Positions 1 to 64,000 of a DNA stretch of 64,000 nucleotides are shown here, in pieces. The stretch lies in NCBI RefSeq assembly GCF_017792025.1, contig NZ_CP046956.1:496001-560000 (forward strand), given 5' to 3'. The DNA is from Sediminibacillus dalangtanensis. GTDB taxonomy: Bacteria > Bacillota > Bacilli > Bacillales > Amphibacillaceae. The notes below the pieces were generated by a model that worked only from the letters and a program-made list of their open reading frames with translations, did no database searches and was not told where the DNA came from. Position 1 is the first letter of the stretch; every line of letters starts with the position of its first letter. The position numbers were made by a program, and so were the translations under genes.

Positions 1-2975
1 GGGTGAACAGTCGGTAGACCGCTGGAATCAGGAACAACGTGATAAAGGTTGCAAACAGCAGGCCGGAAATGATTACCGTCGCCATTGGCGCCTGGTAGTT
101 TCCGGATGTACCGGAGGCAAACGCTAATGGAAGCATTCCGCCGGCAGTCGTCAGCGTAGTCAGGAAAATCGGGCGAATCCGGTTTTTTCCCGCTTCCACT
201 AAAGCCGCATCAACGTTAGCACCATTCTTGCGCAACTGGTTGGTGCGATCGATCAGCAAAATCGCATTGTTAAGCACGATGCCAATCAACATGACAATAC
301 CCATACCTGACATGATACTTAGCTCGCGCTGTGTAAGAAATAAACCAACAATAACACCTACCACCGTCATCGGAATAATCGACATGACAATAAGCGGATG
401 GGCGAGATGATTGAATTGAACAGCCATCACCAGGTAGACAAGGAAAATAGCCAGAAGGAAAATTACTGCCATATCCATCATTAGTTCCTGCTGTTGTTCC
501 AGGTCTCCTGCAGTCGATATCGAATAGCCGCCAGGTAATTCATAGTCATCAATTAGCTTTTGTACCTCCCGGTTTATCGTGCCCAAGTCTTTCCCCTCAA
601 TATCGGCAGATACAGAGACATATCGTTCTCCGTTTGTATGGGAAATCTCATTCGGTGTTTCAACCGTTCTCAACGCCACAAATGAAGATAATTCCTGTTC
701 CCCTTGCGTCGTAGGGATTTTCTTTTCCAGTAGTTGTTTTTGACTGAGTGTTTCATCACTCCAGGCAGCTGAAAGCGGTATGGTTTCATCTTCGGTGACC
801 ATTTCACCTACCGGTATGTCCCAAAAAGCTTGCTCGATATACTGCTTGATTTGTCCTTGTGACAAACCGGCATCCTCAATCTTTTCTTTATTCAGCTCCA
901 CAACTTGTTCAGGAGAAGCGTTTTCCATGGAATGGGTGACTCCTACGATTCCCTCTATTTTTTTTAAGTCGGTGATAAACTGCTCGGTTAACCCATTCAG
1001 TTCAGAGAAATCCTCGCCGGCAATATGGACTTGGACCGGATAACCACCGCCGCCCGTCATGGCGTTTTGGACACTGGTTAACGGTGTCTTGTCTTCCAGA
1101 CTGCGCAGCGATGCCATGATATCCTCGTTGATATCCTTTTGCTCACGGGTAATGTCTTCTCCTTTGGTCATGTTGATAATAGCATAAAGCATATCGCCAT
1201 TATCCATGACATAGTTGGTTTCTACATCATCGATTTCCTGCAATTTGTTATCTATTTGCTGAACTAGCGTTTCTTTTTCTTCTGGTGAAATCCCGGTTTC
1301 TGTCTCCACCATCAATTCGGAATATCGGTTGAAAACGTCGGGCATGATAGTCATTGGCAGTTTGGTGACCAGGAACAGGGATGCGGCGAACAAGACGAAG
1401 AACAGACCGATTACCGACAAGCTATAACGTTTTTTGCGAACCGTCCAAGCAAGTATGCGCTGGTATAGCTGCAACATTTTCCCATCCTTTTGCGTGGCTT
1501 GCTTTTTCCCGAACTTCAAAAATCTTTCGGAAAGAGCGGGAATCAACGTAAAGGAAACAAGGACCGAACTGGTTAAGGTGAAAACGACCACCAAGGACAA
1601 CATAATCATGAATTGTGCAATTTCTCCTCCTAGCAATCCGATAGGAAGAAACACGACAATGGTGGTAAGCATCGAAGCGAAAACGGCAGTAGCTACTTCT
1701 TTTGTCCCTTGTAACACCGACTGTCGATTTGATAGTCCGGCTTCTTTTTTTCGATAAATGGATTCGAGAATAACAATGGATGAATCAACCATCATCCCTA
1801 TTCCTAATCCGAGTCCGATCAGGGTCAACATGTTGAAACTGTAATCAAACAGCCACATGGCCGTGAAAGTTAGCAGGATGGATGTCGGTATCGACAGGGC
1901 GATGATTGCGGTTGCCCGGATATTTCGCAGGAATAATAGCAAAACAGCAATTGCGATGATCCCGCCGATTAAAATGTTGTTACTGACACCATCTATGGAT
2001 TCCTGGACATAGTCAGCCTGGGCTACCATCTCATGAAGTTCGAAACCATTGACTAGACCTGCGTCTTCGATTTCTTTTATTTCAGCTCGTACTGCATCAG
2101 CCATTTCAATTTGACTGACACTATCAGTACGGCCCACTTGAACGAAAATAAAGTCTTTGCTGCCATTTTTCCAGACGAACGCGCCATCTTGGACAGGCTT
2201 TAGTGATACCTCGGCAACATCCTTTAAATGGATAACTCCGTCTGCTGTTGCGATTTCGGTGTTCTCAATATCCTGTATATCCGTGTAAGTGGTATCCCAT
2301 CGAAGGGAAGGAGAGTCTTCATCATTGCTGAAGCGGCCCAATGTCGCTTCACTGTTGGCGGTCTGTACGGCCTGAACCGCTTGCTGGGCATCCAGTGCAT
2401 GACTTATTAGCTTTTGTTCATCGAAAGCAATCACCGCTTTATGTTCTTCAATCCCGGATAGCGATACATCACGCACCTCAGCTAAATCCTCCAGCCGGGG
2501 CTCCAGAACATCTTTGGCGAAAGCTGTCATCTCTTCCATCGACCCGCCGGAAACATCCATGTAGAACTCGTAGCTTTGGTTGGAACCGTAACGACCGGTT
2601 TCGATATGTTCAACTGCAGGCATGTCTGCTGCAGCAGCATTAACCGACGATTCTACTTTTGGATAAAGTGCATCGCCTTTTCCTCTATCAAAGGTTACCT
2701 GCAAGGAGCTTCTCCCGATGCCTGTTGTTGATTCTACGTCTGTTACACCGTCCATAGCCAGTAACTGTTTTTCGATTGGATCGGTAATCGAACGTTCAAC
2801 ATCAGCAGACGCCATTTCTCCTGCTAGCATCTCTACGTAGGCTCCGTCCATGTCGATTGCAGGCATCAGTTCTTTGTCTAGTTTAACGGCAGCATAGCTG
2901 CCGATCATCAGAATAAGTACTACCAACAGCCCGATTAAAATCTTTCGTTTTAAAAAAAATTCCAACAGCTTCATT
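1..2975 (-). CDS. RND-family efflux transporter permease, C-terminus cut by window edge
   Basis: Inner-membrane proton-driven efflux pump of the AcrB/SwrC type, expected to export lipophilic compounds or lipopeptides. I translated the minus strand from the ATG at 2975, which follows an AAGGAGGATG ribosome binding site; 991 residues lie in the window. An N-terminal membrane helix (LIGLLVVLILMIGSYAAVKL) is followed by a porter domain rich in Gly/Asp. A block of membrane helices follows around residues 330-500 with the family-typical GIGMMVDSSIVILES. A second porter domain comes next, then a second helix block ending in the typical FLTTLTTAGGMLPLA. The Gram-positive family members are about 1030-1070 residues, so only a few dozen residues are missing. 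No membrane-fusion or outer-membrane partner is adjacent. The substrate cannot be inferred. Confidence 0.93.
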
Positions 2976-3441
2976 TACATCCTCCTTGATTGGTTTGTGG
3001 AACCCGCACATTGACAACGAACATCTATTTCTGCGTTTGTGTTCAGCAGAGGTAGTTAAGTCTTATGTTAAACCCAGGATGTTAACTTCTTGGGGAGAAA
3101 TAGTAAAAAGTTCATGAATTCTTAAGGGGAACAAATGTTGACTCGTTTATCACATGCTTTTTCATCCTATGTATATCTTATCGTTGCCTTATTTGTTGCA
3201 TAATGATCTCTGGATGTATCTCGACTAGGCCTTTAGACTGATGAGGAATTACTAGAAAAATGTAGTCTCCTGAGTTGGCGTTGTGCTTTCTAATGGTCAA
3301 CCATTCTTTTATATATGATTTTCCATATGTTGAATAGTTGTGTTGAGAACCTTTAGAAATTTTACTTCTCTTTGCGAGAAGTTACGATCTCTCTCTAACA
3401 TATGTCCACTTAGTATTAGGTATAGTACTTTTGTGCCAAAG
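2976..3441. other. intergenic stretch without a recognisable gene
   Basis: About 465 bases separate the start of the RND gene from the ectD terminator. Both neighbours are on the minus strand, so this should hold the RND promoter. I see AT-rich sequence, no convincing -35/-10 pair, and no ORF with a ribosome binding site. Confidence 0.5.
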
Positions 3442-3480
3442 AAAAAAACCATCAACGTATCGAAGACGCTGATGGTTTTA
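3442..3480 (-). terminator. rho-independent terminator of ectD
   Basis: AAACCATCA and TGATGGTTT form the stem. Read on the minus strand, it ends in a run of T (A-run 3442-3448). It lies 35 bases past the ectD stop. Confidence 0.85.
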
Positions 3481-3514
3481 TTTTGCGTTAAGGAGGTAAA
3501 ACGGTTTTTATAAA

Positions 3515-4405
3515 TCAACCCAGTACCGGGAGTTTTTTTCTAGCTGCGATAAATTCAGGCCTAGGCGCTGCGCCGGAGAATGGTTCGACCAGCCGGTTTT
3601 CTACGCTGTTATACACCATAAACAAGTTATTACGGCCATACGGCGTGATATTGCTGTTGCTGCCGTGCATCGTATTGCACTCGAACAGCAGTACGCTTCC
3701 TGCTGGTCCGGTCGGAACGGAAATACCATATTCTTCGGCAAGCCAACGCATGCTGTCATGGTCCGGTACGCCGAATTCCTGCATTTTTAATGATTTCTTA
3801 TAATGGTCTTCAGGTGCTTCTCCGATGCAGGAAATAAAATGCTCGTGAGAACCAGGAATCAACATCAGCGGTCCGTTAAAGGAATAGTTGTCAGACAATG
3901 CAATGGATACACTGACCGCACGCATCCGCGGCATTCCGTCTTCGACATGCCAAGTCTCGAAATCGGAATGCCAATAAAATTCTTTTCCGGTAAACCCTGG
4001 CTTATAGTTGATTCGTGACTGATTGACGTAGACATCGCCTCCGAGCAGGTAATTGACGATGTCCAAAAGTCGCTGGTCTGCAGAAACCTTATCAAAATAG
4101 TCACTGTTCTGGTGTACGGCAAAAATGGAACGAATTTCCTCACTTGTCGGTTCGCGGACGACCTCCGGCTTGTCCGATTGTTTGTATTCATCAGCCAGGC
4201 CGTAGATTTCTTTGCTCATCTCTTTTACTTCATTTTCGGAAAAGAAACTCTCCAACATCAAAAAGCCATTTTTTTCGTACGAGTCTATCTGTTGTTGCGA
4301 AAGTGGAGAATGATTTTCTTGTCCTTCTCCTGCATGAATGACCGGGTCCTTTCTCGGAATAATGCTGACTTCCTGACTTTTTCTGGACGGATATAGATCT
4401 TGCAT
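3515..4405 (-). CDS. ectD: ectoine 5-hydroxylase (EctD)
   Basis: Fe(II)/2-oxoglutarate dioxygenase that converts ectoine to 5-hydroxyectoine, a cytoplasmic compatible solute for salt and heat stress. The 296 residues match the usual family length. The diagnostic signature [17 protein letters not shown] is at residues 143-159. The iron facial triad is H146, D148 and H247 (CNTMH). A GGAGTGG-type ribosome binding site precedes the ATG. No ectA, ectB or ectC lies nearby, so ectoine itself must be made from another locus or imported. It is monocistronic, with its own terminator. The long upstream region (to 4843) is described separately. Confidence 0.97.
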
Positions 4406-4843
4406 TAATCGCCACTCCCTTTTTGATTTTTTGTTTTGGATGATCCATTTTGCTTTTCTGCTAAGTAAGAAAACAAGCCTTTAAGTCTGTCCAAACAAAT
4501 CCGGACTCCTGCGAATTGATTCACCTATGTTTTGGTGTCCGGTAGTCCAAGCGGGGAATGCCACCTCCTTTTTAATGAACATTCAGAAAACTTTTTCACC
4601 TCCAACCCTAATAGACAAAAGCTTTATTGGCAAAGCCGCTGAGGGCGACTCTCGGTTAATACAGCCCTCTCTAAGACGGTTGGGAAGAAATATATAGCGC
4701 TTGAGTTGTTTATCTCAAGCTTGTGTAGGCAAGATAGTTGATTTGGGGCTAGTCCTTTTTAAAGAAACATAGGTGGTTTGGTATGTGAGAGGAGTTGGGT
4801 ATAAAACTTAGGAACCCAATATGGATCACCAAGGAGGAGCAAA
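4406..4843. other. divergent intergenic region between ectD and the coat genes
   Basis: It must contain the ectD promoter (minus) and the coat-gene promoter (plus). On the minus strand there are two very strong Shine-Dalgarno-like sequences (GGAGG at 4603-4599 and AAGGAGGTGG at 4570-4561) that precede no long ORF. A 24-codon frame starting with GTG at 4599 and ending at 4525 overlaps the second one. GAGGGC at about 4641-4646 can pair with a downstream GCCCTC, and CTTGAG/CTCAAG forms a small hairpin near 4702-4721. I could not match these to a known riboswitch. Confidence 0.4.
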
Positions 4844-5038
4844 ATGGCTAGCAATAAACTTGCTTTACATGAAACGCTAGAAGTGCATGAGATTCTTACC
4901 TTAAAACAGTCGGCGATTCTCAAGGCGTACGCGATGAAAACATTAGTGGAAGACGACACCTTGAAGCAAATGTTGGACAATGAAGTGAATCGTTCGGAAA
5001 AAGCTATTAAAGAACTAGAGGAAGTATTAGGTCAATAA
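4844..5038 (+). CDS. small CotF-related spore coat protein (YraE-like)
   Basis: A 64-residue, mostly helical, acidic protein. It starts at the ATG behind an excellent AAGGAGGAG site. Length and composition (LHETLEVHEILTLKQSAILK) resemble the short YraE/YraG-type partners of CotF-family coat proteins. It is followed after 21 bases by a CotF-domain protein, which suggests a two-gene operon expressed in the mother cell during sporulation. Assignment rests on resemblance and neighbourhood; no catalytic motif is expected. Confidence 0.75.
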   Translation: MASNKLALHETLEVHEILTLKQSAILKAYAMKTLVEDDTLKQMLDNEVNRSEKAIKELEEVLGQ

Positions 5039-5059
5039 ACAAAAGAGAGGATGACATAC

Positions 5060-5356
5060 ATGGAGCTATTGGATAAATTAAAGACAGCCGGAAAGATGCG
5101 AGATGAAGTAATTGCGACAGATTTTCTTGTAACTGCCAAAGCTGCAGTCAGAACATATGCTGTTGCTATCACGGAAACTGCTTCTCCAGAAGTCAGGGAT
5201 GTGTTGAAAAAACAATTGAATGAGGCGATTGATACACATGCTAAAATTGCTTCTTACATGATCAAAAATGAAATGTATCATGCTTATGATATAAATGAAC
5301 AGCTATCACACGACAAGGAAAAAGTAAAGAAAGCCTTGGAAATGGTCAATGGATAA
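5060..5356 (+). CDS. CotF-family spore coat protein (YraD/YraF-like)
   Basis: A 98-residue helical protein with the Coat_F pattern: DKLKTAGKMRDEVIATDFL, a central helix with VRTYAVAITETASPEVRDVL, and the family-typical HAKIASYMIKNEMYHAYD near residues 67-83. I start at the ATG at 5060 because the GAGAGG site at 5045-5050 then has 9-base spacing. An in-frame ATG at 5051 would sit directly on the site. It is probably co-transcribed with the preceding small coat protein. YraD of B. subtilis (99 residues) is a close size match. It should be located in the spore coat. Confidence 0.88.
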   Translation: MELLDKLKTAGKMRDEVIATDFLVTAKAAVRTYAVAITETASPEVRDVLKKQLNEAIDTHAKIASYMIKNEMYHAYDINEQLSHDKEKVKKALEMVNG

Positions 5357-5363
5357 AATAAAG

Positions 5364-5540
5364 AAAAGCGCAAGCGCCTTGATAAGGAACAGGCTAAAGC
5401 CGCCACGTTCTGTGGCAACGCCTGCATGACCCACATCGTTTGGGCCTCCGACAAGCTTAAGCAAAGCCTCGAAGTGGCGGCCTTTTGCCACACAGAGGAT
5501 TTGCTTAAGACCTCGAGGGGGTAGGCGCTGGAGCTAGACA
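5364..5540 (+). repeat. dispersed structured repeat element, copy 1
   Basis: About 175 bp running from AAAAGCGCAAGCGCCTTG to GGCGCTGGAGCTAGACA. The outer arms GCGCC and GGCGC can pair. Inside, a long hairpin has CTTAAGCAAAGCCTC pairing with GAGGATTTGCTTAAG and GTGGC pairing with GCCAC. A full inverted copy lies at 34415-34590 and a shortened one at 8090-8196. It encodes no supported protein. Confidence 0.85.
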
Positions 5541-5574
5541 TCTCTGAAATTTATACTTTCTTATCTTTGAATAA

Positions 5575-5614
5575 GGGCCCTGCATCCGATCAGTTGATCG
5601 TTCAGGGTCTTTTT
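5575..5614 (+). terminator. rho-independent terminator downstream of the coat genes
   Basis: GGCCCTG pairs with CAGGGTC (one G-U), with an inner GATCA/TGATC pairing, followed by TTTTTT. It ends transcription from the coat genes and repeat just before the convergent XRE gene. Confidence 0.75.
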
Positions 5615-5616
5615 TA

Positions 5617-5955
5617 TTACTTATTTTGTTTTTTCCATTCCAACATAACATTGATAATTTTAATAAGTGCTTGGCGATCTTCTTCGCCTAATTGGTTTAA
5701 ATGTAAGAGGATATTCATCTGCTCATCTTTAACATTCTCAGCGAGACGGAAGAGTTCGGAAATGGGAATCCCCAACGAAAGGGTGACTTTATGAATGGTA
5801 TTGATGGTAGGGTTTTTTTCACCTCTTTCAAGCTGGCCGATATAGGTGGGATGTAATCCGGACAAATGAGCCAGTTCCTCCTGACTAAGTACTTGCTGTT
5901 TCCTAATTGCTCTGAGCCGTTCACCTACTACTTTTGAAATTGGCTTCTGGTGCAT
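5617..5955 (-). CDS. XRE-family transcriptional regulator
   Basis: A 112-residue cytoplasmic DNA-binding protein. A helix-turn-helix occupies residues 9-65 (GERLRAIRKQQVLSQEELA, then LHPTYIGQLERGEKNPTINT). A short helical tail (LGEEDRQALIKIINVMLEW) probably serves dimerisation. The AGAGGTGAT site precedes the ATG. Its divergent intergenic region (5956-6210) holds three AT-rich dyads with centres about 30 bp apart, which are plausible operators for autoregulation and perhaps for sda control. Its targets are unknown; it is not the SinR of this genome, which lies at 10006-10377. Confidence 0.88.
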   Translation of the reverse strand: MHQKPISKVVGERLRAIRKQQVLSQEELAHLSGLHPTYIGQLERGEKNPTINTIHKVTLSLGIPISELFRLAENVKDEQMNILLHLNQLGEEDRQALIKIINVMLEWKKQNK

Positions 5956-5974
5956 GCTATCACCTCTATACTAG

Positions 5975-6051
5975 AAATATACATGGTATTTGTGAACAAC
6001 CGAAGATACTATAAATAGTGTTTTGTAAGCGTTGAAATACTAAAAGTATTT
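5975..6051. promoter_or_regulatory. three phased AT-rich dyads, possible operator array
   Basis: AAATA..TATTT (5975-5991), ACTATAAATAGT (6008-6019) and the perfect 7-3-7 dyad AAATACT-AAA-AGTATTT (6035-6051) have centres near 5983, 6013.5 and 6043, roughly three helical turns apart. They lie between the divergent XRE gene and sda. Confidence 0.45.
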
Positions 6052-6072
6052 TAGTAAGATGTTTATAGGCAA

Positions 6073-6104
6073 TTATCCCTATTGGTAAGGAACCGTATGG
6101 ATAA
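6073..6104. promoter_or_regulatory. DnaA-box-like sites upstream of sda
   Basis: TTATCCATA (minus strand, 6104-6096) differs from the consensus TTATCCACA at one base, and TTATCCCTA (plus, 6073-6081) differs at two. In B. subtilis sda transcription is controlled by DnaA, so the placement 100-140 bases before sda is meaningful. Confidence 0.5.
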
Positions 6105-6210
6105 GTAGAGAAGGTAATGGTTATAGAAAAAGGAAAGGTATTGCTGCTGTTTCAACTAGACGCAACTTTAAACTGGATGACATAACTATTGGGTTAAAGG
6201 TGATGTAAAA

Positions 6211-6342
6211 ATGTTTGATAACTTGTCAGATGATATTTTGATGGACGCTTATTTGAAGGCGCTTGAACTGGATTTAGAAAAGGATTTTATTTCCCTGCTG
6301 GAAAAGGCCTTAGTGTACCGTGGCCTGTATGTACCAAAGTAA
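6211..6342 (+). CDS. sda: Sda, checkpoint inhibitor of sporulation histidine kinase
   Basis: A 43-residue protein. The sequence LSDDILMDAYLKALELDLEK then DFISLLEKAL keeps the pattern of B. subtilis Sda (LSDELL..SY.KA.E..L..DFI.LIE). In that species Sda forms a helical hairpin that binds KinA and blocks phosphorelay activation when replication is disturbed. The AAAGGTGAT site is well spaced from the ATG. The C-terminal tail after the second helix is shorter and different (VYRGLYVPK). DnaA-like boxes lie upstream and a terminator follows at 6499. Identification is by sequence pattern, size and regulatory context. Confidence 0.88.
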   Translation: MFDNLSDDILMDAYLKALELDLEKDFISLLEKALVYRGLYVPK

Positions 6343-6498
6343 AGAACCTTACTTGATGCTGATTGTAGGGGACGACAGGTTGATCAAACAAGTTGACGTC
6401 ACGGAGATATAATTCACTAAACGATCAGGAAGGACCTACAGGCTTTTATGCACAAGGGTACTAGGACATGCAAATCAGATAATGAGCGTGAATTAGAA

Positions 6499-6535
6499 AG
6501 GCGCCCCCAATTAAATTGGGAGCGCCTAATTTTAT
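6499..6535 (+). terminator. terminator downstream of sda
   Basis: AGGCGC pairs with GCGCCT and CCCAAT with ATTGGG, followed by AATTTTAT. It lies about 155 bases beyond the sda stop. Confidence 0.7.
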
Positions 6536-6940
6536 GAACACTATAAGCAACTTGTCTTCTTCTAACAAGTATCAAACCAAATGAATGTTGCCGCGGTCTA
6601 AGTTCCACCTGGATGTTTTTAAAACTTAAACGACGTAAGCCCTACCTCTCTTACATCCTCACGGCTCCGAAGCCGATCCAGTGTGAATAAGTGTTGCTAA
6701 AAACTAAGCAGAATGCCAGTTTAATGAGACTTGTCATTCTTAATAAGTTACTTCTTTGGCGAAGTCCATTTTTAAATATAACATTCTGCCGGTGGAATGT
6801 CAATACTCTATATATGTTCACTTCCATTGTGTGCACATATAAAATATACCCTTCCTTGCTTCACCTTAACCCTACAGAAAATAAAATGATAAAAATTACC
6901 CAGAAAAAGATAAGTAAAGAAAGTAACAGGGAAAACTAAC

Positions 6941-7151
6941 GGGGTCAGGCCCCAAAACAGGAATAACTGCCAGAAAACCGGGTAAAAGAAAAGGCGGAGG
7001 GTCAGTCCCCGAGAACCCTATAATCTGATGGAATGGTGCTTCTGGGGACAGACCTTAAATCAGGACAAATCGTACCATAGCGACAATCTTGCTTTATTTG
7101 AAGGTGGATTTCGGTGGAATGGGGACTGACCCCACCCTCCTGACCCCACCC
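6941..7151. repeat. cluster of GGGGTCAGTCCCC-type palindromes
   Basis: Units GGGGTCAGGCCCC (6941), GGGTCAGTCCCC (6999), GGGGACAGACC (7044) and GGGGACTGACCCC (7121), followed by further TGACCCCACC halves. This is the same family as at 16234, 21186, 22163, 41321 and 43920. Confidence 0.85.
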
Positions 7152-7271
7152 TCTCCTGCTGCCTCCTCTCCAGTCACCAGTTGGCTGGACTGGCAGTTTT
7201 GGTGTTTTGTATTATAATAGGGAGGGTTGAGGATTTAATACAGATGATTTCATACTAAAGGAGTTGTTTTG

Positions 7272-8012
7272 GTGGTAAGTAAACTTGACATAAAATTAAT
7301 TGCATTAGACATGGACGGGACGTTGCTGAATTCGAACGAGGAAGTTTCGGAAGCGAATCGCAAGGCGATTACTGCAGCCCGCAATAATGGGGTGGAGGTT
7401 GTACTTTCCACCGGACGCCATCGGTCATCCTGCGAAGCACATGCAGTTTCTTTGAACCTTTCTTCTTATTTGATCACCGTAAATGGGAGTGAGATTTGGA
7501 CTTCAGAAGGCGAACTGGTATCCCGCCAGTCTTTGGATATCGAAACCATAAAAAAATTGGTCGATCTTAATGAACGATATGGCACACGCGCATGGATGGC
7601 TTCCACAGAAAAAGTCTTCCGTGGAGAGTTCCCTGCTGATTTGGAAGGATACGAATGGCTCAAAGTCGGAATCGATATCGACAGCGAAGAGGTCAAAAAT
7701 CGAATCCTTGAAGAATTGGAAGGTAATGATTTGCTCGAGCTAAGTAATTCTCATCCGATGAATATTGAAATCAATGCGGTCGGCATCAACAAAGCGAGAG
7801 CTCTTGAAAAAATTTGCGGGTTGATGGGCATTACGCTGGATCAGGTAATGACTGTAGGCGACAGTCTTAATGACATCAAAATGATTCAGGAAGCAGGACT
7901 TGGAGTAGCGATGGGCAATGCCCAGGAAGAAGTAAAACAGACTGCCGATTGGGTTACAACTGATAATAACCATGACGGAGTTGCCAAAGCAATCGAACAT
8001 TGGATTCTGTAA
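7272..8012 (+). CDS. Cof-type HAD-superfamily phosphatase
   Basis: A 246-residue cytoplasmic phosphatase. HAD motif I is LDMDGTLLNS (nucleophile D13, acid D15), motif II is LSTGR, motif III lysine lies in INKARAL, and motif IV is VGDSLNDIKM (D197, D201). The cap is the small C2 type of the Cof/YkrA/YidA group, which dephosphorylates sugar phosphates, FMN or related metabolites. I choose GTG at 7272 because it gives 8-base spacing from AAAGGAG; the adjacent TTG at 7269 is the alternative. A strong terminator follows directly. The substrate is not predictable from sequence. Confidence 0.92.
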   Translation: MVSKLDIKLIALDMDGTLLNSNEEVSEANRKAITAARNNGVEVVLSTGRHRSSCEAHAVSLNLSSYLITVNGSEIWTSEGELVSRQSLDIETIKKLVDLNERYGTRAWMASTEKVFRGEFPADLEGYEWLKVGIDIDSEEVKNRILEELEGNDLLELSNSHPMNIEINAVGINKARALEKICGLMGITLDQVMTVGDSLNDIKMIQEAGLGVAMGNAQEEVKQTADWVTTDNNHDGVAKAIEHWIL

Positions 8013-8023
8013 ATTCCGCAAGT

Positions 8024-8064
8024 CAACAAACGCCTGGTTTAGCATCCAGGCGTTTGTTGTTTCA
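8024..8064 (+). terminator. terminator of the HAD gene
   Basis: CAACAAACGCCTGG pairs perfectly with CCAGGCGTTTGTTG, followed by TTTC. Confidence 0.8.
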
Positions 8065-8089
8065 AGACACGAATGAGTGCTGTCCGGGC

Positions 8090-8196
8090 CAGCGCCTACT
8101 CCCCTCGAGGTCTTAAGCAATTTCTCTATGAGACAAAAACGTCCCTCCAAGGCCTTGCTTAAGCTTGTCGGGGGTGAGCAAGGCGCTCTGCTTTTA
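8090..8196 (-). repeat. dispersed structured repeat element, shortened copy 2
   Basis: It keeps one end (CCAGCGCCTACTCCCCTCGA, then GGTCTTAAGCAA), the opposite inner arm TTGCTTAAGCTTGTCGG, and a terminal AAGGCGCTCTGCTTTT. It lacks the GCATGACCC-containing middle seen in the full copies. It abuts the stop codon of the nucleotidyltransferase gene. Confidence 0.7.
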
Positions 8197-9072
8197 TTAA
8201 ATACCATTACGATTGTCGTTCAACGTATCTACTAGTTTCATTGCATAATCAGCGGCTTCTTCAGGATAGGCAATATCGAATTGTCTGCATACGTCAGTGG
8301 AAATCGTGCGAAAAAAATCCATGGTGTTTTTTAATGCTTCCCACATTTCCTCCTGCTCATAGTGTGCGTACAGCTTTTTGAACTCCTCACTGACTGCTGG
8401 CTCCGTCCATTTTTCAAAAAAACGATATCCATGCCAGATTTGGATGTCGGCACCTTTTCGTGCTTTCACTTGCTTCTTCAACATTAAAATAAGGCAGTCT
8501 TTCATATAGCCATCACAAATGGACTTTCCGTCCAACAGTTCCCCACGTCGAAACTTTTTCGCTGCCAGGTATGCATGATACCAAAAATCATGGATAAGGT
8601 TTTCAATATCCATAGTCGCCATCCCTTGGTTATTGGAGAGCGGCGCTTTCGCTTTTTGGATGATCGACCGGGTGATGTCATCTTTATCGATCACTACTTT
8701 TACCCCTTTGGCGAGAACATGGAGTACTTCCGTGTTTTTTTCCATCCCGGATAAGGATGCTACCGGAAACAAGGCAAAATCGACATCCAGTCCACCCTCA
8801 AACAGGACTCTTCGTTCCGTGCTATCTCCTACAGCAGTCCTTTCCAGAAAGGTAATAACAGGTCTCCCCATGTGTGACAACCATTCCGTATCTTTTAAAA
8901 AGGGTGCCGTATCTTTAGAGAAAATGACTAAATCGAGATCGGCCCATTCATCTGCCGGCATTTCTGTTCTTGCTCTGGAGCCGACAATGAAGGCGGCCCG
9001 GATGTTTTCGCTTTCTTCTGCATAAAGAACAAAACGTTTTATCAGATCATCAAAGGTTACTCGAGACATCAC
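8197..9072 (-). CDS. aminoglycoside 6-adenylyltransferase family protein (AadK-like)
   Basis: A 291-residue nucleotidyltransferase of the Adenyl_transf (AadK/ANT(6)) family, which adenylates streptomycin-type aminoglycosides with ATP in the cytoplasm. The nucleotidyltransferase core is near residues 28-50: GSRARTEMPADEWADLDLV, where GSR and D-x-D hold the metal-binding site. A further acidic strand, LDVDFALFP, is typical. The C-terminal half is helical (HDFWYHAYLAAKKFRRGE). GTG at 9072 has 8-base spacing from GGAGG and ATG at 9069 has 11, so the exact start is open. The YdcF-like gene ends 17 bases upstream, so the two are probably co-transcribed. Resistance activity is inferred only from family. 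Confidence 0.88.
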   Translation of the reverse strand: MMSRVTFDDLIKRFVLYAEESENIRAAFIVGSRARTEMPADEWADLDLVIFSKDTAPFLKDTEWLSHMGRPVITFLERTAVGDSTERRVLFEGGLDVDFALFPVASLSGMEKNTEVLHVLAKGVKVVIDKDDITRSIIQKAKAPLSNNQGMATMDIENLIHDFWYHAYLAAKKFRRGELLDGKSICDGYMKDCLILMLKKQVKARKGADIQIWHGYRFFEKWTEPAVSEEFKKLYAHYEQEEMWEALKNTMDFFRTISTDVCRQFDIAYPEEAADYAMKLVDTLNDNRNGI

Positions 9073-9089
9073 ACAGTACCCCTCCTTTA

Positions 9090-9695
9090 CTACTCGCCAA
9101 TTCGTTCATCAACCAAAGCTCCTTGTTTCACATAACGAATGATTTTAGCAGCCTCGGCAAAGGCGCGTTTTCTTCCGTGTTCGGTTTGAAACCAATTGTT
9201 TTTACCGGTGAGTAAATCATCTGCAGGACATAAAGAAAAGGCTATCCAATCCGGCATATAGGTCTTCATTGTTAAATAAAGTCGTTTCATATGATAGGAA
9301 GCAGTTACGATTAGAAGTCTTTCAATATTATACAGATGGAAAGCACGATCCAGCACGAGCAGGGAGGCGAGTACGTTCTCCAGCGTATGCCGGGATAGGT
9401 CTTCGGTTAGAATGTTTTCTTCCGGGATGCCCAGTGTCACTGCTTCGTTTTTCAATTCGATTGCTTCAGGAACGGTTTTTTCTCCCCATTTCACACCACC
9501 AGAGAACAGGATCTTCCCGGCGCGCCCTTGTTTGTAAAGCTCGATAGCCTTGGGGAGCCGGTACCGGACAGCCATACTGCTGCCGGCCACTACGATACAA
9601 TCACCGTTTTGGTTGTCATCCTCCACACCGGAAAACAATAACGTTTCCAGCTGGGCATCGGTAAGCTTGTTTTCGTTCAGTTCCGAAATGTACAT
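9090..9695 (-). CDS. YdcF/SanA family (DUF218) protein
   Basis: A 201-residue DUF218 protein with a Rossmann-like fold. The family patterns are a first strand DCIVVAGSS, then YRLPKAIELYKQGRAGKILF, a GG turn, LGIPEENILTEDLSRHTLEN, and LLIVTASYHMKRLYL. No signal peptide or membrane helix is visible, so it is probably cytoplasmic. YdcF of E. coli binds S-adenosylmethionine, and SanA/ElyC members affect the cell envelope; the activity here is unknown. An excellent GGAGGTGAG site precedes the ATG. It is the first gene of a likely operon with the downstream nucleotidyltransferase. Confidence 0.87.
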   Translation of the reverse strand: MYISELNENKLTDAQLETLLFSGVEDDNQNGDCIVVAGSSMAVRYRLPKAIELYKQGRAGKILFSGGVKWGEKTVPEAIELKNEAVTLGIPEENILTEDLSRHTLENVLASLLVLDRAFHLYNIERLLIVTASYHMKRLYLTMKTYMPDWIAFSLCPADDLLTGKNNWFQTEHGRKRAFAEAAKIIRYVKQGALVDERIGE

Positions 9696-9822
9696 TTGTC
9701 ACCTCACCTCCATTTGATTGGTTGTCTTTCTTTAGAATATGTAGCTTCCATTTAAATGTATCATAACCCAGTAGGAATCAGCGCCTGTTCTTAAAAAAAT
9801 AATGAAAAAGCCATGTTGTATG

Positions 9823-9855
9823 AAAAAAGCCTAAATCTCAAGAAGATTTAGGCTT
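9823..9855 (-). terminator. terminator of sinR-sinI
   Basis: AAGCCTAAATCT pairs with AGATTTAGGCTT around a CAAGA loop. On the minus strand it is followed by TTTTTT. Confidence 0.85.
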
Positions 9856-9862
9856 AGTGCTT

Positions 9863-10009
9863 TCACTTTTTTGTGGTTCTCTCTTTTATCCTGCTGTTGG
9901 TATGGAGAAAGCTGCGAACTTCCTCTGGGGTCATTCCAAGTCCTTTGGCGTTGATGATCAGTTGCATCCATTCCTGGTCCAGAACATCTTGTTCATTCTT
10001 TTTTCTCAT
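9863..10009 (-). CDS. sinI: SinI-type antirepressor of SinR
   Basis: A 48-residue protein that I translated directly. LDQEWMQLIINAKGLGMTPE, then EVRSFLHTN, matches the SinI interaction domain (B. subtilis: LDQEWVELMVEAKEANISPE). SinI heterodimerises with SinR through this helical hairpin and frees matrix genes from repression. The ATG at 10009 overlaps the sinR stop as ATGA, so translation is probably coupled and follows sinR. In B. subtilis the order is sinI then sinR with separate promoters; here it is reversed. The matching hook appears in the SinR C-terminus (LDKEWEGLFKKAIEEGMSKD). Confidence 0.93.
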   Translation of the reverse strand: MRKKNEQDVLDQEWMQLIINAKGLGMTPEEVRSFLHTNSRIKERTTKK

Positions 10010-10377
10010 TGTTTTCCCCCGTTATGGATATTTTCTTTTCCATCCAGCCAGTTCTTGAATTTTACATATTCCATGAGGTCACGAAAGTCATCTTTGCTCA
10101 TGCCTTCCTCGATTGCTTTTTTAAAAAGTCCCTCCCATTCTTTATCCAGTTTGGGTGTTTCCGTATTCTTGTTATCCTCTGGCTGCTGGCCCAGCAGGTA
10201 ATCAATACTCGTATCAAGCGCTGTAGCAATCTTGGATAGTATTTGCAGGGACGGATTTTGTTGTATGTCACGCTCAATATAGCTTAAATAAGACTTTGAC
10301 ACACGTGCCGCCCTGGCAAGCTCTGTAATCGAGTACCCTTTCTTCTTCCTTTGGTTTCTAACCCGGTTACCAATCAT
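10006..10377 (-). CDS. sinR: SinR-type master repressor of biofilm genes
   Basis: A 123-residue repressor. The helix-turn-helix is at residues 1-65 (MIGNRVRNQRKKKGYSITEL, then VSKSYLSYIERDIQQNPSLQ), nearly superimposable on B. subtilis SinR. The C-terminal hook domain (EWEGLFKKAIEEGMSKDDFR, then DLMEYVKFKNWL) mediates tetramerisation and SinI binding. I start at the MIGNR methionine (10377) because it matches SinR, although an in-frame extension to 10455 is open and the site GGGAAGAAAG is only moderate. It is divergent from the TasA-type operon, with SinR boxes in between, so it probably represses that operon and possibly itself. Confidence 0.94.
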   Translation of the reverse strand: MIGNRVRNQRKKKGYSITELARAARVSKSYLSYIERDIQQNPSLQILSKIATALDTSIDYLLGQQPEDNKNTETPKLDKEWEGLFKKAIEEGMSKDDFRDLMEYVKFKNWLDGKENIHNGGKQ

Positions 10378-10404
10378 GGCTTTCTTCCCATCTTTGGTTG
10401 TAAT

Positions 10405-10465
10405 AAAGAACAGAGCACATGCATACGATGTTGTTTTGTTCATTATATAAAACAATACGTTCTAT
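10405..10465 (-). promoter_or_regulatory. SinR half-sites upstream of sinR
   Basis: AAAGAAC at 10405-10411 (GTTCTTT on the minus strand) and GTTCTAT at 10459-10465 match or approach the SinR heptamer GTTCTYT. They suggest autoregulation. Confidence 0.5.
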
Positions 10466-10510
10466 AAAAAATACAAAATAGTAAGAAAATGAGCGTATTT
10501 TCTTGAAAAC

Positions 10511-10536
10511 GAACGATATTCGTTCTTAATTAAGAA
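10511..10536. promoter_or_regulatory. overlapping palindromes in the sinR/tasA intergenic region
   Basis: GAACGA-TAT-TCGTTC (10511-10525) is a perfect inverted repeat. It overlaps TTCTTAATTAAGAA (10523-10536), a perfect 14-bp palindrome containing GTTCTTA, one base from the SinR heptamer. Confidence 0.6.
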
Positions 10537-10595
10537 AAAACGGACAATTTTGCGGTTTTTCAATCTTGCGATAATGACATATACTCCAATTGTTG

Positions 10596-10611
10596 GTTCT
10601 TTAAAAAGAAC
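10596..10611. promoter_or_regulatory. SinR operator, two facing boxes
   Basis: GTTCTTTAAAAAGAAC is a perfect 16-bp palindrome made of two GTTCTTT heptamers in inverted orientation, the classic SinR arrangement. It lies about 100 bases upstream of the TasA-like start. Confidence 0.8.
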
Positions 10612-10712
10612 AACGCAGAATGAATAACGAACAGATGCAGTCCTTGTTTGTAACTCCTTCAGTAGGTAGGAGTTCAAAAATATAAAAAAGGAAAGAAAGA
10701 GGAGGAGAAAGA

Positions 10713-11336
10713 ATGAGCGTTAAAAAGAAATTAGGTATGGGAGTTATGTCGGCAGCGCTTGGGTTATCTTTGATCGGAGGAGGTACATATGCGTATTTCA
10801 ATGATACTGCTGAATCAAACAACACTTTCGCTGCAGGTACACTAGACCTTTCGGTAGATCCTGTGGAAATTTTTTCTGTAGATAATCTGAAGCCGGGAGA
10901 TTATATGCTTCGATCTTTTGAATTACAAAATGGGGGAACCTTGGATATTGCCAGAGTTCTAATGGACACTTCCTATACGGTAAACGATGCTGATGGCGAT
11001 AATGCTGGAGAGGATTTCGGGGAGCATTTGGTAGTTAAGTTCATCAAGAATGAAGGCCATCCAGAACATATCTTTGATGATGACGAGTACACAGTAGTCT
11101 ATCAAAAAACGTTAGCAGAACTTGCGGATATGACTCCAGACGATTTGGCTGTAGAGCTGGAGGACTTCTTGATATGGGATTATGAACAGGATGGAATTCC
11201 TGCAGGTGGAACAGACTACTTATCTGTGAAAATCGAATTCAACGATAATGGAGAAGATCAAAATAAATTCCAAGGCGATTCTCTTGATCTGACTTGGACC
11301 TTCACTGGCGAACAAGAAGCTGGCGAAAGAAGATAA
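10713..11336 (+). CDS. TasA/CalY-family extracellular fibre protein
   Basis: A 207-residue secreted protein. The signal peptide VMSAALGLSLIGGGTYAYF carries the TasA/CalY junction (GGGTYAYFND), which is processed by the SipW-type peptidase encoded two genes downstream. The mature part has a beta-rich TasA fold with family-typical TFAAGTLDLSV and LKPGDYMLRSFELQNGG. These proteins assemble into amyloid-like or donor-strand fibres in the biofilm matrix, and CalY is also called camelysin. An AGAGGAGGAG site precedes the ATG. It is the first gene of the operon. A perfect hairpin after it (11348) may set expression relative to tapA. The mature protein is strongly acidic, which fits a salt-adapted exoprotein. 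Confidence 0.93.
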   Translation: MSVKKKLGMGVMSAALGLSLIGGGTYAYFNDTAESNNTFAAGTLDLSVDPVEIFSVDNLKPGDYMLRSFELQNGGTLDIARVLMDTSYTVNDADGDNAGEDFGEHLVVKFIKNEGHPEHIFDDDEYTVVYQKTLAELADMTPDDLAVELEDFLIWDYEQDGIPAGGTDYLSVKIEFNDNGEDQNKFQGDSLDLTWTFTGEQEAGERR

Positions 11337-11347
11337 GCTGATTTTCT

Positions 11348-11374
11348 GGAAAGGTGAGGATCCCTCACCTTTCC
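11348..11374 (+). terminator. perfect intercistronic hairpin between the fibre gene and tapA
   Basis: GGAAAGGTGAGG pairs perfectly with CCTCACCTTTCC around a 3-base loop. Only a weak T-rich tail follows (ATCCTTATTCTTTCT), so it may be a partial terminator or an mRNA stabiliser rather than a complete stop. Confidence 0.6.
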
Positions 11375-11451
11375 ATCCTTATTCTTTCTCATCAATAGGC
11401 AACCAGCTTTGTATATTGATAAGAAAGAATAAATATTAGGGAGGCCCTCAC

Positions 11452-12357
11452 ATGCGAAGCACGCGTTTAGCAAAATATAAAAGAAAATACAAAAAAGCTG
11501 TGATAGCTTTGCAAATCCTGGCAATCTGGTATGCCGCCGTGTTCAGTGCTGCGTTGCTGACATCTCCGACTGGAGCGTACTTTAACGACTCTGCCGAAGC
11601 AATGACGAAAATTCCGGTTGGCGAGTGGGAGACGGATGAGTGGGATAAGAGTTCACTAGTTTTCCTTGGTGAAAAAGAACAAAAGGTGGAAGCGTGTGAA
11701 CCGGAAAAAATCAAGGTCAAGCTTAAAAACGGCGGAGAAGACATGAAGGTCACTTCTAGCTATGAAGTGTATTATGCAGCCGATGGAAATCCGAAAAAAG
11801 GAAAAAAACTGGAGCTGGAAACGGATGAAGGTACGATAAAGAAATTGAAAAGCGGTGAAGAAGTTGAGTTGACATTCTTGGCTGGGGAACCAGGAAATTA
11901 TAAATTCAAAGCTTATCAGGTTGAAGGACACCCGGGCAAAGGAGAACTTTGGAGCGAAACGATTACGATAGAATGCAAGAAATCGAATAAGACAAAAGCC
12001 GGTGAGAAAGAAAAGGTAGAGGAACAGCCTGCTGAAGAAGCTGAGGAAAAGGCAGAAGCAGAAGACAAGGCAACCGAAGAAAAAGACAGCAAACAGACCG
12101 AGGAAACCGAAAAAGAGGAACAAAAAGCTGAAGATAAAAAGCAGGAGTCTGACAAAGCAATCGATGAGAAACAGGAAGAATCGAAAGATAACCAGGAAGA
12201 ATCGGAACAAAAGCAACAAGATCAGCAAAAACAGTCTGAGGAAAAGCAGGTAAAAGCTGCGGACACCAAATCAGAATCTTCCGAAGGTCAGCAGGAGAAA
12301 GCGAAGGAACAGGAAAAATCGCTATCCAAAGAAAAGAGCGAGGGTGACAAGGAATGA
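11452..12357 (+). CDS. tapA: TapA-like fibre anchoring/assembly protein
   Basis: A 301-residue secreted protein. The N-terminal membrane segment (KAVIALQILAIWYAAVFSAA) is followed by the SipW-type junction TGAYFND. The folded domain to about residue 180 carries two cysteines and the TapA-like YKFKAYQVEGHPGKGELWSE (compare YAFKVYKPAGYP in B. subtilis TapA). The last 120 residues are a repetitive Glu/Lys/Gln tail (EEKAEAEDKATEE), longer than in the 253-residue B. subtilis protein and predicted to be disordered. TapA nucleates or anchors TasA fibres. The stop overlaps the sipW start as ATGA, indicating translational coupling. The well-spaced site is AGGGAGG. Confidence 0.87.
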   Translation: MRSTRLAKYKRKYKKAVIALQILAIWYAAVFSAALLTSPTGAYFNDSAEAMTKIPVGEWETDEWDKSSLVFLGEKEQKVEACEPEKIKVKLKNGGEDMKVTSSYEVYYAADGNPKKGKKLELETDEGTIKKLKSGEEVELTFLAGEPGNYKFKAYQVEGHPGKGELWSETITIECKKSNKTKAGEKEKVEEQPAEEAEEKAEAEDKATEEKDSKQTEETEKEEQKAEDKKQESDKAIDEKQEESKDNQEESEQKQQDQQKQSEEKQVKAADTKSESSEGQQEKAKEQEKSLSKEKSEGDKE

Positions 12358-12950
12358 AGAAAGGAATGAAATTAATTATGAGGTGGCTCAGCCGCCTCGT
12401 AACATTTACATTATTTGCGACACTCCTGTTTATGGTTTTTGTGGTCATTTCCTCGAAAGCATCCGGCGGCGAGCCGCAAGTGATGGGTTATCAGTTGAAA
12501 ACAGTCCTATCAGGTTCGATGGAGCCAGGAATCAAAACCGGTTCCATCATTGCGGTAAAACCAGGCGGCGATATGACACGTTTTGAAAAAGGCGATATCA
12601 TTACCTTTCAGACAGAAGAAGAGCTGCTGATCACCCATAGAATCGTCGATGTAACGACTAGCGGTGACAATGTTCTTTATGAAACAAAAGGAGATAATAA
12701 CGACGCTGCGGACAGAGAACCCGTTTTATCGCAAAACGTCATCGGTGAGTACACCGGATTCACGGTTCCTTATATCGGCTATTTTATAAGTTTTGCCCAG
12801 TCTAAAGAGGGAAGTGCATTGCTTTTGATCCTGCCGGGAGTTCTCCTGCTCGGCTACGCTGGGTTCACTATTTGGCAGACGATTTCCCAGCTTGATGCCA
12901 AAAGCAAAAAAGCAGCTGCGGCAAGTCAGGAAGAAACAACGGAGTCATAA
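12354..12950 (+). CDS. sipW: SipW-type (ER-type) signal peptidase I
   Basis: A 198-residue membrane peptidase. The N-terminal helix (residues 15-33) is followed by the catalytic box LSGSMEPGIKTGS, with Ser55 as nucleophile. The general base is histidine (THRIVD, H95) instead of the lysine of prokaryotic-type peptidases, which defines the S26B/SipW group. A C-terminal membrane helix (LLLILPGVLLLGYAGFTIW) and a charged tail follow. It removes the unusual signal peptides of TasA and TapA, both encoded just upstream. It overlaps tapA by 4 bases. Confidence 0.95.
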   Translation: MKKGMKLIMRWLSRLVTFTLFATLLFMVFVVISSKASGGEPQVMGYQLKTVLSGSMEPGIKTGSIIAVKPGGDMTRFEKGDIITFQTEEELLITHRIVDVTTSGDNVLYETKGDNNDAADREPVLSQNVIGEYTGFTVPYIGYFISFAQSKEGSALLLILPGVLLLGYAGFTIWQTISQLDAKSKKAAAASQEETTES

Positions 12951-12975
12951 TTGATGAAGATAGAGGGTGAGAAGG

Positions 12976-13650
12976 ATGAAAATTAAAGCCCGGCTTCTTT
13001 TTACGACGGCATGCGGTCTAGCAGTTTTTATCATGTTTTTTTCCACAGTCGGTTACCACAAATCGTTCGCCAGTAGTAACGAAATAGATATTGAAACCTT
13101 GCCAACAGACATCTTATTCGATGTGGACAATATGAAACCTGGTGACTGGGCGACGAGGACCTACACCATCCAAAACAAGGGTTCCCAGGATATGGACTAC
13201 TACCTTTCAGCCCAGTTTAAATCAGGATCAGAAAAACTGTATAAGGCCTTGAAGCTTCAGGTGAAAAATGGTGAAGAGTCTTTATACAGTGGAAGCCTTG
13301 CCGGTTTTACGGATTTGGAGAAAAGACTACTGGCTGTGAATGATCAGGAAGAATTGACATTCACCGTTGATTTTCCAGAAGAGCTTGGCAACGAATTTCA
13401 GGGACTAATCAGTGATTTTGCTATCATAGTTAGTGCGGAAGGATACCCGCCAGCTGGTGTTTCACCAGATACTGGATCAGACTCCAGCTCAGGTGAACCG
13501 GACGGTGCTACTCCAAGTGAGGGTAAAAGCCTGCCTGACACCGCAACGAATTTATTCAATCTATTGATTGCTGGTACAGCTTTATTCCTTACCGGAGCAG
13601 CCATTTATCTGTACAGCAGACGCAGCAGGAAAGACATAAAAATAAGTTAG
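12976..13650 (+). CDS. TasA-like surface protein with LPDTA sortase signal
   Basis: A 224-residue protein. A signal peptide (residues 5-30, ending HKSFAS) is followed by a TasA-like beta domain (ILFDVDNMKPGDWATRTYTI, then QNKGSQ) that resembles the LKPGD..SFELQNGG region of the fibre gene upstream. A Ser/Gly/Pro linker leads to LPDTA, a 20-residue hydrophobic stretch and RRSRK, a classic sorting signal. LPDT[AS] is the motif used by the B. subtilis YhcS/SrtD-type sortase. This would fix a TasA-domain protein to peptidoglycan, possibly as a fibre base. I start at ATG 12976, spaced 7 from GAGGGTG; the upstream GTG at 12967 is less likely. It is the last gene before two terminators. Confidence 0.88.
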   Translation: MKIKARLLFTTACGLAVFIMFFSTVGYHKSFASSNEIDIETLPTDILFDVDNMKPGDWATRTYTIQNKGSQDMDYYLSAQFKSGSEKLYKALKLQVKNGEESLYSGSLAGFTDLEKRLLAVNDQEELTFTVDFPEELGNEFQGLISDFAIIVSAEGYPPAGVSPDTGSDSSSGEPDGATPSEGKSLPDTATNLFNLLIAGTALFLTGAAIYLYSRRSRKDIKIS

Positions 13651-13653
13651 CTG

Positions 13654-13693
13654 AAAAAGGTCTTGCATTACCCCCAATAATCAGGACCTTTTT
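13654..13693 (+). terminator. operon terminator 1 (matrix operon)
   Basis: AAAAAGGTC pairs with GACCTTTTT just after the last stop codon. Confidence 0.7.
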
Positions 13694-13699
13694 CTATAC

Positions 13700-13732
13700 A
13701 AGAGACGTTCTTCAAAAAGAACGTCTCTTTTA
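13700..13732 (+). terminator. operon terminator 2 (matrix operon)
   Basis: AAGAGACGTTCTT pairs perfectly with AAGAACGTCTCTT around CAAA, followed by TT. It is in tandem with the preceding terminator. Confidence 0.75.
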
Positions 13733-13833
13733 AAAGGTGAAAATATAAAAGATCTAGGTCTAGCGTGATGCTGTCTAAGGTAAAAATCGCGGGGCGGGAC
13801 GCTTGCGCTTTTTTAACAGAAATGGGGAGTTGG

Positions 13834-14130
13834 ATGAAAACGTGTTTCCTGTACTTGGCATTGCTTAATTTGTTGGATGGCGTGATTACCTTCCTGGGAA
13901 TCAAGTATGAATATATATCGGAAGCAAATCCGTTAATGAACAGTCTCTACCAGAGTGGCCCATTTCTTTTCTTGCTTATAAAACTACTGTTGTCCGCGAT
14001 GCTTATCGGTTTTTGCGTGATCCATAAGCTTCCGAGATCACTAGTAGCAAGGCTGCTGGCATGTACTGCGGCCTTTCTGTACTCGGTTATCTGCCTGATG
14101 CATGGTTTCTGGTTATGGCAGCTTACCTGA
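13834..14130 (+). CDS. DUF5658-type small membrane protein
   Basis: About 98 residues with three hydrophobic segments: FLYLALLNLLDGVITFLGI, FLFLLIKLLLSAMLIGF, and the C-terminal LLACTAAFLYSVICLMHGF. A short EANPLMN loop follows the first segment. The layout LLNLLD..TF.GI..G...EANPLM is that of DUF5658 proteins, whose role is unknown. I place the start at the ATG behind GGGGAG (13834). An in-frame extension to 13765 is open but has no ribosome binding site. It has no obvious partner, and the strong terminators upstream separate it from the matrix operon. Confidence 0.72.
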   Translation: MKTCFLYLALLNLLDGVITFLGIKYEYISEANPLMNSLYQSGPFLFLLIKLLLSAMLIGFCVIHKLPRSLVARLLACTAAFLYSVICLMHGFWLWQLT

Positions 14131-14165
14131 TGTCATATTCATAGACACAGAAGGAGGTTCTTTTC

Positions 14166-14387
14166 ATGTATCGAAAGACGTGTGATCGTTGTTCACAGCC
14201 TTCGTACAGCAGTACCAAAATTGGCGGCTGGTTATGTCCGGTCTGTAACCAGGATTTATCCCAGCTGAAAGCGCGGGATCCGAATGATCCGCGGGATATG
14301 CCGCGGAACGATTATCAGACAAATAAGCTAAAAGTGCGCTATCAACAACAACCGGATCATCCACCAGCTTTTTCGGCTTATATTTAA
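14166..14387 (+). CDS. small protein with two CxxC zinc-knuckle motifs
   Basis: A 73-residue protein. CDRC and CPVC about 20 residues apart (C7, C10 and C28, C31) could bind one zinc ion. The remainder is polar and Pro/Asp/Asn-rich (KARDPNDPRDMPRNDYQ), probably disordered. An AGAAGGAGG site sits ideally before the ATG, which supports genuine translation. I do not recognise the family. It may be a nucleic-acid or protein adaptor, but nothing around it says which. Confidence 0.7.
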   Translation: MYRKTCDRCSQPSYSSTKIGGWLCPVCNQDLSQLKARDPNDPRDMPRNDYQTNKLKVRYQQQPDHPPAFSAYI

Positions 14388-14487
14388 TTTCCTGAAGAAT
14401 AGACTGCTCGTACCGACAAACTGTGACAAATGTATTATACTTATTGTATAGGAAGTTGGATGGACAACAGGGAAAGGAGCGCTGAAG

Positions 14488-15015
14488 ATGTCTTTGCATC
14501 TGTTAATCAATGGGATTCCCTTACAGGCGTATAAATGGGAAGAAGAGCAGTCGGACCAGTATATATTAACGATAAATGTTAAATTGACCAGGGAAGAATA
14601 TCGAAAACTCGATAAAATCAGAGAATATTCGGCCAAGAACGGAGAGGGTTTCCATGTGATGATTGCCGATTACGTAAGACCGATGCGTTTTGGGAAAATC
14701 ATTTATTCCGATCACGGAGATTTTGTTAAATGGAGAGCCACACTGGTTGAAAAAGACAGAACCAAAGAGCTGCAAAAGTTTTATGGGAAGCAGGAGAAAG
14801 AGGACTTGGCCGATACGGTCATCAAGCTGAAACGAGCCAACGATAAACTGCTTGCCTTGTTGCAGGATAAAGGCATTTTGACAAGTGATGAGGCAAAGCA
14901 GGCGGGTCTGGAGGACGAGACAGGCTTGGTTGCGGATGAAGTCGACCTTTTTCAAGTGGAGGATATTGACTTCTATTTGGATGGAACGGATAACAAGCAA
15001 TCCGGTGTTCATTGA
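14488..15015 (+). CDS. hypothetical cytoplasmic protein
   Basis: A 175-residue soluble protein that I do not recognise. The N-terminal half looks alpha/beta (YILTINVKLTREEYRKLDKI, then VMIADYVRPMRFGKIIY). A predicted helix or coiled coil at residues 95-135 is rich in Lys/Glu/Leu (ADTVIKLKRANDKLLALLQD). The C-terminus is very acidic. The GGAAAGGAG site is well placed. There is no signal peptide. It stands alone between a CxxC protein and a GNAT gene. Confidence 0.72.
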   Translation: MSLHLLINGIPLQAYKWEEEQSDQYILTINVKLTREEYRKLDKIREYSAKNGEGFHVMIADYVRPMRFGKIIYSDHGDFVKWRATLVEKDRTKELQKFYGKQEKEDLADTVIKLKRANDKLLALLQDKGILTSDEAKQAGLEDETGLVADEVDLFQVEDIDFYLDGTDNKQSGVH

Positions 15016-15155
15016 ATAGTAGGTCTGGAAGCACTTCTTTTTGAGCGTTAAAAGAGGGGTGCTTTTTGTATGGGTGCATGTTTGATAGTTATTGTGTATT
15101 CTGGAAGGGAAAGGATGAAAGCGGAAGAATGATGGGAGACTAGGGGGAATATCGA

Positions 15156-15662
15156 ATGGCAGTAGTAACGGAAACCGGGCGGTTGCGGTTGCGTTTGATG
15201 AAATGGGACGATCACGCTGACATCATGAAAATTTTTTCTGATCCAGTTGCGATGCGTTATTACCCGAGTATGAAGAACGACGAAGAAGGCAACTTCTGGA
15301 TCAATTGGACGCTCGATAATTACCGGAAATTCGGCGTCGGGCTGTGGGTCGTCGAGGATTTGGCCACAGGGGAATTTTTAGGAATGTGCGGATTGGTTCC
15401 ACAAAAGGTCGACGGAACGGTACAGATGGAAATCGGTTATTTATTCGTGAGAAAGCATTGGGGGAAGGGTTATGCGACAGAAGCGGCCCTGGCCTGTAAA
15501 GATTATGGGTTTGATCATTTGAAATGTGACGAATTGATCTCTTTGATTGATCCTGACAACCAGCCATCAATCAAGGTTGCCAGGAGAATCGGCATGGAAT
15601 TCATAAAAAACATCACCAAGTGGAATAAGACCATAGCGATTTACCATGTGGAAAATCGTTGA
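15156..15662 (+). CDS. GNAT-family N-acetyltransferase (RimJ/RimL type)
   Basis: A 168-residue acetyltransferase using acetyl-CoA. It opens with the RimJ-type TGRLRLRLMKWDDHADI. The substrate strand LGMCGLVPQKVDGTVQMEIG is followed by the acetyl-CoA loop region RKHWGKGYATEAALACKDYG and by LISLIDPDNQPSIKVARRIG, the usual Acetyltransf_3 ending. It is cytoplasmic. The acceptor could be a ribosomal protein or a small amine and cannot be told from sequence. A GGGGGAAT-type site precedes the ATG. Confidence 0.9.
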   Translation: MAVVTETGRLRLRLMKWDDHADIMKIFSDPVAMRYYPSMKNDEEGNFWINWTLDNYRKFGVGLWVVEDLATGEFLGMCGLVPQKVDGTVQMEIGYLFVRKHWGKGYATEAALACKDYGFDHLKCDELISLIDPDNQPSIKVARRIGMEFIKNITKWNKTIAIYHVENR

Positions 15663-15688
15663 TAGGCTCCGTTGTAGACGGAGGCGGG

Positions 15689-15916
15689 TCATTTTTGTAT
15701 CTCGAAGATATCCTCCAGTTTTGCAGATAGGAAAGCGTGGGAATCCTCTACACCGATATTGTAAAACTTCGGTGCAAGCTCTTCCGTAAAGAAATCCAGG
15801 ATGAGCGATGCTGCAAGATCCCCTAAATCTTCATTCCTTTCTTTGGAAAAATAGGATTTGATTGCAGCAGTCATATCCTCTTTCTGTTGAGGTGTGAGTT
15901 CAAAGCTTTGTTTCAT
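15689..15916 (-). CDS. DUF2164 family protein
   Basis: A 75-residue protein. The pattern FELTPQQKEDMTAAIKSYFS, then ERNEDLGDLAASLILDFFTE, then FYNIGVEDSHAFL, is that of DUF2164, a small family of unknown function common in Bacillaceae. It is helical, acidic and cytoplasmic. The ATG follows GGAGGGTTTCACG. It lies convergent to the GNAT gene with only 26 bases between stops. Confidence 0.85.
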   Translation of the reverse strand: MKQSFELTPQQKEDMTAAIKSYFSKERNEDLGDLAASLILDFFTEELAPKFYNIGVEDSHAFLSAKLEDIFEIQK

Positions 15917-16005
15917 CGTGAAACCCTCCAGGGAATGGATATTGTAGTTAGTTTGAGTATAGCAGAGTCATTGCATAGAAGATAGAAGAAAAAGGAGGTG
16001 CCCCA

Positions 16006-16224
16006 ATGGCAGCATTAGACTATGAAATTATCGAAACAATCGGAGTGATTTCCGAATCACCGAAAGGCTGGAAAAAGGAATTGAACTTGGTCAGTTGGAA
16101 TGGCAGGGATCCGAAATATGACATTCGGGACTGGGCCCCGGATCATGAAAAAATGGGGAAGGGTATCACCTTGAACAAAGAAGAAGCAGAAAACCTGAAA
16201 AAAGCACTCGAAAACCTCGATTAA
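16006..16224 (+). CDS. YdbC-like PC4-fold nucleic-acid-binding protein
   Basis: A 72-residue protein of the YdbC/PC4 type: IIETIGVISESPKGWKKELN, then LVSWNGRDPKYDIRDWAPDH, then the C-terminal helix KEEAENLKKAL. Members bind single-stranded DNA as dimers; Lactococcus YdbC is the structural model. An AAAGGAGGTG site precedes the ATG. The downstream uracil-DNA glycosylase starts after 88 bases that hold an inverted pair of GGGG-type palindromes. Confidence 0.88.
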   Translation: MAALDYEIIETIGVISESPKGWKKELNLVSWNGRDPKYDIRDWAPDHEKMGKGITLNKEEAENLKKALENLD

Positions 16225-16233
16225 AAATCGCGC

Positions 16234-16293
16234 GGGGTCAGTCCCCCACCCTGGCAGCATTGCGTCTCGGTAGAGTGGTGGGGGACTGACCCT
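16234..16293. repeat. inverted pair of GGGGTCAGTCCCC palindromes
   Basis: GGGTCAGTCCCCCACC (16235-16250) and GGTGGGGGACTGACCC (16277-16292) are exact reverse complements, giving a 16-bp stem over a 26-base loop between ydbC-like and the glycosylase gene. Confidence 0.85.
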
Positions 16294-16312
16294 GCAGTTA
16301 GGAGGGGAGCTG

Positions 16313-16948
16313 ATGCTTTCGGAGGATTTAATTGAGTTGGCGAAGGAGCGGATGCGTCCATATGCTTGTGAAGGATTTGTGCAGGGGCGCGGGCCTAAAG
16401 GGGCCGATTTGATGTTTGTCGGGGAAGCGCCGGGGAAAACGGAACTGGAGATCGGCAGGCCGTTCACCGGACAGGCCGGGAAGATTTTTTCCGGATATTT
16501 GGACAGGCTGGGAGTGACCAGAGAAGAAGTATTCATTACAAGTGCTGTACGGAGCAGGCCTTATAAGATTGTTGAAAAAATAGTGAAAGGCAAGCCTGTC
16601 ACGAAAAATTACAATCGCACACCGAATAAAAAAGAAATTCTCGCCCATGCGCCGATTCTGGACGAGGAAATCCGACAGGTGAAACCGAAGCTATTGATCC
16701 CAATGGGTAAGACTGCCGTATGGAGGTTGACCGGCCGGGATGTAAGCATGCAGGAAGTTACCGGCCGTTTGTTTGAAATCCCAATTATGCAGCTGGCAAG
16801 TCTCGATCAAACAGATTACCGGCTGACTGAAGAAACCTATCTTGTTTTTCCCATTTACCACCCGGCAGCGATTTTATATGCACGTCGCTTGGAAACAAAA
16901 GCTTATCAAGATATCGATCGCTTAAAACAGCTAAAGGACAGCCTCTGA
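16313..16948 (+). CDS. uracil-DNA glycosylase family 4-like, without Fe-S ligands
   Basis: A 211-residue member of the UDG superfamily that removes uracil (or related bases) from DNA. Motif 1 is GEAPG (37-41), followed by GRPFTGQAGKI. Motif 2 is YHPAA (182-186). Classical family 4 enzymes bind a 4Fe-4S cluster with four cysteines. Here the only cysteine in the protein is C19, and the usual C-x-P..NR.P..C segment reads SAVRSRP..NRTPNKKEIL. The cluster is therefore absent. This may be a structurally stabilised paralogue or may have different specificity. The AGGAGGGGAG site fits the ATG. Confidence 0.87.
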   Translation: MLSEDLIELAKERMRPYACEGFVQGRGPKGADLMFVGEAPGKTELEIGRPFTGQAGKIFSGYLDRLGVTREEVFITSAVRSRPYKIVEKIVKGKPVTKNYNRTPNKKEILAHAPILDEEIRQVKPKLLIPMGKTAVWRLTGRDVSMQEVTGRLFEIPIMQLASLDQTDYRLTEETYLVFPIYHPAAILYARRLETKAYQDIDRLKQLKDSL

Positions 16949-16981
16949 TTAAATTTCTTGATCAGATAGGCTGTCCTTTTA
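16936..16981 (+). terminator. terminator of the glycosylase gene
   Basis: AGGACAGCCT pairs with AGGCTGTCCT, with inner CTGAT/ATCAG, then TTTT. It overlaps the last codons. Confidence 0.8.
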
Positions 16982-17015
16982 TGCATGATAAATGAATGAT
17001 AGCTGTTCATACGCG

Positions 17016-18491
17016 CTATTCCAAGCTGCCATATTTAAGCAGGGATTGTTCCTCTACGATTTCCCGGTCGCTGTGCGGATGCTTGGTGTCTTCGATAATC
17101 TGATAGTCCTCTTGTCCTTTGCCGGCAAAAATAAGGATATCTCCTGGTTCGCTTTGTTCGATTGCATGGCTGATCGCTTCCTTCCGATCGGCGATCAACG
17201 CGTAATTAGCGTGTTTCATCCCTTTTTCCATGTCACGTAAAATCGTCTCTTCATCTTCGAACCGAGGATCATTGATCGTCAGAATCACATAATCTGCCCG
17301 GGATGCTTTTTCAGCCATGGCTGGTCGCTTATATTCATCCCGGTCACCGCCCGTGCCGACCATGAAAATCAACCGATTCTCTTTGAAAGGTTCTACGGAA
17401 TCAATTGCTTTTTCAATTGCATCTGGTGTATGGGCATAGTCGATATACATGGAAATCGGAGCATCGATATCAACCTTATCCATCCGCCCGTCAACCGGCG
17501 ACAGTTCCCGGATGAATTGGACGAGATGTTCCACCGACACACCGTGCGCGTACAAAGCGGCCATTGCTGCGAGAACATTGTAGACATTGAACTCACCAAG
17601 CAGGTTCATTGATACCGTATAAGATCCTTCAGGGGATTGTAAGGTGAAGACCGTTTTATCCGGATAATAGCGGATATTCTCTGCCTGAAAATCAGCAGGT
17701 GATCGCAGGCTGTAGGAAATAATTTCCGCGGCAGTGGCTGCCCTGTACGTATCGAACCATGCATCGTCTTGATTAAGCACTGCATATTTGGTTTTGGTCA
17801 TATCTTGCCCCAATTGGGAAAATAAAAGTCCCTTGGCATAGCCATACTGTTCCATCGTATCATGATAATCCAAATGATCGTGGGTTAAATTGGTGAATAC
17901 GACGATGTCGAAATCAACGCCCCAAAGTCTGCCCTGGCTTAAACCATGGGAGGAGACTTCCATCGCCATATGATCAATACCCTGATCCAGCGCATGCTGG
18001 AGGATCTTTTGGTTGGTCAGCGCATCGCAGGTAGTGTTGGTACTTGTGATTTTCTCGTCGGATAATTCCACGCCGATTGTTCCGGAAACAGCCGACTTTC
18101 TCCCATCCTTTTGTAAAAGGGAGTGAATCAAGTTCGTTACTGTCGTTTTACCGTTCGTTCCAGTCACGCCGAATAGCTTCATTTTTGTAGAAGGAAAATC
18201 ATAGTAATGATTGGCAAGGATAGCAGTGGCTTTATAAGTATCATTAACAATGACAAGTGCCGCCTTGTCCAAGTCGACATCCAGTCTTTTTTCGGCGATG
18301 ATAACCGAAGCGCCGTTATCGATTGCTTGTTGGAAAAAATCATGACTGTCGACGGTGAATCCGCGAGTACAGATGAAAATGCTGTCAGGGGCTGTCCGCC
18401 TGGAATCGTTATGGATCGCAGTTACTTCTTCAGGCAGTGTTCCGTATATTTGTTTGATTTTAAGTGATGAAAGTAGTTCTGCTGTTTTCAT
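17016..18491 (-). CDS. MurE-like UDP-MurNAc-tripeptide synthetase, orphan copy
   Basis: A 491-residue Mur ligase. ATP-grasping P-loop VTGTNGKTTVTN at 109-120; central HDHLDYH and QYGYAKGLLFSQL with the lysine that is carbamylated in the family; C-terminal domain with FMVGTGGDRD. MurE adds meso-diaminopimelate (or lysine) to UDP-MurNAc-L-Ala-D-Glu. The specificity loop, DNPR in DAP enzymes, reads NDPR (407-410) here, and the usual GKGHE reads GKGQE. It lies outside any division-cell-wall cluster, near mreBH, so it is probably a paralogue or a ligase for a related acceptor. The ATG at 18491 is 8 bases from GAGAGG; the in-frame extension to 18533 lacks a site. Confidence 0.88.
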   Translation of the reverse strand: MKTAELLSSLKIKQIYGTLPEEVTAIHNDSRRTAPDSIFICTRGFTVDSHDFFQQAIDNGASVIIAEKRLDVDLDKAALVIVNDTYKATAILANHYYDFPSTKMKLFGVTGTNGKTTVTNLIHSLLQKDGRKSAVSGTIGVELSDEKITSTNTTCDALTNQKILQHALDQGIDHMAMEVSSHGLSQGRLWGVDFDIVVFTNLTHDHLDYHDTMEQYGYAKGLLFSQLGQDMTKTKYAVLNQDDAWFDTYRAATAAEIISYSLRSPADFQAENIRYYPDKTVFTLQSPEGSYTVSMNLLGEFNVYNVLAAMAALYAHGVSVEHLVQFIRELSPVDGRMDKVDIDAPISMYIDYAHTPDAIEKAIDSVEPFKENRLIFMVGTGGDRDEYKRPAMAEKASRADYVILTINDPRFEDEETILRDMEKGMKHANYALIADRKEAISHAIEQSEPGDILIFAGKGQEDYQIIEDTKHPHSDREIVEEQSLLKYGSLE

Positions 18492-18650
18492 ATCGCAACC
18501 TCTCAATCCAAAATGTCTATTTGGCTTGTCCATTATATGTAGTTGTTTTTTCGGATAATTGTCAGAAGACTCTTTCCGATAGTACCCCTATACCCAAGAT
18601 TACAAGCAACTAATCTTATGATGTGTTTATTGGATGGGATATGTGCGATT

Positions 18651-18995
18651 TTATCTCTCAGATGAAAAAGACGCTGTTACGATGTGCGACGTATCGATTA
18701 GCTTAGCTAGTTCACGGGTAAGCAGTTGGATTTGTCCATCTTCTTTTAATTTCCCGGAAACCTCTTCATAGTGAGACTGATTGCGAAAAGTAATTTGTCC
18801 GAATAAAAAGTCTTCATCTTCTGCCTTTTGAAAGTAGGTGGATAAGCCTGCTGCCGCATCGGAACTGGAAGGAAGATAAATCTCATGTTCAATAGCGCCG
18901 TGAGACATATTGATCAAACCGACTTGTTGATTAAGGGCGATAAATTGGTTTGTATGATGCTTCTTTACCCGGTAAAAAGAGACAACAGTGAACAA
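18651..18995 (-). CDS. hypothetical protein upstream of murE-like
   Basis: About 114 residues, not recognised. I start at TTG 18995 because AAAAGGAGTGG lies 9 bases before it. An ATG at 19064 keeps the frame but has no ribosome binding site and would extend over the gap to mreBH. The sequence is soluble, with two alternating beta-like stretches (NQQVGLINMSHGAIEHEIYL and EDFLFGQITFRNQSHYEEV). A terminal helix (LLTRELAKLIDTSHIV) follows. It lies between mreBH and murE-like on the same strand, so co-expression is possible. Confidence 0.6.
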   Translation of the reverse strand: MFTVVSFYRVKKHHTNQFIALNQQVGLINMSHGAIEHEIYLPSSSDAAAGLSTYFQKAEDEDFLFGQITFRNQSHYEEVSGKLKEDGQIQLLTRELAKLIDTSHIVTASFSSER

Positions 18996-19095
18996 AGCAA
19001 TCCACTCCTTTTCCTTCACTATATGAATAGGCAGAGTAAAGTGTGAAAAAGAAGCAGATCGCATGTATTCACAGTAAAAAGTTATGCAGGCAGCG

Positions 19096-20103
19096 TTATT
19101 TCGCTGCTTTTTGCAATTTGTTGATCATTTTCAGCGCCCGACCCGTTCCAATTGCCACCGATTCAAGCGGATTCGGGGCGATATGGACAGGTACCGAGAT
19201 TTCATCAGCCAGCCATTTTTGCATACCCTTCAGCAGTGCGCCGCCGCCTGTCAAGGTGACACCATGGTCGACGATGTCTCCACTCAACTCAGGAGGGCAG
19301 TTTTCCAGTGTTGTCCGGATGGTTTCCAGAATCGCCTCCAGCGATTCTCTAATGGCGTCTTGTACTTCCGTGGAAGTGATCGTAATTGTACGCGGCAGAC
19401 CGGTAACCATGTCGCGGCCGCGGATATCCATGGACAACTCGTCATGGTCGATCAAGGCATAACCGATTTCCATTTTGACGTTTTCAGCTGTTCTTTCTCC
19501 AATCAAGATATTGTAGTGCTTGCGGATATACTGAATGATTTCATCGTCCATTTTGTCTCCTCCAGTGCGGACAGAACGGCATGATACCACGCCGCCGAAG
19601 GAAATGATGCCGACCTCACTAGTACCTCCGCCGATATCAACGATAACGTTGGCCACAGGCTCGTCCACCGGCAGGTCAGAGCCGATGGCAGCAGCAACCG
19701 GTTCCTCGATAAGATGTACTTCCTTGGCGCCATAACTTTTTACGGCGTTATGGATCGCCCGTCTTTCCACAGAAGTGCTTCCTGACGGTGTACAAACGAC
19801 TACCGTCGGCTTACGCATCGATAAGCCGGCGACTTTGCTAACTTTTTTCAATATTTCCTTAAGCATTTGGGCTGTGACATCATAGTCCGCGATGACGCCG
19901 TCTTTTAACGGTCGGATTGGTACAATGTTTTGTGGTGTCTTCCCGACCATTTCTTTCGCTTCGCTGCCTACAGCTACAACATTTTTTGATTCCATATCAA
20001 TAGCGACCACAGAGGGTTCGTTTAAAACAATTCCTTTGGATTTCGTGTACACTAATATATTTGCAGTTCCTAAATCGATTCCAATCTCAGCGTTAGAAAA
20101 CAT
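19096..20103 (-). CDS. mreBH: MreBH, actin-like cell-shape protein
   Basis: A 335-residue bacterial actin. Phosphate loops are [13 protein letters not shown] (7-19) and [23 protein letters not shown] forms the adenosine site. Residues throughout ([20 protein letters not shown], then [20 protein letters not shown]) follow B. subtilis MreBH rather than Mbl or MreB. MreBH polymerises under the membrane and directs the LytE autolysin and sidewall synthesis. A GGAGG site precedes the ATG. Upstream is a TATAAT and a long inverted repeat carrying ACCCCC, which recalls SigI control of mreBH in B. subtilis. Confidence 0.94.
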
Positions 20104-20134
20104 ATATCATTTCCTCCATTGATGACAATTTTCA

Positions 20135-20180
20135 ATTATAGCTTTTCTCCCCCGTGTTTTTATTTATGGGGGTGAAAAGC
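20135..20180 (-). promoter_or_regulatory. inverted repeat and -10 upstream of mreBH
   Basis: GCTTTTCTCCCCC (20141-20153) and GGGGGTGAAAAGC (20168-20180) form 13-bp arms with one mismatch. On the minus strand ACCCCC (20173-20168) resembles a SigI -35. TATAAT (20140-20135) is a SigA-type -10 without a good -35. No SigI -10 (CGAA) is present at the expected distance. Confidence 0.5.
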
Positions 20181-20302
20181 GTGGGATTTATTGGTTTTTC
20201 CATAATTTCTTTTCAGGCCATTCCAATTTAGAGTGTTGATTTTTGATTAAAATCAATGATAATAAGGTTTCAAAGGATGCTTTTTAGCAAAACGGGTATT
20301 TT

Positions 20303-20337
20303 ATAAAAAAAGGCAGGAAGTTCATTCCCGCCTTTTG
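20303..20337 (-). terminator. terminator of yflJ
   Basis: On the minus strand AAAGGCGGGAATG..CTTCCTGCCTTT forms a stem followed by TTTT. It lies about 20 bases after the yflJ stop. Confidence 0.7.
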
Positions 20338-20354
20338 CGCTTTTTCGTAAAAGC

Positions 20355-20486
20355 CTACTGTTGCTTTTCTGCTAATAGGTTTGCAAGTACTGGCTTTTTA
20401 TAACGCTCGAGTTTGCGTCCTTCCAAGCGACGGACACCCAAATTCTTTAATTCGTATACGTACCAACCTTTGCTTCCTACGTGCAT
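20355..20486 (-). CDS. yflJ: DUF2639 family small protein (YflJ)
   Basis: A 43-residue protein translated directly. MHVGSKGWYVYELKNLGVRR, then LEGRKLERYKKPVLANLLAE, matches the DUF2639/YflJ family of B. subtilis (MHLGSKGWYV..LK.LG...RKLERYK...L.NL). Function unknown. The AAAGGATG site is spaced correctly from the ATG at 20486. It has its own terminator and looks monocistronic. Confidence 0.85.
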   Translation of the reverse strand: MHVGSKGWYVYELKNLGVRRLEGRKLERYKKPVLANLLAEKQQ

Positions 20487-20768
20487 CCCTATCATCCTTT
20501 CCCGTTTTTTCAATGTGCGAAACGTCTAAAACATGTTTTTGACGTTTCCTTTAAGCTGGGTAAGCACCAACTTAATTTTTTTCACGGGACATTGTAACAT
20601 CTACAAAAACAACGAAAAAGTGAAAAGGCTAATTCAATGTTCATCTAGGTGCTATTATATAAGATATAGAACGGGTTTGTTACTTGTAAATTTTGCTACA
20701 TGCCCGGATGCGGGGCCACTGTTATAATTGGTATATAGTGGAACGGAAAAAAGAGAGGAGGAACGGCG

Positions 20769-21143
20769 ATGGATTTTGCGAGTCGTATGGCAGAGGAAAA
20801 AATCCAACAAGCAATCCGGGATGGAGAATTTGATAACCTGCCCGGGAAGGGGAAAAAGCAGGAATTGGAAGATTTGTCCGCAGTCCCGGAAGATATGCGA
20901 ACGAGCTATCTTATGATGAAAAATTCCGGTTACCTTCCGGAAGAAATCCGCCTGCAGAAAGAATTGGTTTCTCTGCAGGAAATGTTGGATCTAGCCAAGA
21001 ATCCAGAGCAAAAAGAAGGCTACCGCAAACGACTTTCCGAAAAAGAAATCCAGCTGCGTATGCTGGTCGAGAAGAAAAACTTGAACAAAAACAGCGGATT
21101 CCGGAAATACTCCGGAAAAATCACCAAACGCTTCGGAATATAA
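20769..21143 (+). CDS. DUF1992 (DnaJ-homologue-associated) family protein
   Basis: A 124-residue protein. MAEEKIQQAIRDGEFDNLPG then KGK, followed by MMKNSGYLPEEIRLQKEL, is the DUF1992 signature. The C-terminal half is a basic coiled coil. The family occurs as a stand-alone protein in Bacillaceae and fused to DnaJ in some eukaryotes; its role is unresolved. The GAGAGGAGG site is close before the ATG, and TTATAAT near 20720 is a probable -10. It is cytoplasmic. Confidence 0.88.
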   Translation: MDFASRMAEEKIQQAIRDGEFDNLPGKGKKQELEDLSAVPEDMRTSYLMMKNSGYLPEEIRLQKELVSLQEMLDLAKNPEQKEGYRKRLSEKEIQLRMLVEKKNLNKNSGFRKYSGKITKRFGI

Positions 21144-21185
21144 CTAACAGCAGCTGGCGTGGTCAGCACTAGCGGGGGCACTAGC

Positions 21186-21344
21186 GGGGTCAGTCCCCCG
21201 AGGTGACTTATCATGTGCAAAATGCTGTTATGCCAGGGTATAGCTCCTGGCAAATTAACGTTCTTTACGGGATTTCAGGCACATTGGGGTCAGTCCCTCC
21301 TAAGGGCTATAAAGTAGCCTGAGGCCAGAGTGGGGACTGTCCCC
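21186..21344. repeat. three GGGG-type palindromes
   Basis: GGGGTCAGTCCCC (21186-21198), GGGGTCAGTCCC (21286-21297) and GGGGACTGTCCCC (21332-21344) lie between DUF1992 and SRAP genes. Confidence 0.85.
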
Positions 21345-21375
21345 AAATTAGTCACAAACAGAAAGGAGGATTGGG

Positions 21376-22044
21376 ATGTGTGGTCGTTTTACATTACAGG
21401 CTGGCGAACTGGAAATCTTAAAGGAATATGACTTGGATCAGCGGCTGGAAGGCTATCAAAGTCGATTTAACATTGCTCCGGGTCAACGAATTTTGTCGAT
21501 CATCCATAATGGGGAAGAACGCAGGGCCGGGTTTTTGCGTTGGGGTTTGGTCCCGTCGTGGGCCAAAGATCCGAAAATTGGTTATAAAATGATCAATGCA
21601 CGGAGCGAGTCTGCACATACGAAACCAAGTTTTAAAAATTTATTGGCGCGCAGACGCTGTTTAATTGTTGCAGATAGCTTTTATGAATGGAAACAAACAG
21701 ACGGACAAAAGCAGCCGAAACGTATTTCATCCTCCCGGCGTTCTTTATTTGCTTTTGCCGGTCTGTGGGATAAATGGGAACGAGAAGATGAAGAACCGTT
21801 ATTCACGTGTACAATCTTAACAAGAAAGGCAGACCGTTTTATGGAGGACATCCATGACCGTATGCCAGTCATCCTTCCTAAAGAAGCGGAAGAAGACTGG
21901 ATAGCCCCGGTAAAGCGGACTCCAGAAGAAGTGACCAGTTCCATCGAGGAACTGCCCTCAGAACCATTGCAGGCATATGATGTGAGTACATTCGTGAACT
22001 CACCAAAAAACGAAGGGGAGACCTGCATTAAGCCATTGGCCTAG
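21376..22044 (+). CDS. SRAP-domain (YedK/HMCES-like) abasic-site protein
   Basis: A 222-residue SOS-response-associated peptidase. MCGRF exposes the catalytic Cys2, which forms a thiazolidine crosslink with abasic sites in single-stranded DNA. Further family motifs are RFNIAPGQ, RWGLVPSWA, NARSES (with the conserved Asn) and DSFYEWK. The Glu and His of the active site fall in YEWK and in HDRMPVIL. An AAAGGAGG site precedes the ATG. It is cytoplasmic and probably protects replication forks. No LexA-type box was found by eye upstream. Confidence 0.94.
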   Translation: MCGRFTLQAGELEILKEYDLDQRLEGYQSRFNIAPGQRILSIIHNGEERRAGFLRWGLVPSWAKDPKIGYKMINARSESAHTKPSFKNLLARRRCLIVADSFYEWKQTDGQKQPKRISSSRRSLFAFAGLWDKWEREDEEPLFTCTILTRKADRFMEDIHDRMPVILPKEAEEDWIAPVKRTPEEVTSSIEELPSEPLQAYDVSTFVNSPKNEGETCIKPLA

Positions 22045-22162
22045 GAGCTGATGGCTTTTTTTGAAAAGACAGGGAGAAGTGATTGGGTTCTGCTTCTAAA
22101 AAAGCATATAAAACACATCCACTCCCTTTATTCCTTTATCATGATAGCGCGCTACCATATTG

Positions 22163-22175
22163 GGGGTCAGTCCCC
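22163..22175. repeat. single GGGGTCAGTCCCC palindrome
   Basis: An isolated unit in the 310-base space between the SRAP and GGDEF-EAL genes. Nothing else is recognisable in that space. Confidence 0.8.
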
Positions 22176-22362
22176 TGCCCTCCCAGTGCTCTGGTATCTG
22201 GGCTTTCCTGCGGACCCTTCTGTAACAAGTTTTCGACTTTTTTCTTTTGGTTTCGGTGTTGTTCGCGTTTTCTCTGTATTCGTGATATACAATCGCTTTC
22301 TTTTCCTTTATACTTAAGGGGTAATATGCCATACATTTACATTAAAACTAAAGGTGACTAAA

Positions 22363-24537
22363 ATGACGCTACTAAACTTAGATCCCAGCTTTGCTGAGCA
22401 GGAACTCGAGGATTTATTCAATCGATTGAGTGCTGCGGAAGACCGGGATGAATCTATGCGGTTGATGGTCGAATTAAAAAACTTTGCCCGGAATCATTTC
22501 GAAAGACTTCATCAATTCACACATGCGTTGGAGCAGTCGGATACAACGATTACCATCACGGACAACGGGGGAAGAATTACATATGTCGATGACAACTTTT
22601 GCGAAATGACCGGATTCACTGCCGACGAGATACTCGGCAAAACGCACCGGCTCATAAATTCTGGATATCACCCTGATTCTTTTTTCCGTGAGTTATGGCT
22701 GACAATCCTGGAAGGAAAGGTATGGCGTGGTGAGGTGAAAAACCGCCACAAAAACGGTAGTATTATTTGGATGCAGACGACCATCATCCCTCTATTGGAT
22801 CAGGAAGGGATTCCTTGTTCGTTCATCGCCTTCCGCAAAGACATATCAAGAGAAAAAGAGATGGAGCAGCAGTTGATCAAAACGATGGAGGATGAGTTTG
22901 AACGAACGTTCGATGCGTTGATCAATATGATTTACAAAGTACAGAAAAGAGAAGAAGACGGCAGGTTCTTTCATACGATGATCAAGGGCAGGCTTGCCAA
23001 AACACTCGGTTTACCAACGGAATTGGGTGAAGGCATCTATTTGGAAGACTTTCTCCAGTTAGAGCAGGCAGAACGATTCAAGGAGAAATATCAGGCCGCC
23101 TTTCTTGGCGAGGAAGTCAATTTTAAAATGGAGTTCAACTCTTTGTATTTGTACTTCACACTGGCACCCATTCGGGAAAATGGGGAGGTGGTCGAAGTGG
23201 TCGGATCCGCCGTCGACATTACCTCCCTCGAGGAAGCAGAGCAGCAAGTGCGCCATTTAGCCTATCACGACCAGCTGACAGGACTGCCGAATCGCAGCAA
23301 GTTAGCGGAGGATTTAGATGTGTGGATTGCCCAGGACAACGGACCATTTGTTGTGTTTTACTGTGACCTGGACAGGCTCAAATACATAAACGATGCGATG
23401 GGGCAGTTTGCCGGAGACCAGGTGATTTCCACGATTGCTAAAAGGATCGAGGATGTAACCTGGGGCCAAGGAAACCTGTATCGCTATGGCGGGGACGAGT
23501 TTATTTTTGTTCTGCAGGATGAATGTACCGATGAAGTGATGGAGCAAATAGGCAATCTCATCCTAAAACAGATCAACAAGCCGCTGATCATCGCCGGCAA
23601 GGAATTTTTCATTACCTGTTCCATCGGTATCAGCAGGTTCGGCAGCCATGGAAAAACCTCCGAACAGCTGATTAATCATGCGGGTATCGCCATGCACTAC
23701 TGCAAGGTGAATGGCCGCAATGGCAAGTTGGTTTACTCGAAAGAAATGAATCAAACATACAATGATCTTATCCTACTGGAAGGCGAGCTACGACGCGCTT
23801 TGACGAAAGAGGAATTGACGCTGTATTATCAACCGAAAATCGACGTAAATAGCGGCGAAATTATCGGTATGGAGGCGTTGACGAGGTGGTTCCATCCTGA
23901 ACGCGGCTTTATTTCTCCACAGCGGTTCATCACCCTTGCTGAAGAAACAGGGTTGATCATCCAACTGGGGGAATGGGTCATCAAAGAAGCCTGTCGTCAG
24001 CAAAAGCAATGGAAGGAAGCTGGTTTTAAGATGCAGCGGGTGGCCATCAATGTGTCGGCACTCGAAATCCAGCGTAAGGATTTCACGGCAAAAGTCCGCA
24101 ACATTCTTAAAGAAACCGGCGTACCACCCCAGTGTCTTGAACTGGAAATAACGGAAAACAGTGTCATGCAAAATACCGAAGAATGTATAGAAACCATGAA
24201 TGAATTACGGGAGATGGGAATTACGCTGTCCATCGATGATTTTGGAACCGGCTATTCATCTTTTGGTTACTTGCGGAAATTCCCGATCAATCATTTGAAA
24301 ATCGACCAATCGTTTATTCGGGATGCATTCCATGAACCGAGCAACGCGGAAATCGTCAAAGCCATGATTCAGCTTGCCCATACGTTCGGAGTCAAAGTAG
24401 TCGCTGAAGGAGTGGAGGAACGTGCTGCCCTCGACTTTCTTAAACATCAGAACTGTGATTACTATCAGGGTTATTATTTTAGCAGGCCGGTTCCGGCTGA
24501 AGAGTTCGAAAACATGCTGATACCTGAAGAGGTGTGA
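22363..24537 (+). CDS. PAS-GGDEF-EAL cyclic-di-GMP signalling protein
   Basis: A 724-residue cytoplasmic protein. A PAS domain at about 45-165 (TITITDNGGRITYVDDNFCE) is followed by a second PAS-like region at about 175-290. A diguanylate cyclase domain with intact GGDEF (376-380) comes next, then a phosphodiesterase domain with EALTR (504-508), INVSA, ELEITEN, DDFGTG (625-630) and AEGVE. Both domains keep their catalytic residues, so it may be bifunctional. No RxxD inhibitory site precedes GGDEF. There is no membrane segment. I start at ATG 22363, behind AAAGGTG with 7-base spacing; the GTG at 22354 is less likely. It would link an internal cue to motility or matrix decisions. Confidence 0.95.
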   Translation: MTLLNLDPSFAEQELEDLFNRLSAAEDRDESMRLMVELKNFARNHFERLHQFTHALEQSDTTITITDNGGRITYVDDNFCEMTGFTADEILGKTHRLINSGYHPDSFFRELWLTILEGKVWRGEVKNRHKNGSIIWMQTTIIPLLDQEGIPCSFIAFRKDISREKEMEQQLIKTMEDEFERTFDALINMIYKVQKREEDGRFFHTMIKGRLAKTLGLPTELGEGIYLEDFLQLEQAERFKEKYQAAFLGEEVNFKMEFNSLYLYFTLAPIRENGEVVEVVGSAVDITSLEEAEQQVRHLAYHDQLTGLPNRSKLAEDLDVWIAQDNGPFVVFYCDLDRLKYINDAMGQFAGDQVISTIAKRIEDVTWGQGNLYRYGGDEFIFVLQDECTDEVMEQIGNLILKQINKPLIIAGKEFFITCSIGISRFGSHGKTSEQLINHAGIAMHYCKVNGRNGKLVYSKEMNQTYNDLILLEGELRRALTKEELTLYYQPKIDVNSGEIIGMEALTRWFHPERGFISPQRFITLAEETGLIIQLGEWVIKEACRQQKQWKEAGFKMQRVAINVSALEIQRKDFTAKVRNILKETGVPPQCLELEITENSVMQNTEECIETMNELREMGITLSIDDFGTGYSSFGYLRKFPINHLKIDQSFIRDAFHEPSNAEIVKAMIQLAHTFGVKVVAEGVEERAALDFLKHQNCDYYQGYYFSRPVPAEEFENMLIPEEV

Positions 24538-24561
24538 CCTCGGGTTTATTCCTCCATTTAC

Positions 24562-24593
24562 ATAAAAACTCCCGCCAAAAGGCGGGAGTTTTC
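24562..24593. terminator. bidirectional terminator
   Basis: AAAACTCCCGCC pairs with GGCGGGAGTTTT around AAAA. It serves the convergent GGDEF-EAL and alanine symporter genes. Confidence 0.9.
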
Positions 24594-25973
24594 TTATGCT
24601 CCATAAGTATTTTGCTGATCCGGCTGATTTTTTTCTTCCTTAGCGACCTTAAGAAAACGCTTGGTTTCGGCTGCCACTACGCCGGAAAGTCCGAGCAGTC
24701 CGATCAGGTTCGGAAATGCCATAAGACCGTTCATGATATCGGCAATTCCCCATACCACATCAAGGGCAGCGACAGAACCGACGAATACAGCAAGAACAAA
24801 TATGATCCGGTAAACAGGAATCGCTTTGTCGTTGATTAAGTAACCAATGCATTTTTCCCCATAATAAGACCAGCCGACAAGCGTTGAAAACGCGAAAAAG
24901 ATAATGCCGATTGCCACAATATAAGTACCTGTATTGCCAAGAAATACGCCAAATGATTCAGAGGTTAAATCCGCTCCGTCCAATCCGCCTGTATATTGTC
25001 CGGCCATGACAATCGTTAATCCGGTGATGGAACAGACGAGGATGGTATCGATGAATACTTGGGTCATGGATACGAGTGCCTGTCTGCCCGGATAGTCGGT
25101 CCTCGCTGCCGCAGCAGCTATTGGTGCTGAACCAAGACCGGCTTCATTGGAAAATACGCCGCGAGCCACCCCGTAGCGAATTACGGTACCGAGAATACCG
25201 CCGCCAAGAGCGCTGCCCGTAAAGGCATCTGAAAAAATGGTTCCCAGAGCTGAAGGGACGAGGTCGATGTTCAGGATAAGAATGATCAATCCGCCAAGGA
25301 CATAAAAAGCAGCCATGATCGGTACAAAGAAGGAGGTGACTTTTCCGATGCTCTTAATCCCGCCAATGATCACAAGGAAGACGAGTACCGTTAAAATTAC
25401 TCCGGTGATCCAGGTCGGGATACTGAACGAGGTTTCCAGGACATCGGCTACCGAGTTTGCCTGCACCATGTTGCCGATCCCGAATGCCGCTATCGCACCG
25501 AACAATGCGAATAAAACTCCGAGCCATTTCGCCTTCAGTCCCTTTTCCAAATAGTACATAGGACCGCCGGACATTTCACCATTACTGTTGGTGACACGGT
25601 ACTTCACGGCCAAAATTGCTTCTGCATACTTCGTGGCCATTCCGAAAATTGCCGTAATCCACATCCAGAACACGGCACCTGGACCACCCAATACCACAGC
25701 AGTAGCGACACCGGCGATGTTACCGGTACCGATGGTAGCGGCCATTGCTGTTGTCAGTGCCTGATAGTGACTGATATCCCCTTTTGACTTTTTGTCCTGT
25801 TTGGCAGGACTGAATGCCAGTTTCAGCGCATAGGGCAGAGACCGTATTTGCAAAAAGCCTAGCCGCAGCGTTAGATAAATCCCTGTACCGACCAATAAAA
25901 TCAGCAGTGGCGGTCCCCAGACATAACCGCTGACCGTATTGATCATGTCCAATAATTTACTTTCTTCTCCCAT
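24594..25973 (-). CDS. sodium:alanine symporter family (AGCS) transporter
   Basis: A 459-residue multi-pass membrane carrier that imports alanine, glycine or glutamine with Na+. It shows the AGCS patterns GTGNIAGVATAVVLGGPGAV, then FWMWITAIFGMATKYAEA, then MSGGPMYYLEKG and VFSNEAGLGSAPIAAAAA. The ATG at 25973 follows AAGGGGG with 7-base spacing; the upstream in-frame extension to 26033 has no site. B. subtilis AlsT/GlnT are of the same length. It is monocistronic. The substrate is not certain. Confidence 0.94.
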   Translation of the reverse strand: MGEESKLLDMINTVSGYVWGPPLLILLVGTGIYLTLRLGFLQIRSLPYALKLAFSPAKQDKKSKGDISHYQALTTAMAATIGTGNIAGVATAVVLGGPGAVFWMWITAIFGMATKYAEAILAVKYRVTNSNGEMSGGPMYYLEKGLKAKWLGVLFALFGAIAAFGIGNMVQANSVADVLETSFSIPTWITGVILTVLVFLVIIGGIKSIGKVTSFFVPIMAAFYVLGGLIILILNIDLVPSALGTIFSDAFTGSALGGGILGTVIRYGVARGVFSNEAGLGSAPIAAAAARTDYPGRQALVSMTQVFIDTILVCSITGLTIVMAGQYTGGLDGADLTSESFGVFLGNTGTYIVAIGIIFFAFSTLVGWSYYGEKCIGYLINDKAIPVYRIIFVLAVFVGSVAALDVVWGIADIMNGLMAFPNLIGLLGLSGVVAAETKRFLKVAKEEKNQPDQQNTYGA

Positions 25974-26251
25974 ATTTTTCCCCCTTAAAGTATGTACTAT
26001 TAAAATTTTCCGAAAATTTAGGTAAAATGTCAAGGATAAAAATTACCAGCATGCTGAATGGATGGTGTTGGTCATAATAAAACCTCCAGTAGAAGGAAAA
26101 CTAAGCAGAAAAGTAGAAGAAGTAACGCATCGGTGTTAACGCTGAAGTAAAAATAAATCGCTTTCGGGGTGTTTTCCGTGAAAATCGGAAACAGAAACGT
26201 TACATTTATAATAGTACAACGAGACTTTTGGAAAGCGGGTGAGAACAACTA

Positions 26252-26746
26252 GTGATTAACGTTTTATTTGTATGCCTGGGTAATATTTGCCGGTCCCCTA
26301 TGGCCGAAGCGATTTTTCGTGATTTGGTGCAGAAGGAAGGACTGGAGAATGAAATTACCGCAGATTCAGCAGGAATTGGCGACTGGCACACCGGAAAGCT
26401 TCCGCACGAAGGGACCAGGGCAATTCTGGACGAGCGTGCCATTTCCTATCAGGGCATCACTGCCAGGCAGGTACGCCCTGCAGATTGGAACGACTATCAG
26501 TATATTGTTGCGATGGATGAAAACAACGTCAACGACCTCGGCCTGATCAGAGAGAAAACAGAGGGAACCAAGGTGGCCAGGCTGATGGATTATGTCGAGG
26601 ATGCGGAAGAAGTCAATATACCAGATCCCTACTTTACGGGGAATTTCGATTATGTTTATGAATTGATTTATCAGGGCTGTAACCAGCTTCTGGATCAAAT
26701 GAAACTGGACCATCATTTAAAGACAAGGAGTGGATTGGATGAGTGA
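26252..26746 (+). CDS. low-molecular-weight protein tyrosine phosphatase (YfkJ-like)
   Basis: A 164-residue cytoplasmic phosphatase. The active-site loop is C8-LGNIC-R14-S at the N-terminus and the general acid is D125 in IPDPYFTG. The start is GTG. The next two genes match YfkI and YfkH, as in the B. subtilis yfkJ-yfkI-yfkH order, so this is most likely the YfkJ orthologue, implicated there in stress resistance. The stop overlaps the start of the next gene by 8 bases. Confidence 0.94.
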   Translation: MINVLFVCLGNICRSPMAEAIFRDLVQKEGLENEITADSAGIGDWHTGKLPHEGTRAILDERAISYQGITARQVRPADWNDYQYIVAMDENNVNDLGLIREKTEGTKVARLMDYVEDAEEVNIPDPYFTGNFDYVYELIYQGCNQLLDQMKLDHHLKTRSGLDE

Positions 26747-27035
26747 TTCAAAGTTAGTTAAAGGGATGATTATCGGAGCAGCAGTTGGAGGGTTGATTTC
26801 GTTGTGTGACCGTTCGACAAGAACGCAATTTGTCGGGAATCTGAAAAAGACAGGCAACAGCGCGGGCTATTTTTTGCGGAACCCATCTGTGGCCGTACAC
26901 AATGTCCGTGAATGCTATGAAAATGTAGCGGGCACTTTAGCTAGTGGAGCAGAAAGCGCATTGGAGATCATGAACCAAGTGCAAAGTACATTGGAAAATG
27001 TCAGCCAGCTTGATGACGATGATAAGTACAAATAA
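26739..27035 (+). CDS. YfkI-like small protein
   Basis: A 98-residue protein. An N-terminal glycine-rich hydrophobic segment (LVKGMIIGAAVGGLISL) resembles the YtxH-type anchor, followed by an amphipathic helical body (SALEIMNQVQSTLENVSQLD). The ATG at 26739 is 8 bases after AAGGAG and lies inside the end of the phosphatase gene, so translation is coupled. Its position between LMW-PTP and YihY-family genes equals yfkI in B. subtilis. Function unknown; probably membrane-attached. Confidence 0.85.
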   Translation: MSDSKLVKGMIIGAAVGGLISLCDRSTRTQFVGNLKKTGNSAGYFLRNPSVAVHNVRECYENVAGTLASGAESALEIMNQVQSTLENVSQLDDDDKYK

Positions 27036-27062
27036 TCGGTTTGGCAAAGGAGAATAAAGGTA

Positions 27063-27893
27063 GTGGGCGAGTTGATCCAGTTTGTCATTCGGCTTATCAA
27101 ACGGATATTGGACGATGATGTGGGTGGCATGGCAGCACAGCTTGCCTTCTTTTTTCTATTGTCCCTGTTTCCGTTTTTGCTGTTTTTGATTACGTTGATC
27201 GGCTATCTTCCATTGACGCAGCTTGATATCATGCGGTTTGTTTCCCTGTATGCCCCGGAAGAAACGTTCAACTTGATCAATGAGAACCTTAGCGGTATTG
27301 CAGAGAGCCGTAATGGTCGTTTGCTGTCAGTGACGATCCTGGCCACATTGTGGACGGCGTCTAATGGTATCAATGCAATCATCCGTTCTTTAAACGCCGC
27401 TTATAATGTGGAAGAGAATCGCTCGTTTATCGTTTCCCGGTTAATTGCAGTGGTGCTGACAGTGGCGATGGTATCGGTGATTGCAGTGGCGTTCCTGCTG
27501 CCGATTTTCGGGAAGACGATTGGTATTTATTTATTCTCTTTCTTCGGCCTGTCGTCGGACTTTTTGCAGCTGTGGAATGCCTTACGCTGGTTGATTTCTT
27601 TTGTCGTGTTTTTTATTGTGCTGCTTGCCCTTTACAAAATGGCGCCAAACAGGAAGGTGTTCTTCAAGGATGCGGCAGTCGGTGCGGCATTTGCCACACT
27701 CGGCTGGCAGCTGGTTTCTCTTGCCTTTTCCTATTACGTGGACAACATGGGCAGTTATTCTGCTGTTTATGGAAGTCTGGGAACCGTCATCGTCTTGATG
27801 ATATGGTTTTACCTTTCCGGTATGGTTATTATTGCCGGTGGGGAAATAAATGCGTTATATGAAAAGTTCCGTTTGAAAAAATATCATCAATGA
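27063..27893 (+). CDS. yfkH: YihY/UPF0761 family membrane protein (YfkH-like)
   Basis: A 276-residue integral membrane protein with about six helices. Family motifs are DDVGGMAAQLAFFFLLSLFP near residue 18, SRNGRLLSVTILATLWTASN, and the C-terminal YGSLGTVIVLMIWFYLSGMV followed by IIAGGEINALYEK. The old assignment as ribonuclease BN is wrong for this family, and its function remains unknown. GTG start with AAAGG upstream. It is the last gene of the yfkJ-I-H operon and is followed by a terminator. Confidence 0.93.
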   Translation: MGELIQFVIRLIKRILDDDVGGMAAQLAFFFLLSLFPFLLFLITLIGYLPLTQLDIMRFVSLYAPEETFNLINENLSGIAESRNGRLLSVTILATLWTASNGINAIIRSLNAAYNVEENRSFIVSRLIAVVLTVAMVSVIAVAFLLPIFGKTIGIYLFSFFGLSSDFLQLWNALRWLISFVVFFIVLLALYKMAPNRKVFFKDAAVGAAFATLGWQLVSLAFSYYVDNMGSYSAVYGSLGTVIVLMIWFYLSGMVIIAGGEINALYEKFRLKKYHQ

Positions 27894-27906
27894 CAACGAA
27901 AATGGC

Positions 27907-27936
27907 TATCCTTTAAAAGGGTAGCTTTTTTGTGTT
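27907..27936 (+). terminator. terminator of the yfkJ-I-H operon
   Basis: GGCTATCCTTT pairs with AAAGGGTAGC (one G-U), followed by TTTTTT. Confidence 0.8.
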
Positions 27937-28082
27937 TTTGTTTTTCCAAAAATGGAGGAGCTTAAAATATAACAGTGATTATATTAAAGAGATACAGTTT
28001 ACAAAAATATTGATTTAAAAGGAATATGCTGTTATCTTTTTATGTGTAGTTATATATAACAAAATAGTAGAGGCGGGATGAA

Positions 28083-28958
28083 ATGAAGAAAGTTTTATTA
28101 TGGTTTGCCGTAGCCACCATGACGGTGTTATTGGCAGCCTGTGGAGACGAAGCAGAGAATTCGCAAAATTCAGGGGAAGACTCAGGCTCGAGTAAATGGG
28201 AGGAAATCCAGGAAGCAGGGGAAATCGTCGCAGGTACTTCCGGTACCCTTGTGGCCGCTTCTTATTACGAAGGGGAGGAAGAAAACACCGATCAGCTTAC
28301 TGGTTATGACGTGGAAGTGATGCGGGAGGTTGCCGATCGACTTGGTCTTGATGTTTCCTTTGAAATCATGGGAATCGACAGTATGCTGCCGGCAGTCAAC
28401 AGCGGTCGTATAGATGTGGCTGTCAACGATATCGAAGCGACAGATAACCGTAAAGAGAAATTCAATTTCAGCGAGCCTTACAAATACTCTTATTCGACGA
28501 TGGTCGTTCGCAAAGAGGATAACTCAGGAATTGAATCGCTGGAAGATCTTAAGGGGAAAGAAGCTGGTGGAGGAGCTACAACCATCTATAGTCAAATTGC
28601 CGAGCATTACGGCGCAGAGGTGGTACCTTACGGAAATGCTCCCAATGAAGCTTATTTACGCGATGTAGATAATGGGCGAACCGATGTGATCGTAAATGAC
28701 TACTTTCTGTCCAAGTTCGGAGTAGCCGCTTTTCCTGAATTTGATATCCACTTGCATCCTGATTTAAAGTTCCATCCGACTGAACAGGCTGTCGTTATGC
28801 CGAAGGATGCGGATGTACTGACCGAGAAAATCAACGGGGCACTTGCTGAAATGCGCGAGGATGGTACATTGACCGAGCTGGCCGAGAAATTTTATAAAGA
28901 AGATGCTTCACAGAAACCGGAAGGAGAAATCCAGGAAATCGAAGGGCTGGACCTGTAA
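28083..28958 (+). CDS. amino-acid ABC transporter substrate-binding lipoprotein
   Basis: A 291-residue lipoprotein. The signal peptide ends in lipobox LAAC (Cys20), followed by a Ser/Asn/Glu linker. The family 3 binding domain shows GYDVEVMREVADRLGLDVSF and NSGRIDVAVNDIEATDNRKE, typical of polar amino acid or cystine binding. It docks outside the membrane with the permease encoded 6 bases downstream. No ATPase gene is adjacent, as in B. subtilis yckA-yckB. Substrate uncertain (cystine or a polar amino acid). Confidence 0.93.
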   Translation: MKKVLLWFAVATMTVLLAACGDEAENSQNSGEDSGSSKWEEIQEAGEIVAGTSGTLVAASYYEGEEENTDQLTGYDVEVMREVADRLGLDVSFEIMGIDSMLPAVNSGRIDVAVNDIEATDNRKEKFNFSEPYKYSYSTMVVRKEDNSGIESLEDLKGKEAGGGATTIYSQIAEHYGAEVVPYGNAPNEAYLRDVDNGRTDVIVNDYFLSKFGVAAFPEFDIHLHPDLKFHPTEQAVVMPKDADVLTEKINGALAEMREDGTLTELAEKFYKEDASQKPEGEIQEIEGLDL

Positions 28959-28964
28959 CCGATT

Positions 28965-29654
28965 ATGATCAATGTGAACGGTTTTTCCTTTGGCGGTTTG
29001 TTTGATGTCGAATTAGCGTTAGAGAATCTGCCATTCGTTTTGGGCGGCGTGCCGATGACAATCGCTGTATCGTTTGCCGGAATGGCACTCGGGCTCATCT
29101 TAGGAATGTTCCTTGCCTTGGCCCGCGGCTCGGAAAAGAAGCTGTTGCGCTGGCCGGCGAGGGTATATATCTCGTTTATGAGAGGGACGCCGATTTTAGT
29201 GTTTTTATTTATTTTGTACTTTGGCTTACCGGTAGCAGGGATTGAACTTACCGCATACGTTGCCGCTGTGCTTGGATTTGGACTGAACAGCGCTGCCTAT
29301 ATTGCAGAAGTGAACCGGTCAGCGTTGAATAGTGTGCCGAGAGGTCAATGGGAATCGGCTCATGCCCTGGGATTCAGCTACTGGCAGACGCTTCGGCGGA
29401 TTATACTTCCGCAGGCATTCCGAATTGCAATCCCGCCGCTGACAAATATTTTTCTCGACCTTGTCAAAGCAACCTCGCTCGCCGCGGTGATTACCGTTCC
29501 TGAATTGTTTCAGAAGGCGCAAATCGCCGGCGGCAGGACTTTCGACACGATGACCATGTACGTACTGGCTGCGTTTATTTACTGGCCTTTATGTTCTGTC
29601 ATCTCTTTTCTGCAGGAAAAATTGGAAAAACGGTACAGCCGTTTTGTAAAATAA
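28965..29654 (+). CDS. amino-acid ABC transporter permease
   Basis: A 229-residue membrane protein of the His/Glu/Gln/Arg permease (HEQR) family with about five helices. The hydrophobic segments include GVPMTIAVSFAGMALGLILG and TPILVFLFILYFGLP. The EAA loop is ESAHALGFSYWQTLRRIILP. It pairs with the preceding binding protein. The ATG is 6 bases beyond that stop and lacks a strong ribosome binding site, so coupling is likely. An ATPase must come from another locus. Confidence 0.93.
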   Translation: MINVNGFSFGGLFDVELALENLPFVLGGVPMTIAVSFAGMALGLILGMFLALARGSEKKLLRWPARVYISFMRGTPILVFLFILYFGLPVAGIELTAYVAAVLGFGLNSAAYIAEVNRSALNSVPRGQWESAHALGFSYWQTLRRIILPQAFRIAIPPLTNIFLDLVKATSLAAVITVPELFQKAQIAGGRTFDTMTMYVLAAFIYWPLCSVISFLQEKLEKRYSRFVK

Positions 29655-29684
29655 AAAGAGATGCAGAGAAGGGAGACAGTTCAT

Positions 29685-30593
29685 ATGGGAAAAATAGCCG
29701 TGATCGGTAGTCTTAACATGGATATTATCGTATCCGTGGAAAGGATGCCGCAAAAAGGAGAAACAATCCACGGAAATACGGTGCAATACTTACCTGGCGG
29801 TAAGGGTGCCAACCAGGCAGTGGCTGTCCATAAATTGGGCGCAGACGTCCAGCTATTCGGAAAGGTCGGGAAGGATTCGTTCGGGGACGAGATTCGCGAT
29901 AGTATCTCCCGGCAAGGGCTGTCTACAGACACTATTTTCCCGGTGGAAACAGCGACTGGCATTGCCAATATCACGCACTTACCTGATGATAACAGTATTG
30001 TAGTGATTCCTGGTGCCAATCAGAAGTGGAACGCGGAAACCATCAGGGGCTTTTCAGAGGAAATCGGCTCTGCCGACGTATTAGTGATGCAGCTGGAGAT
30101 TCCAGTCGATGCTGTCCATCAAGCCTTAAAACTGGCAAAACAGCATCGGGTGCCGACCATCTTGAATCCTGCTCCGGCTAAACAGCTGCCGGAGGAAATG
30201 CTGCGGTTAGCGGATTATATCACTCCTAATCAGACAGAACTGGAGACATTGACAGGCAGGCGAATTACCACGGATGAGGAACTGGGCAGAACGATACAAA
30301 AGTGGGAAACAGATTTCGGCGGGCGGTTGATCGTCACCCTGGGAAACAAGGGAGCGGCTTACGCCGAAAGTGGAGAATTAAAAATCGTCCCCGCACCAGA
30401 AATCGACCGCGTCCGGGATACAACGGGAGCAGGGGACTGTTTCAACGGAGCACTTGCCTATGGAGTAGCAGAAGGCTGGGAGCTTTCCAGCTCAATTGCT
30501 TTCGCGGTGACAGCCGCTTCATTGTCGGTCACGAAATTTGGAGCACAGGCAGGTATGCCGTCTTTGGAGGAAGTATTGAAATGGATGGGTTAG
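29685..30593 (+). CDS. rbsK: ribokinase
   Basis: A 302-residue PfkB-family sugar kinase that phosphorylates D-ribose with ATP. Signature 1 is the GGKGANQAVAVHKLGADV region near residue 40. Signature 2 is DTTGAGDCFNGALAYGVAEG, which contains the catalytic Asp. The N-terminus IGSLNMDIIVSVERMPQKGE is typical of ribokinase. The ATG at 29685 follows AGGGAGA; the in-frame extension to 29661 lacks a site. No ribose ABC or RbsD genes are adjacent, so the ribose source is elsewhere. Confidence 0.93.
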   Translation: MGKIAVIGSLNMDIIVSVERMPQKGETIHGNTVQYLPGGKGANQAVAVHKLGADVQLFGKVGKDSFGDEIRDSISRQGLSTDTIFPVETATGIANITHLPDDNSIVVIPGANQKWNAETIRGFSEEIGSADVLVMQLEIPVDAVHQALKLAKQHRVPTILNPAPAKQLPEEMLRLADYITPNQTELETLTGRRITTDEELGRTIQKWETDFGGRLIVTLGNKGAAYAESGELKIVPAPEIDRVRDTTGAGDCFNGALAYGVAEGWELSSSIAFAVTAASLSVTKFGAQAGMPSLEEVLKWMG

Positions 30594-30661
30594 TTAAATG
30601 CCAGCTTGGCAGCATTGGGGTTTCTGAGGTGCTGATGGACTTTGTGCTTATGAATCTACCG

Positions 30662-30704
30662 AGTAAGGTTTAGAGATATTCTTGTCTCTAAGCCTTATTT
30701 TTAA
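30662..30704 (+). terminator. terminator downstream of ribokinase
   Basis: TAAGG-TTTAGAGA pairs with TCTCTAAGCCTTA, followed by TTTTT. Confidence 0.8.
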
Positions 30705-30792
30705 TTGATACCCTAACACTAAAGTTAGGAAAAATCACTGAATGACAATGCTCCCTACATTACTAGACTCGTCGTTTATTAAAAGAATTTAT

Positions 30793-30826
30793 CTTAAAAA
30801 ACGTTATTTCCAAAAGGAAATAACGT
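30793..30826 (-). terminator. terminator of the MFS gene
   Basis: ACGTTATTTCC pairs with GGAAATAACGT. On the minus strand TTTTTT follows. Confidence 0.85.
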
Positions 30827-30871
30827 GTGTGAATCGGTATATCTTTTAGCCACTGAAGTTGTGGGGGATTT

Positions 30872-32050
30872 TTATTCAGCTGCACGAATTGGCTGCTTCG
30901 ACTGTTGCAGGAGCAATGCTCCTAGGATGACGATCAGCATCGCAACGATGACATAGAAAAAGGAAACGGCAGGAAACAAATCGATAAACACACCGCCAAG
31001 ATAAGGGCCGGAAATGCTGCCTATGCTGAAGGCGATTCCGCACATGATATTGCCTGCAGGAAGCAGGGCTTTCGGCAGGATATCGGTCATGTAGGATACA
31101 CCTAAAGAAAAGATGGACCCCAGGAACATGCCCGCCAATGCAAAGGTAATGAACAGCCAGGCTGCTGAACCTTCAAACAGAGCGGCCAGCAGAAACGAGG
31201 CACTGCCGAAGCAGAGAACGAGACTTAACAATTTTTTGCGTCCGATTTTGTCACTGAGAATTCCGAGTGGTATTTGCGTAATCAAGCTACTGGCAGCAAA
31301 ACAGGGAATAATCAGCGACAGCACATCGACATCGTGGCCGATCCGCAAGCCGTAAACCGGAAAGATCCCGTTCAACGTAGCTTCCAAGAAGCCATATCCG
31401 AATGGCGGAAGCAATGCCACCCAGGCAAGTTTCCAGGTTTTGATGAACCTTCCCAGCGAAGAACGCGGTGCAGCATGGACACGGTCCTCCCCCTCTTGCT
31501 GTGGCCATTCATTGCGGATAAAAAACAACGATGTCCAAACCAAAAAACAAAGTACCGCGGAAATGATGAACGGCAAGTTTTCATTGACGGACAACAAACG
31601 CGTCATCGTCGGCCCGATGGAAAACCCGAGACTGAAAAACAGTCCGTAATAGGCGATATTTCTTCCCCTTTTTTCTGGTGCTGACGTATAGGTGATCCAT
31701 GTTTGTGTTCCGAAATTGAGCATGTGGTCCCCAATCCCGACGGTAACCCGCAGGATGAACCAGAACCATAAGGCATGCCATATTGGGAAAAATGCCAAGG
31801 AAATAAAGACGAGCAGCCCGCCGATCAATATCATCGGTTTGAATCCCAATTTTTGCATTGGTTTCTCCATGAATGGGGAAGCTAACAGTACTCCTATGTA
31901 TAATCCGGTCGCATGGAGTCCGTTCACTGAGGATGGCACTCCATCCTGTTCTAAAATGAGGGCGAGGAGCGGAAGCAGCATCCCCTGTGAAAATCCAGAA
32001 ATCGTTACAAGACCGATCAATAGTTTAAATCGTGTCCGATCGGAAACCAT
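30872..32050 (-). CDS. MFS transporter (YfkF-like)
   Basis: A 392-residue major facilitator with 12 predicted helices. The loop 2-3 signature is LASPFMEKPMQKLGFKP and the symmetric loop 8-9 one is QIPLGILSDKIGRKKLLSLV. GIGDHMLNFGTQTWIT is also characteristic. It is probably a drug or metabolite exporter. B. subtilis yfkF lies between yfkH and yfkD, the same neighbourhood as here, which suggests orthology. The ATG follows GGGAGGAATGAGCG. Confidence 0.9.
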   Translation of the reverse strand: MVSDRTRFKLLIGLVTISGFSQGMLLPLLALILEQDGVPSSVNGLHATGLYIGVLLASPFMEKPMQKLGFKPMILIGGLLVFISLAFFPIWHALWFWFILRVTVGIGDHMLNFGTQTWITYTSAPEKRGRNIAYYGLFFSLGFSIGPTMTRLLSVNENLPFIISAVLCFLVWTSLFFIRNEWPQQEGEDRVHAAPRSSLGRFIKTWKLAWVALLPPFGYGFLEATLNGIFPVYGLRIGHDVDVLSLIIPCFAASSLITQIPLGILSDKIGRKKLLSLVLCFGSASFLLAALFEGSAAWLFITFALAGMFLGSIFSLGVSYMTDILPKALLPAGNIMCGIAFSIGSISGPYLGGVFIDLFPAVSFFYVIVAMLIVILGALLLQQSKQPIRAAE

Positions 32051-32261
32051 CGCTCATTCCTCCCATCTGTTCTGGACCTATGAACCATGCCTGAAAACCT
32101 CGGGAACAAGATCCATCAGGTTGTTTTATGTAGAGAATAGCAATCCTTTCCAATCTAATATGTCCTGTTGAAAAGGTCAACTCTTTTATCTTGCTTATTT
32201 TGTATTAAAAAAGCGGTGTTCCGGGAACATCAATACTAAACGGATACAAGGGAGTGGTGAG

Positions 32262-32654
32262 ATGGATTTTTATATGAAGGAACAAGGGGTACGAACCTCC
32301 TTCGATTATGGGCAATTAAATATATCCGGTAATGAAGATTATGGTTTCCGGCCGTACCAACTAATGGTTTCCTCGATTGCCGGTTGCAGCGCTTCTGTAT
32401 TCAGAAAAATAGTCGAGAAGCAGCGAATGGAGTTGGAGGATTGGAAAATTACTGCTGACGTCGAGCGAAATCCCGAAGAGGCGAATCGGATAGAACGGAT
32501 TCAGCTACATTATATTGTAAAAGGAAAAAACCTCAGCGAGGAGAAACTGAAAAAAAGTTTGGAGACGGCAAGAAAAAATTGTTCGATGATCCGCTCTGTC
32601 GAAGACAGTATTACAATTGAAGAAAGTCTTGAATACATCGAGCTGTCTGTATAA
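32262..32654 (+). CDS. OsmC/Ohr family peroxiredoxin-like protein
   Basis: A 130-residue OsmC-fold protein. The two redox cysteines are C42 (SIAGCSASVF) and C107 (ARKNCSMI), as in OsmC/YhfA-type hydroperoxide reductases that detoxify organic peroxides with dihydrolipoamide. GVRTSFDYGQLNISG and RPYQLMVSSIAGC are family-typical. The AGTGGTGAG site precedes the ATG. It is divergent from the MFS gene and cytoplasmic. Confidence 0.9.
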   Translation: MDFYMKEQGVRTSFDYGQLNISGNEDYGFRPYQLMVSSIAGCSASVFRKIVEKQRMELEDWKITADVERNPEEANRIERIQLHYIVKGKNLSEEKLKKSLETARKNCSMIRSVEDSITIEESLEYIELSV

Positions 32655-32658
32655 ACTG

Positions 32659-32692
32659 AAAGGGTCTTATCTTTTTATAAGACCTTTTTTCT
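32659..32692 (+). terminator. terminator of the OsmC gene
   Basis: AAAGGGTCTTAT pairs with ATAAGACCTTTT, followed by a T run. Confidence 0.85.
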
Positions 32693-32764
32693 TTTACTCA
32701 AAGACAGGGCTCTCCGCATTAAGAGAGTGTTCTTAACGGAGAAGCGAGCAGAGGAGTCCTATAT

Positions 32765-33388
32765 ATGGGGAAACAATTAGTCGTACGGTGGATATTTTTC
32801 CTTGCCGGTTTGATCGTGCTGTCATTTGGAATCAGCTTGACTATTACGGCCGATTTGGGAGTCGGTGCCTGGGATGCGGTCAATGTCGGATTATCCGATG
32901 TAACGGATTTGACAGTCGGGAACTGGGTGATGATTATCGGAATTGTTTTGATAGGGGTGAATGCCTGGCTTACAAGGGAACGACCCGATTATTTTGCAAT
33001 CGTTACCATCCTGGTGATTGGAATGATGATTGATTTTTGGCTGCTGATCGTCATGGAAGCCTGGCATCTAGACGGTTTAGCAATCCAGGCAGCAACGCTT
33101 GTTGGTGGTGTTCTGGTACTTGCTTTCGGAGTCTCTTTGTATTTACAACCCAAATTGTCATTGAATCCGGTCGATGGGTTAATGGTTGCCATACAAAAGC
33201 GTTGGAAACTTCCGCTTTTGGCGGCCAAAACCATTACGGAAGGATTGGCCCTCGTTGCTGCTTTGCTTATCGGCGGTCCAGTCGGTATCGGCACAATCGT
33301 GATCCTGTTGCTGATCGGACCGGCGATTCAATTTTTTGAACCGCAAGCTAAGAGGCTGCTGACAGCATTGATACATAACCAGGGATAA
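32765..33388 (+). CDS. YczE/YyaS-type membrane protein
   Basis: A 207-residue protein with five to six helices. FFLAGLIVLSFGISLTITAD, then LGVGAWDAVNVGLSD, and later LSLNPVDGLMVAIQKRWKLP, are the signatures of the YczE/YitT-related family. B. subtilis YczE is needed for bacillomycin-type product maturation together with Sfp, but most members have no defined role. The GAGCAGAGGAG region upstream supports the ATG. Confidence 0.88.
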   Translation: MGKQLVVRWIFFLAGLIVLSFGISLTITADLGVGAWDAVNVGLSDVTDLTVGNWVMIIGIVLIGVNAWLTRERPDYFAIVTILVIGMMIDFWLLIVMEAWHLDGLAIQAATLVGGVLVLAFGVSLYLQPKLSLNPVDGLMVAIQKRWKLPLLAAKTITEGLALVAALLIGGPVGIGTIVILLLIGPAIQFFEPQAKRLLTALIHNQG

Positions 33389-33389
33389 A

Positions 33390-33452
33390 ATAGAGGAGAA
33401 GCCCGGCGTCCATGTGGAAAAACGGTCCAGCTGGTTTTTTCTCCTCTTTGTC
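33390..33452 (+). terminator. probable terminator after yczE-like
   Basis: AGAGGAGAA pairs with TTCTCCTCT over a long loop that contains a weaker GGCGTC-type helix. The T tract is modest. Confidence 0.5.
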
Positions 33453-33512
33453 CGGGTGCATAACAAGCCCTGTTAGTGAAATACTAGGGAAAAAACCGAA
33501 AGGATTGGGCAC

Positions 33513-34313
33513 ATGAATAAGCTAAAATGGATATTGACGATTGCCTTATGTCTCATGATCGCTTTTCCTTCACTGCTTCGGGCAGAAGAAAAGAAGCGGG
33601 AGGATGAGTCGAAAACGAATGAGATTCCCAGCCATGTGTTGAACGTTTCCAAGGAAAATACCTATCCTAATTCTGCGAAGGATGAAGCAGTTTTAGAACC
33701 GAGCAAGCTGGTAAAGGAGCTAATCGAAGCTTCCGATGTAAAAATAGAAAATCCGGAATTAATTAAATTGTTGAATGAAACATCGTTGAAGCCTTCTCCG
33801 TTGGCGATCGGTTACCGCGGAATGGTATATATGGGGCACTGGCCGCTGAATTATAAATCTGCTGAAACAACTCCCAACTGGGAATACCAAAAAATCAATA
33901 CAAATCAGTTAAACAACATCGGCGGTGAGAATCAGAAAACAATGAGTTACAACCAGGAAGAGGAAAAACATATAAAAGGGGCATTGACGGCAAAAATCAC
34001 CAACGCCGACCAGGTAAAACGGATGATGCTTCTTGACGCCAAAGCAAACACCGACCTGCCGTTGTCGTTTCATACCGTATTAGGCAAGGGAACGAAAACA
34101 AGCAATGCATACGGCGTGCCAAAGGAAAAAATAGGCTTTTTAACGGCATATGCGCCAGCTGTAAATGAAAAAGGGCAGGTAACCTTCGGGGAAGTATATT
34201 TGGAACTGAAGGGCTCCAAAAAACGCATCGTCGTGAAAAATGTCACCAAACAAGGAATCGGTGCCTGGATACCGGTGCAAGACCATGTTTCTTTTTCGTT
34301 TCAGCTGAAATAA
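33513..34313 (+). CDS. yfkD: YfkD-like secreted protein
   Basis: A 266-residue protein with a signal peptide (WILTIALCLMIAFPSLLRAE). The mature YfkD domain contains SPLAIGYRGMVYMGHWPLNY, then KSAETTPNWEYQKINTN, and ends in KNVTKQGIGAWIPVQDHVSF. It is exported, possibly acting at the cell surface. YfkD family function is unknown. The GGATTGGGCAC region upstream is only a fair ribosome binding site. Synteny with YfkC-like MscS downstream and YfkF/H/I/J upstream supports the name. Confidence 0.9.
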   Translation: MNKLKWILTIALCLMIAFPSLLRAEEKKREDESKTNEIPSHVLNVSKENTYPNSAKDEAVLEPSKLVKELIEASDVKIENPELIKLLNETSLKPSPLAIGYRGMVYMGHWPLNYKSAETTPNWEYQKINTNQLNNIGGENQKTMSYNQEEEKHIKGALTAKITNADQVKRMMLLDAKANTDLPLSFHTVLGKGTKTSNAYGVPKEKIGFLTAYAPAVNEKGQVTFGEVYLELKGSKKRIVVKNVTKQGIGAWIPVQDHVSFSFQLK

Positions 34314-34317
34314 CCAA

Positions 34318-34358
34318 CAAAAAAGCATTCGATTTTTACAATCGGATGCTTTTTTTGT
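34318..34358 (+). terminator. terminator of yfkD
   Basis: AAAAAGCATTCGATT pairs with AATCGGATGCTTTTT (one G-U), followed by TTT. Confidence 0.85.
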
Positions 34359-34414
34359 CTAGGAAATTATAAATTTAACTGACTGTGGATCATTATTAGC
34401 AGAAACAGCCACAT

Positions 34415-34590
34415 CCAGCTCCAGCGCCTACCCCCTCGAGGTCTTAAGCCTACCCTCGGTGTGGCAAAAAGCGCCACGCCGAGGCTATTCTTAAGCTTCT
34501 AGGAGGCCCAAACCATGTGGGTCATGCAGGCGTTGCCACAGGACGTGGCGGCTTTAGCCTGTACTCCTTTAAACAGGCGCTTGCGCTTTT
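34415..34590 (-). repeat. dispersed structured repeat element, copy 3
   Basis: A full-length copy in inverted orientation relative to that at 5364-5540. The inner hairpin CCTCGGTGTGGC/GCCACGCCGAGG keeps pairing although its bases differ from copy 1. CTTAAG arms, GGGTCATGCAGGCGTTGCCA and the terminal GGCGCTTGCGCTTTT are shared. The region 34591-34794 after it shows no supported gene. Confidence 0.85.
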
Positions 34591-34794
34591 GTTCTGGAGT
34601 GGAGCTTTGATGATAATCTAGAGAGACGATCGGAGCGGCTGTGAGATCAACTAGCCGGGAAAAGACGGGCAGTCTTGTGCGCAAGAAGATCCATTCCAAT
34701 CCAGAGAGCGACTATCGACTATCCATATCAACTCGATCATGAAAAAAATTCAATGATGGGCTCTCCCCTTGTCGAAAAAAGAAAATCAAGAAGA

Positions 34795-35664
34795 TCAACT
34801 GGAATGTTGATCTCCTGGACGGTTGCGGTAATTGATTTGCTGTTCGGCCATCATGATGCCGTGTTCGTACATCGTTTCTGCGAGGATGCGTCGCGTTTCT
34901 TTGGCGGCGGTAAAATAAAGCAGGTCATTGCACAAACCGGTGACCGTGTACTGATAGCCATGGAATTGGTCATTCAGCGACGACATGCCATACAGCTGAA
35001 AAGATTCAATCGGATTTCCGGTCAGATCTTTTTTTAAATAATCCCCCAGCTCGGAATTAAGCCGCTCGACCGTTTCTTCCAAGAGTGCAAATATCTTCTT
35101 CGGGTCTTCATAAAAACTGACGCTGACATTTTCGATTACCCGCATTTCTTCCATATTGTAATTTTCAATAGTATGGATTTGGCCATTGCCGATGGTGGTC
35201 AGCTTTCCGGACCACTGGCGCACCTTTAGAAAACGCAACCCGATTTCTTCGACCAACCCTTCGTAGGTATTATTGACCTTGACCCAGTCCCCTTTTTCAA
35301 GCTGTCTTTCATAAAGAAGGAACATCCCGGCCAACAGGTCTTTGACCAGGCTTTGGGCACCGAATCCGACGATAATCCCGAGGACACCGGCTCCGGCAAG
35401 GATATTGCCTGCATGGATACCGAATTGACCTAGCACATATACGATAAAGCCGAAGGTGGCGATATACTTGATCAACGAATTCAACATCGATTCAATCGTT
35501 TTTTCTTTTTTTTCTTCAATAAAATTGGTCCTTTTGAAAAAGGAATGAATAATCCTCCGTAAAATGACGACTAATAGGAACGTAAGGATGGCTCCGATGA
35601 CAATATGCGTGATCGGATTTCCCCAAATTTTCTCCGTGTATCCCCAAATATCTTGAAATGACAT
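34795..35664 (-). CDS. MscS-family mechanosensitive channel (YfkC-like)
   Basis: A 289-residue small-conductance mechanosensitive channel. Three helices are followed by the pore-lining TM3 region GIHAGNILAGAGVLGIIVGF, then GAQSLVKDLLAGMF, the hallmark of MscS. A beta domain follows (EKGDWVKVNNTYEGLVEEIG). It releases solutes on osmotic downshock, which fits a halophile that accumulates ectoines. The ATG at 35664 has GGAGG at 8-base spacing; the in-frame extension to 35730 has none. Position next to YfkD suggests YfkC. Confidence 0.93.
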   Translation of the reverse strand: MSFQDIWGYTEKIWGNPITHIVIGAILTFLLVVILRRIIHSFFKRTNFIEEKKEKTIESMLNSLIKYIATFGFIVYVLGQFGIHAGNILAGAGVLGIIVGFGAQSLVKDLLAGMFLLYERQLEKGDWVKVNNTYEGLVEEIGLRFLKVRQWSGKLTTIGNGQIHTIENYNMEEMRVIENVSVSFYEDPKKIFALLEETVERLNSELGDYLKKDLTGNPIESFQLYGMSSLNDQFHGYQYTVTGLCNDLLYFTAAKETRRILAETMYEHGIMMAEQQINYRNRPGDQHSS

Positions 35665-35846
35665 AGCATATACCTCCACGATTTGCTTAAAGGGTATTAT
35701 AGCATGTTCCCGGAAGTAGTTTAAGTCCAACTGATCTATCTAGGGGAGAAGTGGACATGCTGGCTGTTTTCCGTTAGGATAGGAAGGGCTTTTTAATGAT
35801 AGGGTGTAAAAAAGACAGTGATCCGCTAGAAGGAGGAGCAGCTTAG

Positions 35847-35996
35847 ATGGCAGACCAGGACAAAATCGAACAGCTGAAGGTTCACTTAGCAGGTTTTATG
35901 ACTCGTCTGGAAAACATGGATCCGGAAGAAACGTCCATTGAAGACATTGATCAGTTGATCAGCATTTTGGACAGGATGGAGACAAGTTTGAAATGA
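35847..35996 (+). CDS. SE1561 family small protein
   Basis: A 49-residue acidic helical protein: IEQLKVHLAGFMTRLENMDP, then EETSIEDIDQLISILDRME. This matches the SE1561 family known from staphylococci and bacilli; function unknown. An AGAAGGAGGAG site with good spacing supports the ATG. It is too short for most gene finders, and the promoter must lie in the 110 bases upstream. Confidence 0.82.
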   Translation: MADQDKIEQLKVHLAGFMTRLENMDPEETSIEDIDQLISILDRMETSLK

Positions 35997-36114
35997 TTTT
36001 TGTCAAATGCCGGCAATTTTCGATTGTCGGTTGATTTTTTTTATCCAATCCTTTACTATGGTAAAGTGGTAGAGCGATAAAGAAACGTTTTGTTGAGAGG
36101 AGTATAGATTACGT

Positions 36115-37416
36115 ATGTGGATTGTTCTTATTTCTGTATTAGTCATGACCGTGCTTAGTCTTTTGCGCGTGAATGTCATCATAGCGATTATCGCTGCGGC
36201 GCTCACTGCTGGATTGATGGCCGGATTATCACTGGCTGAAGCGGTCGAGATGCTGGTCAATGGAATGGGAGATCAGGCAAATACTGCGCTGAGCTATATT
36301 TTACTTGGAGCATTTGCAGTCGCTATCAGCTATACAGGCATCACCAGCCTGCTGGTGAATTATCTGATTAAAGCGTTGACGGGCAAAAAAACGATGATGC
36401 TGCTGGCGATTGCCGGGATTGCTTCGCTGTCGCAAAACTTGGTCCCTGTGCACATTGCCTTCATTCCTATTTTGATTCCGCCATTATTGAAATTATTCGA
36501 TAAAATGAAAATGGATCGTCGTGGAGTGGCAACGGCACTGACGTTTGGTTTGAAGGCACCGTATATTATGATTCCTGCCGGTTTCGGTATCTTGTTCCAT
36601 CGCACGATTGTCGATGGAATGGCCAGCAATGGCAGTGAATTGACGATGAATCAGGCAGCATTGGCCATGTTAATTCCAGGTTCCGGAATGATTGTCGGGC
36701 TGTTGATTGCTGTGTTCATCACGTATCGCAAGCCGAAAGAACCGATTGGAACCAGTGCGGAAACAGGGGCAGACGAAGAAATGGGTCAGGCGGTTGCCTT
36801 TAACAGGAAACATACTTTTACGATCATAGCAATTGTAGCAGCGTTAATCGTGCAGATTGTGACAGACAACCTGATTATCGGTGCACTGACAGGGCTTGTG
36901 CTTATGTTCGCCTTCCTTGTCGTTCCTTTTAAGCAGGGAGATGGTATTATCAGTGAAGGAGTTGCGATGATGGGTACCATTGCCTTCGTTATGCTCGTCG
37001 CTGCCGGTTATGGAAATATCTTAAAGGAAACAGATGCTGTCACAGGAATGGTGGAAGCTTCCTCCAGTGTGCTTGGGGATAATAAAGTGATCATCGCATT
37101 TGTCCTGTTGTTGGTCGGTTTGTTCGTCACCATGGGAATTGGTTCTTCCTTTGGCACCGTACCGATTTTAGCAGCCCTGTATGTACCGATTTGTCTGGCA
37201 GCAGGCTTTTCGCCAATGGCTACGGCGGCATTAATCGGAACGGCCGGAGCATTAGGTGATGCTGGTTCACCCGCTTCCGACAGTACGCTCGGACCGACGG
37301 CAGGCCTAAACGCGGACGGCAAGCATAATCATATTTGGGATACCTGTGTCCCAACCTTCATCCATTACAATATTCCATTATTTATCTTTGGCTGGATTGC
37401 AGCGGTTATCCTGTAA
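36115..37416 (+). CDS. Na+/H+ antiporter-family (NhaC-like, YuiF-type) transporter
   Basis: A 433-residue membrane protein with about eleven helices, homologous to the YuiF group annotated as Na+/H+ antiporter or amino-acid carrier. Conserved stretches are LSQNLVPVHIAFIPILIPPL and the Gly/Asp-rich ATAALIGTAGALGDAGSPAS, then DSTLGPTAGLNADG. The GAGAGGAG site is 12 bases from the ATG, somewhat long. It is probably relevant for sodium or amino-acid balance in saline conditions; the ion specificity is not deducible. Confidence 0.87.
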   Translation: MWIVLISVLVMTVLSLLRVNVIIAIIAAALTAGLMAGLSLAEAVEMLVNGMGDQANTALSYILLGAFAVAISYTGITSLLVNYLIKALTGKKTMMLLAIAGIASLSQNLVPVHIAFIPILIPPLLKLFDKMKMDRRGVATALTFGLKAPYIMIPAGFGILFHRTIVDGMASNGSELTMNQAALAMLIPGSGMIVGLLIAVFITYRKPKEPIGTSAETGADEEMGQAVAFNRKHTFTIIAIVAALIVQIVTDNLIIGALTGLVLMFAFLVVPFKQGDGIISEGVAMMGTIAFVMLVAAGYGNILKETDAVTGMVEASSSVLGDNKVIIAFVLLLVGLFVTMGIGSSFGTVPILAALYVPICLAAGFSPMATAALIGTAGALGDAGSPASDSTLGPTAGLNADGKHNHIWDTCVPTFIHYNIPLFIFGWIAAVIL

Positions 37417-37429
37417 ATTTTGCCTGAAA

Positions 37430-37462
37430 GCGGCTGTCTCTTCATTGAGGCAGCCGTTTTTT
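37430..37462 (+). terminator. terminator of the antiporter gene
   Basis: GCGGCTGTCTC pairs with GAGGCAGCCGT (G-U allowed), followed by TTTTT. Confidence 0.8.
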
Positions 37463-37553
37463 ATCCTGGCGATGGAAATTTTTGCGCCAGTATTTCCTGC
37501 ATAATCTTTCTGCCCAAAGAAAAAATAAGCGAAAAAGAATCTGGGTGAACCAC

Positions 37554-38345
37554 ATGTATAAATTTTATTGGGTTATGCTTGCACTACTGCTGTTTTGGGC
37601 GGTCGCTATGCCGACAGGTAACCAGGCTGAAGGGTACGGGTGGGGATACAAGAAAAACAGCAACCACCAGCCGCCGGAAGTAGGAAAATATGACACCATT
37701 CTAGAAGATAATGGCGGTTACTATCTCGATAAGTCTGGAGAAAAAGTCATTTACTTAACCTTTGATAACGGCTATGAGCAGGGGTATACGGACAAAATAC
37801 TCGATGTTCTGAAGAAAAAGGATGTACCGGCAGCCTTTTTTGTAACGGGACACTATGTCGACAGCAGTCCGGAATTAGTGAAACGGATGGTGGATGAGGG
37901 TCATATTGTCGGCAATCACTCCTATCATCATCCGGATTTCACCAAGTTATCGAAGAAAAAAATGAAAGAAGAGCTGGACAAGCTCCAATCAGCTGTGGCG
38001 AAAATCAGTGACCAAAAAACGATGCAATATGTCCGGCCGCCAAAAGGAACTTTTACCGAACAGTCGATCAAATGGGCGAACGAACTCGGCTATATCCACA
38101 TGTTCTGGTCATTGGCCTTTGTTGATTGGAACACGAATAGTCAGAAGGGCTGGCAATCTGCCTATCAACAGGTGATCGACCAAGTCCATCCTGGTGCGGT
38201 CATCCTGCTTCATACGGTTTCGGAGGATAATGCAGAAGCACTGGAGTACATGATCGATGATATGCGTAAGCAGGGTTACACCTTTAAAAGTTTGGATGAC
38301 TTGGTCATGAAAGATTTACTGCCAAGACCGTTTTACCAGTTATAA
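37554..38345 (+). CDS. pdaA: PdaA, spore-cortex muramic-acid deacetylase
   Basis: A 263-residue polysaccharide deacetylase, identical in length to B. subtilis PdaA. It deacetylates muramic acid after CwlD action so that muramic-delta-lactam can form in the spore cortex. Signal peptide at residues 7-25. The NodB motifs are LTFDNGYEQGYT (D71) and NHSYHHPD (H122, H126). RPPKGTF and the C-terminal LLHTVSEDN complete the domain. I start at the ATG behind GGGTGAAC (37554); the in-frame extension to 37482 has no site. Germination depends on this enzyme in Bacillus. Confidence 0.94.
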   Translation: MYKFYWVMLALLLFWAVAMPTGNQAEGYGWGYKKNSNHQPPEVGKYDTILEDNGGYYLDKSGEKVIYLTFDNGYEQGYTDKILDVLKKKDVPAAFFVTGHYVDSSPELVKRMVDEGHIVGNHSYHHPDFTKLSKKKMKEELDKLQSAVAKISDQKTMQYVRPPKGTFTEQSIKWANELGYIHMFWSLAFVDWNTNSQKGWQSAYQQVIDQVHPGAVILLHTVSEDNAEALEYMIDDMRKQGYTFKSLDDLVMKDLLPRPFYQL

Positions 38346-38349
38346 AGCT

Positions 38350-38388
38350 GCAATCCGCCTTTCCTTTTGGAGGGGCGGATTTTTTTGG
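38350..38388 (+). terminator. terminator of pdaA
   Basis: AATCCGCC pairs with GGCGGATT, inner TTTCC/GGAGG, followed by TTTTT. Confidence 0.8.
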
Positions 38389-38549
38389 TATCAATAAGGG
38401 TGAGTGTATTGGTGATTCTGGTCCAGCTTCTTTATCGTGGTAATCGAGTCTCGAGCCCCTATAACTTATCTTATCAAAAGGAAAAACTGTCAGAGGTCAA
38501 GTTTTCTACTATAATAAAAGGAGACAGGAAAAGGTGGGAGGCGGAAAAT

Positions 38550-38936
38550 GTGCTGCATCATGTGGAAATGAACGTGTCAGATATAGAAGCTAGCCGCAAG
38601 TTTTGGGGCTGGCTGTTGGAGGAATTGGGCTATAACCTTTATCAGGAGTGGGAAAATGGTTTCAGTTATAAGGAGAACACCACCTACTTGGTGTTTGTAC
38701 AGGTACAGGAACGGTTTCAGGATGCGGGCTATCATCGAAGCAGGGTAGGGTTAAATCATCTTGCATTTCACGCTGAATCGAGGGAACATGTCGATAAGAT
38801 GACGGAAAAGCTAACAAAGAGGCAGGTGCCGATTCTTTACCAGGACAGACATCCGTTTGCCGGCGGAGAGGACTATTATGCCGTGTTTTTCGAGGACCCG
38901 GACCGGATAAAGGTAGAGCTTGCAGCACCTGAATAA
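38550..38936 (+). CDS. VOC (glyoxalase/dioxygenase-fold) family protein
   Basis: A 128-residue single-domain VOC protein. It opens with LHHVEMNVSDIEASRKFWGW, then YLVFVQVQERF, and GLNHLAFHAESREHVDKM in the second module. It ends in FEDPDRIKVELAAPE. The metal ligands of the VOC fold would be H4/H5, a central H and the terminal E. I start at GTG 38550, with GGGAGG 8 bases before it, because this gives the standard domain start; upstream frame is open but lacks a site. Substrate unknown. The next gene starts 19 bases later. Confidence 0.85.
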   Translation: MLHHVEMNVSDIEASRKFWGWLLEELGYNLYQEWENGFSYKENTTYLVFVQVQERFQDAGYHRSRVGLNHLAFHAESREHVDKMTEKLTKRQVPILYQDRHPFAGGEDYYAVFFEDPDRIKVELAAPE

Positions 38937-38955
38937 ATCAATAAGGAGCATGTAT

Positions 38956-39828
38956 ATGTGGAAAGAGACCATTACACTGGATACAATGTATGACTTTGAT
39001 TATTCATTACAACGGTTGCAAATGGATCCGTTGCTGTTTATTGATCGTAATGAGCGCAGCGTGGACATTCCCTTGAAAACGGAGGACGGCGAGAAGCACA
39101 AGGTAACGGTCAAAGCGAAGGGAAATACGCCACATCCGGTATTTGAAATATCGGGTGACCACGACAATTATAAGACGGAGTTATTAAAACAAACGTTTGA
39201 TTTATTTCAGTGGGAGAAGGATTTGACCATAGTCAACGAGCATTTTATCGGCACAAATTTAGAACAGCTTTTCTATGCACATCCGGGGACACCGATTGTG
39301 CGGGACTTCGATTTGTATTTTTCTCTGATGAAAGGGATCATCCACCAACAATTGAATATGAAGTTCGCCTATACACTGAGCACGAGGTTTGTTGAAGCCT
39401 ACGGCACTTTTCTGGATGGCGTCTGGTTTTATCCGGAACCGGAAGATATCGCCCGGCTTCATTATGAAGACCTACGGAGAATGCAGTTCAGCCAGCGGAA
39501 AGCGGAATATGTGATTGATACGTCGAAAAAAATTGCCGGAGGGGAAATCGATTTAGAGACACTTGCTGCCCAGTCAGATAAACACATCATCGACCAATTG
39601 GTGAAAATCAGAGGGATCGGTCCCTGGACTGCGGAAAATTGGTTATTGTTCGGCCTTGGACGTGATGACTTGCTGCCCAAGGCCGACATAGGGATTCAAA
39701 ATGCGCTTAAGTTTTATTTTGAAATGGATAAGAAACCGACCATACCCGAAATCACCGAAATGAGCGCTGGATGGTCGCCTTATCAAAGCCATGCCTCTTT
39801 GACGCTTTGGCGCAGCATTGAAGGTTGA
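38956..39828 (+). CDS. DNA-3-methyladenine glycosylase II-like (AlkA/YfjP type)
   Basis: A 290-residue HhH-GPD base-excision glycosylase for alkylated purines. The helix-hairpin-helix is LVKIRGIGPWTAENWLLFGL, followed by the catalytic aspartate in LPKADIGIQNALKF. The N-terminal beta domain is AlkA-like. ATG 38956 is 7 bases from AAGGAG; ATG 38950 would be too close. In B. subtilis yfjP lies near pdaA (yfjS), the same arrangement as here, so orthology is likely. It ends 6 bases before the convergent TPR gene. Confidence 0.92.
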   Translation: MWKETITLDTMYDFDYSLQRLQMDPLLFIDRNERSVDIPLKTEDGEKHKVTVKAKGNTPHPVFEISGDHDNYKTELLKQTFDLFQWEKDLTIVNEHFIGTNLEQLFYAHPGTPIVRDFDLYFSLMKGIIHQQLNMKFAYTLSTRFVEAYGTFLDGVWFYPEPEDIARLHYEDLRRMQFSQRKAEYVIDTSKKIAGGEIDLETLAAQSDKHIIDQLVKIRGIGPWTAENWLLFGLGRDDLLPKADIGIQNALKFYFEMDKKPTIPEITEMSAGWSPYQSHASLTLWRSIEG

Positions 39829-39834
39829 GTGAGA

Positions 39835-41217
39835 TCAACGCTGCATTTGTAGATACAATTGCTGGTAGACGGCCGCTTCATCCTTATTGCCTAACGTCAA
39901 ATATACTTTGGACAAAAGATGTACTGGTTTTGGATCCTCGGGTTTTAGTTCCATTTCCCATTTAAAGCAGTCGATTGATTTTTCCGGCTGATGGAAGTAC
40001 AAATATAGTTCGCCAAGCGTTCCCTGCTGTTCAGGGTCTTCTTCCAACTGTTGCATTTTGTTCAGTTTTTGTTCAATTGGCAGATGAATCCCCTGTTGTT
40101 GAAAGGCTTCGAGCCATTGTTTGAGGGTATCCAAGTCATAGTCACGGAAAAAGGCTGATATGCATCGTATCACGATCGGTTCCAATAACTGTGGCTGATC
40201 GGAAAACAGATCGAGCAGACGGTGGTTCAGACGGCTGAAGAGGGGCGGAAATATCGATAAGTCAGCTTTGGCAAAACAGTCGGCGATGGCTTGTTTGTGC
40301 ACGTCTGAAGGTTGGATGTCGTTCGCAGTCAAAAGCTGAACCACAGCGTCGGGCTGTTGGCTTTCGAGAAGTTTTTCAAGCAGTTGGGTGCCCAATGCTG
40401 CTGGTAATTCGGGGGAGTAAGCCAGCTGACGGTAAAACTGCAGCTGCTGCTCCTGGTCGAAGTGCTGTTCAATCAAGTCAAAAACGATAAGATCCTCTGC
40501 TATTGTCCGGTTTGTGAGCAGGTGCAGCCGGACGGCAATTTCGTCGATCAAACGGTTTTGTTTGTGCAGGCTGTCGAGCAGTAAACGGCTGGTTTCCGGA
40601 TCAGTCAGGCGATCGAAGCTGACCCTCTCGAAATGCTGCGGGTCTGAAGAAGCAACCTTTTTCACATCCGCATACCGCTGTCGATAGCGCTGAAAGTCCA
40701 AGTGCCCTTGCATGTCACGGGCAAAAGCGTCTTCTGGTGCAAAGTCGGCAAAAATGTTCAGTGTCTTGTAAGCTAATAGCATTTGACCGTTCCGACGGTA
40801 TTTGTAATAAGTATTTTTGAGCAATTTATGGATGGGTTCATTGGCAGCAAAGCTGTCGAATAAGGTGAGTATATAGGCGGTTTCCAAGGGAGAGTGGCTG
40901 GCGGCTATTTTTTTGTACAGTTGATTAAAGCTGATCGATCGGAATGAAGGATGGTCGGACAGCACCTGGAGTGTGAGCGGATGTGTTCCGGAAAAGCTGA
41001 TTCCTCTGGCGAGTGCGCGGTGGAGAAAGGATCCAAGTTTTATGTGTTTGGCCCGGATGCCGTTGAGCGGCTTATTTTTGTACATATATAAGTAATAACA
41101 GGCGTCGTTCCGGTCAACCGCTTCGATAATCTTACACGAACGGTACACCACCATTTGCTGCGGTTTCAAGTCGATTGTCTTCTTATTAGCCATTAAGGTA
41201 ACAGTTTCCCTATTCAT
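39835..41217 (-). CDS. large TPR-like helical protein of unknown role
   Basis: A 460-residue cytoplasmic protein. It is almost entirely helical; the C-terminus has clear tetratricopeptide-type repeats (EDPEQQGTLGELYLYFHQPE, then EDPKPVHLLSKVYLTLGNKD). The N-terminal 60 residues differ (IDLKPQQMVVYRSCKIIEAV) and might bind a ligand. GGAGGG with 8-base spacing precedes the ATG. It is Gln/Leu/Asp-rich. I do not recognise the family. It has no operon partner; the GGGG-type repeat cluster lies upstream. Confidence 0.75.
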   Translation of the reverse strand: MNRETVTLMANKKTIDLKPQQMVVYRSCKIIEAVDRNDACYYLYMYKNKPLNGIRAKHIKLGSFLHRALARGISFSGTHPLTLQVLSDHPSFRSISFNQLYKKIAASHSPLETAYILTLFDSFAANEPIHKLLKNTYYKYRRNGQMLLAYKTLNIFADFAPEDAFARDMQGHLDFQRYRQRYADVKKVASSDPQHFERVSFDRLTDPETSRLLLDSLHKQNRLIDEIAVRLHLLTNRTIAEDLIVFDLIEQHFDQEQQLQFYRQLAYSPELPAALGTQLLEKLLESQQPDAVVQLLTANDIQPSDVHKQAIADCFAKADLSIFPPLFSRLNHRLLDLFSDQPQLLEPIVIRCISAFFRDYDLDTLKQWLEAFQQQGIHLPIEQKLNKMQQLEEDPEQQGTLGELYLYFHQPEKSIDCFKWEMELKPEDPKPVHLLSKVYLTLGNKDEAAVYQQLYLQMQR

Positions 41218-41320
41218 GACAATCCCTCCTTCATATTTGTAACTAGCATATCACAAAAAACCAAGCATTTCCCCCCTCACAAATTAAGAAAACATAAATA
41301 TTCAAGAACAGAAGAGATCC

Positions 41321-41562
41321 GGGGACAGTCCCCGCCCCGCGGTAGGGTCAGTCCCTAAAACCCAGTTTAGCCTCGACCGAATTGCCGAAAACCCCATTAA
41401 ACCAGGATTTTACCCCCATCGGGGTCAGTCCCCAATACGGAGAAAGGACTGACACCACGCAGCAGGAGGGACTGACCCCCGACTCTGATCCTGTCCGGTT
41501 TGGCTGGTACTGGTCTCGAAATGTAAAAAGGGACAGTTCCGTTTGATAGCGGGGACTGTCCC
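41321..41562. repeat. largest cluster of GGGG-type palindromes
   Basis: Units at 41321-41333 (GGGGACAGTCCCC), 41345-41355, 41421-41433 (GGGGTCAGTCCCC), 41468-41480, 41530-41540 and 41551-41562 (GGGGACTGTCCC). They fill the 350-base space 41218-41570, which holds no gene. The last pair can form a hairpin just after the lipoprotein stop. Confidence 0.85.
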
Positions 41563-41570
41563 TTGTATTA

Positions 41571-41978
41571 TTAGTCTTCAATCATGGCGAGGTAGCGTTT
41601 GGTTTCTCCGTTGTGTTCGGCGATCAGTATGTTTTCTTTATCGGTAGCATAAATGGCGGTGCCGGCAGGGAGTTTGGTCGCCATGTTATCGGTGAATTCA
41701 TCTCCCTCTGAATAAGTGGATTCAATGGTTCCGATTTGTTTCTCTTTGGTCACATCCATGGATTCGAGCGACTTCAAGTTGGTTTTATATATCCGTTTTT
41801 TCCATTGGAACACATCGGCATTCTCGTCTTTTTTCAGGATTTGTTCCACATCAGGGTATGCCTGATTGTGAATCCCTTCATTCCCTGATGATTTTTCTTC
41901 TGAATTTGTGGAAGCGCAGGCAGTTAAAACGACGGACAGCAACAGGAGAAGAAGCAGACGAAACCTCATGATCATCAC
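41571..41978 (-). CDS. hypothetical lipoprotein
   Basis: About 135 residues. An N-terminal signal (RLLLLLLLSVVLTAC) ends in lipobox LTAC, so it should be lipid-anchored outside the membrane. The mature part is acidic, with a small domain (GTIESTYSEGDEFTDNMATK, then LPAGTAIYATDKENILIAEH) that looks beta-rich. The start is uncertain: GTG/ATG codons at 41978-41969 all keep the signal, and no strong ribosome binding site decides. No family recognised. Confidence 0.72.
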   Translation of the reverse strand: MMIMRFRLLLLLLLSVVLTACASTNSEEKSSGNEGIHNQAYPDVEQILKKDENADVFQWKKRIYKTNLKSLESMDVTKEKQIGTIESTYSEGDEFTDNMATKLPAGTAIYATDKENILIAEHNGETKRYLAMIED

Positions 41979-42218
41979 GCACCAATCTTAATTTTTTTCC
42001 AATCAAGTTTAGCAGCCTGGCCGGTCCTGAAGGGGAATTCCGTCTTACTGAAAACTTGACTGACTTTGCTAAAGTATTCACCGATTTACTTTTGTTAAAA
42101 CTTGCTAATCTACAAAAGTTTATTTTCTTACCAAAGACCTACAAAACGACCTACCCCCCACACTTTTTCCCGCATCATTCCCCCCTTGTAAAAGCTGGAA
42201 CCAAATTTTATCATATTA

Positions 42219-42234
42219 TTGATAGCGCTTCCAT
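42219..42234. promoter_or_regulatory. CcpA cre-like site upstream of acyl-CoA synthetase
   Basis: TTGATAGCGCTTCCAT agrees with the cre consensus WTGNNARCGNWWWCAW at 15 of 16 positions. It ends 23 bases before the -35, a position compatible with activation or repression. Confidence 0.6.
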
Positions 42235-42257
42235 AAAGTTTTCATAAGTTTTCTTAC

Positions 42258-42286
42258 TTTTCATAGACATTAGTAATTGATATAAT
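42258..42286 (+). promoter_or_regulatory. SigA-type promoter of acyl-CoA synthetase
   Basis: TTTTCA (42258-42263), 17 bases, TATAAT (42281-42286), 48 bases before the start codon. The rest of the 355-base gap from 41979 shows no gene. Confidence 0.6.
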
Positions 42287-42333
42287 GACTAGAAATTAAT
42301 ACCTGATACTAAAAAGAAATGAGGGATGAACGG

Positions 42334-43914
42334 ATGGATAAAAAAGAGCTGATTGCTCCGGAAAATTACAACATTGCAATGGAAGTAGAGAAGTATGCCA
42401 GCGGTCCGGAACGGAAGGCGTTGATTTATGAAGATAATGAGGGAAACCAACAGGAAATCACCTATCAAGAGCTGCTGGTTAACGTTAACAAGATCGGAAA
42501 TGTGTTTTTATCCAATGGTCTCAAAAAAGGGGACAAGGTATTAGTCATGATGCCCCGGTTGATCGAGTCGTACCAAATTTACATGGCTGCTCTTAAAACC
42601 GGTGTTATTATCATTCCTAGTTCAGAGATGCTGCGCACGAAGGACTTACAGTACCGGGTCACACATGGAGAAGTTGCTGGTATCATCAGCTATCATCCAT
42701 TTGTTGAACAATTCACAGGAATTAAAGAATATGATGAATTAATCAAGTTTTCGGTCGGCGGTGAAGTGGAAGGATGGCATCACCTTGACCAACTGAAAGA
42801 AAAGGCGTCAGATCAACTGGAAATGGCTTCGACGACCAGGGACGATATCGCCTTTCTTCCATACACGTCTGGAACGACCGGCAATCCAAAGGGGGTTGTC
42901 CATACACATGGCTGGGGTTTTGCCCATCTGAAAACGGCAGCGAATAACTGGCTGGCAATCGAAGACGGAGACGTAGTTTGGGCGACAGCTGCTCCAGGCT
43001 GGCAAAAATGGGTGTGGAGCCCACTTTTGTCTGTACTCGGTTCCGGTGCCACCGGACTGGTTTATAATGGAAAATTCGAGGCGAAGAAGTACTTGTCTCT
43101 ATTAGAAAAGCATGAAGTAAATGTTCTTTGCTGTACTCCGACGGAATATCGGTTGATGGCCAAGCTGGATAATTTGGACAGTTACTCGTTAACCAAGCTG
43201 CACAGTGCCGTATCGGCAGGAGAGCCTTTGAACCGCGAAGTAATCGATACATTCCGGAAGTACTTCGATATCACGGTGCGTGATGGTTACGGGCAAACTG
43301 AAAACACCCTGCTGCTCGGATTCATGAAAGGTATGGAGGTAAAACCCGGATCAATGGGCAAGCCCACCCCAGGTAATGAAGTCGAATTGATCGACGAAGA
43401 TGGAAACCCGGTGGCAGTTGGCAAGGTCGGGGATATTGCCATACCGCTTGATACGCCTGCCTTGTTCAAGGAATATTATAAAGATCCGGAACGTACCAAA
43501 AAATCGCTGCGAGGTAACTATTATGTCACCGGCGACCAGGCATCAAAGGATGAGGACGGCTATTACTGGTTCGAAGGGCGAAGTGATGACATCATCATTA
43601 GCTCTGGTTACACAATCGGGCCGTTCGAGGTGGAAGACGCTTTGGTCAAACATAAAGCGGTCAAGGAATGTGCCGTCGTAGCCAGTCCCGACCCGGACAG
43701 AGGTAATGTGGTCAAGGCATTTATTGTCCTTCAGCCGAATGTAGATAAAAATAAGGAAGGCCTTGTCAAGGAATTGCAGGACTTTGCCAAAAAGTGGACC
43801 GCTCCTTACAAGTATCCTAGAAAAATAGAGTTTATCGAGGAGCTGCCGAAAACCTCTTCAGGTAAAATAAGAAGAATCGAACTGCGCCAAAAAGAAAAAG
43901 CAACCACTAACTAA
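42334..43914 (+). CDS. acyl-CoA synthetase (MbmA/AcsM/YtcI-like)
   Basis: A 526-residue adenylate-forming ligase that activates a short or medium carboxylic acid to its CoA ester via an acyl-AMP. The P-loop is LPYTSGTTGNPKGVVHTHGW, followed by DGYGQTENT, then YVTGDQASKDEDGYYWFEGR. The catalytic lysine is in KTSSGKIRRIEL. The composition resembles B. subtilis YtcI/AcsA relatives. ATG 42334 is 8 bases from GAGGG. A cre-like site and promoter precede it, suggesting carbon-catabolite control. A GGGG-type hairpin follows. Confidence 0.92.
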   Translation: MDKKELIAPENYNIAMEVEKYASGPERKALIYEDNEGNQQEITYQELLVNVNKIGNVFLSNGLKKGDKVLVMMPRLIESYQIYMAALKTGVIIIPSSEMLRTKDLQYRVTHGEVAGIISYHPFVEQFTGIKEYDELIKFSVGGEVEGWHHLDQLKEKASDQLEMASTTRDDIAFLPYTSGTTGNPKGVVHTHGWGFAHLKTAANNWLAIEDGDVVWATAAPGWQKWVWSPLLSVLGSGATGLVYNGKFEAKKYLSLLEKHEVNVLCCTPTEYRLMAKLDNLDSYSLTKLHSAVSAGEPLNREVIDTFRKYFDITVRDGYGQTENTLLLGFMKGMEVKPGSMGKPTPGNEVELIDEDGNPVAVGKVGDIAIPLDTPALFKEYYKDPERTKKSLRGNYYVTGDQASKDEDGYYWFEGRSDDIIISSGYTIGPFEVEDALVKHKAVKECAVVASPDPDRGNVVKAFIVLQPNVDKNKEGLVKELQDFAKKWTAPYKYPRKIEFIEELPKTSSGKIRRIELRQKEKATTN

Positions 43915-43919
43915 TAGGC

Positions 43920-43958
43920 GGGGACAGTCCCTTGTTCTCAGAACCAGGGACTGTCCCC
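43920..43958. repeat. inverted GGGGACAGTCCC pair, possible terminator
   Basis: GGGGACAGTCCCT and AGGGACTGTCCCC are inverted copies enclosing GTTCT/AGAAC, giving a long stem five bases past the synthetase stop. There is no T tract. Confidence 0.8.
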
Positions 43959-44053
43959 CAACGCTTTAGAGTGATAAAGGGGTATTTGCGAATCTAGTAG
44001 GATGTGTTATGCTTGGGATAAATGAAGAGCTATTCTAATAGGAGGAGAACAGA

Positions 44054-44203
44054 TTGAAAATCTTACGCGAACTTGGATGGGTTGTACTGCTGGCTTCTAT
44101 TTTGATTATGATTCCCTTCAAGGTGATCGGTCCGCTTCAGCAAGAATTGCCGAACACAGAAGCGGAAGAAAGCTCGTCCGTCAATGAATCGGTTCATGAA
44201 TAG
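44054..44203 (+). CDS. small single-helix membrane protein
   Basis: 49 residues starting at TTG, 8 bases from AGGAGGAG. One membrane helix (LGWVVLLASILIMIPFKVIG) is followed by an acidic Ser/Glu tail (NTEAEESSSVNESVHE). The strong site and the terminator-like hairpin at 44272 support a real gene. Family not recognised; it could be a regulatory peptide at the membrane. Confidence 0.6.
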   Translation: MKILRELGWVVLLASILIMIPFKVIGPLQQELPNTEAEESSSVNESVHE

Positions 44204-44271
44204 CTGTTCAGGTAACTACAATCCTGATTGCAAATGCGCATTTATATAAAGAAATATTTTTCTTACATTTA

Positions 44272-44303
44272 CTAAGCCATTCCGGAAGCGGAATGGCTTT
44301 TCT
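44272..44303 (+). terminator. terminator of the small membrane protein gene
   Basis: AAGCCATTCCG pairs with CGGAATGGCTT, followed by TTCTT. Confidence 0.8.
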
Positions 44304-44390
44304 TAATCGAAAGCTATGATAGACGATAATGTAGATTATTGGAGTTCCTCTTCCTCCTTTTAATTAATACTCCTATTTGTTTAATACGCA

Positions 44391-44798
44391 TCATCTCTCT
44401 AAAGTTGTCAAAGATGAAGTGGTTAGTTCTTCGCTTTCTATAACGATTGCAGTTAAACCTGTACTTGTTTTCGTTTCGTGCCATTCATCTTTATCCCAAA
44501 ATACCGCTTCGCCACAATGAATTTTGAAATACTCATCCGTTTCGCCTCTAACCCAACCTTCTCCGTTTACAATTAATAGTAGCTGAGGGACAACAGCTTG
44601 ATGATAACCAATTATTCCATTACCATCTAAGTGCATACAAGCAATATGAGCTGCTTTCTTTGTCTGCGTAATTCGTGAAATCACAAAATCAGAGTCGAAT
44701 TTTGTGATTTTCTTACCTGTCTCTTTTTTAAAGTGATATATTTCCATAATACCTCCGACATCTACTACTTTATTGCCCTCTCGGTTGTTTTCATTCAT
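44391..44798 (-). CDS. cupin-domain protein
   Basis: A 135-residue single cupin. Motif 1 region IGYHQAVVPQLLLIVNGEGW keeps one histidine and the beta-barrel pattern. Motif 2 region CGEAVFWDKDEWHETKT has H in place. A metal site is possible but incomplete. The ATG at 44798 follows AGGTGAT; a second ATG at 44747 behind GGAGG would drop the polar first 17 residues and is an alternative start. Possibly a small-molecule-binding or isomerase protein; no context. Confidence 0.8.
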   Translation of the reverse strand: MNENNREGNKVVDVGGIMEIYHFKKETGKKITKFDSDFVISRITQTKKAAHIACMHLDGNGIIGYHQAVVPQLLLIVNGEGWVRGETDEYFKIHCGEAVFWDKDEWHETKTSTGLTAIVIESEELTTSSLTTLER

Positions 44799-45045
44799 AG
44801 TTTATCACCTATTAATCATGCGGAAAATATTGATAGCCTTGTTATCATCCAGTTGTTCATCTACACAATGTTTAACAAAATCCTCTGCCTATTGGTAATT
44901 GAGAACAAACAATAAATTTGACCATTTTTGATTAAAGGAATAAAATAGCGGGTAATAGGATGAAAGCAAGGGTTTATCCTTCTCAACCTCAGACAGGCTA
45001 ATACAGCCAATTCTAAATTTATTTATAAAAATTCTAATGTAGGGG

Positions 45046-45105
45046 TTGAAAGTCAAAGAAAGTCAAACTATAATAAAAGTAAGGTCAAAGATAGTCAAAG
45101 TCAAA
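45046..45105 (+). promoter_or_regulatory. clpE promoter with two CtsR operators
   Basis: -35 TTGAAA (45046-45051), 17 bases, -10 TATAAT (45069-45074). CtsR direct repeats AGTCAAA-GAA-AGTCAAA (45051-45067) overlap the promoter and GGTCAAA-GAT-AGTCAAA (45083-45099) covers the start region; a further AGTCAAA overlaps at 45099-45105. This fits CtsR repression relieved by heat or protein damage. The rest of 44799-45045 shows no gene. Confidence 0.93.
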
Positions 45106-45149
45106 GACCAAACTACTTACCTTATATATCTGAAGGAGGGAAAGCGAAT

Positions 45150-47291
45150 ATGCAATGCCAAAATTGCGGTGTTCGTGAAGCAACCATTAATGTAAACCTT
45201 CGTTTTAATAATCAAACACAACAATTGAACTTATGCGAAACGTGCTTTCAAGAAATAAAAAATAGTGCAAAAAATCCATCCGGCTTTTTCAACCAAGGCG
45301 GTATGGACTTCAACCAATTCTTTGGCGGGGGAGCTTCTCCGTTTGAAGGATTCCAGCAAGGAGGCGGTCAGGCGCAACAACAGCAAGCCAACGGCGGAAA
45401 AGGCGGCGGTTTGCTGGACGAGCTTGGCAGAAACCTCTCACATGCTGCGAAAGCAGGTTTGATTGATCCGGTTATCGGACGTCAAAATGAAGTGAAACGT
45501 GTGATTGAGACATTAAATAGAAGGAACAAAAACAATCCGGTTCTTATCGGGGAACCTGGTGTAGGGAAAACGGCGATTGCAGAAGGCCTTGCCTTGAAGA
45601 TCGCTGAAGGCGACGTTCCTGCTAAACTGATGAACAAAGAAATTTATCTGCTGGACGTAGCCTCTCTGGTAGCCAACACAGGCATCAGAGGCCAGTTCGA
45701 AGAGCGTATGAAACAGCTTGTATCCGAACTGCAAAACAGAAAAAACGTCATCCTGTTTGTCGATGAAGTACATCAACTAGTCGGCGCAGGTACAGCTGAA
45801 AGCTCCCAAATGGATGCCGGCAACATCTTAAAGCCCGCTTTGGCTAGAGGGGAACTGCAATTAGTCGGTGCAACGACGTTGAAAGAGTACCGCAAAATTG
45901 AGAAGGACGCAGCGCTGGAACGCCGTTTCCAACCAATTATTGTGAAAGAGCCAAGCGTCGAAGAAGCAGTGCAAATCCTGCAAGGGCTGCAAGAGCGTTA
46001 TGAAAACTACCATCAAGTAAGCTATACAGACGAAGCCATCCGCGGTGCGGTAACGTTGTCACAGCGTTACCTACAGGACAGATTCCTGCCGGATAAAGCG
46101 ATCGACTTGATGGATGAGGCGGGAGCGCGTTTGAATCTTGCCAATTCCCAATCCGATAAGGATGCCATCCAAAAACGCCTGGATGAGCTTCATGAGGAAA
46201 AAATGCAAGCGGCAGAAAAAGAGGACTATGAACGTGCTGCCAACTTGAGACACCAGGAAATCAAGCTGGAAAAACAACTGGAAGAAGCAACAGAGGCACC
46301 TGCTGCCGAAGTGACAGTAGAAGATATTCAGTTGCTTGTAGAAGAAAAAACCGGTATTCCGGTTCGGAAAATCCAATCCGACGAGCAGCAAAAAATGAAG
46401 TATTTGGCAAAAAATCTTTCCGAAAAAGTAATTGGACAAGATGTTGCGGTGCAAAAAGTGGCCAAAGCTGTACGACGCAGCCGCGCCGGCTTGAAATCAA
46501 AACATCGTCCAATCGGTTCCTTCCTGTTTGTCGGCCCGACTGGTGTTGGTAAAACAGAATTGACCAAGGCGCTGGCAGAAGAGCTTTTCGGTACAAAAGA
46601 ATCGTTGATCCGTCTTGATATGAGTGAGTACATGGAGAAACATTCTGTGTCTAAAATCATCGGTTCCCCTCCAGGTTATGTCGGCCATGAGGAAGCCGGA
46701 CAACTGACAGAACGTGTGCGCCGCAATCCGTACAGCTTGATTTTGCTGGATGAGATTGAAAAAGCTCATCCGGACGTCCAAAACATGTTCCTGCAAATCA
46801 TGGAAGATGGTCATCTAACCGACAGCCATGGCCGCAGGGTGAGCTTTAAAGAAACAGTCATCATTATGACAAGTAATGCGGGAACCGGCGACAAGCAAAT
46901 TTCAGTTGGATTCACCAACACAACAAATGAAGCAGTTTCAACCCTGGAAAATCTCAGCGAATACTTCAAGCCAGAATTCTTGAACCGGTTCGACGCAATC
47001 ATTCCATTCAATGAATTACAAGAATCCGACTTAATTCAGATTGTCGATTTGATGATTGCCGAATTGGAAGAAACGTTGAAAGAAGAAGGATTGACCATTA
47101 CGATTTCCGACGATGCGAAAAGATACCTTGCTGACAAAGGATATGACCCTCGCTTCGGTGCAAGACCGCTCCGCCGTGTCATCCAAGAAAAAGTCGAGGA
47201 TGGTATCACCGACCTCGTATTGGATGAAGAAGATATCAAGTCGATAAACGTCGAACTTGTGGAAAATGAAATCAATGTAGTAAACGCATAA
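45150..47291 (+). CDS. clpE: ClpE, ATP-dependent protease ATPase subunit
   Basis: A 713-residue Clp/Hsp100 ATPase that unfolds damaged proteins for ClpP. The N-terminal zinc finger (C3, C6, C29, C32) defines ClpE. A Gly/Gln-rich linker follows. AAA-1 has [13 protein letters not shown], a UVR-type middle segment [20 protein letters not shown] comes next, and AAA-2 has [21 protein letters not shown]. subtilis ClpE is 699 residues; the extra length lies in the Gln-rich linker. The GAAGGAGGG site and CtsR boxes upstream agree with stress induction. The terminator follows 10 bases after. Confidence 0.97.
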
Positions 47292-47301
47292 GCAAGAAAT
47301 G

Positions 47302-47333
47302 TGGCTGGTCCCTGATAGGGGCCGGCTTTTTTA
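47302..47333 (+). terminator. terminator of clpE
   Basis: GGCTGGTCCCT pairs with AGGGGCCGGC, followed by TTTTTT. Confidence 0.85.
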
Positions 47334-47541
47334 CATATTCAAAAAGCATTTGTTTTACAAAGACGGTTATTCCCTATGCTGAAACATTCAGGAAGCTTTC
47401 AAGCGAAATGAATACTGCTGCTGCAATCAAAGCGAATGTTTTCTTTTTGGTTTTTCCTGCTCCAGTCGGCTTCCCACCGCATAAAACCACGGGTTCTTTC
47501 TAATTATAAGGTTAACCATCACGTTGACGGAGGTTTTTTAT

Positions 47542-48402
47542 GTGGCAAGGCTGATTGCTGCTTTTGTTATGGTATGTTTGATTGCGATAATCCTCCCTAT
47601 TACTGCAGCCGGCCGCCATGCAGAAAACGAGCTGCAGGTGCATTTCATCGATGTCGGACAGGGCGACAGCATTCTGATAGAAGCACCGAACGGACGAAAA
47701 ATGCTGGTGGATGGAGGACCGCCGTCTGCAGCGGAAAAAGTGACTGAATATCTTAAGGAAAGAGGAATCAACAAGCTGGACCTGGTTGTAGCGACTCACC
47801 CGGATATCGATCATATCGGCGGACTCGTCGAAGTTTTGGATGAATTTGACGTCAAGCATTTGATCGACAGCGGCAAGCTCTATACCACCTCTACCTATTT
47901 TCACTATTTACAGCAAATCAAAAAGAAAAAAATACCAGTGACGGTTGCAGTGGGGGAAGAGAATATTGTCATCGATCCGCAGCTCACAATCCGTGTTTTG
48001 AATACACAAAATGCCTTCAAAACAAATAATCAGTCGTCGATTGCTCTTTCTTTAAGGTACGGCCGTGTAGACTTTTTGCTGATGGCTGACGTGGAGACAA
48101 TCCAGGAACAAAATATTCTGGACGTGAAACAGCTGCAAGCAGAAATATTGAAGGTGGCACATCATGGAAGTGGAACCAGTACCTCGTTTGATTTTATCCG
48201 GGAAGTACGGCCGGAAACCGCGATTTTGTCTTACAGTAAGAACAATGAATTCGGGCATCCTGTCGACAGGGTAGTTGATTACCTGCAGCTTGCCGGCGCC
48301 ACCATTTACTCGACTGCCAAGGTCGGGGATATTGTGATCCGGACAGATGGGAACACCTATGACGTGGATGTTTCAGGTACAGATCGGGTTTTGAACTATT
48401 AA
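47542..48402 (+). CDS. ComEC/Rec2-type metallo-beta-lactamase-fold hydrolase, exported
   Basis: A 286-residue protein. An N-terminal membrane or signal segment (LIAAFVMVCLIAIILPITAA) is followed by the MBL domain of ComEC type: VHFIDVGQGDSILIEAPNGR, then MLVDGG, the metal motif ATHPDIDHIGG, and KVAHHGSGTSTSFDF. The competence transmembrane domain is absent. Such stand-alone proteins are secreted or membrane-tethered; they may be nucleases. GTG 47542 is 8 bases from GGAGG; TTG 47524 would lie upstream of the site. A terminator follows, shared with the converging stress gene. Confidence 0.88.
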   Translation: MARLIAAFVMVCLIAIILPITAAGRHAENELQVHFIDVGQGDSILIEAPNGRKMLVDGGPPSAAEKVTEYLKERGINKLDLVVATHPDIDHIGGLVEVLDEFDVKHLIDSGKLYTTSTYFHYLQQIKKKKIPVTVAVGEENIVIDPQLTIRVLNTQNAFKTNNQSSIALSLRYGRVDFLLMADVETIQEQNILDVKQLQAEILKVAHHGSGTSTSFDFIREVRPETAILSYSKNNEFGHPVDRVVDYLQLAGATIYSTAKVGDIVIRTDGNTYDVDVSGTDRVLNY

Positions 48403-48417
48403 ACGGTTTCCGATATA

Positions 48418-48450
48418 AAAAAGGCTGGCTCCTTTCGGAACCAACCTTAA
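48418..48450 (-). terminator. terminator of the KGG-repeat gene (bidirectional)
   Basis: On the minus strand AAGGTTGGTTCC pairs with GGAGCCAGCCTT around GAAA, followed by TTTT. Confidence 0.85.
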
Positions 48451-48471
48451 TCATTTCTGTTGCTGAAAATA

Positions 48472-49053
48472 TTATTTGTTGTTATTATTGTTTCTAGAGC
48501 GACTATTACCGCCTTTTTGACCGATTTCTTCATAGAATTCACGGTCATATTTGTCGCTAGTAGTGTTACCGCCTTTTTGGCCAATTTCCTGGAAGTGATC
48601 TTTGTCATATTTATCGCTTACAGTGTTACCGCCTTTTTGGCCAATCTCTTGGAAATGGTCTTGACCATATTTATCGCTTACGGTCTTACCGCCTTTTTGA
48701 CCGATTTCTTGAAAATGGTCTTGACCATATTTATCACTTACAGTGTTACCGCCTTTTTGTCCAATCTCCTGGAAGTGATCTTTGTCATATTTGTCGCTTA
48801 CAGTGTTACCGCCTTTTTGTCCAATCTCCTGGAAGTGTTCTTTATCATATTTGTCGCTTACAGTGTTACCGCCTTTTTGGCCAATTTCCTGGAAGTGATC
48901 TTTGTCATATTTATCGCTTACAGTGTTACCGCCTTTTTGTCCGATTTCTTGGAAGTGGTCTTTGTCATATTTGTTGCTTACAGCGTTACCGCCTTTTTGA
49001 CCTGCTTCTTCTACAGACATCTTATTGTTTCTGCGTTTATTATTGTTTGCCAT
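48472..49053 (-). CDS. GsiB-like KGG-repeat general stress protein
   Basis: A 193-residue, very hydrophilic protein. It has nine KGG motifs, eight within near-identical 20-residue units (KYDKDHFQEIGQKGGNTVSD), encoded by 60-bp tandem repeats, and Asn-rich ends. This is the layout of GsiB, the glucose-starvation and SigB-dependent protein of B. subtilis that resembles desiccation-related LEA proteins. It is probably an intrinsically disordered cytoplasmic protectant. AAAGGAGG precedes the ATG. A SigB-type promoter lies 40-64 bases upstream. The opposite strand is open by chance because of the repeat. Confidence 0.93.
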   Translation of the reverse strand: MANNNKRRNNKMSVEEAGQKGGNAVSNKYDKDHFQEIGQKGGNTVSDKYDKDHFQEIGQKGGNTVSDKYDKEHFQEIGQKGGNTVSDKYDKDHFQEIGQKGGNTVSDKYGQDHFQEIGQKGGKTVSDKYGQDHFQEIGQKGGNTVSDKYDKDHFQEIGQKGGNTTSDKYDREFYEEIGQKGGNSRSRNNNNNK

Positions 49054-49092
49054 CTTTATCTTTCCTCCTTTAAATTGTTTTCACTACTACGA

Positions 49093-49117
49093 ATTCCACG
49101 TATGGACGCTTTTAAAC
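49093..49117 (-). promoter_or_regulatory. SigB-type promoter of the KGG-repeat gene
   Basis: Minus strand GTTTAA (49117-49112), 13 bases, TGGAAT (49098-49093). The -35 is exact for SigB and the -10 agrees with GGGWAW at five positions. The remaining intergenic bases to 49381 show nothing else clear. Confidence 0.75.
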
Positions 49118-49381
49118 TTTTCTTCTTCGAAGAGGCTACTTTCGATTCATGAATTTTACTTCAATTGGAAACTCTATCAGTCTCTTTATCTACTTAACTT
49201 TATTGGCAGCCGAAGGAAGGCTGGAATACTTGCCAAAGTTTTAACTATTGTTTTATACTTAAATGTTAGAAAATTCAATCAATAAAACAGGCTGCCGTGC
49301 GGTTTTTGATGATAAGGAAGAGGGAATATCTCCTTATAGAAGTTAGTATATTATTCCAAATGATAATGGAGGTAACCCGAA

Positions 49382-50242
49382 TTGATGATAAAATCAGAAG
49401 AAAAGACCGTTGAGTGTACGACAGAATATCACAAGCTTGAAACGTTATTCATTTGCAGGCCGAAATATATGGAAATCACCGAAATTATTAACGAAACACA
49501 ACGGTATTATATCAATGGTAATATCGACGTCGATTTGGCGATGGAACAACATGAGGATTTTGCCCGGGCACTGGAAAAACACGGAGCGGAAGTTATCCGG
49601 CTGGAACCAGAACATCAGCTCAATGAACAAGTTTTTACCCGGGACATCGGTTTTTGCATTGGCGAACGATTGTTTTTATCGGAAATGAAGACAAATATCC
49701 GTGGCGCCGAAGTAGATGTGTTAAAACAAAACCTACAGGAGAAAAACATCGCTTATCATCGCCCTTTTTTACAATCGATTGAAGGCGGAGACGTGATGGT
49801 CGATGGAGATAAAATCTGGGTCGGTATCAGCAAAAGGACCACGAAAGAAGCGGTGGAGACACTGCAGTCGCAGCTGGGGAACGATTACCAGGTGATCCCG
49901 CTCCCTATTGATAAAAGTATTCTTCATCTTGATTGCGCATTTAATGTACTTAGTCCCGACTGGGCGCTGGTGTATCCCGATGCATTTGCCCCGGAAGATT
50001 ATCAGAAACTGAAAGAAAACTATCAACTGATTGAAGTTTCCGCTGCAGAGCAGTTTTCCATGGGAACCAACGTACTTTCCATTGGTGGTGGAAAAGTGAT
50101 CAGCATGCCGCAAAACAAGGATGTTAATGAAAAAATGAGACAAACCGGTTTCCAAGTGATCGAAGTGGAGTTTTCCGAAATAATAAAATCGGGAGGATCT
50201 TTCCGTTGTTGCAGTCTCCCGGTTTACCGGTCCAATAGTTGA
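49382..50242 (+). CDS. dimethylarginine dimethylaminohydrolase-like protein (YkgA-like)
   Basis: A 286-residue pentein-fold hydrolase of the guanidino-group modifying superfamily. Substrate and catalytic motifs: TRDIGF, SIEGGDVMVDG, the catalytic His in HLDCAFNVL, and nucleophile cysteine in GGSFRCCSLPV (C276 or C277) at the C-terminus. Members hydrolyse methylated arginine or transfer amidino groups; B. subtilis YkgA is the same length. The start is TTG 49382 (9 bases from GGAGG) or ATG 49385. It is cytoplasmic. A hairpin at 50250-50274 may terminate it. Confidence 0.87.
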   Translation: MMIKSEEKTVECTTEYHKLETLFICRPKYMEITEIINETQRYYINGNIDVDLAMEQHEDFARALEKHGAEVIRLEPEHQLNEQVFTRDIGFCIGERLFLSEMKTNIRGAEVDVLKQNLQEKNIAYHRPFLQSIEGGDVMVDGDKIWVGISKRTTKEAVETLQSQLGNDYQVIPLPIDKSILHLDCAFNVLSPDWALVYPDAFAPEDYQKLKENYQLIEVSAAEQFSMGTNVLSIGGGKVISMPQNKDVNEKMRQTGFQVIEVEFSEIIKSGGSFRCCSLPVYRSNS

Positions 50243-50249
50243 TAAAAAA

Positions 50250-50274
50250 GAAGCCGCCGTGATTGGCAGCTTCT
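50250..50274 (+). terminator. weak terminator-like hairpin
   Basis: GAAGCCGCC pairs with GGCAGCTTC with one mismatch, followed by TCTCTTATG. Confidence 0.45.
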
Positions 50275-50289
50275 CTCTTATGATCGATT

Positions 50290-50490
50290 TGTTGTAATTG
50301 ATCAACTTCGTCCGGTATTTCTTTCAGGTCGATTTGATCTGCTTTTCCTGGTATTGATCTTCTTTCAGGCAGAGTTGATCTACGTTTCCTGCCATTTGCT
50401 CATCATTCAGGCAGAGTTAATCCACTTCACCAGGTACTTGATTTACTTCCAGGTCGATCTATCAGCCTTTTCCTGGAAATACTCTTCTTT
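50290..50490. repeat. degenerate 42-bp tandem repeat
   Basis: About five diverged units with boundaries at GTTGATCTAC/GTTAATCCAC/TTTGATCTGC and closing TTTCAGGCAGA or TTCCAGGTCGA. Units 2 to 4 are 41-42 bases and unit 1 lacks six. Stop codons appear in the minus-strand frames, so it is not an intact coding repeat. Confidence 0.6.
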
Positions 50491-50492
50491 TC

Positions 50493-51218
50493 TCACTCAG
50501 ATAAAACTGTAACCAACATAAGCACAAAAAAGAAAACGGAATTGAGGATTTCCAGGATGCCGATTTTTTTAATAGAAAGCGTTCTTCCCGGCAGCAGCCA
50601 GGCTCTTAACAAGCTTGGAAAGTAAGCGACCGCCAGCCATAATCCTACAATGAAAAAAAGACCAATCGTGAGTAAAAGATGATAACACCAGGAAAAGTAC
50701 AGAAACTGCCGGTTTTTCTTTTGTCTGATCATCGTTTTTACGTAAAAAATACTGCCGAAAAAGAATAAAAAGTTATAGGCTGCCAATACAATTGCTGTTT
50801 GATCAATGGTTCCGGTGCCGAGAAAGTAGCTGGCCAGTCCGCCGATACAAAAGGTGACCACAGCAACCACATCATTGAGGAAAGCTCTTTCCTTTTTCTG
50901 TTTGGCAAAGTAAATATTGATCCAAAACAAGGGAAGCATAGAAATGCCGAAGAAAATCAAGCGCCACTCTGTCCAAAGTACTGGGAGCAGAAACAGCAGG
51001 GCGGCAAGACCGAATAGAATTGCTCCTTTTTTATAATGGGAGTTGTTCCGTTTCTTCTTGAACACCATGATAAACGGATAAGATGACAAATATAAACACA
51101 GCCACCCTAGAAACAAAGGAATATGCCAGAATGTAAAGCGGCCGGCAATGGATCCGAGGAAGAAAGGGATAATCAGCATTGCCCAGGCACCGTGCTGCTT
51201 CGGGAGTAGTTTTTTCAT
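50493..51218 (-). CDS. YwiC-like membrane protein
   Basis: A 241-residue integral membrane protein with about seven helices. The N-terminus LLPKQHGAWAMLIIPFFLGS is the YwiC family signature, followed by KERAFLNDVVAVVTFCIGGL. Function unknown; B. subtilis ywiC lies near fnr and the nitrate respiration genes, but no such genes occur here. I start at ATG 51218, 9 bases from AAAGGAG; the in-frame extension to 51254 has no site. Confidence 0.9.
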   Translation of the reverse strand: MKKLLPKQHGAWAMLIIPFFLGSIAGRFTFWHIPLFLGWLCLYLSSYPFIMVFKKKRNNSHYKKGAILFGLAALLFLLPVLWTEWRLIFFGISMLPLFWINIYFAKQKKERAFLNDVVAVVTFCIGGLASYFLGTGTIDQTAIVLAAYNFLFFFGSIFYVKTMIRQKKNRQFLYFSWCYHLLLTIGLFFIVGLWLAVAYFPSLLRAWLLPGRTLSIKKIGILEILNSVFFFVLMLVTVLSE

Positions 51219-51353
51219 TAGAAAAACTCCTTTAAAGGAATTGGTTTCTTCCATTATACTGGTTGGGATAGAGAGGTACCGTGAGATTTATCACACGAAT
51301 GAACTGGAATATGCCTGATCATTGTATTGGAAACACATTTTTTGCTCAACCTC

Positions 51354-51383
51354 TTGCAAAACAGCTCGGTAATGGTATATAAT
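51354..51383 (+). promoter_or_regulatory. promoter of tRNA-Ala
   Basis: TTGCAA (51354-51359), 18 bases, TATAAT (51378-51383), 40 bases before the tRNA. Confidence 0.8.
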
Positions 51384-51422
51384 ACTTCTTGTCTGAGTCA
51401 AACAGGAATAGTAATCGAATAC

Positions 51423-51495
51423 GGGGCATTAGCTCAGCTGGGAGAGCGCTACACTGGCAGTGTAGAGGTCAGCGGTTCGAGCCCGCTATGCTCCA
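51423..51495 (+). tRNA. tRNA-Ala (anticodon GGC)
   Basis: 73 bases. Acceptor GGGGCAT pairs with ATGCTCC (one G-U). D arm GCTC..GAGC, anticodon stem CTACA/TGTAG with loop CTGGCAG giving anticodon GGC, T arm AGCGG-TTCGAGC-CCGCT. Discriminator A; CCA is not encoded. It reads alanine GCC/GCU codons. Single gene with its own promoter and terminator, not part of an rRNA operon here. Confidence 0.97.
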
Positions 51496-51499
51496 TCAC

Positions 51500-51527
51500 T
51501 CAACCCCTTGTCTATCAAGGGGTTTTG
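51500..51527 (+). terminator. terminator of tRNA-Ala
   Basis: AACCCCTTG pairs with CAAGGGGTT around TCTAT, followed by TT. Confidence 0.85.
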
Positions 51528-52077
51528 CTATGTGTGCGCTTTTAGTTAAGGATGTTTTTAATCCTTTTGGGGACGGATTGTTGACGTTTTTTTCTAAAGG
51601 TGCATATTGTTGAATCCTTTCTTCATAGATTCCACTTTAAGTCAGCATCCCAAATGGGGTGTTTTTTTATAGGCCGAATTCTTCCGTTACCCTTGTCGAT
51701 TTTCGTCGAACAAAAGCTATAGGAAATTTTCGTCTAATGTCGAATTTATATGATGTAGGGAGTTGTACATCTTGGAGCGTTTGTACAAGATGTTAGAATG
51801 CTTACTTAGTGATTTAGGGATGTATTGGGAAAAGTGGTATTTAAATTTCTTTCCTGTAAAAACAATAGGTTTGGTTCTGTCCTAATCTAGAAATTGATCA
51901 TTCAGATTACATAACAGATAAGGGACAACAAAAGTGGTATCGTATTCAGGCTGCAGTTACGAATTCAATAATAGTATTTATCACTGGTATCTGAAGCGGT
52001 GCTCTAAAAGGAAATAGGGTAGATTCGAATGGAGATTTACATTCTATTTACCAGCCACAATAAGGAGAGGATGAATA
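51528..52077. other. 550-base AT-rich stretch without a clear gene
   Basis: It contains a weak hairpin at 51645-51668, an inverted repeat ACATCTTG..CAAGATGT at 51769-51794, and a short open stretch near 51885-51990 without a start codon. It may be the remains of a lost gene upstream of the unknown protein at 52078. Confidence 0.4.
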
Positions 52078-52968
52078 ATGTCGGGATTAACCAATGTTTC
52101 TAACAGCCAACACATTAATCTCAATCACACTAATCGCAGTACACCACGACAAATATCGAATGGAGAGAGCCTCCATAATTATTCAAATATGAAGCTAGAT
52201 AAGCTGTTTCTCTCTGATGTAGTGGGTGAAGCAATAAATCAGTCCTCAAAGCTGGAAGTGACCGAGATTAAAGATAAAACTTCAGTGAGGTCAGAATCAG
52301 ATTATAATGACTATTTTTCTTCTTTTGTTGAAGAGTTAGAAGGGATTTCTGAAGAAGAAAAGAATCAGCTTTCGGAACTTATAAAGAAAGCGATAACCAG
52401 GAATGAAGATTTTTTCTCGAGTGGATGGACTAGTTCAAAAGAAAGCATATACCATCTTCAAACGAAAGAAAAGCTCCATTTAATAGCAGAAAAGGCATTA
52501 CCCCCTTCTTTTGCAGGGGAGATGAAAAATGTATCGAATCAATTTATAGATGATCAGTTGGAGCAGACGGTTGACAAGTCATTACGAACTTACGAAATCA
52601 TTTACAATCGAGATAAGTCAAAAGCAGGTCCATTAGGGGATATAGCAGACCGCTTACAAACTGCCGTCCAAAATATTCAAGAAGGAAACCATATCGTTCA
52701 AGTTGAGCAAAAACACTACAGTGAATTGTTTTCTGATTTAAAACTGTCTGATCAATTCCAACACGATTATGAAGAAGTGATGAAAGGTTACAAGGAGATT
52801 CAAAAAGAACAATTGGGTGGCACGTGGAACAATAAGTCTGAGACAAGTGTCAATCAAAGTATTCAGTTACTCAGGGAAGATTGGAACGAATTTATCAACC
52901 AGTTTGAAAAATTCAAGGCCTACCGTGTGTCATCCATTCACAACGCACGTGTAGATATCAAAATCTGA
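52078..52968 (+). CDS. hypothetical protein, possibly acquired
   Basis: A 296-residue soluble protein that I do not recognise. The first 40 residues are Asn/Ser/Thr-rich and probably disordered. The rest is helical and acidic, with heptad-like stretches (EGISEEEKNQLSELIKKAIT and DYEEVMKGYKEIQKEQ). No signal peptide, membrane helix or cysteines. An AAGGAGAGG site fits the ATG. It is more AT-rich than the housekeeping genes and is flanked by gene-poor AT-rich DNA, which could mean horizontal origin. A strong terminator follows. Confidence 0.7.
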   Translation: MSGLTNVSNSQHINLNHTNRSTPRQISNGESLHNYSNMKLDKLFLSDVVGEAINQSSKLEVTEIKDKTSVRSESDYNDYFSSFVEELEGISEEEKNQLSELIKKAITRNEDFFSSGWTSSKESIYHLQTKEKLHLIAEKALPPSFAGEMKNVSNQFIDDQLEQTVDKSLRTYEIIYNRDKSKAGPLGDIADRLQTAVQNIQEGNHIVQVEQKHYSELFSDLKLSDQFQHDYEEVMKGYKEIQKEQLGGTWNNKSETSVNQSIQLLREDWNEFINQFEKFKAYRVSSIHNARVDIKI

Positions 52969-52987
52969 AATTTAGATGGGTAAATAA

Positions 52988-53038
52988 ACCTCATATAAGA
53001 AGGCATCCATTTCGTCTTAGTGGGTGCCTTCTTATATG
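52988..53038 (+). terminator. terminator of the hypothetical gene
   Basis: TCATATAAGAAGGCA and TGCCTTCTTATATGA pair over 15 bp, extended by TCC/GGG. The T tract is short. Confidence 0.75.
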
Positions 53039-53254
53039 AAGTAGAAATAAGCGATAAGGGAAATTATACTATCTCTTTCCTATAGACATGAATGCCCTCC
53101 CGGTATATGGTGGTTGATGATAATCTTTCCTAAAGCAATAAGCTGTTGAGCTACTTCCTTACAATCTTCGCCAAAATCCTTATAATTAGGAATTATTCAT
53201 CTATCTATGAGATAATTTATCGAATGAAGCTTTCAGGTAAAGGGGAAATTCGCT

Positions 53255-54088
53255 ATGAAACGAAATGTGGTTGTCCGAAATAACGTTACGATAAAAGGTA
53301 AAGGGAGCCGGCCTATCCTGTTTGCGCCTGGATTTGGTTGTGATCAATCCGTATGGAGCAGGGTTTCTAAGTCTTTTGAACAAGACTATCGAGTCATTTT
53401 ATTTGATTACGTTGGGATGGGGAAATCCGATATAAAGGCTTTTGACAATGATAAATACAGTACACTTGATGGCTATGCACAGGACGTACTGGATATTTGT
53501 GAGGTATTGGCGTTAAAGGATGCCATTTTCGTTGGACATTCGGTAGGAAGTATGATCGGTATGTTGGCTTCCTTGCGACAGCCTGATTACTTTTCTTCCC
53601 TGATGATGATTGGTCCGTCTCCTTGCTATCTCAACCATCCACCTGATTACTTTGGCGGATTTGAAAAAGAAGAGCTGTTTGGTTTAATGGACATGATGGA
53701 CAAAAATTACATCGGATGGGCGAACACTTTTGCTTCTACTATTACAAATGACGCGGAGCACCCGGAAGTTGCTGAAGAGTTGGAAGACCGCTTTTGTTCG
53801 ACAGATCCCGTCGTTGCACGCAAATTTGCAGAAACTTGTTTCTTTGCAGACAACCGGAAGGATTTGCCGCGAGTGACCCTGCCAACCCTGATTCTACAAT
53901 GTGCTGAAGATGTAATAGCACCGACTGTAGTGGGGGATTACATGAATCAACGATTACCGGTAAGCACCATACGTTATATGAAAGCCAAAGGCCATTGTCC
54001 CCATATGAGTCATCCTGACGAGACGGTTGCATTAATACATGAATATTTAGAGAAGCTTGAATCAGAGAAAATAGGTGGTTTAACTTAA
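53255..54088 (+). CDS. rsbQ: RsbQ, alpha/beta hydrolase of the energy-stress SigB pathway
   Basis: A 277-residue alpha/beta hydrolase. The catalytic triad S96 (VGHSVGS), D219 (CAEDV) and H247 ([11 protein letters not shown]) falls at exactly the residue numbers of B. subtilis RsbQ. RsbQ is required, together with RsbP, to pass energy depletion to the sigma-B anti-anti-sigma factor RsbV, probably by supplying a small ligand to the RsbP PAS domain. The stop overlaps the rsbP start by one base (TAATG). AAAGGGGAA lies ahead of the ATG. Confidence 0.93.
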
Positions 54089-55260
54089 TGGACGAACAGC
54101 TAAATCAGGCACCATGCGGTTTTCTTACCTTGTCAACTGAGGGTACAATTTTTTCGGTGAATGAGATGTTGCTGCGATTACTTGGGTATCAACGGGCCGA
54201 GTTGGATGGACAGCATATAAATGTCATCTTATCACCTTCGGCGCAGATGTTTTTTCAATTATATTTCATCCCTATGGTGACACATAAGGGGTTTGTCGAG
54301 GAGATGTACCTTTCATTGATGAATCACCAATCAGAAGAAATACCAATACTGCTAAATGCTTCCATGAAGAAAGACAGTCAGCCTTCACTTATCGATTGTG
54401 TTTTCCTTCCAATGCAGAGAAGGAACGATTATGAAGATCAACTGTTATTCGCCAACAAGGTTGCTAAAGATGCTCTAAATAAAAAACAAGAAGCCATGGA
54501 AGCACTGGAAGCGAAACAGGCCCAGTTAATTAAAATTAATAAGCAAAATCAAAATGAATTACAGCTGGCAAAAAAAATTCAAGAAACCTCGTTAACGGAT
54601 GCTTTTGGCAATGCCAAGATTCAGATTGAATCTTATTATAAGGCATCAAAGGAATTATCAGGAGACATCTATGGTTTTTATCAGATCAATGACCACCAAT
54701 ATGGTGTGATTTTATTGGATGTAATGGGACATGGAATTTCTTCTGCTTTAGTAACCATGTCTCTACAATCCTTATACCAAAAAGTAATCCCAAAGGGAAC
54801 GAGCCCAGCTTCTGTTATGAAAGAATTAGATAGCCATTTACATTACTTATTTCATCATGATGAGGAGGCTTGGCATTACTGTACTGCTATATACCTTCTT
54901 ATTGATACCGAAAAGCAAACGATGGAATATATCAATTCTGGCCATCCCCCCGCGATTTATCAAAATAAACAAGGGAAACAGGAGACATTGGGTGCTACGA
55001 ACCCTCCGCTAGGCACATTTGAGGGAACAACGTACCATTCCAAAACCATCAAATATGCTAAAGGATCCAGATTGTTATTATACACGGATGGCGTATCGGA
55101 ACTTATCGGGTATGACTATATGGAGGAATTTTTGAGGTATGCGAAAACAAATTCGTTATGCCATATGAAGGAAGAATTAGTAAGGGAACTACAACAGAAA
55201 CAACATAGTTACGACCAAAAAGATGATCAGTGCTTTATACTAGTCGACTTAAAATCATAG
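54088..55260 (+). CDS. rsbP: RsbP, PAS-PP2C phosphatase activating SigB
   Basis: A 390-residue cytoplasmic phosphatase. N-terminal PAS domain (CGFLTLSTEGTIFSVNEMLL), coiled-coil linker at 120-168, and PPM/SpoIIE phosphatase domain at 175-388. Metal aspartates lie in SGDIYGF (D193), LLDVMGHGISSAL (D211), YTDGVSELIG and the final KDDQCFILVDL. It dephosphorylates RsbV-P when ATP falls, releasing SigB. Translational coupling with rsbQ matches the B. subtilis rsbQP operon (RsbP 403 residues). A SigB-type promoter elsewhere in this window (49093) suggests a downstream target. Confidence 0.93.
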   Translation: MDEQLNQAPCGFLTLSTEGTIFSVNEMLLRLLGYQRAELDGQHINVILSPSAQMFFQLYFIPMVTHKGFVEEMYLSLMNHQSEEIPILLNASMKKDSQPSLIDCVFLPMQRRNDYEDQLLFANKVAKDALNKKQEAMEALEAKQAQLIKINKQNQNELQLAKKIQETSLTDAFGNAKIQIESYYKASKELSGDIYGFYQINDHQYGVILLDVMGHGISSALVTMSLQSLYQKVIPKGTSPASVMKELDSHLHYLFHHDEEAWHYCTAIYLLIDTEKQTMEYINSGHPPAIYQNKQGKQETLGATNPPLGTFEGTTYHSKTIKYAKGSRLLLYTDGVSELIGYDYMEEFLRYAKTNSLCHMKEELVRELQQKQHSYDQKDDQCFILVDLKS

Positions 55261-55374
55261 CAGTGAATAGGTGCGCGTCGGTGGCACACTCTATATAAAG
55301 AATAACGAGCAAAAAAAATAACAACCACTATTTCAAAAAAAATCAGCTAGCATTCTCAAGAATCCAAAACCGCT

Positions 55375-55404
55375 TTGCCATACAGACTTCTGCTATGCTA
55401 TAAT
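55375..55404 (+). promoter_or_regulatory. promoter of the ABC-F leader transcript
   Basis: TTGCCA (55375-55380), 18 bases, TATAAT (55399-55404) with extended -10 TGC. Transcription would start near 55411, about 275 bases before the ABC-F start codon. Confidence 0.8.
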
Positions 55405-55423
55405 GTACCTACTACAGACGAAA

Positions 55424-55680
55424 GGAATGATGGGTGGACAATGAAGAACTAATCTTATTCTCAACTGTTTGAAATAGCATATTTCAAAACACACGAAATA
55501 GGATTAGTCTGCCCATTAATTTATATCATTCCATAGCTGTCGCAACATGCAGCTTATTTGATACGGCACCGGTACGGCTAATCCTTCCAACTCGCTTGGG
55601 AGGATTTTTTATTGGCTGCTTTTTATCGATAGACCCACCATGCCGGCCATTTGAAAGTCCTCCCTTTATAGAAAGGGATT
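55424..55680 (+). promoter_or_regulatory. structured leader with uORFs, terminator and sequestered SD (attenuator)
   Basis: Four nested helices: GGAATGAT/ATCATTCC (55424/55525), TGGGTGGAC/GTCTGCCCA (55431/55507), ACTAATC/GATTAGT (55448/55502), TTTGAAATA/TATTTCAAA (55468/55480). Tiny ORFs ATGATGGGTGGACAATGA (55427) and ATGAAGAACTAA (55441) lie in it. A terminator AATCCTTCCAA/TTGGGAGGATT with T run ends at 55610. CCCTTT/AAAGGG (55662/55672) hides the gene's SD. GGGAGGA of the terminator can instead pair with TCCTCCC (55658-55664), which would free the SD. Confidence 0.75.
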
Positions 55681-55686
55681 GATGGA

Positions 55687-57318
55687 ATGACCGAATTATT
55701 GAAGCTGAACAATCTTGGCTATGAGGTCATGAATGTAAAGTTGTTTGAAAAGGTGAATACTAGTGTACAGCAGGGAGAAGTCATCGGTATCATCGGCAAA
55801 AATGGTGCCGGGAAATCGACGCTGCTGAAATTGATTAATGGAGATATTGTGCCGACAAGCGGTCACATACAGTGGCTTCAGCAACCTATCACCATGGAAA
55901 TGGTCGAGCAAGAAACAGAAATTCATAAGGTGGAAAACATGTCCGCAGACGAAGGAAAACTGAGAAAGGAGTGGCAGGTACCTGATCATGAGTACGATCA
56001 ATATAGTGGCGGGGAAAAACTGAAAGCACGGCTTGCTGCCGGATTTTCAAAAAACGCGCAGCTGTTGTTGCTGGATGAACCGACCAACCATCTCGATCAG
56101 CAAAGTACGGATCTTTTACTACACCTCTTCAAAAGCTACCGGGGCACTATCCTTTTCGTATCGCACGATCGTTATTTTTTGGATAAGGCCGCCACGAAAG
56201 TGTGGTCATTGGAAGGCAATACGCTGATCGAGCATACAGGGAATTATTCCAGCTATATGAAGGTACGCAAGCAACGCAGGCTCACCCAGCAGCGCGAGTA
56301 TGAAAAGCAACAAAAAATGGTGGAACGGATCGAGGGGCAGCTGAACGAACTCACCTCCTGGTCGAAGAAAGCGCATGCGGAATCGACGAAAAAAGAAGGA
56401 TACAAGGAATATTACCGGTTGAAGGCGAAACGAATGGATACCCAGGTAAAGTCGAAGCAAAAGCGATTGGAAAAAGAACTGGAAAAAAACAAGGTGGACC
56501 CTGTTGAACCTGAATACACGGTTGATTTTTCGATGAAAGCCAATACCAAGGTCGGCAAGCGTTTCCTGGAAGTGAAGCATTTATCTAAATCCTTCGGTGG
56601 TAAAACGTTGTTTCAAAATGCCAGCTTTATCATCCAGCACGGGGAAAAACTGGCCATCACAGGCCCGAATGGCAGTGGGAAAACGACTTTGTTGAACATC
56701 ATCATGGGCAAGGAACCGGCGGAAGGCGAGGTGTGGATCTCGCCTGCAGCGGATATTGGCTATTTAACCCAGGAAGTATTCGATTTGCCGCTTGATGAAA
56801 CGCCGGAGCAATTGTTTTATCAAGATACGTTCGAAGGAAGAGGAAAGGTCCAGAATTTGATGAAGCACTTAGGATTCTCTGCTTCACAGTGGACAGAGCC
56901 TATTGCCGAGATGAGCATGGGTGAGCGGGTGAAGTGCAAGCTGATGGCTTACATTTTGGAGGAAAAGGATGTACTCCTGTTGGATGAGCCGACGAACCAT
57001 TTGGATTTGCCTTCACGTGAGCAGCTGGAAGATACGTTAGCGCATTATAACGGAACGCTGGTTGTCGTATCACATGACCGTTACTTCCTGGAGAAGGCAA
57101 CGGAAGACAAACTCGTCATAGATAATCATCAGATTCAAAAGCAGGGTAATACAGCCATATCCCAAGTGGATGAGCAGGAAGCATTACGGATGAAACTGGA
57201 AACAGAACGTCAAGAAATACTGGGAAAGCTTAGTTTTATGACGCCAGGTGACAAGAGTTATGCGAAGCTGGACGCAAAGTTCCTCGAGCTTACCCGACAG
57301 ATTAAGCAGCTGCGTTAA
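55687..57318 (+). CDS. ABC-F ribosomal protection ATPase (VmlR/ExpZ-like)
   Basis: A 543-residue soluble protein with two ABC domains and no membrane segment. ABC1: Walker A GKNGAGKST (37-45), signature YSGGEKLK, Walker B LLLLDEPTNHLD. A basic linker helix pair at about 190-270 is the antibiotic-resistance determinant that reaches the peptidyl transferase centre. ABC2: GPNGSGKTT and the atypical signature MSMGERVK, as in the VmlR group. VmlR rescues ribosomes from lincosamides, streptogramin A and pleuromutilins. The long attenuator-like leader fits drug induction. Resistance spectrum is inferred from family. Confidence 0.93.
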   Translation: MTELLKLNNLGYEVMNVKLFEKVNTSVQQGEVIGIIGKNGAGKSTLLKLINGDIVPTSGHIQWLQQPITMEMVEQETEIHKVENMSADEGKLRKEWQVPDHEYDQYSGGEKLKARLAAGFSKNAQLLLLDEPTNHLDQQSTDLLLHLFKSYRGTILFVSHDRYFLDKAATKVWSLEGNTLIEHTGNYSSYMKVRKQRRLTQQREYEKQQKMVERIEGQLNELTSWSKKAHAESTKKEGYKEYYRLKAKRMDTQVKSKQKRLEKELEKNKVDPVEPEYTVDFSMKANTKVGKRFLEVKHLSKSFGGKTLFQNASFIIQHGEKLAITGPNGSGKTTLLNIIMGKEPAEGEVWISPAADIGYLTQEVFDLPLDETPEQLFYQDTFEGRGKVQNLMKHLGFSASQWTEPIAEMSMGERVKCKLMAYILEEKDVLLLDEPTNHLDLPSREQLEDTLAHYNGTLVVVSHDRYFLEKATEDKLVIDNHQIQKQGNTAISQVDEQEALRMKLETERQEILGKLSFMTPGDKSYAKLDAKFLELTRQIKQLR

Positions 57319-57327
57319 CGGATTATT

Positions 57328-57375
57328 TAGAACCGCTTCTCTTAGATGTAACGAAGAGAAGCGGTCTTTCTTTTT
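57328..57375 (+). terminator. terminator of the ABC-F gene
   Basis: ACCGCTTCTCTT pairs with AAGAGAAGCGGT, followed by CTTTCTTTTT. Confidence 0.9.
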
Positions 57376-57584
57376 AAAGACCATGCCACAAAAGCAGAAA
57401 ATGACTTGATAAAAAGCATTAGCTTTTACTTCGATTGCAATTTTCTTGTTCCTCTTTTTTAAACTTTCTTGAAATCTAGAATTAAGCTATAAAAAAAATT
57501 TACTAAACAAGAATTAAAGCGCAAAAAAAAGGAAGAGTTGTTCACCTTATTTCTAGTACACTATTGCTACAAAGGGGTGAGGTG

Positions 57585-58847
57585 ATGAACAATAAATCTA
57601 TTGGAGTATTTCAAGGAATTGCATTATACATTGCTGCTATTCTTGGTTCAGGCGTCCTATTTTTATCAGGGGTAACAGCCTCAATGGCGGGACCCGCATC
57701 TATTATATCCTGGCTTATTGTTATTATCATTAGCTTTCCGCTAGCTTATTCTTTTGCTTGTTTGGCAAGAAAATATCCTGATGCTGGGGGAGCAGCAACC
57801 TTTGTTAGAAATTCTTTCGGATATCATCTTGGCAATATCGTTGGGTGGTTTTACTTTGTAACAGCAGCAGTTGGTCAAACCATTGTGTCTTTAACCGGTG
57901 CTTATTATGTCAGTCAGGCATTTGGACTTTCAAGTGGAGAAGCAACAGTAATTGCAATCTCTATTTTGGGAATTGCAGGTGCTTCCAATTATTACGGCGT
58001 AAATGTTAGTGGGAAAGTTGCATTGATTTTAAGTTCTTTTTTATTAATACTTATAGTAGTGGCAATATTGGTGTCACTTCCAAGAATACAATGGGCGAAT
58101 TTTACTCCTTTTGCCCCGAATGGGTGGTTTTCTGTCGGGAGCGCTATAACGGTTATCTTTTGGTCTTTTTTCGGTTGGGAGGCGATTTGTAATCTAGCCG
58201 AGCAATTTAAAAGACCGGAAAAGGATCTTGTCAAAGGAGCAGTTGTTAGTGCAATCGTTATTGGATTATTATTTTTAGCGTTGAGTGTTGTCACTATTGG
58301 AACAGCAACGTATGGCAGCCAAGAAAGCAATCTTTCTCCTATTGGGATCTTAATGGGAGCGACATTAGGCTTAGGTGCTAAAGTCTTCACTGCTATTTTA
58401 GCTTTAATTATTTGTACAGGCACATCAAATGCTTTTGTAGCTAGCCTGACGCAATTAGGTTATTCATTAAGCAGACATGGTGCTTTTCCCAATTTTTTTT
58501 CACGAAACCAAGTAACTACTCAAATCCCAAGACGAATGGTATTATTCGTTACCTTGTTTTCAATGGCAGGTGTGTTAGTTACAAAGTCTTTATCTTTGAC
58601 ATTTGATAACATTTTGTTTATACCGACCTCTCTTGGGATTCTAGTTTATGTTCTTTCAATGGCTGCGGGTGTTAAATTATTCAGGAAGAACACTTTAGCA
58701 TGGTGGGCATCGTTAACCTCTTTCGTTTTATGTTTAGGAGTTCTTCCGTTTTTTCAATTGTATATATTTGTCCCGATGATTGTCGTGGTTTTATATACGA
58801 TTTATATGATTTTTAGCAAGAAACTTTCTCTTATAAGGGAGGTTTAA
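57585..58847 (+). CDS. APC-family amino-acid permease (YjeH-like)
   Basis: A 420-residue membrane protein with about 12 helices. The APC opening IGVFQGIALYIAAILGSGVL, then FLSGVTASMAGP, and FWSFFGWEAICNLAEQFKRP are typical; YjeH of E. coli exports neutral amino acids and is a close family relative. ATG 57585 follows GGGGTGAGGTG; the in-frame extension to 57564 lacks a site. The adaA-like gene starts 6 bases after its stop, so they form an operon. The AT-richer sequence suggests a shared foreign history of the pair. Confidence 0.9.
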   Translation: MNNKSIGVFQGIALYIAAILGSGVLFLSGVTASMAGPASIISWLIVIIISFPLAYSFACLARKYPDAGGAATFVRNSFGYHLGNIVGWFYFVTAAVGQTIVSLTGAYYVSQAFGLSSGEATVIAISILGIAGASNYYGVNVSGKVALILSSFLLILIVVAILVSLPRIQWANFTPFAPNGWFSVGSAITVIFWSFFGWEAICNLAEQFKRPEKDLVKGAVVSAIVIGLLFLALSVVTIGTATYGSQESNLSPIGILMGATLGLGAKVFTAILALIICTGTSNAFVASLTQLGYSLSRHGAFPNFFSRNQVTTQIPRRMVLFVTLFSMAGVLVTKSLSLTFDNILFIPTSLGILVYVLSMAAGVKLFRKNTLAWWASLTSFVLCLGVLPFFQLYIFVPMIVVVLYTIYMIFSKKLSLIREV

Positions 58848-58853
58848 AATTCA

Positions 58854-59450
58854 ATGAAGAATCAAATTAACCATTCTAAGGAAATCATGTGGCAAGCGAC
58901 TGTATCATGTGATTCATCATATGATGGGATATTTTTTTATGCGGTCAGGACAACAGGAATTTTCTGCCGTCCTTCTTGTAGGTCTAAGGTTCCGAATTGT
59001 GAAAATGTATCCTTTTTTCTAAATGGGAACGATGCCCAAAATGCAGGCTATCGACCATGTAAAAGATGCCGGCCAGATTTAAATATGAAAATATATGACC
59101 CCTTAGAAAGCCTTGTGAAAGATACTAAACAATTGATAAAAAATAAGTATGTTCAAAATCTCTCTTTACATGAGATAGCGTCAAGGGTTGGGGTTAGCCG
59201 TTTTCATTTAAATCGGATCTTCAAAGAAAGAACAGGATATACACCACGAGTATACTTAGAAAAGATAAGAGTGAATGAAGCGAAGGAACTTCTTTTAACG
59301 ACCAATCTTAATAGTACGGAAGTTGGTTATCGAATAGGCTATCAAAGCGTTTCTAGCTTTTATAATGCATTTAAGCGAAATACAGGACTTTCACCGAGTC
59401 AATTCCGCGCTTACCGAAACTTAAATAACGTCAACCAAGAATTGGACTGA
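58854..59450 (+). CDS. AdaA-like methylphosphotriester transferase and activator
   Basis: A 198-residue bifunctional protein. The N-terminal Ada zinc domain has C38, C42, C69 and C72 (FCRPSCRS, CKRCRPD), the same positions as E. coli Ada, with C38 the methyl acceptor. The C-terminal AraC-type domain has two helix-turn-helix units (LHEIASRVGVSRFHLNRIFK and GYRIGYQSVSSFYNAFKR). It accepts methyl groups from DNA phosphotriesters and then activates adaptive-response genes. No methyltransferase (AdaB/Ogt) gene lies nearby, and it follows an amino-acid permease, an unusual pairing. The RGGAGGT site overlaps the permease end. Confidence 0.92.
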   Translation: MKNQINHSKEIMWQATVSCDSSYDGIFFYAVRTTGIFCRPSCRSKVPNCENVSFFLNGNDAQNAGYRPCKRCRPDLNMKIYDPLESLVKDTKQLIKNKYVQNLSLHEIASRVGVSRFHLNRIFKERTGYTPRVYLEKIRVNEAKELLLTTNLNSTEVGYRIGYQSVSSFYNAFKRNTGLSPSQFRAYRNLNNVNQELD

Positions 59451-59671
59451 ATTTACGTTCGTTAACAAAAGCTAGAACGAATTAACAGGAGTGCGTTGCG
59501 CTTCTGGTATTATTTTGATCGAGAAAACTGTTGTAGAGATAAACGTAAACCAAGAGAATAAAAGAGATAGCGTTTAAGCAAATTGATCTAAATATATTCC
59601 ATAAAATAGAAAATTGTGAAAGGAACCAGCCCCTGTTTGTCGAATTGATAATATAATAAGGAGGGGGTCGG

Positions 59672-59863
59672 ATGAAAGTAATTCTGAAGTTTTCGGATGG
59701 GAATGTCATAGAAGTACCAGATGCTTCTAAAACCCATGAATTTGTCGAACTAGTCGAAAGATCGAGAAGGGTCAACAAAGTATTGAATTTCGAGAACCCT
59801 TCCAGTGGCTTTCAATTAAAACGGAATGCCGGAGATATTGTTTCTGTCGAGGTCGAATTTTAG
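59672..59863 (+). CDS. hypothetical small protein
   Basis: 63 residues, beta-alpha-beta in appearance: MKVILKFSDGNVIEVPDASK, then HEFVELVERSRRVNKVLNFE, then DIVSVEVEF. It might be a small antitoxin-like or ligand-binding fold, but I recognise no family. AAGGAGGGGG lies before the ATG. No partner toxin is visible. It is followed by gene-poor DNA. Confidence 0.65.
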   Translation: MKVILKFSDGNVIEVPDASKTHEFVELVERSRRVNKVLNFENPSSGFQLKRNAGDIVSVEVEF

Positions 59864-60028
59864 CAGTAAGAAAGTTCCACGAATAACAATGCAGCGAAAG
59901 ACTGTATTGTTTCCTCCTGCAGAGGCCAACTCTTTTCGGGCGTACTGGTTAAGATGTTTCCTAGTAATTAACCGCCGTGCTTGTACATTTGACAGAATTT
60001 TTAGTTAAAATGAATAGGGGGCATATAA

Positions 60029-60340
60029 CTAGATGGGGAGGAAGGATATGGGCCGAAAGCTGGAACCACCTCCGGTGATGTTGTACTTTCTCATTCTGGT
60101 GAAATCACAGAGGTGAATGTCGAAACAACCAGCGGCGATGTATCGGTCGAATATGGTTTACCTCAAGAGCGATTTGAAGTTGATTTTCAAAGCAGCTCGG
60201 GTGATGGGCGTGTTTCAATGGAAGAAGTTTTGTTTGAAGAAAAATCCGAGCACAATATCCATGGTTTCATCGGAGAGAATCCTATCCATGTACTGAAAGT
60301 CAGGACGAATTCAGGTGACTTTAGATTGAAAGGCAGGTAA
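60029..60340 (+). pseudogene. remnant of a DUF4097 (toastrack) gene
   Basis: An open frame of about 103 codons encodes C-terminal toastrack repeats: AGTTSGDVVLSHSGEITEVN, VETTSGDVSVEYGLP, FQSSSGDGRVS, TNSGDFRLKGR. No start codon lies between the preceding in-frame stop (60026) and the first repeat, and no signal, membrane or N-terminal domain is present. Intact family members such as YvlB/LiaG types are much longer. I read it as a 5'-truncated gene. A GTG at 60113 is in frame but without a proper site. Confidence 0.7.
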
Positions 60341-60452
60341 CTTCACAGGCTGTTACACGGCATTGCAACCAGGGCTTTTGGACAATGCGAGACAGAAAAC
60401 AAGGTAGACGGGTATATTTATGGCAAAAGCGGTGAGCTTGTTTTTTTAGATG

Positions 60453-60486
60453 AAAAAGGGACTTTCCTGCATAAAGTCCCTCCCTA
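60453..60486 (-). terminator. terminator of the small membrane protein at 60495
   Basis: On the minus strand GGGACTTTATG..GAAAGTCCC forms the stem, followed by TTTTTC. Confidence 0.75.
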
Positions 60487-60494
60487 GCTCCTTC

Positions 60495-60698
60495 TCACTC
60501 ATTTGTGGGAGTGTTCCGTCTTTTCTGTGCCTGCCAGGTCCTAATCATACTGGGAATGCCGGCCATCATACTAACCATCAGACTCCACATTACATACCGC
60601 CATTCCCCAGTGAAGATGGCTACCCCGATGAAAAACACGAGTTGGCCGACTAGCGCAAACCAAGAAGCAATCCAAGCAAATCGCAGGTTTTCTTTCAT
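60495..60698 (-). CDS. hypothetical two-helix membrane protein
   Basis: 67 residues. Two membrane helices, WIASWFALVGQLVFFIGVAI and VMWSLMVSMMAGIPSMI, are followed by a basic tail (RTWQAQKRRN). AGGAGG lies 5 bases before the ATG. Its own terminator supports expression. The small size and lack of motifs prevent a functional call. Confidence 0.68.
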   Translation of the reverse strand: MKENLRFAWIASWFALVGQLVFFIGVAIFTGEWRYVMWSLMVSMMAGIPSMIRTWQAQKRRNTPTNE

Positions 60699-60830
60699 CT
60701 CATCCTCCTATCTTGAAATCAACTGCCTCCTTATGTAGACAATTGGTCCGATAGTTTATACCATATAGTTTAACATGAAAGCCTGTTAGAAAAGTGGGTT
60801 TATACAATATGTGTAATTAGGGGTGATAAG

Positions 60831-60935
60831 ATGTATCGCAAAGTAATATATATCCTATTTATCCTATCTTTTATATTATTGGTAGGATATTTTGCGTTCA
60901 TGTATTTTGTTCGCCATTTCCCCTTTAATGGCTGA
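60831..60935 (+). CDS. very small membrane peptide
   Basis: 34 residues: one membrane helix (VIYILFILSFILLVGYFAFM) with a basic N-terminus (MYRK) and a short tail (RHFPFNG). AGGGGTGAT is well spaced before the ATG. No family known to me. Expression is uncertain, but the site and composition are convincing for a small membrane protein. Confidence 0.5.
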   Translation: MYRKVIYILFILSFILLVGYFAFMYFVRHFPFNG

Positions 60936-61010
60936 TTATTCCCCAATACTGAAACTCGCGGAAGGACTCCGGCGATTTCGCGTTGAAGGGCAGGTGACTC
61001 CGTCGGCATA

Positions 61011-61505
61011 TTACCAGGAAACCTCTATAGGATCGAAGGTGATGCCTCGTGCTTCACCGCTTAAAGTATGAAGGACTGATTCAATAGTCAGTTCATACTT
61101 CCCACCTTCTTCCACGGTGAATGTTTGTTTGCCAGGAAAAGATTGATTGGGTTTGACAGTGGTTTGATAAGCAATATCCGGATAAACCATTTCATCGACA
61201 GCATCATCGCTTTTCAGGTTTATCATCCCGAATTGAATTATTGCCATTCCGTGGGTGAGTGTGACAGGCTTTTCCCCTGTATAGGTTAAAAGCCCTTCTA
61301 CGGTCAGCGTATCGGGAGAATGGGAATAAATTTTGGCAAGAAGATGGAAGTTATCCCTTTCTTTTTCCAATGTCATCGGTTCTTGTCCTGTTGTAAAACT
61401 GTTTTGCTTTTCCTGTTTTTCGGCTGCCTGGTTTTCCGAATCTCCACAGGCAGCCAGTAAACAGATTGCCGCCAGTAGAACTGCAAATATTGTTTTATTC
61501 TTCAT
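61011..61505 (-). CDS. hypothetical lipoprotein
   Basis: 164 residues. The signal peptide ends in lipobox LAAC (Cys20), followed by a Gln/Glu-rich linker. The mature domain is beta-rich (DTLTVEGLLTYTGEKPVTLT, then YELTIESVLHTLSGE), reminiscent of an Ig-like or BsuPI-type fold. It should be anchored on the outer face of the membrane. AGGAGGGG precedes the ATG. Function unknown. Confidence 0.82.
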   Translation of the reverse strand: MKNKTIFAVLLAAICLLAACGDSENQAAEKQEKQNSFTTGQEPMTLEKERDNFHLLAKIYSHSPDTLTVEGLLTYTGEKPVTLTHGMAIIQFGMINLKSDDAVDEMVYPDIAYQTTVKPNQSFPGKQTFTVEEGGKYELTIESVLHTLSGEARGITFDPIEVSW

Positions 61506-61631
61506 GTTATCCCCTCCTGCTTAAACAGTCGTCTCTCAGGGGGAGGGGTTTCTAAAGAAATTGTAAAGAAGAAAAGGAGTAGGACATAACATAACCCCAC
61601 TCTGAAAACCGAACTGGGATAGGGAAGACAA

Positions 61632-61682
61632 AAAACCCAACGATAGCTAATGCTTAGCATTTTCGAATATCGTTAGGTTATC
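61632..61682 (-). terminator. possible terminator between converging/tandem genes
   Basis: AACCCAACGATA pairs with TATCGTTAGGTT (one mismatch), with inner TGCT/AGCA. It lies just past the ZIP-like gene on the minus strand; no strong T tract. Confidence 0.5.
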
Positions 61683-61716
61683 GCTTTTGTTACTATGCTT
61701 TTTTCCCAGCTGCTTT

Positions 61717-62439
61717 TTACCAGTCAAAGATATACTTTAACGTTAAGGTGATCGCCGTATGGCTTAGGGCTCCGATTAAAAAGGCCGGCAAATGAGCGTT
61801 TTCTTCGGAAGGTAGTTCTTTTTTTAACACATTCAAAATCATCGCTCCGGAAATAAATGCGTATACAAGCGCCAGTACAAACGGTGGGAATGGAACGGCA
61901 ATTCCGGCTACCCAGCCGGTAAAAATACCGAATGCCAAAATGTAGCGACCGAATTTTTCATAGCGGAGGGCGTCTTCCCGCCATAAGTCATGTGAGACGG
62001 CCATATAGTGAAATCCTACTGCGACCCCATAAAAAGCTGCTTCCACCCCTTCGATATCCGTTCCAAATACAATAAAGGCGATCAGCATGTTATAGACACA
62101 GAAAAAAGCGATTTGAATCCAAAAGAAGCGGCCTTCGCCATTGGGGTGTTCCCTCTCCGCTTTATCCGCTGCTTTGTGGATGGCATAAAAGACTATTACG
62201 CCGATAAGTCCGATGAAGTACAGCTCCGTTTCCATTGTCAATCCACCGGCTTTGTCTCCGTAGTCCTCTTGTTGTTTATGCAGAGATGGCAGGACGTAGA
62301 CAAATACGTAAGAAACGGCGATCCCGCCTGAAAATGAAAGCCATCGTTCAGGGCCAAGCCGGGATGAAGCGATGATTTTGTTGGAGAATAATTGGACAAT
62401 CAAATAAACAATTCCAATAATGATACTGCCAGCAGACAC
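61717..62439 (-). CDS. ZIP-like multi-pass membrane protein
   Basis: 240 residues with seven to eight helices. GFHYMAVSHDLWREDALRYE in the middle and the C-terminal ISGAMILNVLKKELPSEENA resemble the metal-binding helices of ZIP transporters (the N/H..E..P..E pattern), but the first histidine motif is not canonical. It may transport a divalent metal or be a ZIP-fold relative. ATG start with a weak GGAGG (TGGAGGAAACCAAG). It is divergent from the TDT carrier. Confidence 0.72.
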   Translation of the reverse strand: MSAGSIIIGIVYLIVQLFSNKIIASSRLGPERWLSFSGGIAVSYVFVYVLPSLHKQQEDYGDKAGGLTMETELYFIGLIGVIVFYAIHKAADKAEREHPNGEGRFFWIQIAFFCVYNMLIAFIVFGTDIEGVEAAFYGVAVGFHYMAVSHDLWREDALRYEKFGRYILAFGIFTGWVAGIAVPFPPFVLALVYAFISGAMILNVLKKELPSEENAHLPAFLIGALSHTAITLTLKYIFDW

Positions 62440-62626
62440 TTGGTTTCCTCCATCCTGATGATTTTTCCGTCATTTCAGCGATTCCCTTGGGGCTTTTGCA
62501 ATAAACCAATATAACAAGTGCCAATCTGTTCCCTTTGCAGAGTGGCAGTAGACGTTTTACAATAAGAGCAGTGTTTTGTTTTATGTAAAAAGACGGGACG
62601 CAGGAACGGAATCGTAGGTGAACAGC

Positions 62627-63694
62627 ATGAAGGCATTTATCAAACAAACTGCATCGGAATTGTTTCCCGGTTGTTTTGCCATGGTAATGGCGACCGGAGC
62701 TTTATCGATTGCTGCAGAAGTACTTGGCATCGGGTGGATTGCCACCTCCTTATTGGTATTTAATATAGTCGTTTATCCACTGCTCTGGCTGCTGACGCTC
62801 ATTCGGCTGATCGGATACTTTCCGCTCTTGGCTGCAGATTTTGCCAACCATGCGAAAGGGCCTGGTTTTTTTACGTTGATTGCTGGTACATGTATGCTGG
62901 GCAGTCAATGGATCATTGTAACGGGGAACGCCTATCTGGCTTTCTGGCTGTGGGTAGTCGGCCTCGTTTTATGGTTGGCCATCATGTATAGTTTTTTTAC
63001 CATTGTCACGGTGCGAAAGGCGACGCCCACGCTGGAAATGGGAATAAATGGCGCCTGGCTTTTAGCTGTTGTGGCAGTCCAGTCCTTATCCATTTTAGGC
63101 AGTTTGTTAGCAGAAACATTGGAAACCGGGAAGCAGCTGATGTTGTTTCTGACTCTGAGCTTTCATTTGCTCGGATGCATGCTGTACATCATCCTGATTA
63201 CGCTGATTTTTTACAGGTTCATTTTTCTGAGGATGGAGCATGCGGAACTTACCCCGCCTTATTGGATCAATATGGGGGCAGTGGCGATCAGTACGATGGC
63301 TGGTTGTACCCTGTTGCTACATGGCGCCAGTTGGCAGCTGATTGATACAATCCGGCCGTTTCTGACGGGATTCACCCTATTTTTCTGGGTATTCGGGACC
63401 TGGTGGACCCCGCTTTTGCTGATTTTGTTTATATGGCGGCACTTGTACCATCGTTACCCGCTAAGCTATGAACCGCAGCAGTGGGGGATGGTGTTTCCGC
63501 TTGCGATGTACACAATCAGCACATTTTATTTAGCTACGGTGCTTCATCTGGATTTTTTGTTCTTCATCCCGGAGGTGATGGTATATGTCGCCATGACAGC
63601 TTGGTTGACCGTAACCATGGGATTACTTCGACATGTAGTCAAAAAATATCGTACTTATGAGGCAGATGGAAAGCAAACACAGCTTTACAGATGA
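62627..63694 (+). CDS. TDT-family (TehA/Mae-like) transporter
   Basis: 355 residues with ten helices. It opens with LFPGCFAMVMATGALSIAAE, the TDT signature, and contains GINGAWLLAVVAVQSLSILG with the family-typical Trp/Leu pattern. The family includes TehA (anion channel, tellurite resistance), malate permease Mae1 and SLAC1. Its substrate may be a C4-dicarboxylate or sulfite. ATG 62627 follows AGGTGA; GTG 62618 is an alternative. A DUF488 gene starts 15 bases after the stop and may be co-transcribed. Confidence 0.88.
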   Translation: MKAFIKQTASELFPGCFAMVMATGALSIAAEVLGIGWIATSLLVFNIVVYPLLWLLTLIRLIGYFPLLAADFANHAKGPGFFTLIAGTCMLGSQWIIVTGNAYLAFWLWVVGLVLWLAIMYSFFTIVTVRKATPTLEMGINGAWLLAVVAVQSLSILGSLLAETLETGKQLMLFLTLSFHLLGCMLYIILITLIFYRFIFLRMEHAELTPPYWINMGAVAISTMAGCTLLLHGASWQLIDTIRPFLTGFTLFFWVFGTWWTPLLLILFIWRHLYHRYPLSYEPQQWGMVFPLAMYTISTFYLATVLHLDFLFFIPEVMVYVAMTAWLTVTMGLLRHVVKKYRTYEADGKQTQLYR

Positions 63695-63709
63695 AGAGGA
63701 GGGCTAACG

Positions 63710-64000
63710 GTGCAGGTTAACAGAAAGCGGGTGTATGAGCAACCGGAAAACGAAGACGGTGTGCGCGTTTTGGTAGATCGGATTTGGCCTCGTGGTCTTA
63801 CGAAGCAAAAAGCGGCAGTGGATCATTGGCTGAAAGAGCTTGCACCGTCAACCGAACTGCGGAAATGGTTCCAGCATGATCCGATAAAGTTTCCGGAATT
63901 CAAACATAAATATATCCAGGAATTGGAGTCAGACGAAACAAAGAGAGAGCAAATCGATAAATTGGTAGCGATCATCAAAGAAAATCAGTCTGTGACACTC
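63710..64000 (+). CDS. DUF488 (YeaO-like) family protein, truncated by window end
   Basis: 97 codons lie in the window. RVLVDRIWPRGLTKQKAAVD, then HWLKELAPSTELRKWFQHDP, is the DUF488/YeaO signature; the usual full length is about 115-120 residues. Function unknown; small and cytoplasmic. The GTG start is 8 bases after GAGGAGGG. It follows the TDT gene closely. Confidence 0.9.
   Translation, partial: MQVNRKRVYEQPENEDGVRVLVDRIWPRGLTKQKAAVDHWLKELAPSTELRKWFQHDPIKFPEFKHKYIQELESDETKREQIDKLVAIIKENQSVTL

Follow-up and report, generated by a model that had tools for sequence, protein, structure and literature searches.

The final gene of the tasA operon of Sediminibacillus dalangtanensis, hereafter X, encodes a TasA-like domain followed by a sortase sorting signal, and its product is probably the wall-linked end subunit of the donor-strand fibre formed by TasA. 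The domain, the signal, the sortases, the gene linkage, and the loss of the donor side with retention of the acceptor side were obtained directly. The parts of X are of known kinds, namely the TasA fold and a class D sorting signal. No description of these parts united in a conserved end-piece of TasA fibres was found in the open-access papers searched.

Gene X and the fibre operon

The operon lies in a window of 64,000 nucleotides (the whole stretch of DNA analysed, positions 496001-560000), and its genes follow the order tasA, tapA, sipW, and X. The following features were recognised, with coordinates given within the window:

10006..10455, minus strand: SinR/SlrR-like regulator, divergent from tasA (HTH_3 above cut-off; SlrR model best, below its cut-off)
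10596..10611, no strand: perfect SinR-operator-like palindrome, GTTCTTT-AA-AAAGAAC, 100 bases upstream of tasA
10713..11336, plus strand: tasA, major fibre subunit (PF12389, 275.4 bits; structures 8aur/5of1)
11347..11375, plus strand: 13-pair hairpin between tasA and tapA, possible attenuator
11452..12357, plus strand: tapA (TIGR04087, 153.2 bits, cut-off 80)
12354..12950, plus strand: sipW signal peptidase (NF046067, 298.7 bits, cut-off 190)
12976..13650, plus strand: gene X, TasA-fold protein with a sortase signal (open reading frame, profile scores, profile-profile alignment)
12976..13071, plus strand: predicted general Sec signal peptide of X, ending in KSFA, without a SipW-type motif (inspection, motif counts)
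13072..13449, plus strand: TasA-like β-sandwich domain of X, starting at about TasA residue 40, without donor strand (alignment and model)
13450..13530, plus strand: short linker of 27 residues, rich in Ser, Gly, Asp, and Pro (sequence)
13531..13647, plus strand: LPDTATN sorting signal, hydrophobic stretch, and RRSRK tail (NF058670, TIGR01167)

The open reading frame of X starts at a GTG (12967) or at an ATG (12976), the latter separated from the end of sipW by 25 bases, and stops at 13650; the ATG form comprises 224 amino acids. The next open reading frame with a family match on the same strand, DUF5658, starts at 13765 and is preceded by a 13-bp inverted repeat (13700-13729), which was seen by eye at a site that the terminator scan did not list. 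With regard to regulation, the palindrome upstream of tasA resembles SinR operators. The hairpin between tasA and tapA, which comes from a scan that gave five terminator-like sites with 3.2 expected in shuffled sequences, could make the output of tapA, sipW, and X lower than that of tasA. A lower output of these three genes is what minor subunits would be expected to show.

The original prediction had placed TasA-like motifs and an LPDTA-type signal in this last gene, and this was borne out: LFDVDNMKPGD, LPDTATN, the hydrophobic stretch, and RRSRK are all present in the translation of X. This motif content is not due to chance, as the profile scores exceed their cut-offs and the gene linkage is conserved. 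The sorting signal scores 47.1 bits against NF058670 ("LPxTATN sorting signal"; cut-off 32), and PF12389 (TasA/camelysin) scores 32.3 bits (cut-off 22.5), covering only residues 21-77 of the GTG form. The profile-profile alignment (hhalign) of the X family with 26 TasA sequences spans the whole domain of about 125 residues (E 2.6e-18, probability 99). In agreement with the relationship to TasA that had been anticipated, the predicted fold of X matches the TasA fibre best and displays the TasA β-sandwich. Among solved structures, a single-sequence search with X alone gave no relevant match, and a search with the X profile recovered TasA weakly (E 0.0022). The protein search with X returned 54 matches, the last of them weak and the best, from S. 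halophilus, 90% identical.

CapP (BC1280, DUF4047) of B. cereus resembles X in being an accessory protein encoded beside tasA and sipW and in being partly wall-associated. However, PMC13082335 describes it as a sortase-independent DUF4047 protein with a repeat C-domain, whereas X combines a TasA fold with an LPxTA signal and gives no DUF4047 match. We therefore rejected X as a CapP homologue.

Donor and acceptor residues in X and TasA

Growth of TasA fibres proceeds by strand donation, in which each subunit contributes its residues 28-38 to complete the sandwich of the next (PMC9674648). The "proline box" of these fibres comprises F29 of subunit n, Q232 of subunit n+1, and F200 and P62 of subunit n+2, as described in PMC10151520. 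The same paper presents TapA as a complete Ig fold, which can donate a strand and cannot accept one, and which would thus be located at the beginning of the filament. As TasA fibres are donor-strand polymers according to PMC9674648 and PMC10151520, the term "amyloid-type" used for their assembly in the original prediction is outdated.

For the family, 118 loci were read, consisting of 38 fetched from relatives and of the best 80 of 95 further ones. Removal of L071 (a weak match) and of identical proteins left 101 distinct loci, of which 37 belong to the first set and 64 to the second. As the search patterns of the second set contained KPGD and NEFQG, P62 and NxFQG are present in that set by selection.

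X shares with TasA/camelysin (CalY; PF12389; PDB 8aur, 5of1, 5of2) the fold from residue 40 onwards, KPGD and NxFQG, P62, mostly F200, and the operon. In contrast to TasA/camelysin, it has a sortase signal and lacks the SipW signal peptide, the donor strand 28-38, and Q232. On the donor side, both hhalign and the model start the alignment at TasA residue 40-41. The SipW-type signal/donor motif is present in 122 of 132 TasA proteins versus 2 of 101 X proteins, both of which look like chance matches; only 29 of 83 TapA proteins exhibit it, so the motif does not describe TapA. At the column of Q232, a glutamine occurs in 119 of 121 TasA proteins, chosen for their PG[D/Q] motif, versus 1 of 100 X proteins (1/37 in the first set). 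Seventy of these 100, including the X of this operon, exhibit a glycine instead.

On the acceptor side, P62 is kept in all 100 X proteins, partly by selection, and in 37/37 of the first, unselected set. The column of F200 holds F in 82/100 (27/37 in the first set), the remainder being M, I, V, or Y. In the structural model, the first predicted strand of X (residues 7-10, approximately TasA 46-49) and the coil that follows appear to resemble the fibre form rather than the monomer, as these are described in PMC10151520. Judging from the aligned sequences, X has lost the donor-side residues and retained those of the acceptor side, and a subunit that has kept its acceptor pocket and lost its donor plug can only be the last.

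X is also comparable with TapA of B. subtilis, a minor gene of the same operon for which a role at the fibre end and at the cell surface has been proposed. However, X would be an acceptor without donor, whereas TapA is a complete Ig-fold strand donor (PMC10151520), and among the matches of X listed up to E 1 there is none to TIGR04087 (TapA).

Alternatively, X could be a receptor or adhesin anchored in the wall, with a sideways attachment to TasA fibres or matrix, instead of a fibre end. The domain and the sorting signal alone are compatible with such a function, as are a few long members of 974 (L056) and 356 (L070) amino acids. Nevertheless, the conserved residues are those of the end-to-end interface. 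Moreover, the linker is generally short (median of 26 residues; at most 50 in 83/95 and at most 15 in 25/95), and a very short linker would be poor for an exposed adhesin, which makes a sideways receptor unlikely.

Distribution of X and its partner sortase

X is located directly after sipW or tasA, on the same strand, in 93 of the 101 distinct loci. Genes found near X comprise sipW (95 loci), tasA (94), tapA (82), a SinR-like gene (68), and a sortase gene (49, within 4.5 kb). At L057 (on a contig shared with L142) and at L145, X is accompanied by a class D sortase and SinR-type genes, with no tasA, tapA, or sipW recognised nearby.

X is not peculiar to this operon. Among 299 genomes of the order sampled, 89 show a strong X-domain match and 62 a TapA above cut-off, 53 of the latter with a strong X-domain match. 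The presence of X is associated with that of TapA (Fisher p 2e-25, not corrected for ancestry), but in 36 of the 89 X genomes no TapA exceeds the cut-off. Of the nine TapA genomes without a strong X match, seven come from a single genus, in which the four highest TapA scores are also found and which probably corresponds to the genus of B. subtilis. To our knowledge, X is absent from the textbook B. subtilis operon.

Phylum-wide, domain matches with E 1e-10 or better were obtained in 26 of 249 genomes, i.e. this genome and 25 outside the order. Three X-like proteins examined outside the order (L187, L188, and L189) are encoded beside TasA-like genes and have neither a SipW-type signal nor a sortase tail. 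The capping domain may thus predate the wall anchor, which would fit a role as terminator first and anchoring second. These three proteins, as well as the four of 101 X proteins without a clear sorting motif, could also indicate that the main function of X lies in assembly control, be it as end-cap, chaperone, or length regulator, its wall linkage being secondary or lost in places. However, an [LI]PxT signal is kept in 97 of the 101 X proteins, followed by A in 65, G in 23, and S in 9 (one of which is IPxTS), and the sortase genes near X in almost half of the loci also argue against this reading, which we regard as rather improbable.

In the tree of 100 X and 121 TasA proteins, the two form separate groups without exception (support 0.987). 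This bears on the original prediction, which had offered an anchored fibre subunit or a fibre base. Of this, the wall anchoring and the fibre base find support, by inference. The other option, a shaft subunit cross-linking fibres to the wall along their length, would agree with the common TasA fold and operon, but X forms its own clade and has neither the donor strand nor the Q232 contact, so a shaft subunit is very improbable.

With regard to sortases, this genome has three matches, two of class D and one broken frame of 71 amino acids. The intact ones, SRT1 and SRT2, score 239.8 and 214.7 bits against NF058671 (cut-off 140), corresponding to class D sortases of the LPxTATN type; the class D sortase that had been expected in this genome was thus found twice. 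No pilus-type class C sortase was found among the intact sortases of this genome. The broken remnant (L003:1501-1722) has a weak LPxTATN signal just upstream, at 3646397 (27.6 bits, below the cut-off). Elsewhere, a strong LPxTATN signal (50.7 bits; G000:C1:3206984-3207079, L152) lies inside an open frame of 2022 codons, so at least one substrate of a class D sortase in this genome is probably very large.

SRT1 is paired with a SinR-type gene at 2.92 Mb of this 4.1-Mb genome, away from the window, and no SinR-type site was found upstream of SRT1. At 33/49 of the loci that hold both X and an SRT1-type sortase, the latter lies upstream of tasA in divergent orientation, with a SinR-type gene after X, a count from which duplicates between the two locus sets were not removed. 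Where X is absent, the SRT1-type sortase forms a divergent pair with a SinR-type gene at 12 of 15 fetched loci, which were hand-picked (sortases of four same-genus genomes, plus others). The neighbours of SRT1 in this genome are VanZ-like, LytR/CpsA/Psr-like, and penicillin-binding protein genes, which are matched at 24, 27, and 30, respectively, of the 41 loci with a sortase divergent upstream of the operon. These shared neighbours suggest that the chromosomal position of SRT1 is the same whether or not the operon is present there.

Sortase class and sorting signal are associated. For 42 class-D-like neighbour sortases, the residue after LPxT in X is A in 30, S in 7, and G in 5, whereas all seven other neighbour sortases go with G (p 9e-6, not corrected for ancestry). 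When LPxTGE is set against the rest, a grouping chosen after seeing the data, a non-class-D sortase is found at 7/7 versus 0/42. These seven sortases form one branch of the sortase tree and may therefore reflect a single switch. Of the four that were scanned, three had their top score with the class C model and the fourth with class E, none of them reaching the cut-off. The 974-residue member of the family (L056:7850-10774) comprises an N-terminal X domain, a long extension, and LPQTG, and is followed by a non-class-D sortase. The LPxTGE relatives and their non-class-D sortases could suggest a sortase-polymerised pilin, but X is a single folded domain with one signal and both intact sortases of this genome are of class D, which makes a pilin hardly credible.

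In a sample of 101 genomes, none of the 11 sortase-less ones shows a strong X match (Fisher p 0.006, not corrected for ancestry); the weak match in one of them, G057, is located at a TasA-like frame. On sequence grounds, SRT1 is most likely the cognate sortase of X. We rejected SRT2 as the likelier cognate, as it falls outside the clade joining SRT1 with the sortases of X loci and adjoins an alkaline-phosphatase-like gene ending in LADTASS. This gene (L002:36-1229) directly precedes the second class D sortase (L002:1261-1905), and the two are apparently a separate sortase-substrate pair.

The LPxT[AS] signal of X is shared by known class D substrates, such as YhcR and YfkN of B. subtilis and the LPXTA proteins of B. 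cellulosilyticus. The substrates described in PMC3617157 and PMC12445088 are largely enzymes, whereas X is a fibre-family protein. In C. perfringens, a sortase gene beside sipW is reported as dispensable for pellicle and polymer (PMC7395162).

Proposed role of X at the fibre end

For X as wall-linked end subunit, we infer a mechanism in which X is linked covalently, receives an inserted strand, and terminates the chain, in a fibre of defined polarity. X would be exported by the ordinary Sec route, and a class D sortase, most likely SRT1, would cut LPDTA between T and A and join X to peptidoglycan. The last TasA would then insert its donor strand into X, which, having none to pass on, would stop growth and fasten the fibre to the wall. 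TapA, a donor without acceptor groove, would start the opposite end of the fibre. The short linker would keep the X domain close to the side of the wall that faces the membrane, at the site where the fibre exits.

The proposed role of X resembles that of the basal pilins of sortase pili, end subunits that tie a filament to the envelope. A further parallel is FimB, the type V pilus anchor of Porphyromonas gingivalis, an end subunit connecting filament and envelope (PMC7616799). The comparison with X concerns the mode of action; FimB is part of a Gram-negative system, and the polymers of sortase pili are covalent.

More tentatively, and with slightly less than even confidence, this could be extended to the TasA-type fibres of many Bacillales. 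These would have two complementary ends, a donor-only starter, TapA, and an acceptor-only terminator, X, bonded to the wall by a dedicated class D sortase. In Gram-positive bacteria and with donor strands, this would correspond to the basal-subunit switch known from covalent pili. New TasA would be added at the base, and TapA would come to lie on a neighbouring cell or at the tip. B. subtilis, which served as the model for this system, would then be without the anchor.

In B. subtilis, fibre anchoring and assembly are both ascribed to TapA. For a considerable portion of the Bacillales, X offers a concrete answer to the questions of what attaches TasA fibres to the cell and what determines their length. 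It would bring together donor-strand polymers and sortase anchoring as principles of assembly, and B. subtilis may be atypical of its order in the way its fibres are anchored.
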